Assembly: GCA_029237825.1 (NCBI GenBank)
Contig: JAQZBQ010000008.1
Location: forward strand, 62,001-126,000
From: Bacteroidota bacterium
GTDB lineage: Bacteria; Bacteroidota; Bacteroidia; B-17B0; Aurantibacillaceae
Direction: 5' to 3'
DNA length: 64,000 nucleotides
The notes under the pieces were generated by a model, which worked only from the letters and a program-made list of their open reading frames with translations, searched no databases and was not told the origin of the DNA. A program made the translations under genes and the position numbers. Shown one piece after another: positions 1 to 64,000 of this stretch. Numbering within the stretch: the stretch's first letter is position 1; the number at the start of each line of letters is the position of its first letter.

Positions 1-2
1 CG

Positions 3-224
3 AACAACGTGATTAAGAACGCGCCTCATACGTGTAAGCTCGTTGTTAATGATAATTGGGATAAGCCGTATAACCGTGAAAAAGCAGCTTATCCACTAAA
101 CTGGGTGAGGGATAATAAGTTTTGGCCAAGCGTGGCACGGGTGGATAATGCTTTTGGCGACAGAAATCTGGTTTGTTCCTGTGCCCCTATTGAAGCCTAC
201 ATGGAAGTGGCCGTGAATGCCTAA
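3..224 (+). CDS. gcvP: Glycine dehydrogenase (decarboxylating), C-terminal end, partial
   Basis: Only the last 73 codons are present; the gene begins upstream of the window. The tail contains [26 protein letters not shown] and [12 protein letters not shown], which match the conserved C-terminus of the P-protein of the glycine cleavage system. This is a PLP enzyme that decarboxylates glycine and passes the aminomethyl group to the lipoyl H-protein. The reading frame is open from base 3, and the GTG at 9 is an internal valine codon, not a start. It is followed by a clear hairpin terminator, so this is the 3' end of its transcript. The PLP-binding lysine lies outside the window. Recognition rests on the conserved tail alone, but the match is strong. 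Confidence 0.93.
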
Positions 225-243
225 ACTTTCAGTTTGATATATC

Positions 244-276
244 AAGTCCTTTGCCTTTCCGGTAAAGGACTTTTTT
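244..276 (+). terminator. Rho-independent terminator after gcvP
   Basis: Twelve-base arms (AAGTCCTTTGCC and GGTAAAGGACTT, one G-T pair) enclose a five-base loop and run straight into six T residues. It ends the gcvP transcript and separates it from the phosphatase gene at 360. Confidence 0.88.
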
Positions 277-347
277 ATTTTACCTTGTCGTTAAAAAGAT
301 TAAGTAGCTGGCAGCAGTATAATCCGGGGATAATGTCGGGAAATATT

Positions 348-355
348 TATATTTG
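348..355 (+). promoter_or_regulatory. Candidate -7 element (TATATTTG) for the first phosphatase gene
   Basis: The octamer TATATTTG fits the Bacteroidota -7 consensus TAnnTTTG exactly. It lies four bases before the ATG at 360 and thirteen before the in-frame ATG at 369. I do not see a convincing -33 TTTG at normal spacing. The position implies a leaderless or very short-leader transcript. Confidence 0.45.
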
Positions 356-359
356 ATAA

Positions 360-2315
360 ATGCAAATTATGTCTCGGTCCTTACTATTCGCCTTTTTGTG
401 TTTTACTACGTTTATTTGTGAGGGTCAGAAGATTTCTAAGTTCGAATCCTTAGTGGATTCGGCAAATAAGTACGAACATATAGATTGGAATCTTTCCTAT
501 TCGTACGCAAAAATGGCATTACAGAATAAAGATGAAAATTTTTCGTACAAGGATGTCATTAGCCTGAATACCATTTTCGATACGTATTATCAAAAGCTCA
601 ATATGCTGGACTCCGCTTTCAGTATCAATAAACAATCACTGAAATTGGCAACGAAACATAACGATACCATGCTGATCGCGTATAGCCTCAATAATATGGC
701 GGGTATTTATGATCTCACCGGCAATTACCAGGTCTCCATTCAGATGTATAAAAAGGCACTGACAATGCTTGAAAGGATGAATGATATCCAACAGATTGGA
801 AATACAAATCATAACATGGCTATCCCATTTTCAAAACTTGAGATGTATGATTCGGCACTGTATTATACCAACATTGCGTTAATGAATTATAAGAAAGTCA
901 ATGATTATTCAGGCATAGCGATGTGCTATGATACTTATGGAACAGAGGCTGACCGTTTAGGTAATTATACGGAAGCTATTAAATATTATAAAATGGAAAT
1001 AGAAAGTTTCAAAAAGGCGAATGAAGCCGCGAACCTGATCATTCCGTATCAAAACATCGCTGAAACTTATCTATCCATCAAGGATTATGCGTCCTGCAAA
1101 CAATACCTTGACCTGGCAATGAACCTGGCAATAGAGTTGGGTTCAAAAGTTGACATGTATGATGTGTCGAATACGTATGCCAAGTACTACGAAGCTACTG
1201 GTGACTTTAAGAAAGCTAATTATTATATGCGACGTTATTATGAGGGTAAAGATACCATGATCAATACCCAGTTAAAAACGGAATTGTCCGATCAGAAAAG
1301 TGAATTTGACAGGGAGAACGCAAAGGCCATGTTTACTATCCAGAAATTGGAAGCCGAGCAAAATTTGCGATCAAAGCAGGCGGTAACATGGGTTTTGATT
1401 TTGTCGTCGGTGTTTTTTATTATCGTGTTGGTTTTGTCGGTAAACAAATACAGGGCAAAACAAAAGTCATTTGTGAAATTAAATGAGTATAAAAATCAAT
1501 TGATTTTTCAGAAGGAACGGGTGGAAGAGACGCAAAAAGAGATCATTGACAGTATAAACTATGCCAAACGCATTCAAAGTGCTATCATGCCGAAAGAAGA
1601 AGATGTTCTGGCCTTCTTTCCAAAAAGTTTTTTATTATACAAGCCAAAGAACATTGTAGCGGGCGACTTTTATTTTTTTGAGTCAACTGCATCCCATGTG
1701 TTTTATGCTGCAGCCGATTGTACAGGCCATGGCGTTCCGGGAGCACTTGTTAGTGTTATTTGTTCAAACGCGCTGGCACGAAGCGTTCATGAATTTAATC
1801 TTACAGATCCCGGTAAAATTCTTGACAAGACAAGAGAGTTGGTTTTGAAAACGTTTCAGAGAAGTGGCAAGGATGTGAAAGATGGGATGGATATCAGTTT
1901 GTGTGCTTTCGAAATTCAACAGTTAAAACTGCCCGGAAAAATCACAGCTTATTGGGCTGGTGCCAATAATCCTTTGTGGTATGTGAATTTTCTCAACGGT
2001 AAGCCAGAGTTAAAAAAGATAAAGGCGAACAAGCAGGCCATCGGCCACAATGAGATGCCCGAGCCTTATACTACGCATGCTTTTGAAATGGAAAGAGGTG
2101 ACATGTTATATTTATTTACGGATGGCTACGCCGACCAGTTTGGCGGAAACAAACAAAAAAAACTAAAATACGCCCGCCTCGAAGAAATCATCCTTGCAGT
2201 TTGTAGAAGGGATGTTAGTGATCAGAAAAGTACCCTGGAAAATGAATTTAAAGCATGGAAAGGCCATCTGGAACAGGTAGATGATGTTTGTGTCATTGGT
2301 GTATGCCTCGGTTAA
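360..2315 (+). CDS. TPR-repeat, membrane-anchored SpoIIE/PP2C-type serine phosphatase
   Basis: The layout is a signal-like hydrophobic N-terminus, several TPR units (residues about 60-290), one transmembrane helix (about 344-363), a coiled-coil stretch, and a C-terminal SpoIIE/RsbU-type PPM phosphatase (about 415-650). The metal-binding acidic residues are all present: D436 in GDFY, D453 in DCTGHG, D588 in FTDGYADQ, and D641/D642 in the C-terminal QVDDV. The expected topology is a periplasmic TPR sensor with a cytoplasmic phosphatase. Family members dephosphorylate anti-sigma antagonists or similar phosphoserine proteins; the target here is unknown, and no anti-sigma gene is adjacent. An in-frame ATG at 369 is an equally good start. 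A second protein of the same design is encoded at 7710. Confidence 0.9.
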   Translation: MQIMSRSLLFAFLCFTTFICEGQKISKFESLVDSANKYEHIDWNLSYSYAKMALQNKDENFSYKDVISLNTIFDTYYQKLNMLDSAFSINKQSLKLATKHNDTMLIAYSLNNMAGIYDLTGNYQVSIQMYKKALTMLERMNDIQQIGNTNHNMAIPFSKLEMYDSALYYTNIALMNYKKVNDYSGIAMCYDTYGTEADRLGNYTEAIKYYKMEIESFKKANEAANLIIPYQNIAETYLSIKDYASCKQYLDLAMNLAIELGSKVDMYDVSNTYAKYYEATGDFKKANYYMRRYYEGKDTMINTQLKTELSDQKSEFDRENAKAMFTIQKLEAEQNLRSKQAVTWVLILSSVFFIIVLVLSVNKYRAKQKSFVKLNEYKNQLIFQKERVEETQKEIIDSINYAKRIQSAIMPKEEDVLAFFPKSFLLYKPKNIVAGDFYFFESTASHVFYAAADCTGHGVPGALVSVICSNALARSVHEFNLTDPGKILDKTRELVLKTFQRSGKDVKDGMDISLCAFEIQQLKLPGKITAYWAGANNPLWYVNFLNGKPELKKIKANKQAIGHNEMPEPYTTHAFEMERGDMLYLFTDGYADQFGGNKQKKLKYARLEEIILAVCRRDVSDQKSTLENEFKAWKGHLEQVDDVCVIGVCLG

Positions 2316-2467
2316 CTTTTTGGAGATATTTATAAGCATTTAAAGCGTTAGTTTATCTGGTGTTCGTCGGATTTAACAAAAAATCCTTAACAAATTTGTA
2401 CACGGTTTTTGGGTTCTATTTAATAAACGGACTGCACTGTTTACGGAATATTATGTTACTTTGTAAT

Positions 2468-3292
2468 ATGTCTTTATTAATTGCCTCTCTTAATTCCGGA
2501 AGTAACGGAAATTGTTATTTTGTAGGAAACGGCAATGAGGCTGTGCTGGTTGATGTTGGTATTTCATGTAAAGAAGTTGAAAAACGAATGCTTCGTCTGG
2601 GCCTTTCGCTAAGTCAGGTAAAAGGAATTTTTATATCCCATGAACACAGTGATCATATTAAGGGAGTAGAAGTGCTTTCCAGAAAATATTCTATTCCGGT
2701 TTACATTACAGCCCTCACTTTAAAAAATTCAAGGCTGGTGTTGTCTCCCGATTTAGTTCGCGGTTTTCAATCCAACGAAACCGTTGAACTTGGCGGGTTG
2801 GCGGTGATACCTTTTCCAAAATTACATGATGCCTCTGATCCATACAGTTTTGTCGTGAAAGGTAACGGTGTAAAGATTGGTGTCTTAACGGATATAGGTT
2901 CAGTTTGCCAAAATGTAATTCAGCACTTTAAGCAATGCCACGCGGCCTTCCTTGAAGCAAATTACGACGAAATTCTTTTGGAAAATGGTTTCTATCCCTA
3001 TTATTTGAAGCAACGCATCCGGGGTAATCGCGGACATTTGTCCAATAAGCAGGCACTCGATTTACTCTTGTGTCATAAGCCCGAGTTTATGAGTGTTCTT
3101 ATTCTGTCTCACCTGTCAAAAGATAATAATTGCCCTATCCTTGTAAAAGAATTATTTATGCAACACGCCCGCCATACAAAGGTTGTAGTTGCATCCCGCC
3201 ACCAGGAAACTGAAGTGTTTCGGATTTTCGCTACTCCTGTTGGGGAAGTTTCCAAATACGCAAAACCTGTAATTCAAACGTCTTTATTTTAA
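2468..3292 (+). CDS. Metallo-beta-lactamase-fold hydrolase, YycJ/WalJ-like
   Basis: A 274-residue protein with the beta-lactamase-fold metal motif H58-E-H60-S-D62-H63. It also has the YycJ-type segments LNSGSNGNCYFV near the N-terminus, EANYDE in the middle and RGNRGHLSN after it. The family is cytoplasmic, binds two metals and is suspected to act as a nuclease; YycJ of Bacillus affects DNA repair and cell-wall signalling. The frame is open 36 codons further upstream. I chose the ATG at 2468 because family members begin with this LIASLNSGSNGN segment, and because a promoter-like TTACTTTG ends four bases before it. The MFS gene follows after 21 bases and may be co-transcribed. Substrate not determinable. 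Confidence 0.88.
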   Translation: MSLLIASLNSGSNGNCYFVGNGNEAVLVDVGISCKEVEKRMLRLGLSLSQVKGIFISHEHSDHIKGVEVLSRKYSIPVYITALTLKNSRLVLSPDLVRGFQSNETVELGGLAVIPFPKLHDASDPYSFVVKGNGVKIGVLTDIGSVCQNVIQHFKQCHAAFLEANYDEILLENGFYPYYLKQRIRGNRGHLSNKQALDLLLCHKPEFMSVLILSHLSKDNNCPILVKELFMQHARHTKVVVASRHQETEVFRIFATPVGEVSKYAKPVIQTSLF

Positions 3293-3313
3293 GTAAATTC
3301 GCGTCTATTCATT

Positions 3314-4516
3314 ATGATAGGGCGTACTATTTCTTTATATAAGATGTCTTTTACCGGACTTTCCCGTGAGTCATGGCTTTTATCTTTTATAATGCTCATT
3401 AACCGAAGCGGCACCATGGTGCTGCCATTTATGACATTATACCTTACAGGAAAGGAAATGAACAGGAGTTTGAGTGAAGCAGGCTTTGTAATGGCTCTTT
3501 TTGGTTTAGGATCAATTGTGGGGGCTTATTTCGGAGGAAAATTTTCAGATAAAATAGGGTTTTATAAAGTGCAATTGATTGCGCTGCTAGGGGGCGGAAT
3601 GATGTTTATGATACTTGGGCAACTTACGTCCTATCCCTTAATTTGTATTTCTACCTTTTTACTAAGTCTGGTGAACGAAGCTTTTCGGCCTGCTAATTCT
3701 TCGGCAATTGCTTTCTATAGTAATGCGGAGAACAGAACTCGGTCATATTCTTTAAACAGGCTTTCCATTAACCTGGGTTGGGCGGTCGGGGCTTCAATGG
3801 GTGGATTAATAGCAGCTTATGATTACCAGTTGTTATTCTGGGTTGACGGAATAACAAATTTACTGGCGGCGGGTTTGCTTTTTGTTTTTTTGAAGCCTGC
3901 TGTTCAAAAGAAAAAAATCCGGCCTTCATCCGAAGTCCCCGAAAAGCTATCGGCATACAAAGATAAAACCTACTTATCCTTTCTGATTTACATGACTTTA
4001 TTTTCCCTGTGTTTTGTTCAACTCTTTTCAACCATTCCAAAATATTTCAGAGATAACCTTTTCCTGAATGAGAAATACATTGGCTTGATGATGGCCGTTA
4101 ATGGAATCATTATTGTTGCTATTGAAATGGTAATGGTATACACCCTGGAAAAAAAGAACCGCGGAGGAACCTACATTATACTTGGTGTTATCATGTGCGC
4201 GATTTCATACCTCGCTTTATTGTTGCCCGGGAACCCAAAGTTAATAGCGTTAGTGATGATATTATTTATTTCATTTGGAGAAATCCTTGCAATGCCCTTT
4301 ATGACTACATTTTGGATTCAGCGAACAACTGATCAGAATCGCGGACAATATGCAGGACTCTATACTATTTCATGGGGACTTGGAAATACGCTTGGACCAT
4401 TTATTTTTTCCGCTTTAATCGACGCTTCAAATTTTAAAGTTGCTTTCGTGGTGCTTGGATTTCTATTGATTACTTCGGCCTACGGCTTTTACCGTGTTGA
4501 TAAAATTAAATCCTAA
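3314..4516 (+). CDS. Major facilitator superfamily transporter
   Basis: A 400-residue integral membrane protein with about twelve hydrophobic helices. The loop after the second helix carries GGKFSDKIGFYKV, a recognisable version of the MFS motif A (GxxxDRxGRR) with lysine in place of the usual arginines. The N-terminus, with the segment GLSRESWLLSFIMLINRSG, resembles multidrug-type MFS carriers of Bacteroidota, so the first ATG at 3314 is retained. The central loop (around residues 195-220) is charged, as expected between two six-helix bundles. It probably exports small molecules by proton antiport, but the substrate cannot be read from sequence. It lies 21 bases after the hydrolase gene and converges on the ABC operon. 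Confidence 0.87.
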   Translation: MIGRTISLYKMSFTGLSRESWLLSFIMLINRSGTMVLPFMTLYLTGKEMNRSLSEAGFVMALFGLGSIVGAYFGGKFSDKIGFYKVQLIALLGGGMMFMILGQLTSYPLICISTFLLSLVNEAFRPANSSAIAFYSNAENRTRSYSLNRLSINLGWAVGASMGGLIAAYDYQLLFWVDGITNLLAAGLLFVFLKPAVQKKKIRPSSEVPEKLSAYKDKTYLSFLIYMTLFSLCFVQLFSTIPKYFRDNLFLNEKYIGLMMAVNGIIIVAIEMVMVYTLEKKNRGGTYIILGVIMCAISYLALLLPGNPKLIALVMILFISFGEILAMPFMTTFWIQRTTDQNRGQYAGLYTISWGLGNTLGPFIFSALIDASNFKVAFVVLGFLLITSAYGFYRVDKIKS

Positions 4517-4536
4517 TTGGAAAAACACTAAGTTAA

Positions 4537-5214
4537 TTAAGTGAGAATTCTACCGTCGGCCATTTCGATGATGCGGTGCGTTTTATTGGCAAATTCAGGA
4601 TCGTGTGTAACAATGAGCAGCGCTTGATTTCTTTCCCTCACAAGGTTGTTAAAGATTTCAAACACCATATCGCTGTTTTTTTTGTCGAGGTTACCTGTTG
4701 GTTCATCACCCATAATAATTAGCGGATCATTGATCAAAGCCCTCGCAATGGCTACGCGCTGTTTTTGTCCGCCACTCAGCTGATTAGGTAATTTCAACGC
4801 CTGGTCCTGCATATCCAGGTTTTTTAGATGTTCCATGGCCCGATACTCAATTTCATGAATACTGTATTTACCCCGCTTAATTCCAGGAAGCATCACATTC
4901 CTTAATACGTTATATTCCGCAAGTAAGTAGTGAAACTGAAAAACAAATCCAATGTGTTCATTGCGAATCACTGCCAGGTGTTTATCGGTTTTATTTGTGA
5001 GACTCGAATTATGTATGAACAGTTCACCCTCATAATCAGTATCCATTGTAGAAAGAATATAAAGTAAGGTGGATTTGCCGCAACCCGACTTACCTACAAC
5101 AGATACAAATTCTCCTTTATCAATTTGCATGTTAATATCAGTAAGCACCTGAAACTTTACAGGATCGTAAAAGTATTTATTGATATTCACGGTTTTTAAA
5201 ATCGTTTCGGGCAT
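4537..5214 (-). CDS. ABC transporter ATP-binding protein, LolD/MacB type
   Basis: A 225-residue nucleotide-binding subunit with all ABC motifs: Walker [10 protein letters not shown] (residues 41-49), signature LSGGQ (146-150), Walker B ending [10 protein letters not shown] (D170, E171) and the switch histidine in VTHD (H204). Length and sequence fit the LolD/MacB/FtsE class, which drives mechanotransmission or lipoprotein release rather than import. It is the last gene of a three-gene operon (adaptor, permease, ATPase), starting three bases after the permease stop. It should therefore power the permease encoded next to it. The exported substrate is unknown. Confidence 0.93.
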
Positions 5215-5217
5215 CGG

Positions 5218-6477
5218 CTATTTTCCTCGTATAATTTCAACCGGATCAATTTTGCTCGCTTTCAGTGCGGGGAATAATCCTGCTATTGTTGTTGTTACTA
5301 TGGCAAAAGTAATTCCAATCATGTAATACATCAATTTGTAATCGATCGGGTAGGTTTTAATTGTCGGAAGCGATTCTGTTTCAAAGGGTATCATATCAAT
5401 GATACTGCTTAGGGCAAATCCAAATAATAAACCAAACAATCCACCAACAATTCCAATAATCAAGGATAAGGAAATAAAAATCCATTTCACGTCATTCCCG
5501 GAAAATCCCGTTGCTTTTAAAATGGCTATTGAATCCATTTTTTCATAGATCATCATATTTAAAATATTATAAATGCCGAAGCCTGCTACAATTAACAATG
5601 TGATTCCTACAGCATAGGAAATGATTGAACGAACTTTGCTCCCGGTTTCAAACTGAGAGTTTGCGGTTTGGGCATCAACTGCGTCGGTTCCAAACCTGGC
5701 TCTGTATTCTTTTGCCGCTGCCGGCGCATCGCTAATATCGGTTAATTTCACCTGTATGTCGGTAATGTAGGCTGAAGATTCACCTAATAAAATCTGTGCG
5801 GTGCGTAATGATGTATAACTCATCGTATTATCAAACTCCGCAATTCCGATCTGACTAATCCCAACTATCCTCAAGCCTATCATGCCTCCTTTCAGGGTCG
5901 TGATCTGAATAACATCACCGTTTTTAACCATCATTTTTTCTGATAGTCCTTTTCCGATGATTATGGTGTTATTCTCATTATTCAAATCTTGTAAATTACC
6001 ATCAATGATGTAGTCGCTGAGTTTAAATAAATGTTCCTCCGCATTTACATCAATACCATTAACTACTCCGGTGATTTCGATGGAACCTGTATTGAAAAAT
6101 ACCGGCGCTGTAACTTTGGGAGCAACATCAATGACGCGTTTATCATTTTTGAGTTGAGCAATGATTGCCTTGCTGTTATAGATCTCTTTTCCTCTGTCTT
6201 TCGGTTTAACAGAACGATTGAAATTTACATGGTTTTTAAAATCCTTGGAAAGTGACAATGGCTGGACCGGACTGGGTTTGATTTCGTTGTATAACCGCAC
6301 ATGTGGCGTACGATTAAGCATTAACCCGTCTAGCAAGGTGTTTAACCCATTCATAAATCCGAGCAGGGTTATAAACATTGCGATTCCAAAAGTTACACCG
6401 ACACCAGCAATCACAGATTGTTTGAGCCGGGCTCTCATGAGGTTGACCGCTATGTTGAGAATCAATCGTGTATTCAC
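5218..6477 (-). CDS. ABC transporter permease, MacB/FtsX (LolE-like) family
   Basis: A 419-residue protein with the MacB/FtsX plan. There is one N-terminal transmembrane helix (about residues 20-45), a large periplasmic core domain, and three helices near the C-terminus beginning at about 285, 335 and 385. The short C-terminal segment LKASKIDPVEIIRGK is typical of this permease family. It sits three bases from both flanking genes: a periplasmic adaptor lipoprotein upstream and an ATPase downstream. That composition defines a MacAB-like tripartite export system. No TolC-type outer-membrane channel is encoded nearby, so the export partner, if any, lies elsewhere. Role in drug, peptide or lipoprotein export cannot be resolved here. 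Confidence 0.9.
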   Translation of the reverse strand: MNTRLILNIAVNLMRARLKQSVIAGVGVTFGIAMFITLLGFMNGLNTLLDGLMLNRTPHVRLYNEIKPSPVQPLSLSKDFKNHVNFNRSVKPKDRGKEIYNSKAIIAQLKNDKRVIDVAPKVTAPVFFNTGSIEITGVVNGIDVNAEEHLFKLSDYIIDGNLQDLNNENNTIIIGKGLSEKMMVKNGDVIQITTLKGGMIGLRIVGISQIGIAEFDNTMSYTSLRTAQILLGESSAYITDIQVKLTDISDAPAAAKEYRARFGTDAVDAQTANSQFETGSKVRSIISYAVGITLLIVAGFGIYNILNMMIYEKMDSIAILKATGFSGNDVKWIFISLSLIIGIVGGLFGLLFGFALSSIIDMIPFETESLPTIKTYPIDYKLMYYMIGITFAIVTTTIAGLFPALKASKIDPVEIIRGK

Positions 6478-6480
6478 GGC

Positions 6481-7569
6481 TTAGGGTTTATAAATGGTTT
6501 CGTTTTCTGACAGCCCTTCAACAATTTCCGTTTTATCATAATCCCTGAGACCTGTTTTGATTTCACGTTTCTCCTTGTCTTCTACCAATACATATTTCCC
6601 ATCAATGATATAATTATTGGGAATGGTGATCACATTTTTTTTGGTTTGAATGAGTATATTGGCTTCGAATGACAAATTTGGAAATAGTTTTATAGGCTGC
6701 TTAATGAAATGTCCCTCCACAATAAATGTGCGTGTACGTTCATTCATAATTGGATAAATCCGGTCTATTAAGGCTTCCATAACAGCTCCTTTATAACTGT
6801 CCATTGTTACCAGTACGCGTTGGCCCGGATTTACTTTAATAACATCGTTTTCATCTACAACCATTTCAAGTAAAAATGAATCTGCTTTGCCGATCACGGC
6901 CAGAGGAGTTTGCGGACTGATCAACTCTCCTTTTTCTTTTAAGATGTCGTACACTTTTCCGTTCATTACGCTTTTGATTGCATAATCCCCATTTAATTTT
7001 TGGTTAATAGAAAAATTAATTGACGCACGTTTTAGCTCATTCTGTAATTGGGATTTTAATTGACCAAGTTTTTTATTGGAAGTAGTGTAATTGGTTTTAG
7101 AATTCAGGAATGCTAATTCTTTTTGTTCAAGGTCGAGTTTTGACCCGATGTTTTGTTCCCATAATTTTTTTTGCCTGAAATAAAGGGATGAATCCAGTTT
7201 TAATTTTTCTGAAGCCAGTTGAACCGTCAGTTCCATTTCTTCAAGTTTATCTGAACCTTTCCTGTTGTTTTCAGCTGTCATCTCCAGGGCAAGCCGCGCA
7301 TTTTCGGTATTAAGTTCGGATGTCATATTTTCAATTTCAAACAATACCTGATCCTTTCGAATGGTATCGCCGATTTTAACCGGGATATTCTGCAGAATGC
7401 CGTTCACCGTTGAATACACAAAATACTGATCAATGGCTTTGATTTTCCCGGATGCATATACCGATTCGGTTAGATCATTCAGTGTCACCTGCATCGACTC
7501 TTGTTCTTTTTTGCAGGATGCAATCATAAAAACGACTAATAAAAAAGTTGCGTTTAGTAAAATTTTCAT
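6481..7569 (-). CDS. Periplasmic adaptor (membrane fusion) lipoprotein, HlyD/MacA family
   Basis: A 362-residue protein with a lipoprotein signal peptide ending in the lipobox IASC (lipidated Cys19). The order is a split biotinyl-lipoyl half (around VNGILQNIPVKIGDTI), a long coiled-coil hairpin (about residues 75-195, with repeated Leu, Glu and Lys heptads), the second lipoyl half (around MNGKVYDILKEKGE) and a beta-barrel region. This is the architecture of HlyD/MacA adaptors that bridge an inner-membrane transporter and the outer membrane. It is the first gene of the operon with the MacB-like permease and ATPase. Lipidation instead of an N-terminal transmembrane helix is common for RND/MacA adaptors. 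Confidence 0.9.
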   Translation of the reverse strand: MKILLNATFLLVVFMIASCKKEQESMQVTLNDLTESVYASGKIKAIDQYFVYSTVNGILQNIPVKIGDTIRKDQVLFEIENMTSELNTENARLALEMTAENNRKGSDKLEEMELTVQLASEKLKLDSSLYFRQKKLWEQNIGSKLDLEQKELAFLNSKTNYTTSNKKLGQLKSQLQNELKRASINFSINQKLNGDYAIKSVMNGKVYDILKEKGELISPQTPLAVIGKADSFLLEMVVDENDVIKVNPGQRVLVTMDSYKGAVMEALIDRIYPIMNERTRTFIVEGHFIKQPIKLFPNLSFEANILIQTKKNVITIPNNYIIDGKYVLVEDKEKREIKTGLRDYDKTEIVEGLSENETIYKP

Positions 7570-7709
7570 ATTTTAAATATACGTAATTACCTAGGCTTTA
7601 AACTGATATGTATCATCTGATTTTAATAAAGCATTTAATTTTAATAAACAGTGGGTGTTGCGGGACTACTTTTTTTAATCTGAAATTAATGTTACTTTCA
7701 AGTTTCTGT

Positions 7710-9743
7710 ATGAGAACTGTATTTCTTATAACATCCTTGCTGTTCTGTATTTTCATGAATGGTCAAAATGCTGACCAGCTATCTTCCGATAGTTTAATTA
7801 TTAGAGCCAAAAAAATTTACCAGATCGACCCTTACCTCGCATTTAATTATTCGCAAAAAGCTGTTGAACGGGCCAAACGGGAAGGCTCAGAAATTAATTT
7901 GGGTTTGGCTTACGAGATATTAGGAATTTCTTACGACTACCTCGGGCAATTAGATTCAGCCTTACAATATTTTGATAGAGCGATTATATTATTAAAGAAT
8001 CAGCAAAACCAGATTTATTTAGGACGTGTTTTTACTTCAAAGGCTAATAGTCTTTTTCTCCTCAATAGAAATGGAGAAGCACTTATTTATTATACCAAAA
8101 GTTTAGAAATATTTAAAGCACTGAAAAGCCCACATGACGAAACCTCTTCGATCATGGGAATTGGTAATGTGTACTCTAGTATGAAATCGCCTAAACTGGC
8201 ATTAAAGTATTATGAACAGGCACTTGCTTTTTACGAGGAACGAAAAGATTCCGCTTACATTTCCTATGTGCTAACAAATATTTCAGAGGTGTATGCCGAA
8301 ATGAAGCTTTTTGAAAAAGAACTTGAGTACCAGAGAAAATCTTTAAGCATCAAGGAAAAGCTGGGTGACGATTATGGCTTGGTATATTCTTATACGAACA
8401 TGGCCGGCCTCATGTCAAAACAAGCCAAAAAAGATTCGGCGCTGTATTTTGCCAACAAAGCAATTAAAACTTCAGAAAAAATTAATAATCAGGAGTTTCT
8501 ATCAAGTTCCTATCAGGCATTGGCCGATGTCCATTATCATTTTAAACAGTTTAAGGAAGCCGTTGTATATTATCAACGAGCTTTAGACATCGCGGTGAAA
8601 TTAAAAAATTCCAAAACAGCATCCTCAATTTTAAAGATCATGGCCGATGCACAGATCAAATCAGGAAACCCCGATGGTGGTGCCCAATCACTTTGGCGAT
8701 TTATTTCCATTAACGATAGTGTGAACAGCCTGGAAATGCAAAAATCTTTCAATGAACTGCAAACAAAATATGAGACCGAGAAAAAGGAAAAGGAAATTTC
8801 GCTGCTGAATGAACGTGATAAGAAAAGGCAGGTGGTGATTTATTCTATCATAGCTTTGAGTGTGTTGTTGGGCTTATTGTCATTCGTTCTCTTTAACCGT
8901 TTCCGCCTGAAAAAAAGAACCGCGACTGAACTTGAAGTGCGGAACAAAGAAATTTCAAAACAGAAAAACATCATAGAAGAAAAGCAAAAGGAAATAACCG
9001 ACAGCATCCATTATGCCAAGCGTATTCAAAACACTTTACTTGCGCATAAAGATTTTATCAACCGGTACATTCACAGGAATTTTATTCTCTTTAAACCAAA
9101 AGATATTGTTAGTGGCGATTTCTACTGGGCTGCCCAGCACCAGGATAAATTTTACCTTGCTGTATGTGATAGCACCGGCCATGGCGTACCTGGAGCTTTC
9201 ATGAGTTTGCTAAATATTGGTTTCTTAAACGAAGCCGTTAAAGAAAAAAACATTTCTGAGCCACATGAGATTTTTAATTATGTACGCAAGCGATTAGTAG
9301 ACAGCATTGGGAATGAAGGCCAGAAAGATGGGATGGACGCGATCCTGATTTGTATTGACTTAAAACCCGATGTCTCTGTAGATAGAAAAATAGTGTATGC
9401 AGCGGCCAATAATGAACCTATTCTTATCAGCAGAAACGAAATCCTAATTTTAAATAAAGATAAAATGCCAGTGGGTTCAGGTGAGCGATGGGAACCTTTC
9501 GTTTCGCATCAATTGAACTACATGCCTGGAGATATGTTGTACCTTTATACCGATGGATTTGCAGACCAGTTTGGCGGACCGAAGGGTAAGAAATTTAAAT
9601 ATAAGGCGTTAAACAATTATCTTCAATCTGTTGCCGTTCATACCATGGATGAGCAGCGTAGGAAACTGGACGACATCTTTATACAGTGGAAAGGCAGCCT
9701 TGAACAGGTGGATGATGTGTGTATTATTGGCATTCAATTGTAA
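7710..9743 (+). CDS. TPR-repeat, membrane-anchored SpoIIE/PP2C-type serine phosphatase (second copy)
   Basis: From the chosen ATG the protein has 677 residues: signal peptide, about six TPR units (residues 50-330), a transmembrane helix (about 375-395), a coiled coil, and a C-terminal PPM phosphatase. The acidic metal ligands are intact: D470 (GDFYW), D487 (DSTGHG), D615 (YTDGFADQFGG) and D668/D669 (EQVDDVC). It shares with the gene at 360 the linker motif HYAKRIQ and a nearly identical C-terminal tail, so the two are paralogues. The frame is open 34 codons upstream. The ATG at 7710 is preferred because MRTVFLITSLLFCIF then forms a normal signal peptide. idi starts six bases after the stop, so they may be co-transcribed. 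Confidence 0.9.
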   Translation: MRTVFLITSLLFCIFMNGQNADQLSSDSLIIRAKKIYQIDPYLAFNYSQKAVERAKREGSEINLGLAYEILGISYDYLGQLDSALQYFDRAIILLKNQQNQIYLGRVFTSKANSLFLLNRNGEALIYYTKSLEIFKALKSPHDETSSIMGIGNVYSSMKSPKLALKYYEQALAFYEERKDSAYISYVLTNISEVYAEMKLFEKELEYQRKSLSIKEKLGDDYGLVYSYTNMAGLMSKQAKKDSALYFANKAIKTSEKINNQEFLSSSYQALADVHYHFKQFKEAVVYYQRALDIAVKLKNSKTASSILKIMADAQIKSGNPDGGAQSLWRFISINDSVNSLEMQKSFNELQTKYETEKKEKEISLLNERDKKRQVVIYSIIALSVLLGLLSFVLFNRFRLKKRTATELEVRNKEISKQKNIIEEKQKEITDSIHYAKRIQNTLLAHKDFINRYIHRNFILFKPKDIVSGDFYWAAQHQDKFYLAVCDSTGHGVPGAFMSLLNIGFLNEAVKEKNISEPHEIFNYVRKRLVDSIGNEGQKDGMDAILICIDLKPDVSVDRKIVYAAANNEPILISRNEILILNKDKMPVGSGERWEPFVSHQLNYMPGDMLYLYTDGFADQFGGPKGKKFKYKALNNYLQSVAVHTMDEQRRKLDDIFIQWKGSLEQVDDVCIIGIQL

Positions 9744-9749
9744 TTACCT

Positions 9750-10256
9750 ATGTTAAAAGAGGAATATGTTATATTGGTAGATGAGCATGACAATGAAATT
9801 GGGGTGATGGAAAAAATGCAGGCTCATAGAGAAGGCGCTTTACACAGAGCTTTTTCAGTATTTATATTTAATGAGAAAGGGGAATTTTTACTTCAGCAAA
9901 GAGCACTTTCAAAGTATCATAGTGCCGGATTATGGACAAATACCTGTTGTTCGCATCCAAGACCAAATGAAACGGTCAAGGATGCTGCAAACCGTAGGTT
10001 GTTTGAGGAAATGGGACTTATTTGCGACTTAAAAATCAAATCGAATTTTATATATAAAACACCATTTGAAAACGGACTCACAGAACATGAATTGGATTAT
10101 GTATTGTTTGGTGAAACGAACCGTGAACCAAAGATTAATTCTGCCGAGGTGGAGAATTTTAAATGGGTTTCTCTTTACGATTTAAAAAAGGATATTTCTG
10201 TGGCGCCGGAGAAGTATACTTCCTGGTTTAAAATTGTCATGAAACAATTATTCTAG
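9750..10256 (+). CDS. idi: Isopentenyl-diphosphate delta-isomerase, type I
   Basis: A 168-residue Nudix-fold enzyme interconverting isopentenyl and dimethylallyl diphosphate, the two building blocks of all isoprenoids. The type I signature is complete: the catalytic cysteine motif TNTCCSHP, followed by ANRRLFEEMGL (a Nudix-like helix with metal-binding glutamates), and the later conserved ELDYVLFG segment. Residues upstream (LLQQRALSKYHSAGLW) also match the family. The gene starts six bases after the phosphatase stop, and the next gene is the membrane pyrophosphatase. Prenyl-diphosphate synthesis releases pyrophosphate, so that neighbour could make functional sense. Confidence 0.95.
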   Translation: MLKEEYVILVDEHDNEIGVMEKMQAHREGALHRAFSVFIFNEKGEFLLQQRALSKYHSAGLWTNTCCSHPRPNETVKDAANRRLFEEMGLICDLKIKSNFIYKTPFENGLTEHELDYVLFGETNREPKINSAEVENFKWVSLYDLKKDISVAPEKYTSWFKIVMKQLF

Positions 10257-10378
10257 TTTTTTTGTTTCCTGAGTCCCAAAAGCCGGATGATCACTCAAGA
10301 AATTATTCTCAGTGATAGAAAATTCTCAAAATGTTGATTATCAAAGGATTAATAATTTTCTTATTTGAGATAAATCCT

Positions 10379-10386
10379 TATTTTTG
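10379..10386 (+). promoter_or_regulatory. Candidate -7 element (TATTTTTG) for the pyrophosphatase gene
   Basis: TATTTTTG matches TAnnTTTG and lies 22 bases before the ATG at 10409, in the 152-base gap after idi. It suggests that the pump gene has its own promoter. No properly spaced -33 element is obvious. Confidence 0.5.
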
Positions 10387-10408
10387 CACCCTTTAATTTA
10401 TATAACAT

Positions 10409-13186
10409 ATGAACGAGTTAGTGATTTACATGATCCCGGTACTGGGAGTTTTAGGTTTAGTGGTAATGGCAATCAAATCTGCCTGGGTTAGCAAGCAGGA
10501 TGCCGGCGATAAGAACATGCAGGAACTGGCAGGTTATATTGCCGATGGTGCAATGGCCTTCTTAAAAGCAGAGTGGAAGGTATTAAGTATTTTTGTAGTG
10601 TTCGCTGCCGCGTTACTGGCTTATTCAGGTACTATACATGTAATTAACGGAAAAGAAATCCATTCAAGCTGGATCATTTCCATCGCTTTTATCATAGGTG
10701 CAGTTTTTTCTGCAACTGCAGGATATATCGGGATGAAAGTTGCTACAAAAGCCAATGTACGTACAACGCAAGCGGCTCGTACTAGCTTAAAGCAAGCTTT
10801 AAAAGTTTCATTCACCGGTGGTACAGTAATGGGCTTAGGTGTTGCCGGTTTGGCAATATTAGGTTTAGGAGGTTTATTCATCGTTTTCTTAGGAATCTTT
10901 GGTGATTTAGGCGAAAATACAGTAAAAACAGCTATTGAAGTTTTAACCGGTTTCTCATTAGGAGCTGAGTCAATTGCTTTATTTGCACGCGTAGGCGGAG
11001 GTATTTATACGAAAGCAGCTGACGTTGGTGCTGATTTGGTTGGTAAAGTTGAAGCGGGAATTCCTGAAGACGATGTGCGTAATCCAGCTACCATTGCCGA
11101 TAACGTAGGTGATAACGTAGGGGATGTTGCAGGTATGGGCGCGGATTTATTCGGATCGTATGTTGCAACCATTTTAGCAACCATGGTTTTAGGTCAGGAA
11201 ATTGACGCTTCTAATGATCATTTTGGTGGGATGTCTCCAATCTTGTTACCAATGGTAATTTGCGGTTTAGGTATTTTATTTTCTATTGTTGGGACATGGT
11301 TCGTTACTATTAAAGATGAAAAATCTAATGTTCAGAATGCGTTGAACCTTGGTAACTGGGCTTCAATGATTTTAACGGTTGTTGCTTCTTATTTCATTGT
11401 AAACTGGATGTTACCAGACACATTGAATTTACGTGGATACGAGTTCTCTAAATTAAATGTTTTCTTAGCAATTGTTGTTGGAACCGTTGTTGGAGCAATC
11501 ATGAGTATCGTAACAGAATATTATACAGCAATGGGAAAAGGTCCGGTTTTATCAATCATACAACAATCCTCTACCGGACACGCAACGAATATCATCGGTG
11601 GATTATCCGTTGGTATGAAATCAACTGTCATTCCTATTTTAACATTGGCTGGCGGTATCATGGGTTCATATTACTGCGCAGGTCTATACGGTGTAGCTAT
11701 TGCCGCAGCGGGTATGATGGCAACTACAGCCATGCAGTTAGCGATCGACGCTTTTGGTCCAATTGCGGATAACGCAGGTGGTATTGCGGAGATGAGCCAA
11801 TTACCTCCTGAAGTCCGTGAACGTACAGATAATTTAGACGCCGTAGGGAACACCACAGCTGCTACGGGCAAAGGTTTTGCCATTGCATCTGCTGCTTTAA
11901 CTTCTTTGGCTTTATTTGCAGCCTTTGTAGGGATTGCAGGAATAGAAGCAATCGATATTTATAAAGCACCAGTTTTAGCTGGTTTGTTCGTAGGTGGTAT
12001 GATCCCATTCATTTTTTCGGCATTATGTATTCAGGCTGTTGGAAAAGCAGCTATGGACATGGTACAGGAAGTTCGCCGTCAGTTCCGCGAAATTCCGGGT
12101 ATCATGGAATACAAAGCAAAACCTGAATATGAAAAATGTGTAGCTATTTCTACAAAAGCTTCTATCCGCGAAATGATGATGCCGGGCGCAATTGCTTTAA
12201 TTACACCATTAATTGTTGGGTTTGTATTTGGACCAGAAGTATTGGGTGGATTATTGGCGGGTGTTACTGTGTCAGGTGTATTAATGGGTATTTTCCAGTC
12301 AAACGCTGGTGGAGCATGGGATAACGCAAAAAAATCTTTTGAAAAAGGTGTTTTAATTAATGGTGAGATGTTTTACAAAAAATCTGAGCCTCATAAAGCA
12401 TCAGTAACCGGTGATACAGTTGGCGATCCATTCAAAGATACTTCAGGACCTTCCATGAACATCTTGATTAAATTAATGTCAATTGTTTCTTTAGTAATTG
12501 CGCCATATATCGCAGTGGTTGGTAATGATGATGCTTGCTGTGAAAATGGAATGCTCACTGAAGAGGTGATTAAATGCAACATTAATGGACAGGAATTTAC
12601 ATGCAGCAGTAAGGCACAATGCGATAGCATTATGAATGCTAATAAAAAGGACATTGCTGAATTAAAAGGGATGTATGAAGTAGATGGAGCGCATTCATCA
12701 GTTGATTTTAGTATCCGACACATTGTAACTAATACGAAAGGTTCAATTAGTATCGATAGTGGAATGGTGAACATGGATGCGGCAAATGGTCCTAAAGTTT
12801 TTATTCAATTGGATATGACAACGATCAATACTCAAAACAGCATGCGTGACAGTCATTTGCGGGATAAAGAGAATTTATTTAATGTTGCGAAATTCAAAAC
12901 CGCAACGTTTGAAGCATCTGAAATCGTTAAAAATACTGAGGCTGGCGAATATACTTATACAGCTAAAGGTAAACTAACAATTAAAGGTGTTGCAAAGGAT
13001 GTAGATCTTTTATTTAATTATGTTGGATTACAAGAACAAACCGCTTACGATGAAACAGGCAAGGAAATCAAAGTGAATGTTTCCGGTTTCGAAGGTGAGT
13101 TTAAAGTTGTGTGTAAAGACTTTGGTATTGACATGGACGGCACTGCCCATGTTGAATTTACTTTAGAAGCACAACAAATTAAGTAA
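10409..13186 (+). CDS. hppA: K+-dependent-type membrane pyrophosphatase fused to a C-terminal YceI domain
   Basis: Residues 1-706 form a full membrane pyrophosphatase. This family couples PPi hydrolysis to cation pumping with sixteen helices. The active-site segments KAADVGADLVGKVE and ADNVGDNVGDVAGMGADLF and the C-terminal GDTVGDPFKDTSGPS (668-682) are intact. Alanine 484 in GNTTAATGKG, where K+-independent enzymes carry lysine, marks the K+-dependent class. The helix-6 glutamate typical of Na+ pumps is glycine (G249 in LFGSY), while a glutamate appears in helix 5 (E187 in LGAESIALF). As I recall, that is the pattern of Flavobacterium-type H+ pumps. Residues 707-755 are a linker with five cysteines (710, 711, 723, 732, 738). 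Residues 756-924 are a complete YceI domain (YEVDGAHSSVDF, RDSHLRDKENLF, KGKLTIKGVAKDV). The C-terminus of these pumps faces the periplasm, where YceI proteins normally act. Confidence 0.93.
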   Translation: MNELVIYMIPVLGVLGLVVMAIKSAWVSKQDAGDKNMQELAGYIADGAMAFLKAEWKVLSIFVVFAAALLAYSGTIHVINGKEIHSSWIISIAFIIGAVFSATAGYIGMKVATKANVRTTQAARTSLKQALKVSFTGGTVMGLGVAGLAILGLGGLFIVFLGIFGDLGENTVKTAIEVLTGFSLGAESIALFARVGGGIYTKAADVGADLVGKVEAGIPEDDVRNPATIADNVGDNVGDVAGMGADLFGSYVATILATMVLGQEIDASNDHFGGMSPILLPMVICGLGILFSIVGTWFVTIKDEKSNVQNALNLGNWASMILTVVASYFIVNWMLPDTLNLRGYEFSKLNVFLAIVVGTVVGAIMSIVTEYYTAMGKGPVLSIIQQSSTGHATNIIGGLSVGMKSTVIPILTLAGGIMGSYYCAGLYGVAIAAAGMMATTAMQLAIDAFGPIADNAGGIAEMSQLPPEVRERTDNLDAVGNTTAATGKGFAIASAALTSLALFAAFVGIAGIEAIDIYKAPVLAGLFVGGMIPFIFSALCIQAVGKAAMDMVQEVRRQFREIPGIMEYKAKPEYEKCVAISTKASIREMMMPGAIALITPLIVGFVFGPEVLGGLLAGVTVSGVLMGIFQSNAGGAWDNAKKSFEKGVLINGEMFYKKSEPHKASVTGDTVGDPFKDTSGPSMNILIKLMSIVSLVIAPYIAVVGNDDACCENGMLTEEVIKCNINGQEFTCSSKAQCDSIMNANKKDIAELKGMYEVDGAHSSVDFSIRHIVTNTKGSISIDSGMVNMDAANGPKVFIQLDMTTINTQNSMRDSHLRDKENLFNVAKFKTATFEASEIVKNTEAGEYTYTAKGKLTIKGVAKDVDLLFNYVGLQEQTAYDETGKEIKVNVSGFEGEFKVVCKDFGIDMDGTAHVEFTLEAQQIK

Positions 13187-13205
13187 TTTTTATAAAAGAT
13201 TTTAA

Positions 13206-13238
13206 AAAGCCTGTTTACTACGTAGACAGGCTTTTTTT
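13206..13238 (+). terminator. Rho-independent terminator after the pyrophosphatase-YceI gene
   Basis: Arms AAGCCTGTTTAC and GTAGACAGGCTT (one G-T pair) around a short loop are followed by a run of seven T residues. It confirms that the fusion gene ends here as one transcript. Confidence 0.88.
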
Positions 13239-13314
13239 AATATACGGTGATGTAATTAATATTTAAATGGAGCTAAAGGCGATTTTATTCATATTCCGGT
13301 TATTATATTTTGTA

Positions 13315-13322
13315 TAACTTTG
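13315..13322 (+). promoter_or_regulatory. Candidate -7 element (TAACTTTG)
   Basis: TAACTTTG fits TAnnTTTG and lies 27 bases before the ATG at 13350. It overlaps the more distal in-frame start at 13320, which argues against that longer start. Confidence 0.55.
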
Positions 13323-13349
13323 ATAAGCAAATATTTTACACTTTCGATT

Positions 13350-14309
13350 ATGAAAAAAAGCATATTCATTTCCGCATTATTATTTCTGGTTTTTTCGATT
13401 AAAGCGCAGTTAATCAATCCCGGTTTTGAAACGTGGACAAATGACGCGCTGGTTCCTTCAGCGATGAATCCAAACAGTGGTGATGGAACTACAGGTTGGT
13501 GGGACTTTAATTACTTCAATAGTCCAGTCCTGGGAAGCAGCCCGGTTTCAGTTACACGATGTACTGATACCGTTCACTCGGGGAGTTATTCGGTTCGGCT
13601 ACAATCAAAGGTATATACACCAACATCCTGGGGTTATTTTAATGCGTGGGGGACACCTTTTATTGGCCATCCCTATAATGATACACTGGGTATTTTATTT
13701 AACGGAAATGCCAGCGTAAACTCGCAAACTTACGTGCCTGGGATTCCCTATACTCAAAAATTCAGTGATTTTCGATTTTATTACCAATACCGTCCGGCGG
13801 GAATTGATACAGCAATTTGCCGGGTACTGCTAGTAAAACAAAGAGTGCCAGTTGCAGGAGGTGTTTTTAAAACACATGTAGCTACCGGCTCCTCAGGCTG
13901 GCAGCAGGCAGTTGTTACCATGACGTATGTAAGTTCGGTAACACCAGATACCATGTGGGTATTGTACAGTTCTTCTTCGTTGGATAAGTATCCAAAGCCA
14001 GGAAGTACGCTTTGGTTAGATGATGTGAGCGTAACATTTGCCACAGGTATAACAGAAACTCTTGATTCAGAAGATGATCTTGAAATTTTTCCTAATCCCT
14101 CAAATGGCGTTTTTTCGGTTCAGGTAAACGGAAACAGGGAAGAACAGCATTTGGAGGTGTTCAATGTATTAGGAAGCAGGGTATTTTCTACTCAAACCTC
14201 AAAACAGCATAGGTACACGGTTGATCTTTCCAATTATCCCAAAGGTGTTTATTATGTCAAAGTCGTCAAGGGTGGAAGAAGCCTTACGAGAAAAATAGTT
14301 GTTCATTAG
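13350..14309 (+). CDS. Secreted protein with T9SS type A sorting domain
   Basis: A 319-residue protein. Its N-terminal signal peptide MKKSIFISALLFLVFSIKAQ is followed by a beta-rich region with NPGFETWT, resembling carbohydrate-binding-module-like or PCMD-like extracellular domains (residues about 22-235). A type A sorting domain follows at about 245-319, recognisable by EIFPNPSNGVFSV, VFNVLGSRVF, LSNYPKGVYYVKV and the terminal KIVVH. It should be exported by Sec, moved across the outer membrane by the type IX system, and processed by a PorU-type sortase, which is encoded in this window. The start at 13350 is used because it opens the signal peptide, and a promoter element covers the longer start. 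The function of the N-terminal domain is not known. Confidence 0.85.
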   Translation: MKKSIFISALLFLVFSIKAQLINPGFETWTNDALVPSAMNPNSGDGTTGWWDFNYFNSPVLGSSPVSVTRCTDTVHSGSYSVRLQSKVYTPTSWGYFNAWGTPFIGHPYNDTLGILFNGNASVNSQTYVPGIPYTQKFSDFRFYYQYRPAGIDTAICRVLLVKQRVPVAGGVFKTHVATGSSGWQQAVVTMTYVSSVTPDTMWVLYSSSSLDKYPKPGSTLWLDDVSVTFATGITETLDSEDDLEIFPNPSNGVFSVQVNGNREEQHLEVFNVLGSRVFSTQTSKQHRYTVDLSNYPKGVYYVKVVKGGRSLTRKIVVH

Positions 14310-14320
14310 AATGAATCTTA

Positions 14321-15454
14321 CTATTGAATTCCTTTAGCAATTACCTCATGATACACTTGCTCGTACATAGGTAAAATAGTTTCTATGTCAAAACGCTTTG
14401 CCTGCTCAAAGGCATTTGTTTTAAATTCCCGAAATTTAGCTTCATCGTCGAGAAGAGCCAAAGCATTTTTGGCCATATCTTCCACATCTCCCACGTTACT
14501 CATATAACCAGTCTTGCCATGAATATTCAGTTCTGGAATTCCACCAGTGTTACTGGAAATAACAGGCACTTTCATTGCCATTGCTTCTAAAGCGGATAAT
14601 CCGAAGCTTTCGGTTTCCGAAGGAAGGATAAACAGATCAGCAATGGCCAGTACTTCTTTCGGATTTGCAATTTTACCAACGGATATGATGTCGCTACAAG
14701 TATTAAGTTCCCGGCATAACTTATCAATTGCTGGACGTTCTGGGCCATCTCCCACCAGTATGAGTTTACAAGGTAAACGGTTCCTAACGATATCAAACAC
14801 CCGTAGCACATCTTCCACACGTTTTACTTTCCTGAAATTTGAGATATGGATCAAAATTTTCTCATGAGGCTGTGCAAAGTTTTTACGATGGCAGGAGCCG
14901 TGGTTGTTTTCGTAATCGGAGACTTTAATAAAATTTGGAATGACCCGTACATCATTGGCAATTTTAAACGTTTTTAATGTATCCTTTCTCAGACTTTCAG
15001 ACACTGAAGTTATGGCATTGCTGTTGTTAAGCGAAAAGAAAATTACGGGTTCAAAAGAAGGATCTTGTCCTACAAGTGTAATATCGGTACCGTGCAGGGT
15101 AGTAACATAGGGTAAGCTAATTTTACGCGATTTTAAAATCTGTTGTGCTAAATATGCTACAGAGGCATGTGGGATCGCATAGTGCACATGAAGTATGTCC
15201 AGTCGCTCATAAATCGCAACATCTACTATTTTACTCGCTAAAACACTTTCATAAGGTTGGTAATCAAACAAGGGATAGTCATTTACATTAACCTCATGGT
15301 AAAATAAATTTTCGTTGAATTGATTTAACCGGAATGGCTGTGAGTAGGTAATGAAATGTACTTTATGACCTTTATCTGCAAGGGCAATTCCTAATTCAGT
15401 AGCCACAACGCCACTTCCGCCAAATGTAGGATAACAAACGATTCCAATATTCAT
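14321..15454 (-). CDS. bshA: N-acetyl-alpha-D-glucosaminyl L-malate synthase BshA
   Basis: A 377-residue GT-B glycosyltransferase (family GT4) that joins UDP-GlcNAc and L-malate in the first step of bacillithiol synthesis. Diagnostic segments are the N-terminal GIVCYPTFGGSGVVATELG, the HVHYAIPHA segment, VTTLHGTDITLVGQD, ISNFRKVKRVEDV at the interdomain hinge, and the nucleotide-binding PSETESFGLSALEAMA with catalytic glutamates. Length matches the family. It stands alone: bshB and bshC are not in this window. It converges on the T9SS cargo gene, with eleven bases between stops. The presence of bshA indicates that the organism uses bacillithiol as its low-molecular-weight thiol. Confidence 0.95.
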   Translation of the reverse strand: MNIGIVCYPTFGGSGVVATELGIALADKGHKVHFITYSQPFRLNQFNENLFYHEVNVNDYPLFDYQPYESVLASKIVDVAIYERLDILHVHYAIPHASVAYLAQQILKSRKISLPYVTTLHGTDITLVGQDPSFEPVIFFSLNNSNAITSVSESLRKDTLKTFKIANDVRVIPNFIKVSDYENNHGSCHRKNFAQPHEKILIHISNFRKVKRVEDVLRVFDIVRNRLPCKLILVGDGPERPAIDKLCRELNTCSDIISVGKIANPKEVLAIADLFILPSETESFGLSALEAMAMKVPVISSNTGGIPELNIHGKTGYMSNVGDVEDMAKNALALLDDEAKFREFKTNAFEQAKRFDIETILPMYEQVYHEVIAKGIQ

Positions 15455-15546
15455 ATTCAGTCTGGTAAATTTTATAACTCAGTGCAATGTATCAAAGGAA
15501 GGTATTTGACAACAAAATGAAGGACAAAATCCAATTCGCGAAAGAT

Positions 15547-18423
15547 TTATTTTATTTTCTTCCCGTTCACATCTAATTCAATCATTTCATAACCAAGCTT
15601 AGCAAGTTTGTCATAATTAGTTGCTTTGTCACCCACCACAAGGATGACCATTTTCGTGTAGTCAAGATTTTTTTTCGCAAGTGAATCTATTTCTGCTTTG
15701 GTGATGGATTTTAATATTTCACTTTGTTTAGCCACATAGGACTTGTCCAGATTAAAATCAATGATTCGCTTTACAAATCCTAACTTTTGTTGTGGTGATT
15801 CATATTTTAGAGCATCAGATTGAGCCATCGCATTACGGGTAAATTCAAGCTCATCTGCGTTAATGCCGTCTTCATTGTATCTTTTTAGTTCTTCCATAAA
15901 TATAACCACAGAGCTGTCTGTCGCGTTTGCTCTTACTCCCGCGCTCAGCGTGTACGGACCTACATACTTATTTCCTCCAAAGTTTCCTCTGGCGCCATAA
16001 GTAAATCCTTTCACTTCACGCAAAATTGTGTTGATGCGGCTGTTAAACGCACCTGCGAACGAATAATTCATGATATTTGATTTAAAAAATTCATCAGTTG
16101 CATCATAAGGCAAGGATAGGTTGCCAATCCTGATTTCAGATTGCGGAGCTCCTTTTTTATCAACGAAATATAACCGTGTTTTTTCTATTTCTGGTGTTTT
16201 AGCTTTTGTTAAAGCCACAGTGCTTGTAGATTGTAATTTGTGCAAAAACTCCAATTTGGATATGGCTGCATGTTGTTCAATGTCTCCACTAATAGCTAAT
16301 ACCGAATTAAACCCTGAAAAATTTTTATAATAATTTTTTACGTCATCTAATGTTATGGATGTAACAGTTTCGGTGTTCCCATTCGCCGGTATTGAAAGCG
16401 TGGAGTTATCACCATACAATAACCTGGCGTAAACGTTATTAGCGATAGATGTGGCTTGCGTTAAGGAATTTGCAATTGCATCGAGTTGTTCTTTTTTAAC
16501 AAGGTCAAAATCGGCCTGATCGAATTTGGGTTTGAACAGCATTTCTTCGGCAATTTTTAAAGTTGAGTCGAGATTTTGTTTTAATGACGAAATATACATC
16601 GTTATCTCATTATCGCTGGCTGAGAACGAAACAGAACTGCCGAGTCGGTTAAGCATGTTGCCGATTTCTTCGGACGAATGGATTTGAGTAGATTCCTCGA
16701 GGAGTGATGATAAAAGTACGGCTGTTCCAGCCTTCGATTCAAAGCGGTGACCGATTGGCATGCTAAATGAAATGTTCACCTTCGGAATGTCGTTACCGGT
16801 AATCCCTATAGCTTTAATGCCATTTTTAAATGATGCGGTCCAGAAATCCGGTAGAGGAACCAGCTTAGAAGAGGATGCGGCCGGAATGTTCTTTCTTGTA
16901 AAATTATCTTTGGGTTCTGTATAAGTCAGATTTTTATACTCGGCACTTTCCTCCTCAATAGTTCGTTCATACATCTTCCAGGAATCTTCTTTTGCAATTA
17001 AATCGGTTTTCCCTTTTGGAACACAGCTTAGGATCACACCAAATTTGCCTTTAATGTAGGTGTTATATACGCGCATCACATCTGCTTTGGTGACAATTAA
17101 ATTATTAGCGATTTCTGTTTTTAAATAATTAGGGTTATTTGCGTACGTTTGGTATGCAGCCAATTGGCGGCCTTTTCCCTGTACCGTTGTTAATCCATCA
17201 TAAAGGCTACTTTGGTAATTAGCTTTATATTTTTTAAGATCGTCTTCTGTCGCGCCGGTTTTCTCCCATTCCGCGAGGCATTGGTTCAGCATCGCTTCAA
17301 TGTCCGATAATTTTGTTCCTGCATTTGCACGAATAACAATTTCAAATTGACCCGCTAATTCGCGCCCATAATTATATGCATTAGCTGATACCGCTTTTTG
17401 AGATTTGATAAAAGTATTGTACAGCGGAGAGCTTTTTGAAGACGATAAGATTTCACCTAATACGGTTAACGAAGCTTCATCCTTATCCATGGAAGGCACA
17501 GTTGGGTAGGTGACTTTATATAAGGGAAACTTAACGTTATCTTCATAAGAAATGTAACGGTTCTCTGTTAATACAGCCGGCATTTTATTCATGTTCTTTA
17601 CCTCAGGCCCCCTTGGAATGGAACCGAAGTATTTATTGGCGAGCTTTACAACTTGTTCAGTATTCACATCTCCTGCCACCGTTAACACAGCATTGTTTGG
17701 TCCGTACCATCGCATGTAAAACCGTTTCAAATCGCCCACATCCACGCGGTTTAAATCTTCAATATACCCAATTGTTGTCCAGGAATACGGATGACCTTTA
17801 GGGAATAGGGCTTCGCCTGTTTTTTCTCCAACCAAACCATAGGGACGATTGTCATAATTCTGTCCACGTTCGTTTTTAACGGTGGCGCGTTGAACTTCGA
17901 ATTTTTGTTGTGTTACAGAATCCAGGAGAAATCCCATCCGGTCTGCTTCCAGCCAAAGCATTTTTTCAAGTTGGTTAGAAGGAACCGTTTCAAAATAATT
18001 GGTCCTGTCTGAATTAGTTGAGCCATTTAAAGTGCCGCCGGCTTCGGTAATGATTTTAAAATGTTGTTCGTCCGCTACATGTTTTGAACCCTGGAACATC
18101 ATGTGTTCAAAGAAATGGGCGAAGCCGGATCTTCCTTGCTGCTCACGGTTTGATCCCACGTGGTAGGTTACATCAACGTATGCAATAGGGTCAGAATGGT
18201 CTTCGTGAACCACAATGGTTAAACCGTTAGCCAGCACGTATTTTTTATAAGGAATTACAATTTCATTCCCAACTTTATCAACGGATTCAACTAGTTTTGG
18301 TAGGGCTCCTGTTTGAACCGAATGTTTCGTAACAGGTGCTTTGGCTGGTTGTTTCACTTGTGCCAACGCTGAAAGCGAAATTACAGCTGCAGCGGTAAGT
18401 AAGGATAAGTGTTTCATAAGCAT
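15547..18423 (-). CDS. Secreted M16 (pitrilysin-family) zinc metallopeptidase, two-repeat form
   Basis: A 958-residue protein with a signal peptide (KHLSLLTAAAVISLSALAQ) and two tandem M16 halves. The first half holds the inverted zinc site H103-F-F-E106-H107 and the third ligand E185 in KNERGQN. The second half (from about residue 520) keeps the fold, for example ALLSSLLEES-like and NYSFAGAFNSR segments, but lacks HXXEH, as usual for the inactive partner domain. The family degrades peptides in a closed chamber. Location should be periplasmic or membrane-associated. An ATG two codons downstream is an equally possible start. The gene is monocistronic as far as can be seen. The natural substrate is unknown. 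Confidence 0.92.
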   Translation of the reverse strand: MLMKHLSLLTAAAVISLSALAQVKQPAKAPVTKHSVQTGALPKLVESVDKVGNEIVIPYKKYVLANGLTIVVHEDHSDPIAYVDVTYHVGSNREQQGRSGFAHFFEHMMFQGSKHVADEQHFKIITEAGGTLNGSTNSDRTNYFETVPSNQLEKMLWLEADRMGFLLDSVTQQKFEVQRATVKNERGQNYDNRPYGLVGEKTGEALFPKGHPYSWTTIGYIEDLNRVDVGDLKRFYMRWYGPNNAVLTVAGDVNTEQVVKLANKYFGSIPRGPEVKNMNKMPAVLTENRYISYEDNVKFPLYKVTYPTVPSMDKDEASLTVLGEILSSSKSSPLYNTFIKSQKAVSANAYNYGRELAGQFEIVIRANAGTKLSDIEAMLNQCLAEWEKTGATEDDLKKYKANYQSSLYDGLTTVQGKGRQLAAYQTYANNPNYLKTEIANNLIVTKADVMRVYNTYIKGKFGVILSCVPKGKTDLIAKEDSWKMYERTIEEESAEYKNLTYTEPKDNFTRKNIPAASSSKLVPLPDFWTASFKNGIKAIGITGNDIPKVNISFSMPIGHRFESKAGTAVLLSSLLEESTQIHSSEEIGNMLNRLGSSVSFSASDNEITMYISSLKQNLDSTLKIAEEMLFKPKFDQADFDLVKKEQLDAIANSLTQATSIANNVYARLLYGDNSTLSIPANGNTETVTSITLDDVKNYYKNFSGFNSVLAISGDIEQHAAISKLEFLHKLQSTSTVALTKAKTPEIEKTRLYFVDKKGAPQSEIRIGNLSLPYDATDEFFKSNIMNYSFAGAFNSRINTILREVKGFTYGARGNFGGNKYVGPYTLSAGVRANATDSSVVIFMEELKRYNEDGINADELEFTRNAMAQSDALKYESPQQKLGFVKRIIDFNLDKSYVAKQSEILKSITKAEIDSLAKKNLDYTKMVILVVGDKATNYDKLAKLGYEMIELDVNGKKIK

Positions 18424-18489
18424 TGTTTTTTAATTTTAATATAGTTCAATTGATTTTAGGGATGTATTGTTCCTGTCACGAATTTCTTC

Positions 18490-18831
18490 TCACTCCAGGA
18501 AACCTGTTTTTTTAAAATACTCTATGAGTGCATCGTTCATGAGTTTGTTTTGGTGTTTAGCATCCAGATATGGGAGCGCTTCTTTTAATTCCCAGTGTGG
18601 CCAATCGTCATCGTCTCTGCCTTTGTATTCGTAGAATCCATATGGTGCCAAAACAGTGCAAACGCCAATGTGCATCACTTCCAGTTTTTCATCTTTTTTA
18701 TATTTGCGGTAGGGTTTGTCTAATTCCTGTAATCCAATCATAAAAAGGAGGGCATCGTGGTCCATTTCTGAGCCAAAACGTTCTTTGAGTTTATTTTGTA
18801 AGTGTTGCCACTCAGAAACTATCTTAGTCAT
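18490..18831 (-). CDS. Conserved hypothetical protein, coupled to engB
   Basis: A 113-residue soluble protein, acidic, without signal peptide or membrane helix. Features include the helix-forming start VSEWQHLQNKLKERFG, the segment LFMIGLQELDKPYRKYKKDE, and YGFYEYKGRDDDDWPHWEL. I recognise no named domain. Its start overlaps the end of engB by eight bases (ATGACTAA), which indicates translational coupling. I believe small proteins of this type are found next to engB in other Bacteroidota, but that is from memory. A role linked to ribosome assembly would be inference from context only. Confidence 0.7.
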   Translation of the reverse strand: MTKIVSEWQHLQNKLKERFGSEMDHDALLFMIGLQELDKPYRKYKKDEKLEVMHIGVCTVLAPYGFYEYKGRDDDDWPHWELKEALPYLDAKHQNKLMNDALIEYFKKTGFLE

Positions 18832-19486
18832 TTTCTTCTTCGTCTTCTACGTCTTCTTCGTTCAGTGGCTTTATGCCCTTCGGTGGTGGAATAAAATACT
18901 GCATATTTTCTCCAATGTAATTCAAAATAGCCTCTTTTCCTTGTTTTTTTTCAGCGCTGGTTTCAAACATCTCCGGCAATTCGCCCCAGTAATCCATCAG
19001 GCGCTTTTTATATTTGGCGAAATTACTTGCCCATTGATTTTTTCCAAGTTTATCAATTTTTGTAAAAGCAAGACAAAACGGGATTTCGTGTTCTGTACAC
19101 CAATCCATAAATTGACCATCAATGGGTTGTAATTCAAGCCTGCTATCAATTAATATGATCACACAGATTAAGTTTTTACGCTTGGTGATGTAATTACTAA
19201 TCAATTCTTCAAACTTATCCAGATTGGTTTTGCTCGTCTTGGCATAGCCGTAGCCTGGTAAATCAACAAGGTACCACTTGTCATCAATGATAAAATGATT
19301 GATCAATTGAGTTTTTCCGGGCTTGGAAGATGTTTTTGCAAGGTTTTTTTCGTTGCACAACATGTTGATCAACGACGACTTCCCTACGTTACTTCTCCCA
19401 ATAAACGCAAACTCAGGTTTATCTGGTGGTGGGCAGTTTTTATTGTTGGAACTGCTTTTTAAAAACTTTGCTTTTTTTATTTCCAT
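18824..19486 (-). CDS. engB: Ribosome biogenesis GTP-binding protein EngB (YihA/YsxC)
   Basis: A 220-residue TRAFAC-class GTPase needed for late assembly of the large ribosomal subunit. The GTPase motifs are in order: G1 GRSNVGKSS (30-38), the TSSKPGKTQ switch I, G3 DLPGYG (75-80), G4 TKID (142-145) and G5 TSAEKKQG. These fit EngB rather than Era or EngA. An acidic tail (EEDVEDEEEND) extends beyond the usual C-terminus. The stop overlaps the start of the 113-residue gene by eight bases, so the two are one unit. No dedicated promoter is visible in the 107-base gap upstream. Confidence 0.95.
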   Translation of the reverse strand: MEIKKAKFLKSSSNNKNCPPPDKPEFAFIGRSNVGKSSLINMLCNEKNLAKTSSKPGKTQLINHFIIDDKWYLVDLPGYGYAKTSKTNLDKFEELISNYITKRKNLICVIILIDSRLELQPIDGQFMDWCTEHEIPFCLAFTKIDKLGKNQWASNFAKYKKRLMDYWGELPEMFETSAEKKQGKEAILNYIGENMQYFIPPPKGIKPLNEEDVEDEEEND

Positions 19487-19593
19487 TTCATTTACAGACT
19501 TAAAAACTAATGGCCAATATTGCTATAGCGACGTGTGGTGATTTTTAAATTAGTTCTTTCTTGTCAATTTGTTACAGCAACAAACCTTTCAGT

Positions 19594-20535
19594 TTATTTT
19601 CTTTCCCTGATTTCTTTATGATACGTTTCAATATGTCTGTCGGACTTGCTTTTATAAATGTCGGCAATGGTAACAAGGATGCCGGTTTCTTCCACGCCCC
19701 CAAAAGTGGGATTAATTGCGGTTCCAAATGAAAGCATTGTGCTGGATAAATTACTGTATGCATTTACCATAGGTGGAATGTTTTCACCCAAAGCCCTAAC
19801 GTGTTTATTTAAAATGGCATGACCTTCTTTATAATTTTTGCCTTCAATCTCTTTTAAAAAACCGGTCACATCTGTTTTTATTTCAACCGGATGAATAGGA
19901 GTTACGAGTTTTTTAGGGTCGGGAAAATAATATTTGAGGAAAGCTAGGATCAAGTCACGGGCTTCTACATTAAAATCGGTGTACATCGTAACCTTCCCAT
20001 AATAATATTTCATATCAGGATTATCTACCACAATGGCACCTAATCCGTCCCATAAATTATCAAGACTGAATAACCCTTTTCTGAATTGTTCGGAGGGTTG
20101 GTATTGTGGTTGTATAAATGATCGCCCCAGCTCAATAGTGTAAGGCAGATAATCGCGGTAAAATTCAGACGAAAAATTAAAAAGTTCGGTTGTTGCAAGC
20201 AACACCTTTCCGTTTTCGTATTCTGCGTCCCTGCATAAAATGAAACGGTAGGCGCCTACAATTTCCTGATCTTCGGGGTTCCAAACCAGCAACTGTTGGT
20301 AGGGATGAGGCCCTGTATCAAATTCATCCAGGTCGCACGCAAGTCCGGTTCCGCCTCCGGCATGACGAAAGGTCACTTCTCTCAGCCGTCCAATTTCTTT
20401 CATTGTATTTGGAGAATTATGATGCGTAATGATGTAAATTTCATTATCACCATTATTTGTTTTCCGGATGTAGCGATCCCTTGTCAGCTCACTCAAAATC
20501 GCTTCACGGGGTATTTTTGCTATAATATCTTCCAT
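19594..20535 (-). CDS. OlsB-like acyltransferase (GNAT fold; 'hemolysin' family)
   Basis: A 313-residue cytoplasmic protein. It matches the OlsB/GlsB-type acyl-ACP-dependent N-acyltransferases that make lyso-ornithine or lyso-glycine lipids. The evidence is IGRLREVTFRHAGGGTG, DLDEFDTGPHPYQQLLVWNP, EIVGAYRFI and ELGRSFIQPQYQ, corresponding to the REEVF, DxxDxxxxHLLV, IVGTYRLL and ELGRSCV segments of the family. Bacteroidota are known to make amino-acid lipids with such enzymes. The usual partner is an OlsA/GlsA O-acyltransferase. A PlsC-like gene occurs 14 kb away at 33178 but is not linked. Which amino acid is acylated cannot be said. The gene appears monocistronic. Confidence 0.75.
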   Translation of the reverse strand: MEDIIAKIPREAILSELTRDRYIRKTNNGDNEIYIITHHNSPNTMKEIGRLREVTFRHAGGGTGLACDLDEFDTGPHPYQQLLVWNPEDQEIVGAYRFILCRDAEYENGKVLLATTELFNFSSEFYRDYLPYTIELGRSFIQPQYQPSEQFRKGLFSLDNLWDGLGAIVVDNPDMKYYYGKVTMYTDFNVEARDLILAFLKYYFPDPKKLVTPIHPVEIKTDVTGFLKEIEGKNYKEGHAILNKHVRALGENIPPMVNAYSNLSSTMLSFGTAINPTFGGVEETGILVTIADIYKSKSDRHIETYHKEIRERK

Positions 20536-20683
20536 AATAATTGATGGCTACAAGGTAACAAAAAATGGCAATTGCGAGCAATTTGGTATTTTTTTCCGGC
20601 TGTTAAAAGATATTAACTTTTGGCTATGTAAAATAAGAGTGGGTGTGAGAAAAGTGCCAGCTATTTTGAGCTATTTTTATCTC

Positions 20684-22198
20684 ATGTCGCCTTCACTCAT
20701 CATTGTTTGCATCGCTTTGTATTTTGGCGGTTTGTTGCTTATTGCTTACATCACTTCAAAAAATTCAACCGCTGAAAGTTATTTTTCGGGGAATCACGCA
20801 TCTCCATGGTATGCAGTAGCATTTGGTATGATTGGCGACTCGCTTAGTGGCGTAACCTATATATCTGTCCCAGGGAAAGTTGGCTCAGCAAATTTTTCCT
20901 ATCTCCAATTGGTATTGGGCTATTTTGTTGGGTATTTTATCATTTCTAAAATCTTGCTTCCCATTTATTATAAGATGAATTTAATTTCAATTTATACCTA
21001 TTTGGAAACTCGGTTCGGTAAACGTACCCAAAAAGCCGGTGCTTTTTTCTTTATCATATCAAGGGTTTTAGGAGCTTCCGGACGATTGTATCTTGCCGCC
21101 GGCGTTATCCAGTTTTTTGTTTTTGATCGTATCGAAAGTGTCCATGTCCCGTTTTGGCTGAGTGTTTCTGTCATACTTGCGCTCATGTTATTATATACTT
21201 ATAAAGGCGGTATTAAAACACTTGTTTGGACTGACACATTTCAATCACTGTTTCTGATTTTAGGTGTGGTAGTTTCCATAGCGGTGATTATACATAAGAT
21301 GGATATCGGCTTTGGTCAAGCTGTATCTAATATCGTATCATCGGGATATTCTAAAACGTTTTTCTGGGACTGGCATAAATCGAATTTTTTTGTCAAGGAG
21401 TTTATAGGAGGTGTTTTTATTGCCGTGGCAATGACAGGACTTGATCAGAATATGATGCAAAAAAACCTGAGTTGTAAATCGCTCGCCGATGCACAAAAAA
21501 ATATTTTCTGGTTTAGCGTGGTAATGGTCATTGTAAACATCTTTTTTCTATCACTTGGTGTATTGCTCTTACAGTATTATTCGCACGCCTTTATTGATCT
21601 GCCAATGAATGCCGATACCGGAAAGGTAATTACAGATAAAATTTTCCCTAACCTTGCATTAAATCATCTTGGGATTTTTGCCGGATTGATCTTTATCATT
21701 GGATTAACAGCTGCAACGTTTAGTAGTGCCGATAGTGTATTAACCACACTCACCACGTCCATTTATGTGGATATTTTGGAATATGACAAAAATGAATTTC
21801 TTTCGGGAAAGCAAAAATCTCAGCGTAGAACCTTTATTCATGTGGGTTTCGCAATGGTATTATGGCTGGTAATCATCGTATTTGATATTCTGAATGAACG
21901 GGCGATCATTGATACCATTCTTATGCTTGCCGGTTATACCTATGGACCCCTTTTGGGTTTGTTTGCTATTGGATTGTTTACGAAGTGGAATTTAAATGAT
22001 CGTTTTGTACCAGTAATTTGCGTGGTTTCCCCTGTTGTTACCTACATTTTGGCTAACTATGTGGTTAAAGCCATGACGACTTATGAAATAGGTAATGAGT
22101 TAATAATAATTAACGCAGGTATAACGGTTTTGGGAATGCTGCTCATAAAAAAAACTGCAAATTCTTCACACCTTCTCAATCTCGATCGTACAGAATAA
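20684..22198 (+). CDS. Sodium:solute symporter (SSS family)
   Basis: A 504-residue membrane protein with about thirteen helices and the SSS/LeuT-like core. Helix 1 shows IALYFGGLLLIAYITSKNS, followed by AESYFSGNHASPWYAVAFGM and then GDSLSGVTYISVPG, where sodium-binding residues of the family lie. The conserved helix-8 segment GLTAATFSSADSVLTTLTTS supplies the serines of the Na2 site. It imports an unidentified solute with sodium. The frame is open from a GTG at 20639, but the ATG at 20684 gives the normal short N-terminus. The last 33 bases overlap the 3' end of the convergent methyltransferase gene. Confidence 0.9.
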   Translation: MSPSLIIVCIALYFGGLLLIAYITSKNSTAESYFSGNHASPWYAVAFGMIGDSLSGVTYISVPGKVGSANFSYLQLVLGYFVGYFIISKILLPIYYKMNLISIYTYLETRFGKRTQKAGAFFFIISRVLGASGRLYLAAGVIQFFVFDRIESVHVPFWLSVSVILALMLLYTYKGGIKTLVWTDTFQSLFLILGVVVSIAVIIHKMDIGFGQAVSNIVSSGYSKTFFWDWHKSNFFVKEFIGGVFIAVAMTGLDQNMMQKNLSCKSLADAQKNIFWFSVVMVIVNIFFLSLGVLLLQYYSHAFIDLPMNADTGKVITDKIFPNLALNHLGIFAGLIFIIGLTAATFSSADSVLTTLTTSIYVDILEYDKNEFLSGKQKSQRRTFIHVGFAMVLWLVIIVFDILNERAIIDTILMLAGYTYGPLLGLFAIGLFTKWNLNDRFVPVICVVSPVVTYILANYVVKAMTTYEIGNELIIINAGITVLGMLLIKKTANSSHLLNLDRTE

Positions 22199-22933
22199 TC
22201 CTAATTGTTTGCTTAGTGGTTTAAGTAACCGTTCAACTCCTTTAACTACACTATACATGAAATAAGGAAGCATCGCGCTTCTCGAAACGCCGCCGCTTAT
22301 AACATACATCAAGGGTGTGTGATACGAGATTTTATTAATTTTCAGTTTCGGAAAATCTTTAGCAAATTGATTCAGGTCTCTTTCAAAATAGATAAACGGT
22401 AAGGCCTGGTTAGAATTACTTAATGGGTTTCCTGATTTGATTTCCCTTGGACCATTTTCATCAAATGGTTCGTGATGAAATTTTTTATAGATAAATCTTC
22501 CCAAATTGGAATTGGCTGGTTCTATCATTATAATTTTGCCGCCTTTTATTAAAGTTCTTTCTGCTTCTTTTAAAAACAAGTATGGCTTTGGAATATGATG
22601 AAAAACGTTAAGCATCATGATACAGCCTAATTCACTGTCCTTAAATGGCATTTCTTCAGCACTAAAAATTTTGTCAACCGTTGGCAGGTCTAAAATATCT
22701 GATGTAACAACTTCAGGAAATTCCTCTTTCAAAAAACCTCCGCCCGAGCCAATTTCAAGAAAAACACCTTTTCCGACTTCCTTACTCTTTTCAATAAAAA
22801 TTTTGTACCAGTCTTTATAAAGTTTTTTCAAAAATGGTTTTTGTAAAATAATGTCACGATGAGCCAATGTGGCTTTTGGATCATCTAATTGGTAGGGAAT
22901 GGTATATTTTTTAAACACGTGTTTTAATTGCAA
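22166..22933 (-). CDS. Class I SAM-dependent methyltransferase
   Basis: A 255-residue protein with a Rossmann methyltransferase domain. Motif I is FLEIGSGGGFLKEEF, followed by the acidic end of strand 2 (VVTSDILDLP), then MLNVFHHIPKP (motif IV region) and LIKGGKIIMIEPANS. The last part (residues about 150-255) is less typical and moderately hydrophobic. It is the third gene of a minus-strand operon, and its start overlaps the FkbM gene by 23 bases. With a glycosyltransferase-like membrane protein and a second methyltransferase in the operon, modification of a surface glycan or lipid is the likeliest role. The substrate is unknown. Confidence 0.85.
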   Translation of the reverse strand: MQLKHVFKKYTIPYQLDDPKATLAHRDIILQKPFLKKLYKDWYKIFIEKSKEVGKGVFLEIGSGGGFLKEEFPEVVTSDILDLPTVDKIFSAEEMPFKDSELGCIMMLNVFHHIPKPYLFLKEAERTLIKGGKIIMIEPANSNLGRFIYKKFHHEPFDENGPREIKSGNPLSNSNQALPFIYFERDLNQFAKDFPKLKINKISYHTPLMYVISGGVSRSAMLPYFMYSVVKGVERLLKPLSKQLGLFCTIEIEKV

Positions 22934-23672
22934 ATATGTTCATGTATGTGGTTTCCGGGAGATCTAAAAACGTCGCAACTTTTTCTTCATTAAGTTCTAC
23001 CAATTGTTGTTCCTGAATTAAATAAACGTAAAAACCGGATGCTTTTAAAAACCGGAAATACTCCAATACGCTTGAGCCTGCTTTTTTCATGCCATATGGC
23101 CAGAATTCAGAAAGCAATTTAACGTCACTTACTTGCAGGGTTGCCTGCATTCCTTTCGCGGCACTCATTTCAAACCCCTGAATATCCATCTTTATAAAAT
23201 TTACATTAGAGTAAGAACTAATTTGGCCCGATTGAATATATTCATCAATGGAGATCGCTTCAATTTCCAGTTCCGCATCAAATGTGTCAGGTTTATATGT
23301 GCGATGGTCAACATTTAACTTTTTTGAAGTATAGATCTTTAGCGTTTCTTTTTTCTCGGAAACCGCTTTTTTATTAATAATGATATTTTTTATAGGTTGA
23401 CAGCGCTTTTGCAGATGCCTGAAATTGGTTGCATCGGGTTCAAAACAATGTACTGTTCCATTTGTGCCAACAATACGGGAAAGTACTTCGGCATAAAATC
23501 CGATGTTTGCACCGATGTCTAAAACGGTATCTCCCTTATGAATGTATTTCTTCATCAATGAGATTTCGAAGGCGTCTTGTTTTTCTTTAAAAGCACGGTA
23601 GGTAAGTTTGTATAAAGGAAAACAGTTCTTATACAAGAAATTACCGAGGAATATACTAAATGATGATGCCAT
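22911..23672 (-). CDS. FkbM-family methyltransferase
   Basis: A 253-residue SAM-dependent enzyme. The FkbM signature is clear: GDTVLDIGANIGFYAEVLSR (SAM site), VHCFEPDATNFRHLQKRC, then VNFIKMDIQGFEMSAAKGM, which is the family's strongly conserved DIxGxE segment. FkbM-family enzymes O-methylate sugars, lipids or polyketides and are frequent in surface polysaccharide loci. It lies nine bases after the GT-C-like gene and overlaps the next methyltransferase by 23 bases, so the three genes form one unit. The start at 23672 gives a hydrophobic first segment (FSIFLGNFLYKNCFPLY), which may associate with the membrane. Confidence 0.9.
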   Translation of the reverse strand: MASSFSIFLGNFLYKNCFPLYKLTYRAFKEKQDAFEISLMKKYIHKGDTVLDIGANIGFYAEVLSRIVGTNGTVHCFEPDATNFRHLQKRCQPIKNIIINKKAVSEKKETLKIYTSKKLNVDHRTYKPDTFDAELEIEAISIDEYIQSGQISSYSNVNFIKMDIQGFEMSAAKGMQATLQVSDVKLLSEFWPYGMKKAGSSVLEYFRFLKASGFYVYLIQEQQLVELNEEKVATFLDLPETTYMNIFAIKTRV

Positions 23673-23681
23673 ATGTGTGTA

Positions 23682-25400
23682 TCACTTTGTAATTTCAAAT
23701 AAATACGATTGTTCGGATAACCCTTCAGTGTGTATTAATTTAAGTTTATTGGGATATTTTTCCATGATAGGCTGCACAATATTATGAACTGTGTTAATCA
23801 CCTGGCCAGTATTTTCTTTTGGATTTATGCGTAAACTTCCCACCATAATGTGGGTTACACCTTTTGACGCAAAATGTGCCAGCGCACTGTCTGGATTCGA
23901 TTGTTGGGTCAATGAGTCTTTCATGATCACACTGTATATAGGAAAGAATTTTTTGCCCTTCCCGTATACAAAGCTCATCGGCGCTTTCCGGCTTGCTACA
24001 AGGGAATTCTGCGGCAGGCTATCCGCGCACCATGCACTGCATCTTAAAAAGTTTTGCCAATCCGGAGTATATCCATAATAAATATTTCCGGAGAGATTTT
24101 TCTTTACAATTGGCACATTGGCTGCCCCTCTTTTAAAGGAAGAGAGAAATACGGATAAACTTAACATCAAAGCAATTGCAAGATATAAATTTTGTCCCAT
24201 GCCTGATTTTTTAACCGAATTAAAGAATAACAGGTAAATCAGAATAAGCATCACCGGCATACTTATTAAAACTATCCGTGGTTGGTCCCACCGCGCCTGG
24301 AGAATCACAAATGAAAGAAACAGTTGAGCTGCTGTAAACAAACCAAAGAAAATCATGGGTTTATTTTTTTGTTTAAATACTTTATAAAGAGACAGCAATA
24401 AAATGGCAACCAGGAAAAACGCCAGGTATTTATATTCTTTTGTCAACTTATCCGCTTCTTCCTGCGACTGTAAGGAGCGGGTTAATTCTTCGCGTAGGCC
24501 CAACAATTCGTAAAACCGCTTTCCCAGATACAAATTGCAATTATCAAAAAATCGTCCGATGAATCCAGCGAGGTCTTCATTACCCAAAGACTTATCATAG
24601 GGATCTTTTTGCAAGAGAATTTTCCCCTGGCCGCTAAATTGATTTTGGGATCCCCAAATCAGTTTAACGAGGATCTCGTACGGAATTTTAACGGCTAAAT
24701 AACCTGCAAAAGCCAGTGCCGCATTTAACCATTGTTTCTCAAGTGCGAAAAACAGAATAACGACTGGAACAGCAACGATGGCACCGCTCTTACATGTAGC
24801 AATTAAAAAAGTGAAAAGCCCTAACATTAAAAATAACTTTAAATGTTTTCTACCGTTAGATTCAATTTGCAAGGCATCGTATAATTTAAAAAACGAATAG
24901 AAAAATAAAGACTGAAGAAATAAATAGAAAGCTTCGGTGAATGTCATGCTGGCGTAATATTGGATAAGATGGTTACAGCTGACAAATACCATTACGGGAA
25001 TCAATACGATATAGGGTATGCGTTTATGAAATGCTTTGAAAAAGAAAAAAACTGCAAAGAAGTTAAAAACAACGTTGAATAGTTTAAAAAGTAAAAGTTT
25101 AAACCCAAATAATTTGGTTAATAATCCCAAAAATAAAACGTACAACGGGGCATTTTGTGTGTAGAAATAGTTTGGAAATTCGTTTACATAGCGCCAGCCA
25201 CCTTCCAGATAAAGTGCATCATCGTGTGCTTCGCTAATCCTCGCGTTAAAATGCATAACAGAAAGGATCAAAGTCAGAGTAAGGAAAGTAAAAAGAAGTT
25301 TGCTATCATTTTTTACCCCCCACTTTTCTATTTTATCAAACACATTGTTCGAACCAGTCAGAGTTGCGGTGGAAGCTTTTGTCGATTGTGATTTACTCAT
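23682..25400 (-). CDS. GT-C-type membrane glycosyltransferase (family 39-like)
   Basis: A 572-residue protein with a cytoplasmic N-terminus (about 35 residues, Ser/Thr-rich) and ten or more transmembrane helices. The first external loop carries the acidic pair EAHDDALYLEGGW, in the position of the catalytic Asp of GT-C enzymes such as ArnT and protein mannosyltransferases. The C-terminal 130 residues form a soluble periplasmic domain (YYGYTPDWQNFLRC, HFASKGVTHIMVG). It is the first gene of the operon with two methyltransferases. The expected reaction is transfer of a sugar from a polyprenyl-phosphate donor in the periplasm. The acceptor is unknown, and family assignment rests on topology and the acidic loop. 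Confidence 0.75.
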   Translation of the reverse strand: MSKSQSTKASTATLTGSNNVFDKIEKWGVKNDSKLLFTFLTLTLILSVMHFNARISEAHDDALYLEGGWRYVNEFPNYFYTQNAPLYVLFLGLLTKLFGFKLLLFKLFNVVFNFFAVFFFFKAFHKRIPYIVLIPVMVFVSCNHLIQYYASMTFTEAFYLFLQSLFFYSFFKLYDALQIESNGRKHLKLFLMLGLFTFLIATCKSGAIVAVPVVILFFALEKQWLNAALAFAGYLAVKIPYEILVKLIWGSQNQFSGQGKILLQKDPYDKSLGNEDLAGFIGRFFDNCNLYLGKRFYELLGLREELTRSLQSQEEADKLTKEYKYLAFFLVAILLLSLYKVFKQKNKPMIFFGLFTAAQLFLSFVILQARWDQPRIVLISMPVMLILIYLLFFNSVKKSGMGQNLYLAIALMLSLSVFLSSFKRGAANVPIVKKNLSGNIYYGYTPDWQNFLRCSAWCADSLPQNSLVASRKAPMSFVYGKGKKFFPIYSVIMKDSLTQQSNPDSALAHFASKGVTHIMVGSLRINPKENTGQVINTVHNIVQPIMEKYPNKLKLIHTEGLSEQSYLFEITK

Positions 25401-25507
25401 AATTATGTAACTGAATCATGCAAAATTAGCAAATTAAATCAGCCAGCCTCACATATCAATCGCTCCAAATATTCTTATTTTTATGTTGAACTCTAATTTA
25501 TTTGATT

Positions 25508-27040
25508 ATGCCAATTCGAATGACAGATGATAACGACGCCGGGAAAGGGTATAGTGGTAACCAGGGAGGGCACAGGCCTGGCGGAGGCAGGGGCGGTGGC
25601 GGAAACATCCTGATGATGATTCTTCCTTTTCTGTTCCGGTATCCTAAGTTAGTTATTCCAATACTGCTTATTGGTGGGGCATTTTATTTTTTTCGTGGAG
25701 GTTGTTCCGGAGAGGCAGCTACTGAGAACCGTAGTTCGTATGGAACCGGGGCCACTCTCGATCCTCGGGTTTATGATAGTACAGATGTGTATGCGTCGCT
25801 CAGTCCAGATGAACAATTACCAGAACGGGTGTCTTTGGAGAGATTTGCTCCGGATGCGCAAGATCAGGGGCAGCAGGGTTCATGTGTAGGGTGGGGGAGT
25901 ACGTATGCTGCCCGAACCATTCTTGAATCCGTGAACACGGGACGTGATCCTAATCAAATAGCCTTTAGTCCGGCGTTTACCTATAACCAGATTGGTATGA
26001 GAGATTGCCAGGGCACTTATATTGACCGGGCAATGGATTTAATGACTTCGGAAGGTTCTGTTCCATATGAAAAGTTTCCCTACGATGAAAATTCCTGCTC
26101 CAAACAACCAGATACTTATGTATTAAGAGAAGCGTCGCAATTCAAAATGAAAGGCGCTCACCGTTTATCAATCAGTGGCGATGATTATACCGTGGATGTT
26201 AATGCCATTCGCGAAAATCTGGCTCACAATGCTCCTGTAGTTATAGGGATGAGTGTTGGAGGAACATTCATGAAAGATATGGAAGGGAAAGATACCTGGG
26301 TTCCTTCCAATCATGATTATGACCGGAATGGTTTTGGAGGTCATTGCATGTGTGTACTGGGTTACGATGATTATAAGGATGAGGGCTCGTTTTTGATTCA
26401 AAATTCCTGGGGGCCAAAATGGGGTAATAATGGCAGGGCATGGATTAATTATAAAGACTTTGTGTACTTTGTGAATGAAGCGTATGGAATTTACCCCATG
26501 CCAAACAGAACAAATCAAAGTAAATTAAATTGTAGTATCTCACTTATAGAGAAAGAAACAAAAAAGTCTATACCGTTAGCAAATAAAGGGAATAATGTAT
26601 TTTCAACAATCTCACCAATGAAGCCCGGCACTCCGTTCAAAGTTGAGTTAACTAATAATATAGAATGCTACGTCTATATTTTTGGAAAAGAAACCGATAA
26701 CGGTTCCTATATTTTATTTCCCTACACGCCAAAACATAGTGCGTACTGCGGCGTTACAGGAACGCGAGTTTTTCCGAGAGATAAAAGCATGATCCCAGAT
26801 GAAATTGGAACTAAAGATTATATTTGTGTGCTGGTTTCTAAAAAGGCACTTGATTTTAAGTCATTAAATGATAAATTTAATGCCGATAAGAATAAGGATT
26901 TTCAGAAACGAATTAATGAAATTATCGCAGAAGATGCAATCTCAAATATTAATTTTAATATGAGTTCGAAGATTGGTTTCGAAGCGAATGTTTCTGAAAA
27001 AAGCCTTGTACCGATTATAATAGAAATAAATAAAAAATAA
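25508..27040 (+). CDS. Membrane-anchored papain-like (C1) cysteine peptidase with DUF4384-like C-terminus
   Basis: The protein has 510 residues. A Gly-rich cytoplasmic head (GNQGGHRPGGGRGGGGN) is followed by one transmembrane helix (about 36-62). A papain-type domain (about 105-325) has the oxyanion Gln120 and catalytic Cys126 in DQGQQGSCVGW, His279 in GGHCMCVLGYDDY and Asn299 in LIQNSWGPKWGNNG, so the triad is intact. The C-terminal region (about 335-500: KPGTPFKVELTNNIECYVYIF, then LFPYTPKHSAY) resembles DUF4384, a domain often attached to bacterial caspase-like and protease proteins. No pro-peptide is evident. The frame opens with a TTG at 25502, but the ATG at 25508 is the natural start. 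The next gene starts directly on the stop. Confidence 0.88.
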   Translation: MPIRMTDDNDAGKGYSGNQGGHRPGGGRGGGGNILMMILPFLFRYPKLVIPILLIGGAFYFFRGGCSGEAATENRSSYGTGATLDPRVYDSTDVYASLSPDEQLPERVSLERFAPDAQDQGQQGSCVGWGSTYAARTILESVNTGRDPNQIAFSPAFTYNQIGMRDCQGTYIDRAMDLMTSEGSVPYEKFPYDENSCSKQPDTYVLREASQFKMKGAHRLSISGDDYTVDVNAIRENLAHNAPVVIGMSVGGTFMKDMEGKDTWVPSNHDYDRNGFGGHCMCVLGYDDYKDEGSFLIQNSWGPKWGNNGRAWINYKDFVYFVNEAYGIYPMPNRTNQSKLNCSISLIEKETKKSIPLANKGNNVFSTISPMKPGTPFKVELTNNIECYVYIFGKETDNGSYILFPYTPKHSAYCGVTGTRVFPRDKSMIPDEIGTKDYICVLVSKKALDFKSLNDKFNADKNKDFQKRINEIIAEDAISNINFNMSSKIGFEANVSEKSLVPIIIEINKK

Positions 27041-27802
27041 ATGTTTCATTTTCTTCTTCGCACTATTCCCAGGCCAATTTTAATTAAACTCAGTTTAGTA
27101 TTCAGTAAAATTGCGCCGATTGTTTATTATGGCAATAAGTACGAAGATCCCATTAGTGGAAAAACCTACCGAAAATTTTTGCCCTATGGTTACAGTGGGC
27201 GAGCCAAGCGTGAAAATGTGTTATGTCCGGGAAGTCTGTCGTTGGAAAGACATCGCTTATTGTGGTTGTATTTAAAGAATAAGACCAATTTTTTTACCGC
27301 AAAACATAAATTATTGCACATCGCTCCTGAGCAATGTTTTTATAAGTTATTTAAAGCAATGCCTAATCTGGATTATGTTACCGGTGATTATAATTCCCCT
27401 ATTGCCGACCACCATTTTGACTTGCACAAAGCACCGTTTCCGGATAATTCATTTGATGTGATTTTTTGCCACCATGTGCTGGAACATGTTGAGGATGCCG
27501 ATCAGTGCATGAGGGAATTATACCGGATGATGAAGCCAGGAGGCTTTGGAATATTCCAGATTCCCCAGGATGTGAACCGTGAAAAAACTTATGAAGATAA
27601 AACCATAACCAGCGAAAAAGACCGTGAAATACATTTCTGGCAAAAGGATCATGTTCGGTTGTTTGGCTTAGATTATAAAGACAAACTAGAAGCCGCGGGT
27701 TTTAAAGTTACGGTTGAAGATTACACAAAAGAAATTCCAGCGGTGTTAGTAGAGCGTTACCGACTTCCTAAAGGAGAGTTATTATATATGTGCAGGAAAT
27801 AA
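27041..27802 (+). CDS. Class I SAM-dependent methyltransferase
   Basis: The protein has 253 residues, and its ATG follows the protease TAA with no gap. The SAM domain is present but motif I is unusual: KLLHIAPEQCFYKLF replaces the common glycine-rich GxGxG loop. Later motifs are standard: VTGDYNSP, FDVIFCHHVLEHVEDADQCM and LYRMMKPGGFGIFQIPQD. The N-terminal 60 residues are basic and carry a Cys (RENVLCPGSLSLERHRLLW). Proteins with this ending (AVLVERYRLPKGELLYMCRK) are common in Bacteroidota and are annotated only as methyltransferases. Close coupling to the protease suggests a shared process, but nothing in the sequence identifies it. Confidence 0.85.
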   Translation: MFHFLLRTIPRPILIKLSLVFSKIAPIVYYGNKYEDPISGKTYRKFLPYGYSGRAKRENVLCPGSLSLERHRLLWLYLKNKTNFFTAKHKLLHIAPEQCFYKLFKAMPNLDYVTGDYNSPIADHHFDLHKAPFPDNSFDVIFCHHVLEHVEDADQCMRELYRMMKPGGFGIFQIPQDVNREKTYEDKTITSEKDREIHFWQKDHVRLFGLDYKDKLEAAGFKVTVEDYTKEIPAVLVERYRLPKGELLYMCRK

Positions 27803-27838
27803 TTCCAACCTATTAAGCGCTCACTGGATTTTATAGTA

Positions 27839-29365
27839 TTAAATTTTTAGGATCGTAAATTCTACGCGCCTGTTAAGTGCCCGGTTTTCTTCCGTATCAT
27901 TTTCAACAACCGGTTTCGACTTTCCATATCCATTGGAAGTGATACGACTTTGCGAAATGCCTTTTAAAACCAGGTAATTTAAAACTGCTTTGGCACGATC
28001 GCTTGACAATTTCACATTAGATTCTTCAGAACCTACGTTATCAGTATGTCCACCTAAAGCAATTTCCATTGTGGGGTTTTGTTCCATTAATTTAACGAGC
28101 CTGTTTAATTCTGAAAACGATTCTTGTTTGAGATCGGCTTTTGCAAATTCAAAAAATATGTTGTTGATACGGATTACCTGACCCGTTTCCAAAGGAACAA
28201 GATAAAGATCACGTGTTAGTTCTTTGTATTCAGAAATAGCTGTCAAATCGATGTTGTCTGAAATGGAAACAAACCCTGTTGCCGTAGCGTTGAATCCGTA
28301 ATTAAGTCCGTAAGGAAGTGCTATCTGGTATTCGCCTGTTGAAGGGTTACTGATAGCAACTCCCTGATTGTTAGCGGTAGCCAGGTTTTCATAGCTAATT
28401 TTTGCTTCAATTGGTTGATTGGTATTTTTGTTTAGAACCTTTCCTCGAACTAAAACAACCGGCTCAGGTTTATTTTCAACGGCGAGTTTTATCTTTACAA
28501 TATCACTGCTTCCCATGCTATTCTGTGAACTCGTCATGTATGCAAATTCACCTTTGGCATCCAGCGAAAAATACGCATCCCAGTCGGCCGAATTAATTGT
28601 TGGCCCAAGGTTTTGCGGAGTAGACCAGTTCATCCATGTATCATCTAAACGCGTTGCTTTCCAAATGTCATTATTTCCTAATCCTCCCGGCCTGTCGCTG
28701 GAGAAGTACAGTGTCTTGTTATCCGACGCAATGAACGGAGTTGACTCCGTATTGGTTGTATTCAATCCGGTGATATAAGCAGGTCGTGTAAAGGTCCCAT
28801 CCTCCTTTTTAAACGACACATACAAATCCGAAATTGTACTCCCAGGCGTTTCACTTAAATACATGATTAGGCCTTTACCATCGGGCATTAAAAAGCCTCC
28901 TGAATATTTTCCTTTTGCCATTTCATTATAATCCGGTACTTCTAAACCAACTGGGTCGTTCCAGCCCCTTACACCACGGGTAACCAATGAAAAACCGCCT
29001 TTTATACGTTCGCCGTTTTTAAAATAACCTCTAAGTAAGATGGTATTATTATCAGGTGAAACATTATAGATACCGGAATTCACCATGCCTGTATTAAATG
29101 GTTTTCCCATGTATTTTGCTGGAAGCCATTTTCCAGTGCTGTCTTGTTTGGAGTACCAGGCGCTTTGTACGGTTTCGCCGACGGATTGCCGGTAAAGATC
29201 CCGCCAGAAATAAATTTCTTTTCCATCGGCCGACACAACTGATTGTCCTTCACCATTTTTTGAATTAATGGCGGGCCCGAGATTCACAGGCGCATAAGTA
29301 TCTTGTCCCTTGAAGGTAATACTATGGATTAAAATAATGGCAAAGTGTACGAATTTAGTTTTCAT
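27839..29365 (-). CDS. Secreted PD40-repeat protein with C-terminal OmpA domain
   Basis: The protein has 508 residues. After a signal peptide comes a beta-propeller-like part with PD40-type repeats (about residues 25-300; for example ADGKEIYFWRD, SDNKTLYFSSDRPGGLGNND and LDAKGEFAYMTSS). A carboxypeptidase-regulatory/CNA-like fold follows (about 300-385: VRGKVLNKNTNQPIEAKISY), then an OmpA peptidoglycan-binding domain (about 390-508: FEFAKADLKQESFSELNRLV, GHTDNVGSEESN and NRRVEF). The OmpA end should bind peptidoglycan while the propeller points to the outer membrane. This arrangement is similar to PorE-type proteins of the T9SS. Assignment to PorE itself is not secure. Confidence 0.87.
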   Translation of the reverse strand: MKTKFVHFAIILIHSITFKGQDTYAPVNLGPAINSKNGEGQSVVSADGKEIYFWRDLYRQSVGETVQSAWYSKQDSTGKWLPAKYMGKPFNTGMVNSGIYNVSPDNNTILLRGYFKNGERIKGGFSLVTRGVRGWNDPVGLEVPDYNEMAKGKYSGGFLMPDGKGLIMYLSETPGSTISDLYVSFKKEDGTFTRPAYITGLNTTNTESTPFIASDNKTLYFSSDRPGGLGNNDIWKATRLDDTWMNWSTPQNLGPTINSADWDAYFSLDAKGEFAYMTSSQNSMGSSDIVKIKLAVENKPEPVVLVRGKVLNKNTNQPIEAKISYENLATANNQGVAISNPSTGEYQIALPYGLNYGFNATATGFVSISDNIDLTAISEYKELTRDLYLVPLETGQVIRINNIFFEFAKADLKQESFSELNRLVKLMEQNPTMEIALGGHTDNVGSEESNVKLSSDRAKAVLNYLVLKGISQSRITSNGYGKSKPVVENDTEENRALNRRVEFTILKI

Positions 29366-29373
29366 ATGACCAT

Positions 29374-29409
29374 AAAAAAATGCCTCAAACTAAAATTTAA
29401 TTTGAGGCA
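29374..29409 (-). terminator. Rho-independent terminator of the 29429-31207 gene
   Basis: On the minus strand TGCCTCAAA and TTTGAGGCA pair around an eleven-base A+T loop and are followed by seven T residues. It lies just downstream of the stop at 29429 and just before the start of the OmpA gene, so the two minus-strand genes are separate transcripts. Confidence 0.85.
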
Positions 29410-29428
29410 AATGTTGTACATGAGTTTT

Positions 29429-31207
29429 TTATTTTGTGAGGTCCATTCGGGTTAACAATATCTTGTCTCCTTTTTTTGTTTCACTGAAGAAGAACAAATT
29501 ATGTCCCATTTTGTAAGAAGATGTGTTAGCATAAAGATAATATTCTCTTTTCTCATCATCGCCGAAAGATTTGAATTCAGAAAGCTCTCCATTTGCGATG
29601 TTAATGCTTCCATAATCGAAACCGAATAAAGGCGTGCAGGTTTCTGTTTTATAACCACCTGAGGTTTCAGTGTGGCACACTACTGTTTTAGCTGACCTCA
29701 TTAACCAGTAAAGACTTTTCCCGTCGCTTGATTCAAAGATAGAATTATCCGCCATAATCATATCAGAGGTTAAAAGTTTATTGCTCATAAAGCCTTTCTT
29801 TTTACTTTGATCAATAAAAACGCCATAGTTTTTCTTCAAATTTCCCTTAGGTTCAAACTGGAACATATATACTCCTTTGTAAATCTTTTTATTATCTTTC
29901 TTTACAAAGTCCTGTCCGCTGATAAACACGTCGCCTGAACTAGTAAAAGAAATGCCATTCACCACAAATTTCTTTCCATCAAACGCTACATACTTTTTCT
30001 GGTCGGCGGGTTTAGCTTTCTTTTTCTCAAATTCTTCAATATTTGGAGAGCTGATAAAATCAAATTTACCATCGGTAATTTTGCCAATCTGAAAGTTGGT
30101 GTATTTTAATTCATCCAACGGAACATCTAGCGCTTCCTGAGTTGCGCCATAATCTGTGGAGCCCATAGCAGCAAACCCTCCAAAAGGTACGCCACTTGGT
30201 GCAGTAGCAGCTAAATCTTTTTCTTCCTGTGATGCTGAGGTTGTAGGCACCATTTGGAATGGCAATACTTTTTCAAAATATTTTTCCTTTGGATCTTTTG
30301 TAATTGCAGATCCATATAGGAAAACTGAACCATCTTTTTCGTAGGCACCTAGTATTCTCCAGCCATTGGAAGGGGAATCAAAATTGAAGCGCTCAACAAT
30401 TTGTCCCTGTGGAGTTAATCGCACATACGAATAGTTCGTTGGGTTGGGATCTCTGTCATCTTTAAATGTTCCCATAGGTGCAAATACCAAAATCCAATCG
30501 CGTGGAAAATCATCATTGCTCAAAGCTTCATTGTCATCTTTAAGCGGTGCAGAGAAAACTACTACCTGCGGGTTTTTAAACTCCAGAGTATTCGTTGTTT
30601 TTATATTAATTTTATTATCACAACTTAAAACATCAAAATGCGTAAAGGCTCTATGCGTCTTCTTTTCGGTTCGTCCGGCCAGAACAAGAAGGTTGCTATC
30701 TGCTTCCACTTCATAAGATGCTTTATATGCATACTTAGAGTCAGTTTCTGTTTTGGCTTTGATTTTTTCGAGCTGTTTCACTTTTTTGGTATAGCGACCG
30801 TAGTACCAGTTATAGTAATAGGTAATCTGTTTCTGTCTGAAAACCACCCCGCCTGTTAAGTCTACTGATGCGGCAAGATTGATTGTGGAGTAAACATCTC
30901 CTTTGTAGTTAAACCATTTCCAACGTGTTTTAAGTTTTTCTGCCCATTCCTCTTCGCGCACAGTGTTAAGCAAGTTAAGATCTTTGTCGTAGGTGTAAAT
31001 CTCAGTCTTTACCTTACGCGGAAGGAGGGAAGGCAATATATAGATCATATCTATTGTTTCTTTCTCCTTATTCATTTCAATATTCCCGAGATAACCATTT
31101 TTGGCTTTACGGGAAACTTCATAGGTTTTTTCAAGGATGGGAACCTGGGCTAATGCTGTATGTATTCCGAAATTAATGATTGAGGCAAGTAAAATTATTT
31201 TTTTCAT
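29429..31207 (-). CDS. Secreted protein of unknown function, propeller-like
   Basis: A 592-residue protein with a signal peptide (KKIILLASIINFGIHTALAQ) and no membrane helix. It has no domain that I can name. It contains repeated short strands of the type GDVFISGQDFVKKDN, KKIYKGVYMFQFEPKGNLKK and KSLYWLMRSAKTV, suggesting a beta-propeller-like body, and is rich in Lys and Asp. It has its own terminator. The divergent gene at 31422 encodes a protein of similar length, charge and strand pattern, so the two may be distant paralogues. There is no T9SS sorting tail, so a periplasmic or outer-membrane-associated location is likely. Confidence 0.75.
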   Translation of the reverse strand: MKKIILLASIINFGIHTALAQVPILEKTYEVSRKAKNGYLGNIEMNKEKETIDMIYILPSLLPRKVKTEIYTYDKDLNLLNTVREEEWAEKLKTRWKWFNYKGDVYSTINLAASVDLTGGVVFRQKQITYYYNWYYGRYTKKVKQLEKIKAKTETDSKYAYKASYEVEADSNLLVLAGRTEKKTHRAFTHFDVLSCDNKINIKTTNTLEFKNPQVVVFSAPLKDDNEALSNDDFPRDWILVFAPMGTFKDDRDPNPTNYSYVRLTPQGQIVERFNFDSPSNGWRILGAYEKDGSVFLYGSAITKDPKEKYFEKVLPFQMVPTTSASQEEKDLAATAPSGVPFGGFAAMGSTDYGATQEALDVPLDELKYTNFQIGKITDGKFDFISSPNIEEFEKKKAKPADQKKYVAFDGKKFVVNGISFTSSGDVFISGQDFVKKDNKKIYKGVYMFQFEPKGNLKKNYGVFIDQSKKKGFMSNKLLTSDMIMADNSIFESSDGKSLYWLMRSAKTVVCHTETSGGYKTETCTPLFGFDYGSINIANGELSEFKSFGDDEKREYYLYANTSSYKMGHNLFFFSETKKGDKILLTRMDLTK

Positions 31208-31421
31208 GGGCTATTAAAATGGCTTTATGTACTTAATCGTTTTCTTTACAATAATACAATGCCAGTTTTTTCTGAACGTACCCAACAGACGGTATTTTAA
31301 TTTACTAATTGGTGATTTTGTTTTTAAGTGATTGAAAGTCAATTTCTTAAATAAGAAGAGTAATACTGATTACATCATTTATAAAACTACCTTTAGTTTA
31401 TAACAATTAACCTAAACAATA

Positions 31422-33092
31422 ATGAAAATTAATTTTTTAGCAGCAGTTTTTTGCTCATGTTTAAGTGGTTTGGCTTTTTCCCAGGCGACTTTGTCAAACG
31501 GACCCGCATTGGAAAATGATCGGGATAACAAAATGAATCGTATGCTTGGTGGCGACGATAATAGTTTTTATGCATACAGAATTAGAAGTAAAGGAAAAGG
31601 AACTTCTTTTTTTGTTGAAAAGTATGATAAGAAGTCGTTGAAGCCTGTGTTTTCAAAAGAGATTAATTTGGGAGATGAAGGGAATACAAAGATTGAAGAT
31701 GTTGAGTATGCTCAGGGAAATGTTTTTGTTTTTAGAAGACAGTATGATAAAAAAGCTGATAGAATGACGTTATTTTTCCAGACCGTTTCTTCCTCGGGCG
31801 TGGTTTCTAATGATTTAAAAGAGGTTACAACAGTTGTTTCAGATCACTATGAGTTTGTTGATTTCGACATTTACCCAAATCCAGCACAGACAAAATTGAT
31901 CATCAAGTCGTCACACAAGGCAAATAAAGCGGATACTTATAAAACTGATTTTATTTTAATGGACGCTGTTGCAATGAAAAAAATGTGGACTAAGACAGTT
32001 GAGCAAAAATTATTCAGTGGGGGAGGTGTTAGCTTTGGTGCAGTAGCTATGACTGCAATGTTCGGTGGAGGAATAAGATCTGAAGCAGAGGGTGTTGGTT
32101 TCCTGGGATTATTATTAGATAACAAGGATAACTTATATTGGGGTTTCAACGGATTAGCTAAAAGTGCAACAGAAAAAGAAAAGCGTTACCGTTTGCACTT
32201 ATATACATTAAATGCCAATGAACAAAAAGAGAAGGATCTTGAGTTAACATTTGATGATGACTATTTGGTTAGTGATATTGAATTTTCTAAAAACAATGAA
32301 AATGAAATTGTTATGGGAGGTTTTATCAAAGACGTTATTGAGCGGAAGGGAAGAGATCTTGTAAAATGTGGAATTTTTAGTTTCAAGGTGAATGTTAGCA
32401 ACAATACCGTTGTAAACAAATCTTTTAAATTTTTTGATGACAACATGTTATTGGCTCTAGAATCAAACCCACGTCGTTCGAGATATTTTAAGTACAAACT
32501 GGATTATATATTGCCTGTTGGAGATGCAACTTATTATGTGGGTGAACAGTATAGTGAACAATGGATTCAAAACAGTAGTAATTCTATGGGCGCCATGTCT
32601 GGAAATAACGGAAAATGGGTTTATGAATATATGGATGTGATCGTAGGAAAATTAAACTCTAAGGGCGAATTTGAATGGATCAAAAATTCTCCTTTACGTC
32701 AGGTTGTAGAATTAGGCAACATTGCTCATGTCTTTAAACAGTATATTGCTGTTGCTACAGATAAGAATTTATATATTTTAAACGATGATCATCCAAAGAA
32801 CATAGAGCGTTACCAAAAAGCAGATTTTGAACCGAAAGACTTAAAAACTGTTCGCGGGATACATGGTTCGAATTTCGTTTGTAATGTTATGTCGTTAAAG
32901 GATGGATCGATTAGCAACAGGCAAATTTTAATGAAGAATGAAGATTTTTGTTTTGCGCCAATACAAGAACGTAACCCACAATTTATCCCTCCGTCTGACT
33001 GTGAAATTTTCGTTCCAAGTAAGAATAACGAAATATTTATTTATACTGAAGACCGAGGACAAGATCGGTTTGCCAAAATAAAATTTGAATAG
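31422..33092 (+). CDS. Secreted protein of unknown function, possibly related to its divergent neighbour
   Basis: A 556-residue protein with a signal peptide (KINFLAAVFCSCLSGLAFSQ) and no membrane helix. The body is a series of short beta strands. The segment NENEIVMGGFIKDVIERKGR followed by DLVKCGIFSFKVNVSNN has the same layout as GDVFISGQDFVKKDN followed by KKIYKGVYMFQF in the divergent protein. A Gly/Ala/Met-rich stretch (GAVAMTAMFGGGI) interrupts the middle, as PFGGFAAMGSTDY does in the neighbour. I do not recognise a named family. It is monocistronic, with a strong terminator after the stop and a 214-base divergent intergenic region before the start. Confidence 0.75.
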   Translation: MKINFLAAVFCSCLSGLAFSQATLSNGPALENDRDNKMNRMLGGDDNSFYAYRIRSKGKGTSFFVEKYDKKSLKPVFSKEINLGDEGNTKIEDVEYAQGNVFVFRRQYDKKADRMTLFFQTVSSSGVVSNDLKEVTTVVSDHYEFVDFDIYPNPAQTKLIIKSSHKANKADTYKTDFILMDAVAMKKMWTKTVEQKLFSGGGVSFGAVAMTAMFGGGIRSEAEGVGFLGLLLDNKDNLYWGFNGLAKSATEKEKRYRLHLYTLNANEQKEKDLELTFDDDYLVSDIEFSKNNENEIVMGGFIKDVIERKGRDLVKCGIFSFKVNVSNNTVVNKSFKFFDDNMLLALESNPRRSRYFKYKLDYILPVGDATYYVGEQYSEQWIQNSSNSMGAMSGNNGKWVYEYMDVIVGKLNSKGEFEWIKNSPLRQVVELGNIAHVFKQYIAVATDKNLYILNDDHPKNIERYQKADFEPKDLKTVRGIHGSNFVCNVMSLKDGSISNRQILMKNEDFCFAPIQERNPQFIPPSDCEIFVPSKNNEIFIYTEDRGQDRFAKIKFE

Positions 33093-33115
33093 TTTAAACA
33101 AATAAGTGTATTAAT

Positions 33116-33147
33116 CCCTTTTGGAATTTATTCCAAAAGGGTTTTTT
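33116..33147 (+). terminator. Strong rho-independent terminator
   Basis: A perfect eleven-base stem (CCCTTTTGGAA and TTCCAAAAGGG) with the loop TTTA is followed by six T residues, 23 bases after the stop of the secreted protein. The acyltransferase gene converges on it from the other side. Confidence 0.92.
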
Positions 33148-33177
33148 ATTCAATGAAATTACAAGGGAGAAAACTGT

Positions 33178-34353
33178 TTACTTAAGTGAATTTACCACAG
33201 GATTGGCGTACATCGTCAAAAACAAATTTTTTAGCATGCCCTTTTCTCCCGTCATATTTTCGGTTTTTCCATCAATGTAGGTCAGAAATTTTTCTTTATC
33301 CTCTAACCGGTAATGCTTATCAAATGCATTCGTTTTATTAATAAGATCATATGCGATGTAGTTTACCGGATTCAGTTTGTAACTTTGGTAAATGCATTTG
33401 TCAATATGGGCGGCAAGTAATTTGATTTTCTCGTTTTCATTACTCGTTTTGTCAATTTCGATTAGCTCTTCTTTAATTGGTTTTCCAAAAGCAACATGTA
33501 TTTTCCCTTTAGGCTGTTTTATTCCGGTAAGTATACTGTTTAGATCTTCGCCAGGAGCTTTAACATATTTAGTATGAAGTGAAGATAAATACAACTCCTG
33601 AACTTTTAAATTATCACAGGGTTCATATTCAAAGCTAATGGTCAATGGAACGATATTGAGATCCGAAAAACTTTGTATAAAATCGCTGGTTCCGCTAAGA
33701 TTTAGCATTTTCAATAAACCCGTTTGAGTAATATCACTACCGTCTTTTGTCCGGCCATTCCGCTGGGCAATCCATACGCTCGTGTTTTTATCCACGATTA
33801 CATGCCTGATATATGCGCTTAGCTGCCTTGAAATATCGTACAACTCTTTTACGGTTCCTTCCCGCTTAACCGTAAACATTCGGTTCATTCTGCCAAAGTC
33901 GGTTATAAATCCTTCTTCCATCAGGTTTGATCCAAAAGTAATTTCCGAAGTTTCAAAATCTTCTTTATCTAAAATGATTTGAAGGATGGCGCTATCCAGG
34001 AGAATGTCCCGGTGGTTAGCAACGTATAAGTATGCTTTATTCCTGTCTATATTTTCAATTCCACTCCATGTTAATCCTGTAGAAGTAGCATTCACAATTT
34101 TCCATATCGCATCCCTCATATAGCCCGTTTGAAATTCGTAGGGCGTCTTGGTGCTCAATGCTTTTTCAATCATTTGTTCCCTGGTCATATCAGGCCATAA
34201 AAATGCCATTGCTTTATAATAGGTTTCATAATAAGCAAGGCGTTTCATGACCTCTCCGGTTTCAGTGTCGTAATAGGGACGCAGGTTTTCAAAATTAAAT
34301 TCTTTGGCAAAGCTGCTTACTTGTTTAGGTGCTTGAGAAATATATGGTTTCAT
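33178..34353 (-). CDS. PlsC-like phospholipid/glycerolipid acyltransferase
   Basis: A 391-residue protein. The acyltransferase motif I, NHRDILLD (NHxxxxD), lies around residues 112-120. It is followed by the glycerol-3-phosphate-binding-type region (REGTVKELYDISRQ, then IAQRNGRTKDGSD in the place of motif III) and VPLTISFEYEPCD in the place of motif IV. An N-terminal extension of about 100 residues (YYDTETGEVMKRLAYYETYY) is unusual for plain PlsC. Its ATG overlaps the stop of the adenylation enzyme (TAATG), so translation is coupled. The expected reaction is transfer of an acyl group from CoA or ACP to a lysolipid or other hydroxyl acceptor. The acceptor is not evident. Confidence 0.82.
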   Translation of the reverse strand: MKPYISQAPKQVSSFAKEFNFENLRPYYDTETGEVMKRLAYYETYYKAMAFLWPDMTREQMIEKALSTKTPYEFQTGYMRDAIWKIVNATSTGLTWSGIENIDRNKAYLYVANHRDILLDSAILQIILDKEDFETSEITFGSNLMEEGFITDFGRMNRMFTVKREGTVKELYDISRQLSAYIRHVIVDKNTSVWIAQRNGRTKDGSDITQTGLLKMLNLSGTSDFIQSFSDLNIVPLTISFEYEPCDNLKVQELYLSSLHTKYVKAPGEDLNSILTGIKQPKGKIHVAFGKPIKEELIEIDKTSNENEKIKLLAAHIDKCIYQSYKLNPVNYIAYDLINKTNAFDKHYRLEDKEKFLTYIDGKTENMTGEKGMLKNLFLTMYANPVVNSLK

Positions 34354-35654
34354 TATTTAATTCTTCGGTCAATAAAGGTTATTGGTTTACGGCTCATCTC
34401 TGGCAATTGTCGTTTAGCGATCGTTTCAGGCAATTCAATTACAATACTGGGAGCCACCCGTAGTTTGGCGCGGAAATGATCTTTCAGGTCTTTCTCGAAA
34501 TTAGCAGGAGGACTAACAGCCCCAATATTGATAAGTATTTCGTCAGTGCCGATATCGTTAGTAAAAACTTCTACAATGTAATTTTTGATATGAGGGATGG
34601 TGTTCAGAATATCATATAAGGCGGGTGGGTATAAGGTTGTCCCCTTAAATTTGATCATTTGTTGTTTCCGCCCTAAAATCGGGCTCAGGCGCATAGTTAT
34701 TCGCCCGCAAGAGCATGGTTCGTGAATAGCCTTGCATATATCTCCGGTTTTAAACCGAATTAAGGGCATGCCTTCAACACCTAAGGTTGTAACTGTTAGT
34801 TCACCGGCTTCTCCTTGTTTTACCGGCAAATTTTGATCATCGAGAAATTCTGTGATTAGTAATTCGGGATTGTGATGGCCGCCTTTTCCTTCACTGCATT
34901 CTGTAAAAGCTGCGCCCATCTCTGTAGACGCGTAGGTGCTAAACAGTTTCAGTGGCCATTTTTCGGATATCCTTTTTCCTAAAGTGTTATAACTAAAATC
35001 TTCATTTCGTATCGGTTCGCCAATACAAATTACTTTACGTAAACTGCTTTCTCTGTAATCAATCCCGTTATGTTCTGCAAATTCAATGAGTTTTAATAAA
35101 AATGACGGTACGGCAATGGCAACCGTTGGCTTAAGCCGTTTGATAGTATCCCACTGAAATTCAGGCATGCCGTTTCCCACACGTATTACTCCCGCGCCCA
35201 TGCGTTTCAGTCCTAAAAAATACGCCATACCTGCCATGAATCGCCGGTCAATGGTTGTCATGAGTTGATAAATTTCTTTGTTGCTGCCTTCTGCGCAAGC
35301 TAACGACATGTGTTCATTATACGCCAGCCGTTCTAAATCCTTATCAGTGAGTACAAATGTTACCGGATCGCCAAGTGTTCCACTTGTGGTTACATAGTCT
35401 ATTATTTTTTCCGGATCAACACAAATAAAATCGTTGTTGCGTTGGTATAGGTCATCTTTAGTGGTTACCGGTATTTTTTGAAGATCATGTAACGTTTTAA
35501 TCTCTGAATAATCAATGCCGAATTGTGCGAACCTTTCTTTGTAAAAACGTGAATTGGTATTTACATAGGAAATAAGTTCCTGTAATTTCCGCTCTTGTAA
35601 TTCCTTTACCTCCGAGGGTGAAAGTGTTTGTATTTCAGGATAAAGCGCGCTCAT
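34353..35654 (-). CDS. PaaK-like AMP-forming acyl/aryl-CoA ligase
   Basis: A 433-residue member of the ANL superfamily, closest in appearance to phenylacetate-CoA ligase. The phosphate-binding loop reads VTTSGTLGDPVTF. The substrate/ATP segment is STYASTEMGAAFTEC, and the ribose-binding motif is IRFKTGDI. The PaaK-type cysteine element is CSCGR, and a C-terminal lysine candidate lies in MSRKPITFIDRR. It would adenylate a carboxylic acid and form a thioester with CoA or a carrier. Coupled by TAATG to a PlsC-like acyltransferase, it may supply the acyl donor. The true acid is unknown, and no aromatic catabolism genes lie near, so phenylacetate degradation is unlikely. Confidence 0.83.
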   Translation of the reverse strand: MSALYPEIQTLSPSEVKELQERKLQELISYVNTNSRFYKERFAQFGIDYSEIKTLHDLQKIPVTTKDDLYQRNNDFICVDPEKIIDYVTTSGTLGDPVTFVLTDKDLERLAYNEHMSLACAEGSNKEIYQLMTTIDRRFMAGMAYFLGLKRMGAGVIRVGNGMPEFQWDTIKRLKPTVAIAVPSFLLKLIEFAEHNGIDYRESSLRKVICIGEPIRNEDFSYNTLGKRISEKWPLKLFSTYASTEMGAAFTECSEGKGGHHNPELLITEFLDDQNLPVKQGEAGELTVTTLGVEGMPLIRFKTGDICKAIHEPCSCGRITMRLSPILGRKQQMIKFKGTTLYPPALYDILNTIPHIKNYIVEVFTNDIGTDEILINIGAVSPPANFEKDLKDHFRAKLRVAPSIVIELPETIAKRQLPEMSRKPITFIDRRIK

Positions 35655-35742
35655 TAACCTTAAATTTTCTTACGAGTTTACATATTATTTGATTAAGGGC
35701 AAAGCTATCTTAATAATTGCATATATTTATTTTTAATTTCAA

Positions 35743-36300
35743 ATGAAAAATGTCGGTAAAGGTTCGTTAAAGCTTGATTTTAGTAATAGGGATTTTCATG
35801 CCCCGTCATTGGCCAAAAAAATACTTGAACAGGGAAAAGAAAAAGAGTTAGTTAGTATTGCGCTTGGAAGTGATCAAATTGTTGGTAACCGTGCCATGTG
35901 GGTTTTAGCCCATTGCGCCGAGATTGAACCCAAACGTATCAGATCTTTTCATATTACGTTGGTGAACCATTTGAAAAATGAGGGAATTCATAGTGGTATT
36001 ATCCGAAGCATTTTGCATATTTTTCAGTACCAAGACATACCTAAACAAGTAGAAACGTTCTTGCTGGAAAAATGTTTTGAATATGTTCAGAATTCAACAC
36101 AGGCCATTGCAGTAAGGGTTTTTGCTATGACAGTCATTTTTAATATTTCAAAGCCCTATCCGGAATTATTGAATGAACTGTATGTGCTCTTATCAAAAAT
36201 AATAGAAACAGAAGAAAGCGCTGGTATAAAGTCACGCGCAAGAGCTGTTTTGAAAGAAATAGCAAAAATGAAGATGGGAGAGAAAGCAAACACTAATTAA
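35743..36300 (+). CDS. Hypothetical alpha-helical (HEAT-like) protein
   Basis: A 185-residue soluble protein, without signal peptide, built almost wholly of amphipathic helices. Repeated pairs such as LVSIALGSDQIVGNRAMWVL, IRSILHIFQYQDIPKQVET and IAVRVFAMTVIFNISKPYPE suggest an alpha-solenoid of HEAT type used for protein binding. I recognise no specific family. It stands alone on the plus strand between two minus-strand genes and ends three bases before the convergent nitronate monooxygenase-like gene. No partner can be named. Confidence 0.72.
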   Translation: MKNVGKGSLKLDFSNRDFHAPSLAKKILEQGKEKELVSIALGSDQIVGNRAMWVLAHCAEIEPKRIRSFHITLVNHLKNEGIHSGIIRSILHIFQYQDIPKQVETFLLEKCFEYVQNSTQAIAVRVFAMTVIFNISKPYPELLNELYVLLSKIIETEESAGIKSRARAVLKEIAKMKMGEKANTN

Positions 36301-36303
36301 TGA

Positions 36304-37248
36304 TTAGAGGAATTTATTCTCAAAGCTCTTAATAACAGAATTGTATTCTGCAATTAATTCATCAACGACTTCTTTTGCTGATTGGATTTTAGTGATGCCT
36401 GAAGAAACTTGCCCGATTTCCAGTTCGCCTTGTTCCATGTCACCTTCAAACATACCTTTCTTAGCGCGGCCCCGTCCCAGAAGATTTGATAATTCGTCAG
36501 TAGTTGCTCCGTTTTTCTCGAGTTCATTTACTTTATCAGCAAATGAATTTTTTAACAGACGAACAGGTGTGAGTTGTTTTAACGATAACCGTGTATCACC
36601 TTCTTTAGCATTCACGATTGCGTTTTTGAAATTAATATGCGCCGACGATTCGTGAGTGGCAACAAAACGACTTCCAATTTGTGCGCCGTCTGCTCCCAAT
36701 GCGAATACCGCTGCCATTGCCATACCAGAACTAATACCGCCAGCAGCAATTAATGGCAATGTAATTGCCTTTCTTACCTCAGGAATTAAAACAAGTGTTG
36801 TTGTCTCTTCACGTCCGTTGTGGCCACCAGCTTCAAAACCTTCCGCAACCACCGCATCTACTCCAGCTTCCTGGCATTTCAATGCAAACTTCACGTTTGA
36901 TACAACATGAACAACTGTTATGCCGTGCTGTTTCAAATGGCTGGTCCAGGTTTTGGGATTTCCCGCCGATGTGAATACGATTTTTACTTTCTCGTCAATT
37001 AGTATCTTAATATGTTCTTCAATATTTGGATACAGCAAGGGAACATTTACGCCAAATGGTTGGGAAGTTGCTTTCTTGCATTTTTGTATCTGATCTTTTA
37101 AAATGTCGGGGTACATAGATCCTGAGCCGATTAATCCCAGGCCACCGGCGTTTGATACCGCCGAGGCCAGTTCCCACCCGCTGCACCAGATCATACCAGC
37201 CTGAATGATAGGATACTGTATGTTAAATAATCGCTGAATCTTGTGCAT
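36304..37248 (-). CDS. Nitronate monooxygenase-like FMN enzyme (NPD/FabK family)
   Basis: A 314-residue TIM-barrel flavoprotein. The start MHKIQRLFNIQYPIIQAGM is the standard beginning of the family. Other marks are SNAGGLGLIGSG, FGVNVPLLYP, VFTSAGNPKTW, VVAEGFEAGGHNG, LPLIAAGGIS and ALGADGAQIGSRFVAT, the last two forming the FMN phosphate site. The general-base histidine of nitronate monooxygenases matches the EAGGHNG segment. The frame continues 38 codons upstream, but that extension is A+T-rich and crosses the promoter region of the divergent gene. Related enzymes include FabK enoyl reductases, and the exact substrate is not settled by sequence. Confidence 0.88.
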   Translation of the reverse strand: MHKIQRLFNIQYPIIQAGMIWCSGWELASAVSNAGGLGLIGSGSMYPDILKDQIQKCKKATSQPFGVNVPLLYPNIEEHIKILIDEKVKIVFTSAGNPKTWTSHLKQHGITVVHVVSNVKFALKCQEAGVDAVVAEGFEAGGHNGREETTTLVLIPEVRKAITLPLIAAGGISSGMAMAAVFALGADGAQIGSRFVATHESSAHINFKNAIVNAKEGDTRLSLKQLTPVRLLKNSFADKVNELEKNGATTDELSNLLGRGRAKKGMFEGDMEQGELEIGQVSSGITKIQSAKEVVDELIAEYNSVIKSFENKFL

Positions 37249-37284
37249 ATACCAATATTTTTGTGGTAAAGTTAAAGATTTTAT

Positions 37285-37292
37285 TATTTTTG
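37285..37292 (+). promoter_or_regulatory. Candidate -7 element (TATTTTTG) for the PorG-like gene
   Basis: TATTTTTG matches TAnnTTTG and is 23 bases before the ATG at 37316. It lies inside the longer open frame starting at 37241, supporting the downstream start. Confidence 0.5.
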
Positions 37293-37315
37293 TATACTTA
37301 ATCCAAATTGCATTG

Positions 37316-38230
37316 ATGAAAAATATATTTATTATCATTTTTATTTTATCAGCCACTACCATTTCAAAAGCGCAATGGTTATGGGATTATGGATTCTCGG
37401 TAGGAGTTTCCAATTATTTGGGCGACATTGGGGGAAAAGAGAAGACTCGTCGTGATTTTGTGGCTGATATGAAAATGGCAAAAACCCGCTGGAATGTTGG
37501 TGGTTTTGCCCGTTATAAAGTTCATCCAAAACTATCCGTAAAATTAGCCCTGGATTATCTGAGAATTGAAGGGGATGATAAACTATCCACTAATCCGGCA
37601 AGAAATGCGCGGAACCTTAATTTCAGGAACGATATGTTTGACCTTGGAGTTACCGGGCAAGTGTTTTTTTATGAGGATAATGATTTAGGAAATACTTACC
37701 GTTATAAAAATGGATTCAGAGCATATTTCTTTGCTGGGATAGGAGGGTTTTATTCGAACCCGAAAGCCAATAAGGATGGAGAATGGGTGAAATTGCGCCC
37801 CTTACATACAGAAGGGAAATCCTATTCTGCAATTGGGCTTAATATACCGGCTGGTGTAGGTTTTTATTTCACCATTCATAAAAAGCACCGAATTGGTTAT
37901 GAATTGAATTATCGAACCACATTTACGGATTACCTGGATGACATCAGTGATATCTATCCGAATGACCCGAGTGAATCAGGGGATCCTAGTTTAACGAGAA
38001 GAATTGATGAATTAGGAGGCGAAGCTGCATTTGAAGACAAAGGGCTTTATTATTCTCACGATTGGGGCCAAAAACGCGGAGACGTTTCGCATAAAGATGG
38101 ATATATGACAATGAGCTTAAGTTATAGTTATGTATTGCGCGGGAAGTCGAGCTTTTACCGTGGCAGATACGGCCACTTTTTTAATCACCGTAAGCGCGGA
38201 AAAGTTCGTAAAATCCGGGCCAAGTTCTAA
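37316..38230 (+). CDS. Outer-membrane beta-barrel protein, PorG-like (DUF6089-like)
   Basis: A 304-residue protein with a signal peptide (KNIFIIIFILSATTISKAQ). It then has alternating strands of an outer-membrane barrel: YGFSVGVSNYLGDIGG, KLSVKLALDYLRIEGDD, FRAYFFAGIGGFYSNPKA, GVGFYFTIHKKHRIGYELNY and YMTMSLSYSYVLRG. The YLGDIGG turn and overall order resemble DUF6089/PorG, an outer-membrane component of the T9SS core. This assignment is from pattern memory and is moderate. The basic tail (RGRYGHFFNHRKRGKVRKIR) is unusual for a barrel end and may face the periplasm. The longer frame from 37241 was rejected because it overlaps the divergent gene's start and the promoter. Confidence 0.7.
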   Translation: MKNIFIIIFILSATTISKAQWLWDYGFSVGVSNYLGDIGGKEKTRRDFVADMKMAKTRWNVGGFARYKVHPKLSVKLALDYLRIEGDDKLSTNPARNARNLNFRNDMFDLGVTGQVFFYEDNDLGNTYRYKNGFRAYFFAGIGGFYSNPKANKDGEWVKLRPLHTEGKSYSAIGLNIPAGVGFYFTIHKKHRIGYELNYRTTFTDYLDDISDIYPNDPSESGDPSLTRRIDELGGEAAFEDKGLYYSHDWGQKRGDVSHKDGYMTMSLSYSYVLRGKSSFYRGRYGHFFNHRKRGKVRKIRAKF

Positions 38231-38276
38231 TTGTAGTAAACACAGTTAAGACACTTTATATTGGATAAATTGAAAA

Positions 38277-38303
38277 GGCTATTCATTGAATAGCCCTTTT
38301 TTT
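38277..38303. terminator. Bidirectional terminator between the PorG-like gene and eno
   Basis: A perfect stem GGCTATTC/GAATAGCC with the loop ATT has seven T residues on the plus side. On the minus side it is followed by TTTTCA. It serves the two convergent genes that end at 38230 and 38317. Confidence 0.82.
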
Positions 38304-38316
38304 GTTCCCGGAATTT

Positions 38317-39630
<1,314 letters not shown>

Positions 39631-39699
39631 TTAATGTTCGATGTAAAAATAAATAAAGTTTTAAAATGACCGAAAAATAAATACGGACTTCCATTGGGA

Positions 39700-40575
39700 T
39701 CAGTGTCTTTTATCAATTCCCCACAACAGTTTATTACGTAAGGTTTCAAAAAAATGCTGTCCTTCGAGGTTAATTAAATTAAAGCTAAAGTTAGCTTTCT
39801 TTACAACCAGTTCGGATGAATTACTGACTGTTTGAGATCGTGAATCCAAAGAGATATTAAAACAGTCGCTTCGTCCGCTTACTTTGAAACTGACGACCTT
39901 TTTATTGGATATCACAATTGGCCTTACATTGAGGTTATGCGGCGCAATGGGTGTAATGATAAAGTTATCAGAATCCGGAACCATAATAGGCCCACCACAG
40001 CTCAGTGAATATGCCGTGGAACCGGTTGGAGTGGAAACAATCAAACCATCTGCGAAATATGAGTTTAAAAAAATTCCGTTCACGTAAGTGTCGATATTAA
40101 TCATTGCGCTCGACTCCTTTTTATGTATTGTAAATTCATTCAACGCATAATTTACATCGTTGAAATAAGAAGTTTGATCCAATTCAATCAGCTCCCTCTG
40201 ATCCAATGTAAATTTTTTATTAATTAATAATTGAATGGCTTTCTCGAAATCCTCTTTATAAACCGTTGCTAAAAAACCCAACCTTCCGGTATTTACACCC
40301 AGAACAGGAATTCCCGATCGCCTTACAAACTCCAGTGTTTCCAACATCGTTCCATCGCCGCCTAAAGAAATTACACAATCAGCCTTTGCCACAAGTTCCT
40401 CGGAATTTGAAAATGAGGAAATCGCAAAAGTTTTATTAAGCGTATGGGTTAGAAACTCAAGGTAAGGTTTGTAAACGATGAGGCTAAAGTTTTCTTTAAC
40501 AGATATGGCCAGTAAATGCTCTAAATAGTATGGGAAATTTTCCTTTGTATTTCTTGCATAAACCGCTATCGTCAT
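39700..40575 (-). CDS. nadK: NAD kinase
   Basis: A 291-residue enzyme that phosphorylates NAD to NADP. The family's GGDG motif is in SLGGDGTMLETLEF, followed by GVNTGRLGFLA, the NE/D region ALNEFTIHKK, and the glycine-rich DGLIVSTPTGSTAYSLSCGG, which binds NAD. It begins twelve bases after the CBS-ACT gene and should be its operon partner. I recall a similar CBS/nadK order in other Bacteroidota, sometimes followed by uppS and bamA, which are not present here. The gene downstream is eno on the same strand, 87 bases away. Confidence 0.96.
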   Translation of the reverse strand: MTIAVYARNTKENFPYYLEHLLAISVKENFSLIVYKPYLEFLTHTLNKTFAISSFSNSEELVAKADCVISLGGDGTMLETLEFVRRSGIPVLGVNTGRLGFLATVYKEDFEKAIQLLINKKFTLDQRELIELDQTSYFNDVNYALNEFTIHKKESSAMINIDTYVNGIFLNSYFADGLIVSTPTGSTAYSLSCGGPIMVPDSDNFIITPIAPHNLNVRPIVISNKKVVSFKVSGRSDCFNISLDSRSQTVSNSSELVVKKANFSFNLINLEGQHFFETLRNKLLWGIDKRH

Positions 40576-40587
40576 CGTTGTGTAAAA

Positions 40588-41250
40588 TTAGATGTTTAAG
40601 AAGTGTAAAAATTCATCTAATTTATTTTTCATTCCGCTTTCGAAATCACTGTTTTGAAAAGACGCTTTTACAACATAATTATACCTATAAAAGGTCTGCA
40701 GAATTCGTGAAAGGTCTTCTTTATTCACTTTTATGGTAACTTCTACTTTTGTACTATCCGGAATTGATGAAACGTGAGCGCTTAATATTTTAGCATCGTT
40801 CCCTTCAATAATATTCGCAATCTGCGTGAGCGAATAGTCAGCCTGATTTACTTCCAATACAATTACACCACCAAGATTCTGTACCGACGCCATCGAGGAT
40901 ATGTTTTGCAATAACCCTTTCAACGTGATACATCCTTTATATAGTTCTTTATCATCCAATACCGGAATTAACGTCAGGTTAAAAGACATCATCAGTTTTA
41001 ATAAATCATAGGTGTGTTGGTAATTATGAATGATGGGCTTAAGTAAAGGTGTTTTTAAATCTTCAATTTTTTCTTCCGGATGATTGTAATCCATTAAATC
41101 GTGTTCGGAAACAAGTCCCACTAATTCACGATCTTTCACAACAGCTAAATGTGAAACTTTAAACTGTTCCATCCAGTCTAAAGCCATTTCAACCGTGTCG
41201 GTATGTTTTAAAGGAGGAATTTCATCAGTAATAAGATCGGCTACAAGCAT
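40588..41250 (-). CDS. CBS-domain protein with C-terminal ACT-like domain
   Basis: A 220-residue soluble protein. Two CBS motifs cover about residues 1-125 (for example VKDRELVGLVSEHDLMDY and LDDKELYKGCITLKGLL) and usually bind adenosine nucleotides. An ACT-like segment follows at about 130-200 (GGVIVLEVNQADYSL, IPDSTKVEVTIKVNKED). Such proteins sense ligands and regulate partners. Next to NAD kinase, a nucleotide-sensing role is plausible but unproven. The frame is open 23 codons upstream. The ATG at 41250 is preferred because CBS proteins of this kind start MLVADLITDEIPPL, and because an exact -7 element ends four bases before it. Confidence 0.85.
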   Translation of the reverse strand: MLVADLITDEIPPLKHTDTVEMALDWMEQFKVSHLAVVKDRELVGLVSEHDLMDYNHPEEKIEDLKTPLLKPIIHNYQHTYDLLKLMMSFNLTLIPVLDDKELYKGCITLKGLLQNISSMASVQNLGGVIVLEVNQADYSLTQIANIIEGNDAKILSAHVSSIPDSTKVEVTIKVNKEDLSRILQTFYRYNYVVKASFQNSDFESGMKNKLDEFLHFLNI

Positions 41251-41254
41251 AATG

Positions 41255-41262
41255 CAAAAATA
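41255..41262 (-). promoter_or_regulatory. Candidate -7 element (TATTTTTG) for the CBS-nadK operon
   Basis: On the minus strand TATTTTTG matches TAnnTTTG and is separated from the ATG at 41250 by only CATT. That predicts a leaderless or nearly leaderless mRNA and excludes the longer start at 41319. Confidence 0.5.
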
Positions 41263-41338
41263 CAATTTATAAATGAGAATTTGACGGGATGAATCGCTAT
41301 GGATGCGATAATTGCCCATAAATTATTGTAAAAACCGT

Positions 41339-41346
41339 TATATTTG
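41339..41346 (+). promoter_or_regulatory. Candidate -7 element (TATATTTG) for the proline dehydrogenase gene
   Basis: TATATTTG matches TAnnTTTG, thirteen bases before the ATG at 41360. It is in the 109-base region shared with the divergent CBS-nadK operon, so both directions have an element. Confidence 0.55.
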
Positions 41347-41359
41347 ACGTCAATATATT

Positions 41360-42517
41360 ATGGTATCATTTGACAATACTGAAAATGCTTTTAAAGCTAA
41401 ATCCAATAGGGATTTAAGCCGTTCTTACTGGTTATTTAAAATGGTAAGTAATCCTTCACTGGTTAAGTTCGGTGCCAAAGTGGCTCCAATCGGACTGGCG
41501 TTAGGATTTAAGGGACTTATCAAAAATACAATTTTTAAACAATTTGTTGGAGGCGAATCTATTTCTGAGTGTGACCGTACCATTGCTGACCTTGGTAAAT
41601 ACGGAATTGGGACCATACTCGATTATAGTGTTGAAGGAAAAGAAAGTGAAAATGATTTTGATGCCTGTTGTAAGGAAACAATTGAAACCATTCATAAAGC
41701 TAAACACGAAAAATTCATTCCGTTTTGTGTTTTTAAAGTAACTGGTTTGGCGAGGTTTAATCTTTTGGAAAAAGTAAGTTCAAACGCACAGTTAACAGAT
41801 TCCGAGGTTGCAGAGTTTGATCGGGTAAAAAAAAGGGTTTATCAGATTTGTAAAGAAGCACATGTTGCTAATCAACCATTGTTTATTGATGCTGAAGAAA
41901 GCTGGATTCAACCTGCAATTGATGCGTTGGCAGATGAGAACATGGCGCTCTTTAACAAGGATAAAGCAATCGTTTACAATACATTTCAGTTATACAGAAA
42001 AGACCGCCTGGATTTTTTAAAGGCAACGATCGCTAAGGGTAAAACTAACGGTTTTCATATTGGTGCTAAGTTAGTACGTGGAGCATACATGGAGAAAGAA
42101 AGGGCCAGGGCAATTGAAATGAAATATCCTTCTCCTATTCAGGATTCAAAAGAAAAATCGGATATTGATTATAATGCCGCTCTTGATGAGTGTATTAAAA
42201 ATATTAACGTAATAGGATTGTGTGCGGGTACCCACAACGAAAGAAGCAGTTTGTTTTTAATTGAATTAATGGATAAGTACGGTGTTGCAAAGTCGGATGA
42301 ACGCGTATATTTTTCGCAGTTATTGGGAATGAGTGATCATATCAGTTACAACCTGGCTCTTGATGGTTATAATGTTGCTAAATATGTTCCTTACGGTCCG
42401 GTGAAAGAAGTTCTGCCTTATCTCATCAGAAGGGCACAGGAAAACACCTCTGTTAAAGGACAAACCGGCAGGGAACTCAGTTTAATCATGAAAGAAAAAC
42501 TAAGACGTAAAAAATAA
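41360..42517 (+). CDS. Proline dehydrogenase family protein
   Basis: A 385-residue FAD-dependent TIM-barrel enzyme oxidising L-proline to pyrroline-5-carboxylate, the first step of proline catabolism. Typical segments are GIGTILDYSVEGKE, PLFIDAEESWIQPAID, VYNTFQLYRKDRLDFL, FHIGAKLVRGAYMEKERARA (substrate and flavin contacts), GTHNERS, SQLLGMSDHISYNLA and the C-terminal YGPVKEVLPYLIRRAQENTS. Length fits the monofunctional form seen in Bacteroidota and mitochondria. The dehydrogenase partner for the second step is not in the window. It has its own promoter element and a strong terminator, so it is monocistronic. Confidence 0.93.
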   Translation: MVSFDNTENAFKAKSNRDLSRSYWLFKMVSNPSLVKFGAKVAPIGLALGFKGLIKNTIFKQFVGGESISECDRTIADLGKYGIGTILDYSVEGKESENDFDACCKETIETIHKAKHEKFIPFCVFKVTGLARFNLLEKVSSNAQLTDSEVAEFDRVKKRVYQICKEAHVANQPLFIDAEESWIQPAIDALADENMALFNKDKAIVYNTFQLYRKDRLDFLKATIAKGKTNGFHIGAKLVRGAYMEKERARAIEMKYPSPIQDSKEKSDIDYNAALDECIKNINVIGLCAGTHNERSSLFLIELMDKYGVAKSDERVYFSQLLGMSDHISYNLALDGYNVAKYVPYGPVKEVLPYLIRRAQENTSVKGQTGRELSLIMKEKLRRKK

Positions 42518-42518
42518 A

Positions 42519-42545
42519 AAATCCCGGTTTTTAACCGGGATTTTT
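42519..42545 (+). terminator. Rho-independent terminator after proline dehydrogenase
   Basis: ATCCCGGTT and AACCGGGAT form a perfect stem with a three-T loop, followed by five T residues and then the trinucleotide tract. It begins immediately after the stop codon. Confidence 0.93.
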
Positions 42546-42569
42546 ATTATTATTATTATTATTATTATT
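42544..42569. repeat. (TTA)8 trinucleotide repeat spanning the porV stop codon
   Basis: Eight TTA units follow each other without interruption. Read on the minus strand they are eight in-frame TAA codons, the first of which is the porV stop at 42565-42567. It joins the T-run of the opposite terminator. Confidence 0.95.
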
Positions 42570-43833
42570 CTGTAGGTTTTGGTGCTTCTTTATTTTGTTC
42601 TTTAAAGGCGTCAAAATCAAAAGTTAAGGTAAACCGTAACGTGTTTTGCAGCGGATTTCGCTGAGTGACTGGAATTAAATACGCCATATCCAAACCAAAA
42701 ACATTATAGCGTAAACCTATACCCGCGGTAAAAAATTTCCGGTTTCCTTTCGTTTTTGCTTCATTAAAGTATCCCGCGCGCACTGCGAAGGTCTTTGCGT
42801 ACCAATATTCAAAACCAATACTGTAATTGATTTCATTTAATTCTTCCCTTCCTCCACCTGGAGCATCGCTAAACGATTGAAGCATTCCTTTTGCCACGCC
42901 CACTTCAGGATTTTTACCAGCAGCGATCACTTTTTCTCCGGTAGAAGGATCAATTGCATCATAAGGCGTTTCATTTCCTAAGGAGTCAAGTGCTTTCTGA
43001 TAAACAGGTTGTGTTGGCACCAATAATTTATTAATATCGCCATAAATACCAAACGTATTGGTTTCGTCTACTTCAAATTTAAGACCACCACCCAAACGCA
43101 AATTAATCGGAATAAAGTCTTTTTTTACTGAGTAAGATAATTTAGAGCCGATGTTACTGATTACTAAACCCAAACTAGCAATCGCATCTTTTTCATTGAT
43201 TTTTAATTTCTGGGATTGATAATATAAACCAACATCCACCGCGGTTGAAGTTCCTGGTTTTGTAGGCTGACCGTTACTCAATGTATAATTTCCTGTTAAG
43301 TTAGATCTTACGTATCTGGCCGCCAATCCAGCAGAAAATGTTTTAGACAACTTTTGAGAATAGGCAAGGTCTAGTGCAAATTCATTGGGTCTGAATTGTC
43401 CCGTGGTGTTCCCAACGATATCAGTAAACGTGATGTTACCCAAAGAAAAATAGCGGAGAGAAGCTCCTATCGCTTGTGTTTTGCTTATTTTGCCATATCC
43501 AGCAACATAATATAAATAAATATCCGGCACAAGTTGCTTTAACCACGGAGTAACAGAAATGGCCGCACCACCTTTCTTTTCCGCAAAAATCATTTTAGCC
43601 ACATTCCAGTGGATACTATTTCCATCAGCCGGGGTGGCTGCCCCAACTTCGCCCATACCACCTTGTTTGGAATCTGGACAAATCATTAAAAATGGCACAG
43701 CCGTTGTAATCGTATTTACTCGTCCGCTTAATTCCTGTGTGGTTAGCGCTTTTGACGAGGTGCCATTTTGAGCTAATGCCTGTGAAGACAAAATAACTCC
43801 TGTTCCCACTGTTCCTATTAAAAGTTTTTGCAT
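42565..43833 (-). CDS. porV: Type IX secretion system outer-membrane shuttle protein PorV
   Basis: A 422-residue outer-membrane barrel of the FadL-like fold with a signal peptide (GTGVILSSQALAQ). PorV carries cargo proteins from the translocon to the sortase PorU. Family marks are the N-terminal VNTITTAVPFLMICPDSKQG and GGMGEVGAATPADGNSIHWN, then YGKISKTQAIGASLRYFSLG, FALDLAYSQKLSKTFSAGLA and the C-terminal LDMAYLIPVTQRNPLQNTLR. It lies downstream of porU on the same strand with 38 bases between them, the order known from Flavobacterium. The gene ends in a tract of eight tandem TAA codons. Confidence 0.95.
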   Translation of the reverse strand: MQKLLIGTVGTGVILSSQALAQNGTSSKALTTQELSGRVNTITTAVPFLMICPDSKQGGMGEVGAATPADGNSIHWNVAKMIFAEKKGGAAISVTPWLKQLVPDIYLYYVAGYGKISKTQAIGASLRYFSLGNITFTDIVGNTTGQFRPNEFALDLAYSQKLSKTFSAGLAARYVRSNLTGNYTLSNGQPTKPGTSTAVDVGLYYQSQKLKINEKDAIASLGLVISNIGSKLSYSVKKDFIPINLRLGGGLKFEVDETNTFGIYGDINKLLVPTQPVYQKALDSLGNETPYDAIDPSTGEKVIAAGKNPEVGVAKGMLQSFSDAPGGGREELNEINYSIGFEYWYAKTFAVRAGYFNEAKTKGNRKFFTAGIGLRYNVFGLDMAYLIPVTQRNPLQNTLRFTLTFDFDAFKEQNKEAPKPTE

Positions 43834-43871
43834 TGTCTTGTCTTTTTTTTAAGAAGGCACCAAAGATATCA

Positions 43872-46800
43872 TTAATTTAGAATTACTAACTTTTCAATTT
43901 TATCAGCTTTTTTCTTGGCACCATCGGTTACTGAAACTCTGTAAATATATACTCCTCTTGCTAATTTATCACCAAATTCATCTTTGCCATCCCATTCTAT
44001 TCCATCAAAACGGAAGCCTTCGTTGTTTATTGTTTTGTTAATGGATTTTACAACCTTTCCAGAAATTGTATAAACCTGAATCAGAACTTTTAAGGAAACA
44101 CAGCACTGATTGTGTTCGATGAAAAACTTTGTTTTAGATGTAAATGGATTTGGATAATTTAATATATGGGTTAGTGCTAAATCTGCCTGACTTGAAACAA
44201 CAAAATCCGTATAAGCAGATGTTGAATTGTTTTGAACATCCCAAACTTTTAAGCTCAACGTATGATTACCTTCACTGAGTTCGTTTAAAGGATATCTTAT
44301 TTTTCCGGATTGATAAGTGTTTAGATCAGATACATAATAATCATTCAATATAATTGGTTTACTGCTATTTTCGTCAAGTATTGCCACAACGTCATGCCCA
44401 ATTCCGGTACCGATCGTATTAATACCACTGACGTCTGTAATTTCCGCATACACTTTAGGGTTTTCATTTGTAGTTCCTCCTGAAACAAATTTTTTATCAT
44501 TCATATACAAATTTACAACCGGTCCCTGGTTGTCGGCAATGGCATTAGGATTCGATCCGCCTACCACAACTTTATCATAATAACCGTTAGCGTCATTTAC
44601 ACCGTTATGAGCGTAATAGCTGATTTTACCTTTCCCAAAATTATAGCTGATATCCTTTGGAACCAGAAATGAAAATGTGAAATCGCCATTTGTCACTTCA
44701 GATTTACCTTTATAAATAATGTTTTTTTGCAATACAAAAGGAGTTACAAATGATCCCTGTGCGCTCGTTGCAAGCGGATCATTTGCTAATGTGTAAACGG
44801 TTACTTCTTTGTCAAAAACAGTCGGGTACACCACACCATTAAAATTGGTAAGTTTATTTCCATTTTTGTCACCAACGTAGCCGCTAATATTTACCAGCGA
44901 AAGGGCTTTTAATGTATCGGATGAAGTAGCGGAGACAACCTGGGAATTTATTGATGAGGTGAAAACTTTTTGTTCCGGGTAAGATAATTTCAAAGCAGGA
45001 TCGCCAAGAATTACAAAGTTTCTAAATAGTTCATTTGTGCCAATAGCGCGTTTTGTTAACCGGTAGATATCACCAATATGTGGCATTTTACCATTTGTCA
45101 TGGGCGTAAGTGCGTAGTCAAAAAATGATTGGTTTAGTATGGAATTCAGTCCTGAGAATGCAACACGAACAGTGGTCATTAAAGCAATGGCGCCGCCTTG
45201 TTCATTCAATAAACAATATTCCCCGGCAGAGGTTCTGTCCGGATCGTCAAACCTGCTGAATTCACAGGTTGCTGTTACCATTAAAGGTAAGTTATTTCGG
45301 TTTTGCCAGTTTAATATTTGCGACACCTCAACAGTGCGTTCTTCTGTTAATCCAAGTTCGCCTCCATGTCCTGTATAATTTACTATCAGAGCGCCTTTTT
45401 CCATACGCTTATTCAAATCGTTCGTCGCATCCGGGTAACGGTCACCTCCTGGTGTGGAAATTTGCACATAGGCGTCCAGGTAAATTTTATCCACATTATA
45501 ATTTTTGTCACTCGTATAAACTTTATTTGCTACAATTTGAGCCTGATTTAGATGTTCGTTTCTATCTTCATCATCAGCTACGAAGCATATCCAGTTTCTC
45601 CAGTCGCCTTGTGGGTAGTCGTTTTCAGCGGTAGTGCAGGATGATTCAATTGCATTTACGTCAAAACTATAATTCTTTTTATAGTAATGTTCAACCTTGT
45701 TTGTTACCGCAATTGCTTCCGCTTTATTTTTTACGGGAAACCTTCCCACGCCAATATCTACCAGGTCTGGACCGTTAAAAAGCAAATCTCCTTCATTGTC
45801 ATCCATTAAACCAAAATAGTCATCGGTTACATAAGAATCTATAAAGGAATAGGAGTTTTGAGTTTCGAAAGTTGGAATTAGCGCCGTGTTTCCGCTTGCA
45901 TTAATGCTCTTGTTTTTATAGGAACCGTCTCCTAGTAGTAAGAGGTATTTTGTTTTTTTTGTAGGGTCTAAAGGCCGTTTATAAAGCATTTTCACAAAAT
46001 CCCTGATGGCCCCGATATCTGGAGTGCCAGACGAAAACTCATTGTACACTTCCTGTGTTGTAGCTACAGCATACGATAAAGTGTCAAACGTTTGATGAAG
46101 TAATGCAAGACGCTGCGCTTCAGCTAGAAAATTGGGATGGGTTACTATCACATAGTCAGCCTGCATAATGGAATGCAAATTTTGATTTGGGACGGTTCCA
46201 TATGCAGTTGGGACGAATGCTTGGGTATTGGAAAAAATGCAAAACTCTCTCAATGAATCAGAAGTAGCGGTAAAATCAAGTGTTGATCCATTTGAATTAA
46301 ACGTCTGTAACTTTATATTGAAAGGGTCGGTAACATCCCAAATAAGCGGTGAGGAACCGCTATTATTGGTTAGAACATAATTGGCAAATGAATTAGGCCC
46401 GGAAACTGTCCGGTGATCCCGGAAATTAAATTGGGATTGAACATACACCAGTTTTCGCCTGCTGTTGTAAATTATTTTGTCAAGCCAACCTGTTGCCTGA
46501 GTAGTCAATTTGTTTACTGTAACATTTAAAGTTGATGAGTTCAATATTCCTCCTCCCGCACCTTCTCCATGATACCCAACATTAGCCAAATGGTAATCTA
46601 AATTTGTTGGATCACAGGTGAAAGTAAAGGCCCCGGAGTTAAAATTCACTGAGTACACCGATGAGAGCGCACTTCTAGATAAAGCCGCAGCCTTAACATA
46701 TACGCTATCCCCAATTACCGCATTTGGAATGGAGAAAGGAAAGGTATACGAAGTAGTAAGATCGAATTTTTCCCCGTAAAATTCGCGACCACTTTTAACT

Positions 46801-47810
46801 ACATTCACAAGATTTAATTCATGAATTCCCATATAATCCTGCGACGAGGTAGTAACATTAGGAGTGTTTGGAAGGGAGTTCTGATTCATCACACGTTTCC
46901 CCGGACCTAGGTCAGCAGTAATAAAATAGTAGGAGGTATCGCTAAAGTAATGCGGTTGGTAATCAAAAACGATAGATGAGCCAGGTACGTTTTTCCACCG
47001 GTCGGTGCTTTGTCCGTAAAAAAGAATATAGTCATTAGCATCAAAAGTTCCATCGCTTTCGCCAACTACTGAAATGGCGTTCTCCAATAAATCATCAAAC
47101 CTGAAATCCGCATTACGTTCCGGTAATAATTTTCCCCCATTTCCATAGATCCTTATGTTTTGTGGATTCACTGAGGCTACGTCTAAGCCAAGGCCTGATA
47201 GAAAACTCCGTGTGATTTTATAAACGCCGTCCCTTGTAACGCCTATCTTATACCATTTTCCACTTGATAATACAGAAGATGTGGCCGTGTTAACTTTGTT
47301 AGGTTTTGAAAAAGTTTCGGGAAGTGTAGTGGAAGCATTGTTTTTATCCCAAAAAGCCGTGAACGATTCCAGGAGCTCATATTTACCGGTAGTTTCATTT
47401 ATGCGCAACGGAACAATTTTAGCGTAAACCATTTGATCCTGCGCTGATCTTCCGAAAGAAGTCGTTACTTCAAATTTAGATGTAATGTGTTTTTTATATT
47501 CGGCAATTTCCTCAAGTTCTTTTGAAGACAATTCGCGAATGATCGGATTATTGATTTGAAAAGAGGGAACCACATTTCCCTCAATAAGATAATTTTTTAA
47601 GTGGTAGGGTAATTTATTGCGGCGTAGATCCCGTTGCGTGTTTTCAAGAAAGGTTACCTGTTCGGTTGAAACATTTAACATTTGAGTTTTAGGAAGGGCA
47701 TTTTGTGATACGTTTTTTGGAACCTGAGAAAAACTTAAAAAACGACATGAAAAAACGAAAACTAAAATAATTAGATTGGACTTCCTGGTATACGCCATTT
47801 GCTTGATCAT
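43872..47810 (-). CDS. porU: Type IX secretion system sortase PorU
   Basis: A 1312-residue surface cysteine peptidase (C25, gingipain-like). It removes the C-terminal sorting signal of T9SS cargo and attaches cargo to lipopolysaccharide. The peptidase core includes YVIVTHPNFLAEAQRLALLH and LLLLGDGSYKN, the catalytic His815 in NYTGHGGELG and Cys849 in TATCEFSR. A signal peptide is at the N-terminus. The last 90 residues resemble a sorting-type/FlgD Ig-like domain (YPNPFTSKTKFF, LARGVYIYRVSV), which PorU retains uncleaved. Together with porV downstream it encodes half of the attachment complex; porQ and porZ are not in this window. Confidence 0.95.
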   Translation of the reverse strand: MIKQMAYTRKSNLIILVFVFSCRFLSFSQVPKNVSQNALPKTQMLNVSTEQVTFLENTQRDLRRNKLPYHLKNYLIEGNVVPSFQINNPIIRELSSKELEEIAEYKKHITSKFEVTTSFGRSAQDQMVYAKIVPLRINETTGKYELLESFTAFWDKNNASTTLPETFSKPNKVNTATSSVLSSGKWYKIGVTRDGVYKITRSFLSGLGLDVASVNPQNIRIYGNGGKLLPERNADFRFDDLLENAISVVGESDGTFDANDYILFYGQSTDRWKNVPGSSIVFDYQPHYFSDTSYYFITADLGPGKRVMNQNSLPNTPNVTTSSQDYMGIHELNLVNVVKSGREFYGEKFDLTTSYTFPFSIPNAVIGDSVYVKAAALSRSALSSVYSVNFNSGAFTFTCDPTNLDYHLANVGYHGEGAGGGILNSSTLNVTVNKLTTQATGWLDKIIYNSRRKLVYVQSQFNFRDHRTVSGPNSFANYVLTNNSGSSPLIWDVTDPFNIKLQTFNSNGSTLDFTATSDSLREFCIFSNTQAFVPTAYGTVPNQNLHSIMQADYVIVTHPNFLAEAQRLALLHQTFDTLSYAVATTQEVYNEFSSGTPDIGAIRDFVKMLYKRPLDPTKKTKYLLLLGDGSYKNKSINASGNTALIPTFETQNSYSFIDSYVTDDYFGLMDDNEGDLLFNGPDLVDIGVGRFPVKNKAEAIAVTNKVEHYYKKNYSFDVNAIESSCTTAENDYPQGDWRNWICFVADDEDRNEHLNQAQIVANKVYTSDKNYNVDKIYLDAYVQISTPGGDRYPDATNDLNKRMEKGALIVNYTGHGGELGLTEERTVEVSQILNWQNRNNLPLMVTATCEFSRFDDPDRTSAGEYCLLNEQGGAIALMTTVRVAFSGLNSILNQSFFDYALTPMTNGKMPHIGDIYRLTKRAIGTNELFRNFVILGDPALKLSYPEQKVFTSSINSQVVSATSSDTLKALSLVNISGYVGDKNGNKLTNFNGVVYPTVFDKEVTVYTLANDPLATSAQGSFVTPFVLQKNIIYKGKSEVTNGDFTFSFLVPKDISYNFGKGKISYYAHNGVNDANGYYDKVVVGGSNPNAIADNQGPVVNLYMNDKKFVSGGTTNENPKVYAEITDVSGINTIGTGIGHDVVAILDENSSKPIILNDYYVSDLNTYQSGKIRYPLNELSEGNHTLSLKVWDVQNNSTSAYTDFVVSSQADLALTHILNYPNPFTSKTKFFIEHNQCCVSLKVLIQVYTISGKVVKSINKTINNEGFRFDGIEWDGKDEFGDKLARGVYIYRVSVTDGAKKKADKIEKLVILN

Positions 47811-47889
47811 TTAGTAAATATAATACCTTAAAACGGCAAAGAAAATAAAATATTGTTGCATAAAAGTTTTTATTTTTGAAATTAGAGTT

Positions 47890-47897
47890 TATATTTG
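47890..47897 (+). promoter_or_regulatory. Candidate -7 element (TATATTTG) for the porP-like/gldJ unit
   Basis: TATATTTG fits TAnnTTTG and is 34 bases before the ATG at 47932, in the 121-base region divergent from porU. Confidence 0.5.
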
Positions 47898-47931
47898 TGA
47901 TTAAGAATAGATTAAGTAAACTAAACTATAC

Positions 47932-48885
47932 ATGGCGAAAAAACTGATTTTATTACTTACAATTGTTTGCGGAACGGGTGTTTGGCAAGAAGTACAAGCG
48001 CAGGATCCTCAGTTTACACAGTTTTACGCAAATCCCTTATATTTAAACCCTGCTTTTGCTGGTACTGCAAGATGTCCCAGAATTTGCATGAATTACAGAA
48101 ATCAGTGGCCTAATTTATCAGGTACTTATGTTACATATAGCGCTTCTTATGATCAACACATTGATGCAATTAGCGGCGGTTTAGGGTTAATTGTTACTCA
48201 GGATGACCAGGCACATGGGACTTTGAAATCTACCAATGCCAGTTTAATGTACTCCTATTTATTACCGGTTACGCGTGAATTTTCGATAAAGGCAGGTCTG
48301 CAGGCAGGTTTTTTCCAAAAGTCTTTAGACCGCACTAAATTAAATTTTGGTGATATGATTGATGCCAGAAGAGGATTCGTGTGGAATACCAATGAAATTA
48401 TTCCCGCGCAAAATAAGACGAATCTTGATTTTTCAGCCGGTTTATTAGGATACAGCAAGCGTTATTTTGTTGGTTTCGCGGCGCACCATATTACTCAGCC
48501 AGATGAAGGATTGCAAGGCCCCTCCAAATTACCAATGAAAATAACAGGCCATGCCGGTGCGATCATCCCATTGGAGAAAGGGAACGAGTCGTATATCTCA
48601 CCAAATGTATTGTTCCAGCAACAGCAAAATTTTACTCAATTGAATTTAGGATTGTATTTTGTTAAGGGAAGTTTTGTAGGTGGTTTATGGTACAGGAATT
48701 CCGACGCTTTTATTGTATTAGTAGGATTACAGACAGACCATTTGAAAGTTGGGTATAGTTATGATGTTACCGTATCCAAACTCTCCAGTAATACTGCCGG
48801 TTCTCATGAGGTTTCATTGCAGATTCAATTTGAATGCCGTCCGAAAAAGAAAAAATACAGAACAATTAGTTGTCCGTCATTCTAA
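47932..48885 (+). CDS. PorP/SprF family type IX secretion outer-membrane protein
   Basis: A 317-residue protein with a signal peptide ending VQAQ, followed at once by the family hallmark DPQFTQFYANPLYLNPAFAG. A barrel then follows (NYRNQWPNLSGTYVTYSASY, SASLMYSYLLPV-like strands, LKVGYSYDVTVSKL near the end). PorP/SprF proteins anchor surface adhesins or the T9SS motor ring to the outer membrane. Genomes hold many copies, usually next to large adhesins. This one is next to gldJ and divergent from porU instead, which suggests a core role. The tail RPKKKKYRTISCPSF is basic. gldJ follows after 57 bases on the same strand. Confidence 0.92.
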   Translation: MAKKLILLLTIVCGTGVWQEVQAQDPQFTQFYANPLYLNPAFAGTARCPRICMNYRNQWPNLSGTYVTYSASYDQHIDAISGGLGLIVTQDDQAHGTLKSTNASLMYSYLLPVTREFSIKAGLQAGFFQKSLDRTKLNFGDMIDARRGFVWNTNEIIPAQNKTNLDFSAGLLGYSKRYFVGFAAHHITQPDEGLQGPSKLPMKITGHAGAIIPLEKGNESYISPNVLFQQQQNFTQLNLGLYFVKGSFVGGLWYRNSDAFIVLVGLQTDHLKVGYSYDVTVSKLSSNTAGSHEVSLQIQFECRPKKKKYRTISCPSF

Positions 48886-48942
48886 AATACTTTGTAACCT
48901 TTTTGTTAATTAACCGTTATAGCCTTAAATAAAAATACAAAT

Positions 48943-50589
48943 ATGAAGTTTAATTTCATTAAAAGTCGAAAATCGCTCGCAATTATCCTTTCGGTTTTTG
49001 CTGTTTCATGTGGTATGGAACGTTCTCCGGTGACAGGTTGGTCATACAATGATCCCGACAATGGTGGGTTTGAAAAAATGCCATATGAAGAACAGGAAAC
49101 AGGACCAGGATTGGTTTTAATTGAAGGTGGTTCTTTTTCTATGGGACGTAATGAAACAGACGTTACTTACGAGTGGAACAATGTACCGCGTCGTGTAACG
49201 GTATCTTCATTTTACATGGATGAAACTGAAGTCAGTAATTTCTCGTATTTGGAATATTTATGGTGGACCAGCCGTGTTTTCGGTCCTACTTTTCCGGATA
49301 TTTATTACAAGGCACTCCCTGATACATTAGTTTGGAGAGAAAAATTGGCTTACAATGAGCCTTATGTTGAGTATTACCTGCGTCACCCTTCTTATAGGGA
49401 TTACCCGGTTGTTGGAATTAACTGGCTGCAGGCAAATGAATTTTGTGCATGGAGAACAGACCGTGTTAACGAATTCATTTTGATACGTGAAGGTTTATTA
49501 GATCATGTTCCAAATCCTTCAGATCAGGATTATTTCAGTACCGAGGCATATTTATCGGGAAAATGGCAAGGACAGTTAAAACAAAAATTACCATCTTTTG
49601 ATGAACAAAACCCTGAGAGGGATGTGAAAATGGAAGATGGGATTTTCCTACCAAAATACCGTTTACCGACAGAAGCTGAGTGGGAATATGCTGCTTACGG
49701 TTTAATTGGAAATACAATTGGTGAACGTATTACTGACCGCAGGATTTACCCGTGGAACGGGCACGGCGTTCGTAATTCCGATGAAAAGTATATCGGACAG
49801 ATTGCAGCGAACTTCGTTCGTGGAAATGGCGACATGATGGGAACAGCTGGCTTTTTGAATGATAATGCCGATGTAACGGCGCCGGTTTATTCTTATTGGC
49901 CAAATGATTACGGTTTGTATAACATGGCTGGTAACGTTTCTGAATGGGTTATGGACGTTTACAGAGCAAGTACAGCACAGGATGCTGATGAGTTCAGACC
50001 TTTCCGTGGTAACGTATTTGTTACACAGGTGAAAGATAGTACGGATGGAACTATCGCAACAAACGTTGACGGACCGGTGTTTCAGAAGTTTAAGCATAAA
50101 GTGAATCCTCCTTCTGCTCATGGTGTGAGCCAGGAAACAGCAGAAGTAACGGATAGTGTTTTAACTGTTTTAACTCAGGATGCTCAGGAATACAAGAATG
50201 CGCCTTCTGATGGCAAATCGGATATACCGGGCCGTGTGAAATGGAGGGAAGTGACTTCAGCAATATCTTCTGATAATTTGGATGAGAGAAGAAACTATAA
50301 AACATCCGATTATATCAGTTATTTAGATGGTGATGTAAATTCAAGTTTATATTACTTAGAAGGTGAAGAAGCGTATGGTGAAAAAGCAAATAGTTTAATG
50401 TATGAATACGCGAAAACATCATTGATTAATGATAAAGCCCGTGTATATAAAGGCGGTAGCTGGAGAGACAGAGCGTATTGGTTGAATCCCGGAACGCGTC
50501 GTTATTTAGATCAGCGTCAGGCGACTGCTTATATCGGGTTCCGTTGCGCGATGGTTCGTGTTGGTAGCCCGGTTGGATTAGGAAAATAA
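48943..50589 (+). CDS. gldJ: Gliding motility lipoprotein GldJ
   Basis: A 548-residue lipoprotein (lipobox ending VSC, Cys23) with a formylglycine-generating-enzyme (SUMF1-like) fold. It shows LIEGGSFSMGRNE, MDETEVSNFSYLEYLWW, YPVVGINWLQANEFCAWR, YRLPTEAEWEYAAYG, YNMAGNVSEWVMDVY and KGGSWRDRAYWLNPGTRRY. The short N-terminal motif TGWSYNDPDNGGF is characteristic of GldJ as opposed to GldK. Linkage to porU, porV and murF agrees with the Flavobacterium arrangement. GldJ is required for gliding and for stability of GldK in the T9SS ring. The catalytic cysteines of true sulfatase activators are not conserved, consistent with a structural role. A hairpin terminator follows. Confidence 0.92.
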   Translation: MKFNFIKSRKSLAIILSVFAVSCGMERSPVTGWSYNDPDNGGFEKMPYEEQETGPGLVLIEGGSFSMGRNETDVTYEWNNVPRRVTVSSFYMDETEVSNFSYLEYLWWTSRVFGPTFPDIYYKALPDTLVWREKLAYNEPYVEYYLRHPSYRDYPVVGINWLQANEFCAWRTDRVNEFILIREGLLDHVPNPSDQDYFSTEAYLSGKWQGQLKQKLPSFDEQNPERDVKMEDGIFLPKYRLPTEAEWEYAAYGLIGNTIGERITDRRIYPWNGHGVRNSDEKYIGQIAANFVRGNGDMMGTAGFLNDNADVTAPVYSYWPNDYGLYNMAGNVSEWVMDVYRASTAQDADEFRPFRGNVFVTQVKDSTDGTIATNVDGPVFQKFKHKVNPPSAHGVSQETAEVTDSVLTVLTQDAQEYKNAPSDGKSDIPGRVKWREVTSAISSDNLDERRNYKTSDYISYLDGDVNSSLYYLEGEEAYGEKANSLMYEYAKTSLINDKARVYKGGSWRDRAYWLNPGTRRYLDQRQATAYIGFRCAMVRVGSPVGLGK

Positions 50590-50611
50590 ATTTGTTGAAA
50601 ACTAAATAGTG

Positions 50612-50642
50612 AGCCCCTTATCTTGTGATAAGGGGCTTTTTA
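50612..50642 (+). terminator. Rho-independent terminator between gldJ and murF
   Basis: A perfect eleven-base stem (AGCCCCTTATC and GATAAGGGGCT) with the loop TTGT is followed by five T residues. The T-run ends only ten bases before the murF start. Confidence 0.9.
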
Positions 50643-50652
50643 ATTTTAGATC

Positions 50653-51972
50653 ATGAACGAATTTACAAGTACGGAAGAATTGTATAAAGTATTTCTTGAT
50701 AGCAACCAGAGTATATCAACGGATACACGGAATTTAAAAGGAGGATCAATTTTCTTTGCACTTAAAGGAGCAAACTTTAATGGAAATAATTTTGCAGTCA
50801 AGGCCATCGAAGAAGGCTGCAGTTGGGCTATTGTTGATGAGCCTGAGTTTGCCGCGTTTAAGAACGTACTGTTGGTTAAAGACACTTTAAAAGCACTTCA
50901 GGACCTTTCTAAGTTTCACCGGGAGAAATTGAATATTCCTGTGATTGGTATCACCGGCAGTAATGGCAAAACAACAAATAAAGAATTGATTCACGCTGTT
51001 TTATCTAAAAAGTATAACACCTATGCTACGTTGGGAAATTTAAATAACCATATTGGCGTCCCATTGACCTTGCTTTCAATTACCAGTGAGCATGAAATGG
51101 CCATTGTTGAAATGGGTGCCAATCATCAGGGAGAAATAGCAGAATTGTCTTCTATAGCTCAACCCGATTTCGGATTGATTACGAACATAGGAAAGGCGCA
51201 CCTTGAAGGTTTTGGAGGCGAAGAAGGCGTAAAAAAAGGAAAAGGTGAGCTATTTAATTATATAAGGAAAACAAACGGAAAAGTGTTTGTAAATTGTGAT
51301 GATCCCGTACTGATGGAACTAAGTGAGGGCATCGGCAAGTATAGCTATGGAGAAAAATGCAGTGCGGATGTGCATGGCGAGTTTCATTCAAATAGTGAGT
51401 TTGTAGAATTCAAATGGAGTGTGAAGGGGAAGTCACTTAACGATGCGCCTCTCGTTAAGACGCAAATGTTCGGCCATTACAATTTCATCAATTTATTGTG
51501 TGCCGCCTGTATTGGAAATTATTTTGACGTTCCGCAAGAAGACATCAATTTGGCTTTACAAACATACCATCCTGAAATGAACCGATCCCAGATGGTTCGT
51601 ACGGAGAAAAACACGGTTATTTTAGATGCTTATAATGCTAATCCAAGTAGCATGCAATTAGCGATTGATAATTTCTCAAAACAGTTATTAAGCGATAAAA
51701 TAGTGATCTTAGGAGATATGTTTGAGCTTGGCGATTATAGTGAACAGGAGCATTTAAAAGTTTTAAATCAATTAAATGCTCTAGGTAACATCAAACCTAT
51801 TTTAGTCGGAGAACATTTTTTTTCATTGCAGAATCAGTTCACTAATTTCCGATTTTTTCGTTCTACTTCTGAGGTAATTACTTTTTTAAAAGACGAAAAA
51901 ATAAATAGCTCTAACATATTAATCAAGGGTTCCAGAGGAATGAAGCTGGAAAAAGTTGTAGATTTTCTGTAG
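50653..51972 (+). CDS. murF: UDP-N-acetylmuramoyl-tripeptide--D-alanyl-D-alanine ligase
   Basis: A 439-residue Mur ligase adding D-Ala-D-Ala to the cell-wall precursor in the cytoplasm. The N-terminal uridine-binding part contains STDTRNLKGGSIFFALKG. The ATP loop is GITGSNGKTTNKELIHAVL, followed by TLGNLNNHIGVPLTLL and VEMGANHQGEIAEL (Mur ligase signatures). The C-terminal domain shows ILDAYNANPSSMQLAIDNF and LGDMFELGDYSEQEH, the second being diagnostic of MurF. Length is normal. The start is only ten bases after a terminator, so there is no room for a promoter between them. Expression must come from read-through or from a promoter inside gldJ. Confidence 0.96.
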   Translation: MNEFTSTEELYKVFLDSNQSISTDTRNLKGGSIFFALKGANFNGNNFAVKAIEEGCSWAIVDEPEFAAFKNVLLVKDTLKALQDLSKFHREKLNIPVIGITGSNGKTTNKELIHAVLSKKYNTYATLGNLNNHIGVPLTLLSITSEHEMAIVEMGANHQGEIAELSSIAQPDFGLITNIGKAHLEGFGGEEGVKKGKGELFNYIRKTNGKVFVNCDDPVLMELSEGIGKYSYGEKCSADVHGEFHSNSEFVEFKWSVKGKSLNDAPLVKTQMFGHYNFINLLCAACIGNYFDVPQEDINLALQTYHPEMNRSQMVRTEKNTVILDAYNANPSSMQLAIDNFSKQLLSDKIVILGDMFELGDYSEQEHLKVLNQLNALGNIKPILVGEHFFSLQNQFTNFRFFRSTSEVITFLKDEKINSSNILIKGSRGMKLEKVVDFL

Positions 51973-52057
51973 CAATTTTTCTGTTAATTAATTCGCTATT
52001 GCATTTTTTAATCATTAAGTTTGTGTATGTTGTTTAATTAAAAAAACCAAAAAGACC

Positions 52058-53998
52058 ATGAAAAAACAGTTACTATTTACCACTAGCATTTTCATTACGG
52101 GACTGTTGAGTGCGCAGGTTGCAAGTAGAGCAACTAAGGTACCGTCACATCTTGCTAATATTGCAATTTCAAAAACACAAAGAATTGATGATAAAATTAT
52201 TAATCCAGGTCTTCCAGTTAAAGCACCATCTCAGATAGTTAGTGCTAACAAAACTTTTGCGTTAACAGAAGCAATCATCGGAAATACTTATTATGATATG
52301 CAAACTAACAGTAGTGTTGGAGATCGTATCGTTGTAAATGAAGACGGGACAATTGCGGCCTGCTGGACTTTTGAAGGAACAGCAGATGGCGGCACCTATG
52401 CAAGCCGTGGTACTGGCTATGCCTATTTTAACGGAACTGCTTGGTCTACACCGCCAACTTCGAGGGTTGAGAATGCTCGTGTAGGTTGGGGAAATATTGC
52501 GAACACGCGTTCGGGTAAAGAATTGATTATTTCTCATAATGGGACAGCGGAGAAACTCCATAGAGCTTCCCGCGCAACGAAAGGTTCTGGTGCCTGGTCA
52601 AACAGCACAAGTTTTATTTCCAACGTGAGTGGAGGAAACTGGTGGCCAAGAATGGTTACTTCATCCCCTGGCGGTGGCGATACCATTTATTCAATATCAA
52701 TCAGCTACCCTGTAGCAAACGGTGGTACTGCATATAACGGTTTGGATGGTGCTTTATTATTTTCCCGCTCTAAGGATGGCGGCCAAACATGGGATATCGT
52801 GAACCAACAGCCTACAGGCTTTACTTCCGCAAATTTTCTTGGATTTGGAGGTGATGCATATGCTATTGCCGCAAAAGGAAGCACTGTTGCAATTGTAGCA
52901 GGTGATTCTGATTCAGACGTGGGATTGGTTAAATCCACTGATGGGGGTGTAACCTGGACGTATAAAACAGTTTACCAATTTCCAATTCCAATGTGGGATT
53001 ATACAACAATGACTTCGGATTGGGATAATGATGCCGTGCCAGATACCATTGAGACAAATGATGGAAGTTTCGGTATAGCATTGGATAATAATGGTATGGC
53101 TTATGTAACCTATGGTGCCTACCGTTTATTAAACAGTTCTCCTTCAGCTCAGGGTTATAATTATTTTCCATATACGGATGGCTTGTATTTATGGAATGAA
53201 ACAATGGCTCCATTCACAAATGGAACTGGTAATATTATTGCAGGAATTGAAGATTTAGGAACGCAAGGAGTAATTGATTTTCCAACTCCAACAGCAGGTT
53301 TGCTTGCTTTCGGAAGCTATGGAGCTTCGTTAACTTCGTTTAGTAGTATGGCCTTTGATGCTAATAACATTATGTATGTGAGTTATAGTTCAGTGGTTGA
53401 TGGGTTATTAGCATTTACAGACGATCCTAAATTGGTTAGACATGTATATGTTATGAAATCATTGGATCAGGGTTTAAGCTGGTCAGCGCCTTACGACGTT
53501 GTTCCTCCTTCGCCAGGAGCAGAATACGAAGGGATGTATCCCTCTTTAGCGAAAAAAGTGGATGGAAATGTTCACTTGATTTATCAAAGGGATTATTTTC
53601 CAGGTTATAGCGTTCCTCCTACAAGTGGTGCGGATCCTGATCCTGAGAATGTAGATATGTCAAGTGATATCGTTTATGTGAAGTTACCAGTTAGTGATAT
53701 TTCTAACCCGATTCCAACATCAGTTAAAAATGAAAACGCTTTAGTGAACACCTTATCTTTATATCCTAACCCTGCTTCAACAAACGCAACAATCAATGTT
53801 GTTTTAAAACAAGATGCTAAAATGGAAATTGCCGTTTTAAATACGGTTGGACAAATACTTTATTCAAGTAATGTTTCCGGTGTTAAAGGAAGCAATTTGG
53901 TTGATGTAGATCTTACAAGCCTAAGCGCAGGTATGTATTTCTATCAGGTTAAAATTGATAACACTTCCGTTACTAAAAAATTTACTTTAAGTAAGTAG
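52058..53998 (+). CDS. Secreted Asp-box (sialidase-like propeller) protein with T9SS type A sorting domain
   Basis: A 646-residue protein with a signal peptide (KKQLLFTTSIFITGLLSAQ). The body (about residues 75-550) contains at least three Asp-box motifs (S-x-D-x-G-x-x-W): SKDGGQTWDIV, STDGGVTWTYK and SLDQGLSWSAP. These are turns of a six- or seven-bladed beta-propeller seen in sialidases and BNR proteins. Catalytic sialidase arginines are not obvious, so enzymatic activity is doubtful. The last 75 residues are a type A sorting domain (LYPNPASTNATINV, VLNTVGQILYSS, LSAGMYFYQVKI, KKFTLSK). It is therefore T9SS cargo. It follows murF by 85 bases, probably as a separate transcript. Confidence 0.88.
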   Translation: MKKQLLFTTSIFITGLLSAQVASRATKVPSHLANIAISKTQRIDDKIINPGLPVKAPSQIVSANKTFALTEAIIGNTYYDMQTNSSVGDRIVVNEDGTIAACWTFEGTADGGTYASRGTGYAYFNGTAWSTPPTSRVENARVGWGNIANTRSGKELIISHNGTAEKLHRASRATKGSGAWSNSTSFISNVSGGNWWPRMVTSSPGGGDTIYSISISYPVANGGTAYNGLDGALLFSRSKDGGQTWDIVNQQPTGFTSANFLGFGGDAYAIAAKGSTVAIVAGDSDSDVGLVKSTDGGVTWTYKTVYQFPIPMWDYTTMTSDWDNDAVPDTIETNDGSFGIALDNNGMAYVTYGAYRLLNSSPSAQGYNYFPYTDGLYLWNETMAPFTNGTGNIIAGIEDLGTQGVIDFPTPTAGLLAFGSYGASLTSFSSMAFDANNIMYVSYSSVVDGLLAFTDDPKLVRHVYVMKSLDQGLSWSAPYDVVPPSPGAEYEGMYPSLAKKVDGNVHLIYQRDYFPGYSVPPTSGADPDPENVDMSSDIVYVKLPVSDISNPIPTSVKNENALVNTLSLYPNPASTNATINVVLKQDAKMEIAVLNTVGQILYSSNVSGVKGSNLVDVDLTSLSAGMYFYQVKIDNTSVTKKFTLSK

Positions 53999-54066
53999 TT
54001 TTAATCCTTTCCTAAAAAGGTTGCTTTTTTAATCACGATTTTCTTTTTTTGAATAAAAAAAATTAT

Positions 54067-54074
54067 ATCTTTGC
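54067..54074 (+). promoter_or_regulatory. Candidate -7 element (TATCTTTG) for tRNA-Pro
   Basis: TATCTTTG matches TAnnTTTG, 47 bases before the mature tRNA. A TTTG lies 13 bases further upstream, closer than the usual -33 spacing. Confidence 0.5.
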
Positions 54075-54121
54075 ACTCTAATTTTTTATAAGGTGTTTTT
54101 TATAAATATTTTATTTAAAAG

Positions 54122-54195
54122 CGGGGTGTAGCGTAGCCCGGTATCGCGCCACGTTTGGGACGTGGAGGCCGTCAGTTCGAATCTGGCCACCCCGA
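54122..54195 (+). tRNA. tRNA-Pro (anticodon TGG)
   Basis: The acceptor arms CGGGGTG and CACCCCG pair perfectly. The anticodon stem CCACG/CGTGG encloses the loop TTTGGGA, placing TGG at positions 34-36 (proline, reading CCN). The T arm GTCAG/CTGGC encloses TTCGAAT. The gene is 74 bases to the discriminator A. CCA is not encoded, as the next bases are CAAAA. A terminator follows closely, so it is a single-gene transcript. Confidence 0.96.
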
Positions 54196-54198
54196 CAA

Positions 54199-54223
54199 AA
54201 AGAGCCTAACAGGCTCTTTTTTT
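54199..54223. terminator. Bidirectional terminator for tRNA-Pro and the dnaE2 operon
   Basis: AGAGCC and GGCTCT with a short loop are flanked by A residues on the left and seven T residues on the right. It can therefore work for the tRNA on the plus strand and for the dnaE2 operon, which ends at 54245 on the minus strand. Confidence 0.85.
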
Positions 54224-54244
54224 GTTTTATATCCTATGTATTTC

Positions 54245-57200
54245 TTAATGAAAATTTCTTCCGCCATGAAAAATGTGTGTTTGATTAGTCCTATTCTTTT
54301 TTGGTTTCTCCTGCAAGTCATTGCCATCAATGCTTTGGTCTTCGGATGCGCGTGCTTCATTATTAATTTCAGATGTTAAGTGAGATGAAAGGTCGTAGCA
54401 CTTTGTTACAATTACATGAATAACTTCGCCCTCTATTTGAACTTTTCCTTCTGCCATTAATAAGTGTGAATGAACGATTTCCTTTCGGTATTGATGAAAA
54501 AGATTTTTAAAGACAACCAAATTTGAAGTCCCGGTTTCATCTTCCAGCGTGATAAAGCAAATTCCGCTTGCAGTTCCCGGTCTTTGGCGCACAAGGACCA
54601 AGCCAGCTACCCTAACTACCATTCCGTTGCTGCAATTACAAAGCTTCTTATTCTGGATTACTTTTAGCAGAGATAATTTTGGTCTTACAAAGTAAATGGG
54701 ATGCGCTTTAAGGGATAAAGAAAGTGTTTTGTAATCTTCTATCACATGTTCATATAAATTCATTTCCGGGAGATGAATGCTTTGCTCGTTAATATCGCAT
54801 TCATTCAAACCCGCGAATAATCCAGTTAAGTGATCTTTGAGCGCTGAGGTTTCCCAAAGCGCTTTTCGTCTATCTAGTCCTATTGATCTAAAGGCATCAG
54901 CTTCTGCCAGTTTTTCGAGTGATGCTATGGATATTCCCAGATCCCGCAATTGAGAAATATTTGTATAGCGATCTGATCTGGCAGCGATTAAAAGTTGCAT
55001 GTCATTTTCCTTAACACCATTCACCTGCCTGAATCCTAATCGAATGGCATGATACTTACCATCTTTTTCCTCAAGGGTATTATCCCAGTTAGAAAAATTA
55101 ATATCCACACTTTTTACTTTCACATGGTGTTTAATGGCATCTGATATAATTTGTGCCGGTTGGTAAAATCCCATGGGCTGACTATTCAACAAAGCCACAG
55201 CAAAAATTTCAGGATAATAGCACTTGATCCAGGAAGAAACGTAGACTAATAATGCAAAACTAACTGCATGGCTTTCAGGAAAACCATAACTTCCAAAACC
55301 TTCCAGTTGGCGAAAGACGCGTCGTGCAAATTCTTCGGTATAGCCTTTTGCAACCATTCCGGTTATAAGTTTTTTTTCGAAGGCGCTTACCTGGCCATTT
55401 GCTTTAAAAGTAGCCATACTTCTTCGCAACTGATCTGCTTCAGCACCAGTAAATCCCGCAGCAACAATGGCAATTTCCATTGCCTGCTCCTGGAACAATG
55501 GAACACCTAATGTCCTTTCTAAAATTCTTTTGAGTTCCTCCGATGGGTATTCAACCGTTTCCTCATTATTTCGCCTTCGAAGATAGGGATGTACCATATC
55601 GCCCTGAATAGGTCCTGGTCTTACAATGGCCACTTCAATAACCAAATCATAAAAGCACCTTGGTTTTAATCTGGGTAGCATCGACATCTGAGCACGGCTT
55701 TCAATTTGAAAAACACCAATGGTGTCGGCATGGCTTACCATTTCAAATACTCGCAGATCATCTTGTGGGATGTTGGCAAGCGTGAGGTTTAAGTTATAAT
55801 GTAGTTTCGCAAGGTCGAATGCTTTTCGGATACAGGTTAACATACCAAGTGCCAAGACATCTACTTTTAAGAAACCAAGCGATTCGATGTCATCTTTGTT
55901 CCATTCAATATTAATTCTGTTTTTCATGCGTGCGTTCATTACCGGACATAAATCCGAGAGTTTACTCTCTGTAATTACAAACCCACCTGTATGTTGTCCT
56001 AATTGACGAGGGAACCCGATGTATTGTTCTGTGAGCTGCAATACTTTTAGTAAATGGGGATCATTTGCATTGAATCCCGTAGACGTAATTCCCTTGGAAT
56101 GCCTCCATTCGTCGGTAAATTCCCAACCCGATGATGATAACTTATTTACAGCATCCTGTGATAACCCCATTGCTTTTGCCACGTCGCGCACTGCACCTTT
56201 AAAATGTTGTTGGGTAACTGTTGCCACAATTGCAGCCCGGTGCCTGCCATACTTTTCATAGATGTATTGAATCACTTCTTCCCGCCGTTCATGTTCAAAA
56301 TCAACATCTATATCTGGTGGTTCATCACGGGCATCAGACATAAAGCGGCTGAACAATAAATTAAATTTTGACGGATCCACGGATGTTATGCCAAGACAAT
56401 AGCATACTGTTGAATTAGCTGCAGAGCCTCGTCCCTGGCATAAAATGTCCTGTTCACGCGCAAACTGAACGAAATCAAAAACAGTTAAGAAATAAGAGGC
56501 ATAATTTTTCCGGGCAATGAACTCCAGTTCGAATTGGATACATGATTTTATCTTTTCAGGAATGGAATTATTAAATTTTTCATGGGCTCCTTTCCATGTA
56601 AGGAAAACTAATTCTTCCTGAGGAGTTCTGCCTTCCTTTGTAATTTCTTTGGGATATTCATATTTTAATTCACTTAAACAAAAAGTACAGGCTTTTGCAA
56701 TTTTTTGTGTGTTTTCAATTGCTTCAGGATAAGCAGAAAACAAACGGATCATTTCTTCGGAAGCTTTTAAATAACGCTCTGCATTTTGGTAAAGTTTGTA
56801 TCCGGCGTTTTGTATTGTGCATTTTTCCCGGATACATGTAAGCACATCCTGTAATTCGCGTCGTTCAGGTGAATGGTAGTAGACATCATTTATGGCTACC
56901 AATGGCATTTGAGCCTGATTAGATATTTCGGAAAGCCTGTAAATTTTTTTTGAATCGTTGGCCTGGTATGACCGTATTGCGCCAAGGTAGACTTCATCTC
57001 CAAATTGTATTTTATATTCCTTTACAGCATTTAAAAAATCAGAATCAAAATCAAATAAGGAATTCAGGGAAGCAGGTGGAACCACAATGAATTTTATACC
57101 TTCTTTATACACGTAGACGTCTTTTTTTTCTAAAAGACATTTTCCCTTTTCTGTTCTTAAATTCCCTTCTGTTAATAAACCAGACAGTCGCGCGTAGGCT

Positions 57201-57448
57201 TCTTTGTTTGTAGGATAGGCTAATAAAGAGGGGCCATCCTCAAAATCTAATCGGCAGGCAGGGATAACGCGGATAGGTTTCTGTTTGGTTGCGGTGTAAG
57301 CTCTAACAATTCCTGCTAAAGTATTATGATCGGTAATAGCAATTTCAGAATATCCCAGTGCCAAAGCCTGATTCACTATTTCTTCTGGATGCGATCCCCC
57401 TTTTAAAAAACTAAAGTTGCTTGTTATTTGTAATTCCGTATACTTCAT
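54245..57448 (-). CDS. dnaE2: Error-prone DNA polymerase III alpha subunit DnaE2 (ImuC)
   Basis: A 1067-residue C-family polymerase. The N-terminal PHP domain starts with ELQITSNFSFLKGGSHPEE and contains IAITDHNTLAG. The palm domain shows RGSAANSTVCYCLGIT, then PDIDVDFEHERREEVIQYIY, which carries catalytic aspartates. The finger segment and HTGGFVI follow, and a C-terminal OB fold is at about 965-1045 (VRVAGLVLVRQRPGTASGI, FITLEDETG). It is shorter than replicative DnaE and sits in one operon with imuA and imuB, which identifies it as the lesion-bypass polymerase. The start at 57448 leaves five bases after imuB. The longer frame would overlap imuB by 28 bases. A bidirectional terminator lies downstream. 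Confidence 0.95.
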   Translation of the reverse strand: MKYTELQITSNFSFLKGGSHPEEIVNQALALGYSEIAITDHNTLAGIVRAYTATKQKPIRVIPACRLDFEDGPSLLAYPTNKEAYARLSGLLTEGNLRTEKGKCLLEKKDVYVYKEGIKFIVVPPASLNSLFDFDSDFLNAVKEYKIQFGDEVYLGAIRSYQANDSKKIYRLSEISNQAQMPLVAINDVYYHSPERRELQDVLTCIREKCTIQNAGYKLYQNAERYLKASEEMIRLFSAYPEAIENTQKIAKACTFCLSELKYEYPKEITKEGRTPQEELVFLTWKGAHEKFNNSIPEKIKSCIQFELEFIARKNYASYFLTVFDFVQFAREQDILCQGRGSAANSTVCYCLGITSVDPSKFNLLFSRFMSDARDEPPDIDVDFEHERREEVIQYIYEKYGRHRAAIVATVTQQHFKGAVRDVAKAMGLSQDAVNKLSSSGWEFTDEWRHSKGITSTGFNANDPHLLKVLQLTEQYIGFPRQLGQHTGGFVITESKLSDLCPVMNARMKNRINIEWNKDDIESLGFLKVDVLALGMLTCIRKAFDLAKLHYNLNLTLANIPQDDLRVFEMVSHADTIGVFQIESRAQMSMLPRLKPRCFYDLVIEVAIVRPGPIQGDMVHPYLRRRNNEETVEYPSEELKRILERTLGVPLFQEQAMEIAIVAAGFTGAEADQLRRSMATFKANGQVSAFEKKLITGMVAKGYTEEFARRVFRQLEGFGSYGFPESHAVSFALLVYVSSWIKCYYPEIFAVALLNSQPMGFYQPAQIISDAIKHHVKVKSVDINFSNWDNTLEEKDGKYHAIRLGFRQVNGVKENDMQLLIAARSDRYTNISQLRDLGISIASLEKLAEADAFRSIGLDRRKALWETSALKDHLTGLFAGLNECDINEQSIHLPEMNLYEHVIEDYKTLSLSLKAHPIYFVRPKLSLLKVIQNKKLCNCSNGMVVRVAGLVLVRQRPGTASGICFITLEDETGTSNLVVFKNLFHQYRKEIVHSHLLMAEGKVQIEGEVIHVIVTKCYDLSSHLTSEINNEARASEDQSIDGNDLQEKPKKNRTNQTHIFHGGRNFH

Positions 57449-57453
57449 TTTTC

Positions 57454-58950
57454 TTAGGCAAAAAAACCATGGATAAACCATTCCGCGTTGCTACTTTCAT
57501 AATTTCCTGATCTGAAGAGCCAATATCTTGCGCCCTGTTCATCTTCCACGCAATAATAATCCCTGTAAAGCCCTTCCTGTATCCACCATTCCTGTTCAAT
57601 GCGTTCAGGGCCATCGGCTTTTTTTACGGTATGAAGTGCTCCAAGGTAACGGAATAATAGTGGTGGATAATCCGGAACGGGGACACTTACTTCTATCGGT
57701 TCAGGTTTGGAAAGCAAATGGAGAGGCCTTGGTAAATCATTCCTCCATTTTGTGCTTGGTTTCTCTGTGAGTGATGTGGAATTTTTAACCGACATTTCAG
57801 GCCAATAATTTTCGGATGGTAAAAACCGATGAATGGCCTGGCTTCCAATTTTACCGGCAAGTTTATCCATTAATTCAGCAACAGCGGTTTCGTTTACGTA
57901 ACTTGTCGTCCACATGGAGTCCTGAGGGGGAACCAGATCTTCAACGATAGGCACTTCAAGAATAAAAAGTTCAATACCAAGATCGGGTTGAATGTGGGGA
58001 ATTTTAATTTCAAATAATTGAAACAGGTGAAGTGCATTTCGTGATGGTTTATGTGTGCCAATATTAATGGTTTGAACATTTCCATCAACGCGGTAGCACC
58101 GTAGTTGACAGGAACGCAAACCCTTTCCTTCTTTACATAATCGCGAGCACATTTTTTCAAGCATAGCTTTAATGGCAATTTCTATTCCTGATGCAGTGCG
58201 AATAGGTTCCAGGCTCGGTAAACGCTCTTCATATACAGCCGGCGGCTTTATGGGAGTAATCATTTCTATTTCAAATCCTAATGCCTGATCAATTCTTGAA
58301 AGCAATCCTTGTCCGAATCTTCTTCGCAAAGCAGTGCGTGGCATGTTGATAAAATCACCTACAGTTTTTAACCCTAATTTTTCAAGTTTATCACACACAC
58401 ACTTTTCAATCCTGAGTGAAGCCGGTGGCATATGAAAAATACTTGGCAAATGAGCCTTTAAGGATACGACCGAACCATTTTTTCCATAATGGCAAATTGC
58501 CCAGGCGCACCCAACAGTATCAGCCATTGCTAACCTTACCGAATATCCAATGGATGAGAAACGTTTATGTATTTCTTTTACATACAATTGGTCGTTTCCC
58601 CATAAATGGGTGCATCCGCCCGCATCAAGAATTAATACATTAGATTCATAAATTGCTACGATAGGAGTAAAACGCAGGCACCATTCCGAAAGATCCTTTA
58701 ATAATTTTTGTTCCTCAAGTGGGTTGTATTCGTAGATTTTTAATTCGGGTGCAAGCGCTGTGCAGTCTGCAACAACCATATCTACATAAATTCCTTTTTC
58801 ATGAGCAACAGCATTTACACTTTTTACGACCCGCCTGCCTTTTTCATTACAGGCCATTGCAAAGGGGATATCTTTTAGTTCAGGCTGTTTCCTGATCATC
58901 CAATCGGTCATTAAAAATGGAAACCATATTACCACTATTCGCTTCTCCAT
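57454..58950 (-). CDS. imuB: ImuB, Y-family polymerase-like mutasome protein
   Basis: A 498-residue protein with the Y-family polymerase fold that is predicted to be inactive. The first catalytic motif, normally DMDAFF, reads IWFPFLMTDW, and the SIDEAYLD motif reads LILDAGGCTHLW, so the carboxylate set is incomplete. Finger and thumb regions remain (SVNAVAHEKGIYVDM; LEKLGLKTVGDFINMPRTAL, a helix-hairpin-helix; RRRFGQGLLSRIDQALG). The C-terminal 150 residues are specific to ImuB and end with RYWLFRSGNYE and WFIHGFF. ImuB acts as the platform that joins ImuA, DnaE2 and the beta clamp. It starts two bases after imuA ends and precedes dnaE2 by five. Confidence 0.93.
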   Translation of the reverse strand: MEKRIVVIWFPFLMTDWMIRKQPELKDIPFAMACNEKGRRVVKSVNAVAHEKGIYVDMVVADCTALAPELKIYEYNPLEEQKLLKDLSEWCLRFTPIVAIYESNVLILDAGGCTHLWGNDQLYVKEIHKRFSSIGYSVRLAMADTVGCAWAICHYGKNGSVVSLKAHLPSIFHMPPASLRIEKCVCDKLEKLGLKTVGDFINMPRTALRRRFGQGLLSRIDQALGFEIEMITPIKPPAVYEERLPSLEPIRTASGIEIAIKAMLEKMCSRLCKEGKGLRSCQLRCYRVDGNVQTINIGTHKPSRNALHLFQLFEIKIPHIQPDLGIELFILEVPIVEDLVPPQDSMWTTSYVNETAVAELMDKLAGKIGSQAIHRFLPSENYWPEMSVKNSTSLTEKPSTKWRNDLPRPLHLLSKPEPIEVSVPVPDYPPLLFRYLGALHTVKKADGPERIEQEWWIQEGLYRDYYCVEDEQGARYWLFRSGNYESSNAEWFIHGFFA

Positions 58951-58952
58951 GA

Positions 58953-59675
58953 TTATGCGCTTTTAAGAGTGGACTTTGGAACCGATAAAAGATCGCCAGG
59001 CAAATATTCCAATCCAGCCGGCGACCATTGCACCCTCCATTTTTGTGGATTACCATTTTTTACTTTTAATAATTCAATTTCCCATTGCGGGAATCCTACA
59101 CCAGGCATTTTACCCGGTAACACACTTGGTATGGGTGTAATTTTCCACCTTGCTACACTTGCTAATGGATGAACGTTTTTGGGTTGGTGACGGTGAATAA
59201 ACCCAGTAACATTGCTTTTTTCAACTGCCAATTGCAAACGTCTCGAATCATTAAAACTCAGTTCACCAATTTCTCCTACAACCCCTGTTAAAGCTTCGCA
59301 TTTCAGGGCTTCTTCCAATGCCCACAAAGTATCTTTTACTTTCCATACATCTACAAATAAAATTTGTTCTGGATTGATGCCGAAAGCTTTCAGGGCTGGT
59401 GGATAAATTTTCCGCTTATTACTAATCCATACGCAAGTAGTTCTTTCTTTAGTGAGTTTTCCCAGTAACATAGACAGAAAGCCATTGGTTGCCGATGAAG
59501 CGTCTGGTGTAAAGCTCACTAATTCGTGGATGGCGCCTAAAGGAAAGCTTTTTCCAGGAAAAGCCGTTTCAATAGCTCCGAGCCCTAGGTTTAGAGTCGC
59601 TTCCTGATGTTTATAATTTCCCTGTAGACTTAGAATGCGTTGTTGCAACTGCTCAATGATCTCCTGCCGCTTCAT
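58953..59675 (-). CDS. imuA: ImuA, RecA-like mutasome protein
   Basis: A 240-residue protein related to RecA and needed for damage-induced mutagenesis with ImuB and DnaE2. The RecA-like core is visible (GLGAIETAFPGKSFPLGAIHE, CVWISNKRKIYPPALKAFGI, ILFVDVWKVKDTLWALEEAL). However, the place of the ATP loop reads SFTPDASSATNGFLS and lacks GKT, so nucleotide binding by the usual P-loop is unlikely. It is the first gene of the operon imuA-imuB-dnaE2, with two- and five-base gaps. It is divergent from recA across a 285-base region. A -7 element is 19 bases before the start, and a 22-bp inverted repeat lies directly behind that element. Confidence 0.92.
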   Translation of the reverse strand: MKRQEIIEQLQQRILSLQGNYKHQEATLNLGLGAIETAFPGKSFPLGAIHELVSFTPDASSATNGFLSMLLGKLTKERTTCVWISNKRKIYPPALKAFGINPEQILFVDVWKVKDTLWALEEALKCEALTGVVGEIGELSFNDSRRLQLAVEKSNVTGFIHRHQPKNVHPLASVARWKITPIPSVLPGKMPGVGFPQWEIELLKVKNGNPQKWRVQWSPAGLEYLPGDLLSVPKSTLKSA

Positions 59676-59694
59676 GATGGTTTATTTATGCGGC

Positions 59695-59702
59695 AAAATT
59701 AA
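59695..59702 (-). promoter_or_regulatory. Candidate -7 element (TAATTTTG) of the imuA operon
   Basis: On the minus strand TAATTTTG matches TAnnTTTG and lies 19 bases before the imuA ATG. The -33 region would fall inside the inverted repeat at 59710-59731. Confidence 0.55.
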
Positions 59703-59709
59703 CTACAAA

Positions 59710-59731
59710 TTATAGTATTTATATACTATAA
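59710..59731. promoter_or_regulatory. Inverted repeat, candidate operator of the imuA-imuB-dnaE2 operon
   Basis: Two nine-base arms, TTATAGTAT and ATACTATAA, are perfectly complementary around a four-base centre (TTAT). The repeat starts eight bases upstream of the imuA -7 element, so a bound dimeric repressor would cover the -33 region. The layout is that of an SOS-type (LexA-like) operator, but no regulator gene is in the window and the sequence is not one I can match to a known box. Confidence 0.6.
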
Positions 59732-59875
59732 AACATAGCATATTGTTAAATCTTATTTTTTTTGAAAATATAATGTGATGAAGACAGGTATTTATTTTTA
59801 GTCTGAAGGCATTGAAAACACTGGTATTTTTAACAATGCTACAATTTATAGCAACAACTTGCCAGATAGTTGGTT

Positions 59876-59883
59876 TAGATTTG
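59876..59883 (+). promoter_or_regulatory. Candidate -7 element (TAGATTTG) of recA
   Basis: TAGATTTG matches TAnnTTTG, 77 bases before the recA ATG. The rest of the 285-base recA-imuA region is A+T-rich. It also contains ACTATAAAA at 59946-59954, repeating one arm (with flank) of the imuA inverted repeat just before the recA start. Confidence 0.4.
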
Positions 59884-59960
59884 TAAAGAATTTGAGATTG
59901 TTATCAAGTTGTTAATGGCGATCAAAATTAAAACCGTAACTTAAAACTATAAAATATATC

Positions 59961-61010
59961 ATGGCAAAGAAAACTGAAGAAACCATTGAAGCTGTTGACA
60001 GAAAAGCAGTGGGAAGTGAAAAATTAAAAGCATTGCAATTGACTTTGGATAAGTTAGAAAAAACTTATGGTAAAGGAACAATAATGAAGCTTGGTGATAA
60101 TGTCGTAGAGCCTATGGATTCAATTTCTACCGGATCATTGGGATTAAATATTGCTTTAGGAATTGGTGGTTTACCAAGAGGGCGAATTGTTGAGATTTAT
60201 GGTCCGGAATCTTCCGGTAAAACAACGCTGGCTATTCATGCTATCGCAAGTGTACAAAAGTCAGGCGGTATTGCTGCAATCATTGATGCGGAACACGCGT
60301 TTGATCGTTTTTATGCCGAAAAATTAGGTGTTGATACAAAAAGTTTATTGATTTCACAGCCGGATAATGGAGAACAGGCCCTTGAAATTGCGGATAATCT
60401 TATTCGTTCAGGCGCTGTGGATTTGGTTGTTATTGATTCGGTTGCTGCATTAACTCCAAAAGCAGAAATTGAAGGTGAAATGGGGGACAGCAGAATGGGT
60501 CTTCAGGCACGTTTAATGAGTCAGGCATTGCGTAAGTTAACCGGTACAATCAATAAGACTGGTTGTTGCTGTATTTTCATTAACCAGTTAAGGGAAAAAA
60601 TTGGTGTTATGTTTGGAAATCCTGAAACCACAACTGGAGGTAATGCCCTTAAGTTTTATGCCTCTGTAAGGTTAGATATCCGTAGAATTAGCCAGATTAA
60701 AGACGGTGATGTTGTTACCGGCAACCGTACACGTGTAAAAGTTATTAAAAACAAATTGGCACCCCCTTTCAGAATGTCCGAGTTTGATATTGTTTTTGGG
60801 GAAGGAATCAGTAAAGTTGGGGAAATCATTGACATTGGTGTTGAAAAGAACATCATTAAGAAGAGTGGTTCATGGTTTAGTTATGAAGATACTAAATTAG
60901 GCCAGGGAAGGGATGCGGTGAAAGCTTTGTTTGCCGAAAACCCTGATCTTGCGCAGGAAATTGAAGATAAAATCATTGCTGTACTCGCAGAAGAAGCTGC
61001 GAATGCCTGA
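59961..61010 (+). CDS. recA: Recombinase A
   Basis: A 349-residue DNA-dependent ATPase for homologous recombination and SOS co-protease activity. Marks are [20 protein letters not shown], the Walker A loop GPESSGKTT (81-89), [31 protein letters not shown] (Walker B), the L2 region with [20 protein letters not shown], and [16 protein letters not shown]. Length is normal. The first 25 residues ([20 protein letters not shown]) are an ordinary variable extension before the conserved [19 protein letters not shown]. It faces the imuA operon head-to-head and is followed by a terminator. Confidence 0.98.
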
Positions 61011-61033
61011 TTGATTTAAGATTTTTGTTTAGA

Positions 61034-61067
61034 AAATCCATCGCACTTACCTGTGTGATGGATTTTT
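61034..61067 (+). terminator. Rho-independent terminator after recA
   Basis: A long stem (AAATCCATCGCAC with GTGTGATGGATTT, one G-T pair) has a six-base loop and is followed by T residues. It lies within the N-terminal extension of the next long open frame, showing that this extension is not coding. Confidence 0.92.
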
Positions 61068-61172
61068 TATTTTCGGTTGTACAAATGTCACTGGCGATTT
61101 TTCCAAAACATGCATTCCTCCTAAAATATGAGAAAAAGAACATTTTAAACCCTTTTTTTAGTGTGGATAATG

Positions 61173-61180
61173 TAACTTTG
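61173..61180 (+). promoter_or_regulatory. Candidate -7 element (TAACTTTG) of the MORN-mnmA unit
   Basis: TAACTTTG matches TAnnTTTG, 33 bases before the ATG at 61214 and after the recA terminator. Confidence 0.55.
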
Positions 61181-61213
61181 CATGTATTAAAAGTTATACC
61201 TAAAACCCATTTT

Positions 61214-62035
61214 ATGAATAAGACAGTTTTCGTGATCCTTTCTGTTTTTTTTGTTCTGGTAGTTAAAGCCCAAACGCCTGTAGACGCCAACGGAAAGAAG
61301 CAAGGTTACTGGAGAAAGAAAGACGACAAAACTTTTAAACTCATTTACGAAGGTCTTTTTAAAGATGATAAACCGCAAGGCATTTTTAAATATTATTATC
61401 CCCATGATACGATAAAAGCCATTATGAATTTTAAACAGGATGGAAAAATTGCTTATTCCACAATGTTCCATCCCACAGGAAAGAAAATGGCTTATGGAAA
61501 ATATATTGGCGAGGATAAGGACTCCGTGTGGACTTATTATGATGAACAGGCAATCCTGATTTCGAAGGAAACGTATCTTAAAGGAAAAAAAGACGGAATG
61601 GAGTATGTGTATTTTCCGGATGGGGTTGTAAGTGAAGAGAGAAAATACAAAGCCGGTTTGATGGATGGCCCTTATAAATTGTATTATGATAAGGCACTTG
61701 TGAAAACGGAAGGCGTATATCTTAATGGGAAACTCGATGGAAAAAATGTGTTTTATTTTCCAAACGGAGTTACTGCGGCCGTTGGATACTATAAAAATGG
61801 TGTAAAAACAGGGCCTTGGATTTACCGCGATAAAACAGGGAAAGTAAAAGAAAAGGAGCTGTATAAACAAAACGGGGAGTTGGCCGATAAAAAAGAAACA
61901 GAGGCATTTTTTAATAAAAATAAGACAGTCGATGAAACTCCTAAGACTACTGAGAGTAAAACGGTAACTCCAGGAAAATCTAAAGCTGTTCAAAGTGGTT
62001 CAAAAACAACAGTAAAAACGTCTGGAAAAAAATAA
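61214..62035 (+). CDS. Secreted MORN-repeat (YwqK-like) protein
   Basis: A 273-residue protein with a signal peptide (NKTVFVILSVFFVLVVKAQ). It carries a ladder of MORN-variant repeats of about 22-24 residues, for example GKKQGYWRKKDDKTFKLIYE, DDKPQGIFKYYYPHD, KGKKDGMEYVYFPDGVVSEE and LNGKLDGKNVFYFPNGVTAA. These form a flat beta structure. Databases often label such proteins YwqK antitoxins, but no toxin is present, and the signal peptide puts it in the envelope. The last 40 residues are Thr/Ser/Lys-rich and low in complexity. The start at 61214 is chosen because upstream codons run through a terminator and a promoter element. mnmA begins nine bases after the stop, so they are probably co-transcribed. 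Confidence 0.85.
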   Translation: MNKTVFVILSVFFVLVVKAQTPVDANGKKQGYWRKKDDKTFKLIYEGLFKDDKPQGIFKYYYPHDTIKAIMNFKQDGKIAYSTMFHPTGKKMAYGKYIGEDKDSVWTYYDEQAILISKETYLKGKKDGMEYVYFPDGVVSEERKYKAGLMDGPYKLYYDKALVKTEGVYLNGKLDGKNVFYFPNGVTAAVGYYKNGVKTGPWIYRDKTGKVKEKELYKQNGELADKKETEAFFNKNKTVDETPKTTESKTVTPGKSKAVQSGSKTTVKTSGKK

Positions 62036-62044
62036 AACAAAACC

Positions 62045-63151
62045 ATGAGCAAAAACGGAAAAGTACTGGTGGCAATGAGTGGTGGAATTGATAGTTCCGT
62101 AGCGGCGATGATGTTGCATGAACAGGGTTACGAAGTGATTGGTATCACTATGAAAACCTGGGATTACGAATCCTCAGGTAGTACAAAGAAAGAAACCGGA
62201 TGTTGCAGTTTAGACAGTATCAATGATGCCCGATCGATGGCTGTAACATTTGGATTCCCACATTACATTCTGGATATCCGTGGCGAATTTGGTGACCATA
62301 TCATTAATAATTTTGTTGAAGAATACCTTGCAGGTCGTACTCCGAATCCTTGCGTTCTTTGTAATACACACATAAAATGGGAGGCTTTATTGAAGCGTGC
62401 CGATATGCTGGATTGCGAATTTATTGCAACTGGCCATTATGCGCGGTTAAGAGAAGAGAATAACCGTAAGGTAATTTTTAAAGGTGTGGATCAAACAAAG
62501 GATCAAACCTATGTATTGTGGGGCCTTGGACAGGAGAGTTTAAATCGCACGATGTTTCCTCTTGGCGGGTATAAAAAGCCTGAAATAAAAGCAATGGCAA
62601 AAGATGCCGGGTTTATTGATTTAGCAAACAAAAGTGAGAGTTATGATATTTGTTTTGTGCCCGACAATGATTACCGCGCATTTTTAAAACACCGCTTGCC
62701 AGATTTGGCGGAGAGTGTGGAAGGCGGCGACTATATTTTTAAAGGCAAAAAAGTTGGAACTCACCGCGGTTACCCTTTTTACACTATCGGGCAACGTAAA
62801 GGTTTGGATATAGCCATGGGCGATCCTGTTTTTGTGAAGGAAATTATTCCTGAAACAAACACTGTAATTCTTGGGGATTTAGAGGATTTAAAAGAAATGG
62901 AAATTAATGTAAGGGATTACAACCTCATTAAATATGAATCTTTACCTGAAGATTATGTGGCGCTCACAAAAATACGATATAAAGATGCTGGCCGCTTGAG
63001 TACGATTAATGCCGTAGATAATAAATTGAACATTGTATTTCATGAAGCAGCAACCGGTATTGCTCCCGGGCAAAGTGCGGTTATTTATGAAGGGGATGAT
63101 TTAGTGGGGGGCGGATTTATCGATCGCAAGCCATTTATTTATCTTCAGTAA
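62045..63151 (+). CDS. mnmA: tRNA-uridine 2-sulfurtransferase MnmA
   Basis: A 368-residue enzyme that thiolates U34 of tRNAs for Lys, Glu and Gln, activating the base with ATP. The PP-loop SGGIDSS is at residues 12-18. The catalytic cysteine pair is Cys103 in NPCVLCNTHIKW and Cys203 in ESYDICFVPD. Also typical are ATGHYARL, GVDQTKDQTYVLWGLGQE and GTHRGYPFYTIGQRKGLDI, with the C-terminal barrel AATGIAPGQSAVIYEGDDL. Length is normal. It follows the MORN gene by nine bases. A short hairpin follows downstream. Confidence 0.96.
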   Translation: MSKNGKVLVAMSGGIDSSVAAMMLHEQGYEVIGITMKTWDYESSGSTKKETGCCSLDSINDARSMAVTFGFPHYILDIRGEFGDHIINNFVEEYLAGRTPNPCVLCNTHIKWEALLKRADMLDCEFIATGHYARLREENNRKVIFKGVDQTKDQTYVLWGLGQESLNRTMFPLGGYKKPEIKAMAKDAGFIDLANKSESYDICFVPDNDYRAFLKHRLPDLAESVEGGDYIFKGKKVGTHRGYPFYTIGQRKGLDIAMGDPVFVKEIIPETNTVILGDLEDLKEMEINVRDYNLIKYESLPEDYVALTKIRYKDAGRLSTINAVDNKLNIVFHEAATGIAPGQSAVIYEGDDLVGGGFIDRKPFIYLQ

Positions 63152-63183
63152 CCAATCAGATTTAATTTTTTTTTAAAGCGTTG

Positions 63184-63208
63184 CCCGATTCTCATCGGGT
63201 AATTTTCG
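63184..63208 (+). terminator. Weak hairpin after mnmA
   Basis: CCCGAT and ATCGGG with the loop TCTC are followed by TAATTTT. The stem is short, the T-run is poor and the hairpin overlaps the stop codon of the convergent peptidase gene, so termination here is only possible. Confidence 0.35.
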
Positions 63209-63998
63209 TGGTGTAACTCTTTAAAAGTTCGGTATACACGGCAATTCCGTCACTGATAGCTTTAACTGGAATTTTTTCGTTGTTTGCATGAACGCTTTCT
63301 ATCATGGATTTATTCAACTCAAAGGGAAGCACACCAAATGCTGGTAAGCCAATACTTCTATAATAACTGTTGTCAGTAGTTGCTGGAAATAGCAGGGGAA
63401 TAACGTGTGCCTTCGGAAACACTTTCAATATGGAGGCTTTCATCACCTCGTAATGTATATCAAGCCTTGAAGGTTCAGCTTCCGGAGATTCATCAATAAC
63501 AGAAATTTTAATTCTTGGGTCTACGATTCTGAACAAAAGTTTCATTAACAATGGTCTTTCCGATTTATTGGGTAATAAGCGACAATCGTAATACGCTGTT
63601 GCGGTTTGGGAGACCTGGTTTACTGATCCTGTTGGATTCTGTATCCTCGTTAACTGATAAGAGTTGGTAACAAGTGTTTGAAGGGCTTCGTTGGAATGGA
63701 TAATTTTCTTCCGGAATGGTTTAAAAATCCACCAGTTGAGGTGCTTTAAAACGAATCCTTTAAATCCACCCATGAGGTTTCCAAGAGCCTTCAGGGTTTG
63801 TTTTGCGTTTCGGTCAACCACAATGCGTTCTTCGGTTTCTTCTATTTTTTGAATTGCTTTTAATAGAAGTTTATTTGCGGTTTTGCCTGATGGAATAGAA
63901 CCATGTCCTCCTGATTTAACAGTGGCTTCAAGCTTTAGCCAGAGGCTTTTTTTCTCGGCATTAGAAACAAAGAAACACAATTCATTTTCTTTTCCATC
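63192..63998 (-). CDS. M20-family metallopeptidase, C-terminal part, partial
   Basis: The gene runs off the right edge; 268 codons of its 3' part are visible. The fragment begins in the DGKENELCFFVSN region and goes on to WLKLEATVKSGGHGSIPSGK, whose histidine belongs to the M20 dimerisation (lid) domain. It ends with the catalytic domain (VIPLLFPATTDNSYYRSIGL, PFELNKSMIESVHANNEKIP, where SVHANNE supplies a zinc-ligand histidine). Resemblance is to carboxypeptidase Ss1/dipeptidase-type M20 enzymes with a long lid insertion (KHLNWWIFKPFRKK). The TTG at 63980 is not a start. The zinc-binding N-terminal motifs are outside the window. Confidence 0.9.
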   Translation of the reverse strand, partial: DGKENELCFFVSNAEKKSLWLKLEATVKSGGHGSIPSGKTANKLLLKAIQKIEETEERIVVDRNAKQTLKALGNLMGGFKGFVLKHLNWWIFKPFRKKIIHSNEALQTLVTNSYQLTRIQNPTGSVNQVSQTATAYYDCRLLPNKSERPLLMKLLFRIVDPRIKISVIDESPEAEPSRLDIHYEVMKASILKVFPKAHVIPLLFPATTDNSYYRSIGLPAFGVLPFELNKSMIESVHANNEKIPVKAISDGIAVYTELLKSYTTKITR

Positions 63999-64000
63999 GA

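Follow-up and report, generated by a model that had tools for sequence, protein, structure and literature searches.

Candidate SOS operators between imuA and recA in a Bacteroidia genome, and a CI-like non-canonical LexA as their probable reader

The window analysed here, a stretch of 64,000 nucleotides, carries an imuA-imuB-dnaE2 cluster that diverges from recA, and the 285-bp gap between the two divergent starts raises the question of what controls the genes on either side. Based on the sites found in this gap and elsewhere, on their geometry, their conservation and the genes downstream of them, and on the sequence signature of a regulator gene on another contig, we propose, with a probability of roughly nine in ten, that the gap contains SOS operators read by a CI-like non-canonical LexA encoded on contig C13 (Table 1). 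The genes themselves were named with differing support. The 240-aa imuA product has no match at all in a Pfam profile search, its neighbor is presumably imuB, a name that we take from its position, and the true start of dnaE2 is probably near 57448, because the annotated reading frame overlaps imuB.

Table 1. Coordinates of the genes and candidate regulatory elements in the window, and of the candidate regulator elsewhere in the genome
Feature	Position	Strand	Basis
dnaE2, error-prone polymerase	54245..57481	-	NCBIfam error-prone DNA polymerase, above cut-off
imuB (498 aa), Y-family polymerase-like	57454..58950	-	Pfam IMS, above cut-off
imuA (240 aa)	58953..59675	-	NCBIfam ImuA_translesion, E 1.1e-20, under curated cut-off
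imuA -7 element, TAATTTTG	59694..59701	-	Sequence; clustering of TANNTTTG 21-22 nt past dyads
imuA proximal operator dyad (candidate), CTATAATTTGTAG	59703..59715	-	Between -33 and -7; tandem pair conserved
Inverted repeat	59710..59731	.	Inner halves of two adjacent dyads with a 10-nt spacer between them
imuA distal operator dyad (candidate), TGCTATGTTTTATAGTA	59724..59740 (13-bp core 59726-59738)	-	Covers the -33 region
recA operator dyad (candidate), TGCTACAATTTATAGCA	59837..59853	+	107 nt upstream of the recA ATG
recA -7 element, TAGATTTG	59876..59883	+	22 nt past the recA dyad
recA, divergent to imuA	59961..61010	+	TIGR02012, above cut-off
Candidate regulator (261 aa, HTH_3 and S24)	G000:C13:284449-285231		Pfam HTH_3 and Peptidase_S24

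The inverted repeat and its re-registration

A previous sequence-only reading of this gap had singled out the inverted repeat TTATAGTAT-TTAT-ATACTATAA as a candidate SOS operator on the imuA promoter, and the repeat is indeed there, with perfect arms and with eight bases between it and the -7-like element of imuA. Taken alone, this 9-N4-9 repeat is only mildly unusual, and it is weak evidence because 150 of 2000 first-order resamplings of the intergenic stretch also produced perfect 9-bp arms around a loop of 0-10; the whole window contains 20 such pairs, with nested ones counted separately, whereas 20 resamplings gave 6.0 on average. The frequency of such arms in resamplings of this AT-rich stretch speaks for a chance AT-rich palindrome, or else for an RNA hairpin or terminator. 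Such an origin is nevertheless barely credible: the repeat ends no gene, because it is located between divergent starts, no terminator-like site was found in 59600-60000, and the 36-bp unit in which it is embedded is both absent from the control search and retained before imuA in most imuA-bearing relatives, as detailed below.

When the 22-bp motif of the repeat was used as a genome probe, it returned 4 sites against 7 for the reversed control (≤3 mismatches, whole genome), and it was rejected as the recognition unit. On the imuA strand, positions 59703-59738 read as two 13-bp dyads, CTATGTTTTATAG-N10-CTATAATTTGTAG, with a pitch of 23 bp (CTACAAATTATAG-N10-CTATAAAACATAG on the plus strand), and the underlying unit of the region is TGCTAY-N5-RTAGCA. 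The 9-N4-9 repeat is the junction formed by the inner halves of two CTAY-N5-RTAG dyads, and not one operator. A search with the tandem pattern CTAYRAWTYRTAG-N10-CTAYRAWTYRTAG (≤3 mismatches, with the reversed pattern as control) yielded 5 sites against 0 in the window's own genome and 62 against 0 in the 20 genomes of the genus, own genome included, which puts the 36-bp unit in its new register far outside chance expectation. Its five sites in the own genome lie at imuA, at a decayed second imuA, at umuDC, at the gene for the 261-aa regulator on C13 and at a gene of unknown family on C16. The distal dyad of imuA departs from the tight pattern at one of 13 positions, and the own umuDC copy is a weaker one. 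One could still regard the repeat TTATAGTAT-N4-ATACTATAA as a single operator bound by one dimer of some other regulator, since its arms are perfect and G008 keeps the junction as TAGYA-N6-TRCTA. We consider this very improbable in view of the failed genome probe; moreover, the recA, ruvB and dinB promoters have the full dyad without the junction repeat, and it is the dyad, not the junction, that stands before the known SOS genes of this genome. The idea of an SOS-type operator on the imuA promoter is supported, and it was mistaken as to the unit; the genome scan that the sequence-only reading had suggested gives no excess over the control with the repeat as written and does lead to SOS genes with the re-registered dyad.

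Absence of the repeat upstream of imuA in close relatives had been named as an observation that would count against an operator, and the relatives speak in its favor, because eight of the nine imuA-bearing genomes in the family keep the tandem dyad (0-3 mismatches of 26), though imuA itself is patchy. It turned up in 9 of the 87 genomes of the family and in 2 of 10 genera (the order-level genome set consists of the same 87 genomes), against 19 of the 20 genus genomes for the SOS regulator. The tandem dyad begins 61-65 bp before the imuA start in the six genomes with a script-located start, and the other two cases were found by direct reading of the upstream stretch. G008 has a cleaner copy, CTACAAATTATAG-N10-CTATAATTTGTAG; in G032, whose imuA match runs from residue 34 on, the stretch read contains no box. 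The own genome also harbors a second, decayed imuA with several stops (L011:1438-2220 and L259; G000:C29 ~127872-129030), which retains a nearly perfect tandem SOS operator, with genes for a DUF4007 protein and a large AAA protein nearby.

On the recA side, the partial copy ACTATAAAA that had been reported near the gene is present at 59946-59954, but as a lone half without a dyad, and it was rejected as an operator. The sequence-only reading did not include the dyad listed for recA in Table 1. A recA dyad also occurs in G001, G002, G005 and G008, with the qualification that the script's tally of recA sites includes one that is the imuA site of G008. A single good dyad was seen at recA, without a clear partner.

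Boxed genes and promoter geometry

With the single extended dyad as pattern (the 17-mer TGCTAYRAWTYRTAGCA, ≤2 mismatches), the own genome gave 24 sites against 7 in the control, nine of them exact. The genes behind these boxes, whose starts lie 10-107 nt further on, are those for the regulator, recA, ruvB, umuDC, comM, radA, a splB-like radical SAM protein, a DnaQ/GIY-YIG exonuclease, dinB (followed by the start of a PHP-domain dnaE), an integrase and a 141-aa protein of unknown function; comM, splB-like and radA are names assigned tentatively from Pfam domains. Dyads inside coding sequence (C27:17058, C22:306892, C31:407591 and C31:432612) look chance-like, those at C32:60114 and C13:78920 lack the start of a longer reading frame within 300 bp, and C29:129026 adjoins the decayed imuA copy; this placement covers the sites other than C5, C24 and C27:23613. 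Across the 20 genomes of the genus (g1), the strict 17-mer occurs 234 times against 19 in the control. The signal is strong there and in genus g8 (95 against 2), modest in g3 (123 against 32) and low in the remaining seven genera together (28 against 13). The surroundings of 74 among the 234 exact 17-mers were examined, namely those in seven of the genus's 20 genomes (G001-G006 and G008). Orientation was possible for 63 of the 74, each with a suitable start no more than 160 bp away; four of the 63 are the regulator itself, and 26 of the 74 belong to no named gene class.

Several boxed genes merit a separate mention. A gene without Pfam match (L018:1499-2473 and L183) is 43% identical between G000 and G001, and each copy has its SOS box; the G000 copy is situated at the end of a contig, close to what by eye resembles a set of type I restriction-modification genes. 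A tyrosine recombinase (Phage_integrase; L150:216-1400 and L217) starts 33-34 bp past an SOS box in two genomes, and recombination may therefore be damage-inducible. The genes for small proteins of ~140-150 aa without Pfam match (L148:1049-1517 and L219), 32% identical over 92 positions, are boxed in G000 as well as in G004.

Among the named classes of targets, the phage antirepressor-like ORF6N genes are the largest, with 10 of the 74 genus sites. A genus-wide profile search of the 20 genomes found PF10543 at 55 places in 16 genomes, with no match in the window's own genome. Leaving out four fragmentary matches, 51 distinct matches in 50 loci (L262-L311) remain, of which 39 have the box upstream of the domain at ≤1 mismatch (29 exactly) and 12 are without it; the background control had the box in 3 of 98 segments. 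In the ten loci viewed, these are single genes amid unrelated neighbors, apart from two in a row in L303. The ORF6N boxes may be the more novel consequence of the finding: should it hold true, DNA damage would unleash a set of phage-derived proteins in addition to the repair genes, because the ORF6N genes carry SOS boxes of their own.

The boxes also tend to stand at one place within the promoter. In Bacteroidetes, promoters follow the consensus TANNTTTG, with a TTG further upstream. A perfect TANNTTTG lies within 45 nt of the dyad at 23 of 59 oriented promoters in the seven genus genomes and at 36 it does not. In 19 of the 23 it starts 21-22 nt past the 17-mer, and in the other four elsewhere, compared with 5 of 295 background segments (where a promoter had several, the script kept the one nearest 21 nt); this clustering therefore supports the consensus. 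In the own genome, 12 of the 14 listed promoters have a TANNTT element 21-22 nt past the dyad, the exceptions being the regulator, with a strong dyad further down, and the irregular C16 gene. At imuA, the end of the distal dyad is 22 nt from the -7 element.

A fixed second dyad at every promoter was rejected, as a second dyad (at least 6 of 8 matches) stands at +23 in just 14 of 63 oriented sites and at -23 in 5. It was seen at +20 in 6 of the 63 and at -20 in one, and at none of them at +22, +24, +28 or +33. Across promoters, mild conservation is seen at the left edge of a second dyad (TGC, +23 to +25). The operators of phage lambda are paired, with a spacing of about 23-24 bp that places the dimers on about the same face of the DNA, and the 23-bp pitch would do the same for two dimers here. 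A lambda-like cooperative pair of dimers, reduced at weaker promoters to one dyad and the relic of a half-site, together with SOS control of the scattered ORF6N genes, is a tentative extension of the main proposal, plausible but somewhat short of even odds.

The candidate regulator on C13

As the sequence-only reading had stated, the regulator is not encoded in the window. That the genome might lack a LexA-like protein altogether was rejected, the tandem box having led to the C13 regulator. A first look with PF00717 had shown UmuD, a decayed S24 fragment and one sub-threshold match. The decayed fragment (L006:1480-2380; G000:C29 ~201700-202600) is followed by a multiubiquitin gene and a prokaryotic E2 gene. 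A repressor of the UmuDAb type, with the DNA-binding domain on UmuD, was rejected as well: UmuD has 154 aa and, in Pfam, Peptidase_S24 alone, without a helix-turn-helix.

The C13 protein combines a helix-turn-helix of the PF01381 type (HTH_3, 58.6 bits) with a following S24 peptidase domain (Peptidase_S24, 30.6 bits), both above the Pfam cut-offs. Residues A106, G107, S143 and K182 are invariant across 34 aligned homologues, and by motif we assign Ala106-Gly107 as the putative cleavage bond and Ser143/Lys182 as the putative catalytic dyad. The AlphaFold2 model reaches a modest quality, with mean pLDDT 68 and pTM 0.46. Its best Foldseek matches are lambda-186 hybrid, lambda, 186 CI and LexA repressors, with TM-scores below 0.5 by query length for full-length matches, and it predicts a helix at 235-259, after the S24 domain, where the block mean pLDDT is 40-53. 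The family of PMC8565304 has an additional C-terminal helix behind its S24 domain, and this low-confidence segment is where a candidate counterpart would lie. Orthologues were found in 19 of the 20 genus genomes; G010 has a weak partial match only, and in G014, beside the end of a contig, just residues 1-69 are present.

The proposed link between regulator and box rests on autoregulation and shared occurrence. Two perfect CTAY-N5-RTAG dyads exactly 23 bp apart occur within 150 bp upstream of the gene in 44 of 44 regulator homologues with at least 58% identity (L061-L103 and L127, from the genome collection) and in none of 36 more distant homologues (≤52% identity); the 44 overlap the genus genomes and are thus not independent of the genus tandem counts. 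Within the genus, 18 of the 19 orthologue-bearing genomes have the tandem pair before the regulator (≤3 mismatches), and in the nineteenth, G012 (L067), it is present with more mismatches to the tight pattern. A perfect CTAA-N5-TTAG is found within 150 bp in none of the 44 close promoters and in two of the 36 distant ones (L108 and L109). The statement that the repeat matches no known box falls short in that the box is a variant of this published Bacteroidetes sequence.

A gene with a box in front of it is more naturally read as a target than as the source of the regulation, and some other protein, either an XRE- or WYL-type regulator or UmuD, might read the boxes, with the C13 regulator a mere member of the regulon. 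UmuD, however, lacks a helix-turn-helix, the C13 protein is an HTH and S24 homologue of repressors that bind related boxes according to the main text of the study describing them (PMC8565304), and only the closer homologues of the regulator have the tandem box. We therefore rate another reader as improbable, and retain the C13 protein as the probable repressor.

Proposed mechanism and comparison with known systems

In the scheme that we propose, two repressor dimers would sit on the two 13-bp dyads of imuA and one dimer on the recA dyad. RNA polymerase would be excluded, since a dyad covers the -33 region at both promoters and, at imuA, a further one lies between -33 and -7. Upon DNA damage, RecA filaments would induce the repressor to cut itself at Ala106-Gly107 by means of Ser143/Lys182, which would turn on imuA-imuB-dnaE2, recA and the other SOS genes. 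The repressor would limit its own level, because its gene carries a tandem operator. Binding, cooperativity, repression and self-cleavage are thus all predicted from sequence. These data indicate SOS control by a non-canonical LexA in a genus of uncultured Bacteroidia and in at least part of its family, and the TGCTAY-N5-RTAGCA box, with its preferred place in the promoter, would allow damage-inducible genes to be predicted from sequence, radA, comM, ORF6N, Bro-N and integrase genes among them. The clade is a good case for the joint change of a repressor and its operator, because the box has shifted whereas the frame of the protein has been kept.

A non-canonical LexA family of Bacteroidetes was described in 2021, and its repressors bind related boxes (PMC8565304, main text). 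The CTAA-N5-TTAG regulon presented there comprises umuDC, recA, recN, dinB, ruvB, splB, imuA-imuB-dnaE2 and a GIY-YIG exonuclease; with recN left out, the same genes are common to the regulon found here, and this agreement identifies the system. According to the same text, the P. actiniarum group shares with our candidate a CI-type HTH with S24, an Ala-Gly bond and a Ser-Lys dyad, as well as a 13-bp 4-N5-4 palindrome and a box at the repressor's own gene. The box of that group is CTAA-N5-TTAG, whereas that of the clade studied here is CTAY-N5-RTAG with TG/CA flanks, and, unlike there, two dyads with a fixed 23-bp pitch stand at imuA and at the regulator. Elizabethkingia anophelis, a different lineage, has a repressor of the same family and frame; its box, TTAC-AAATT-GTAA (PMC8565304, main text), has the inner AC-AAATT-GT in common with the CTAC-AAATT-GTAG sites found here and differs in the outer bases, TT..AA against CT..AG. 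The main text of PMC8565304, supplements aside, makes no mention of ORF6N, Bro-N, radA or a TGCTA box and does not name comM or integrase genes as targets, and no later Bacteroidetes study of this regulator appears by title among the matches listed.

Two better-known systems frame the comparison. With the CI repressors of lambda, P22 and 186, the candidate shares a CI-like domain order and paired operators, but in those phages they serve a prophage switch, whereas here a chromosomal repair regulon is at stake and cooperativity is presumed. With canonical LexA, it shares the proposed role and the S24 cleavage signature; unlike the LexA of the E. coli-type SOS box, it has a CI-type N-terminus, a different box, and no match to the LexA equivalog TIGR00498 among the 13 models that match it at E ≤0.01. 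The kind of system has thus been known since 2021, while the CTAY-N5-RTAG box and its fixed tandem arrangement appear to be new here.
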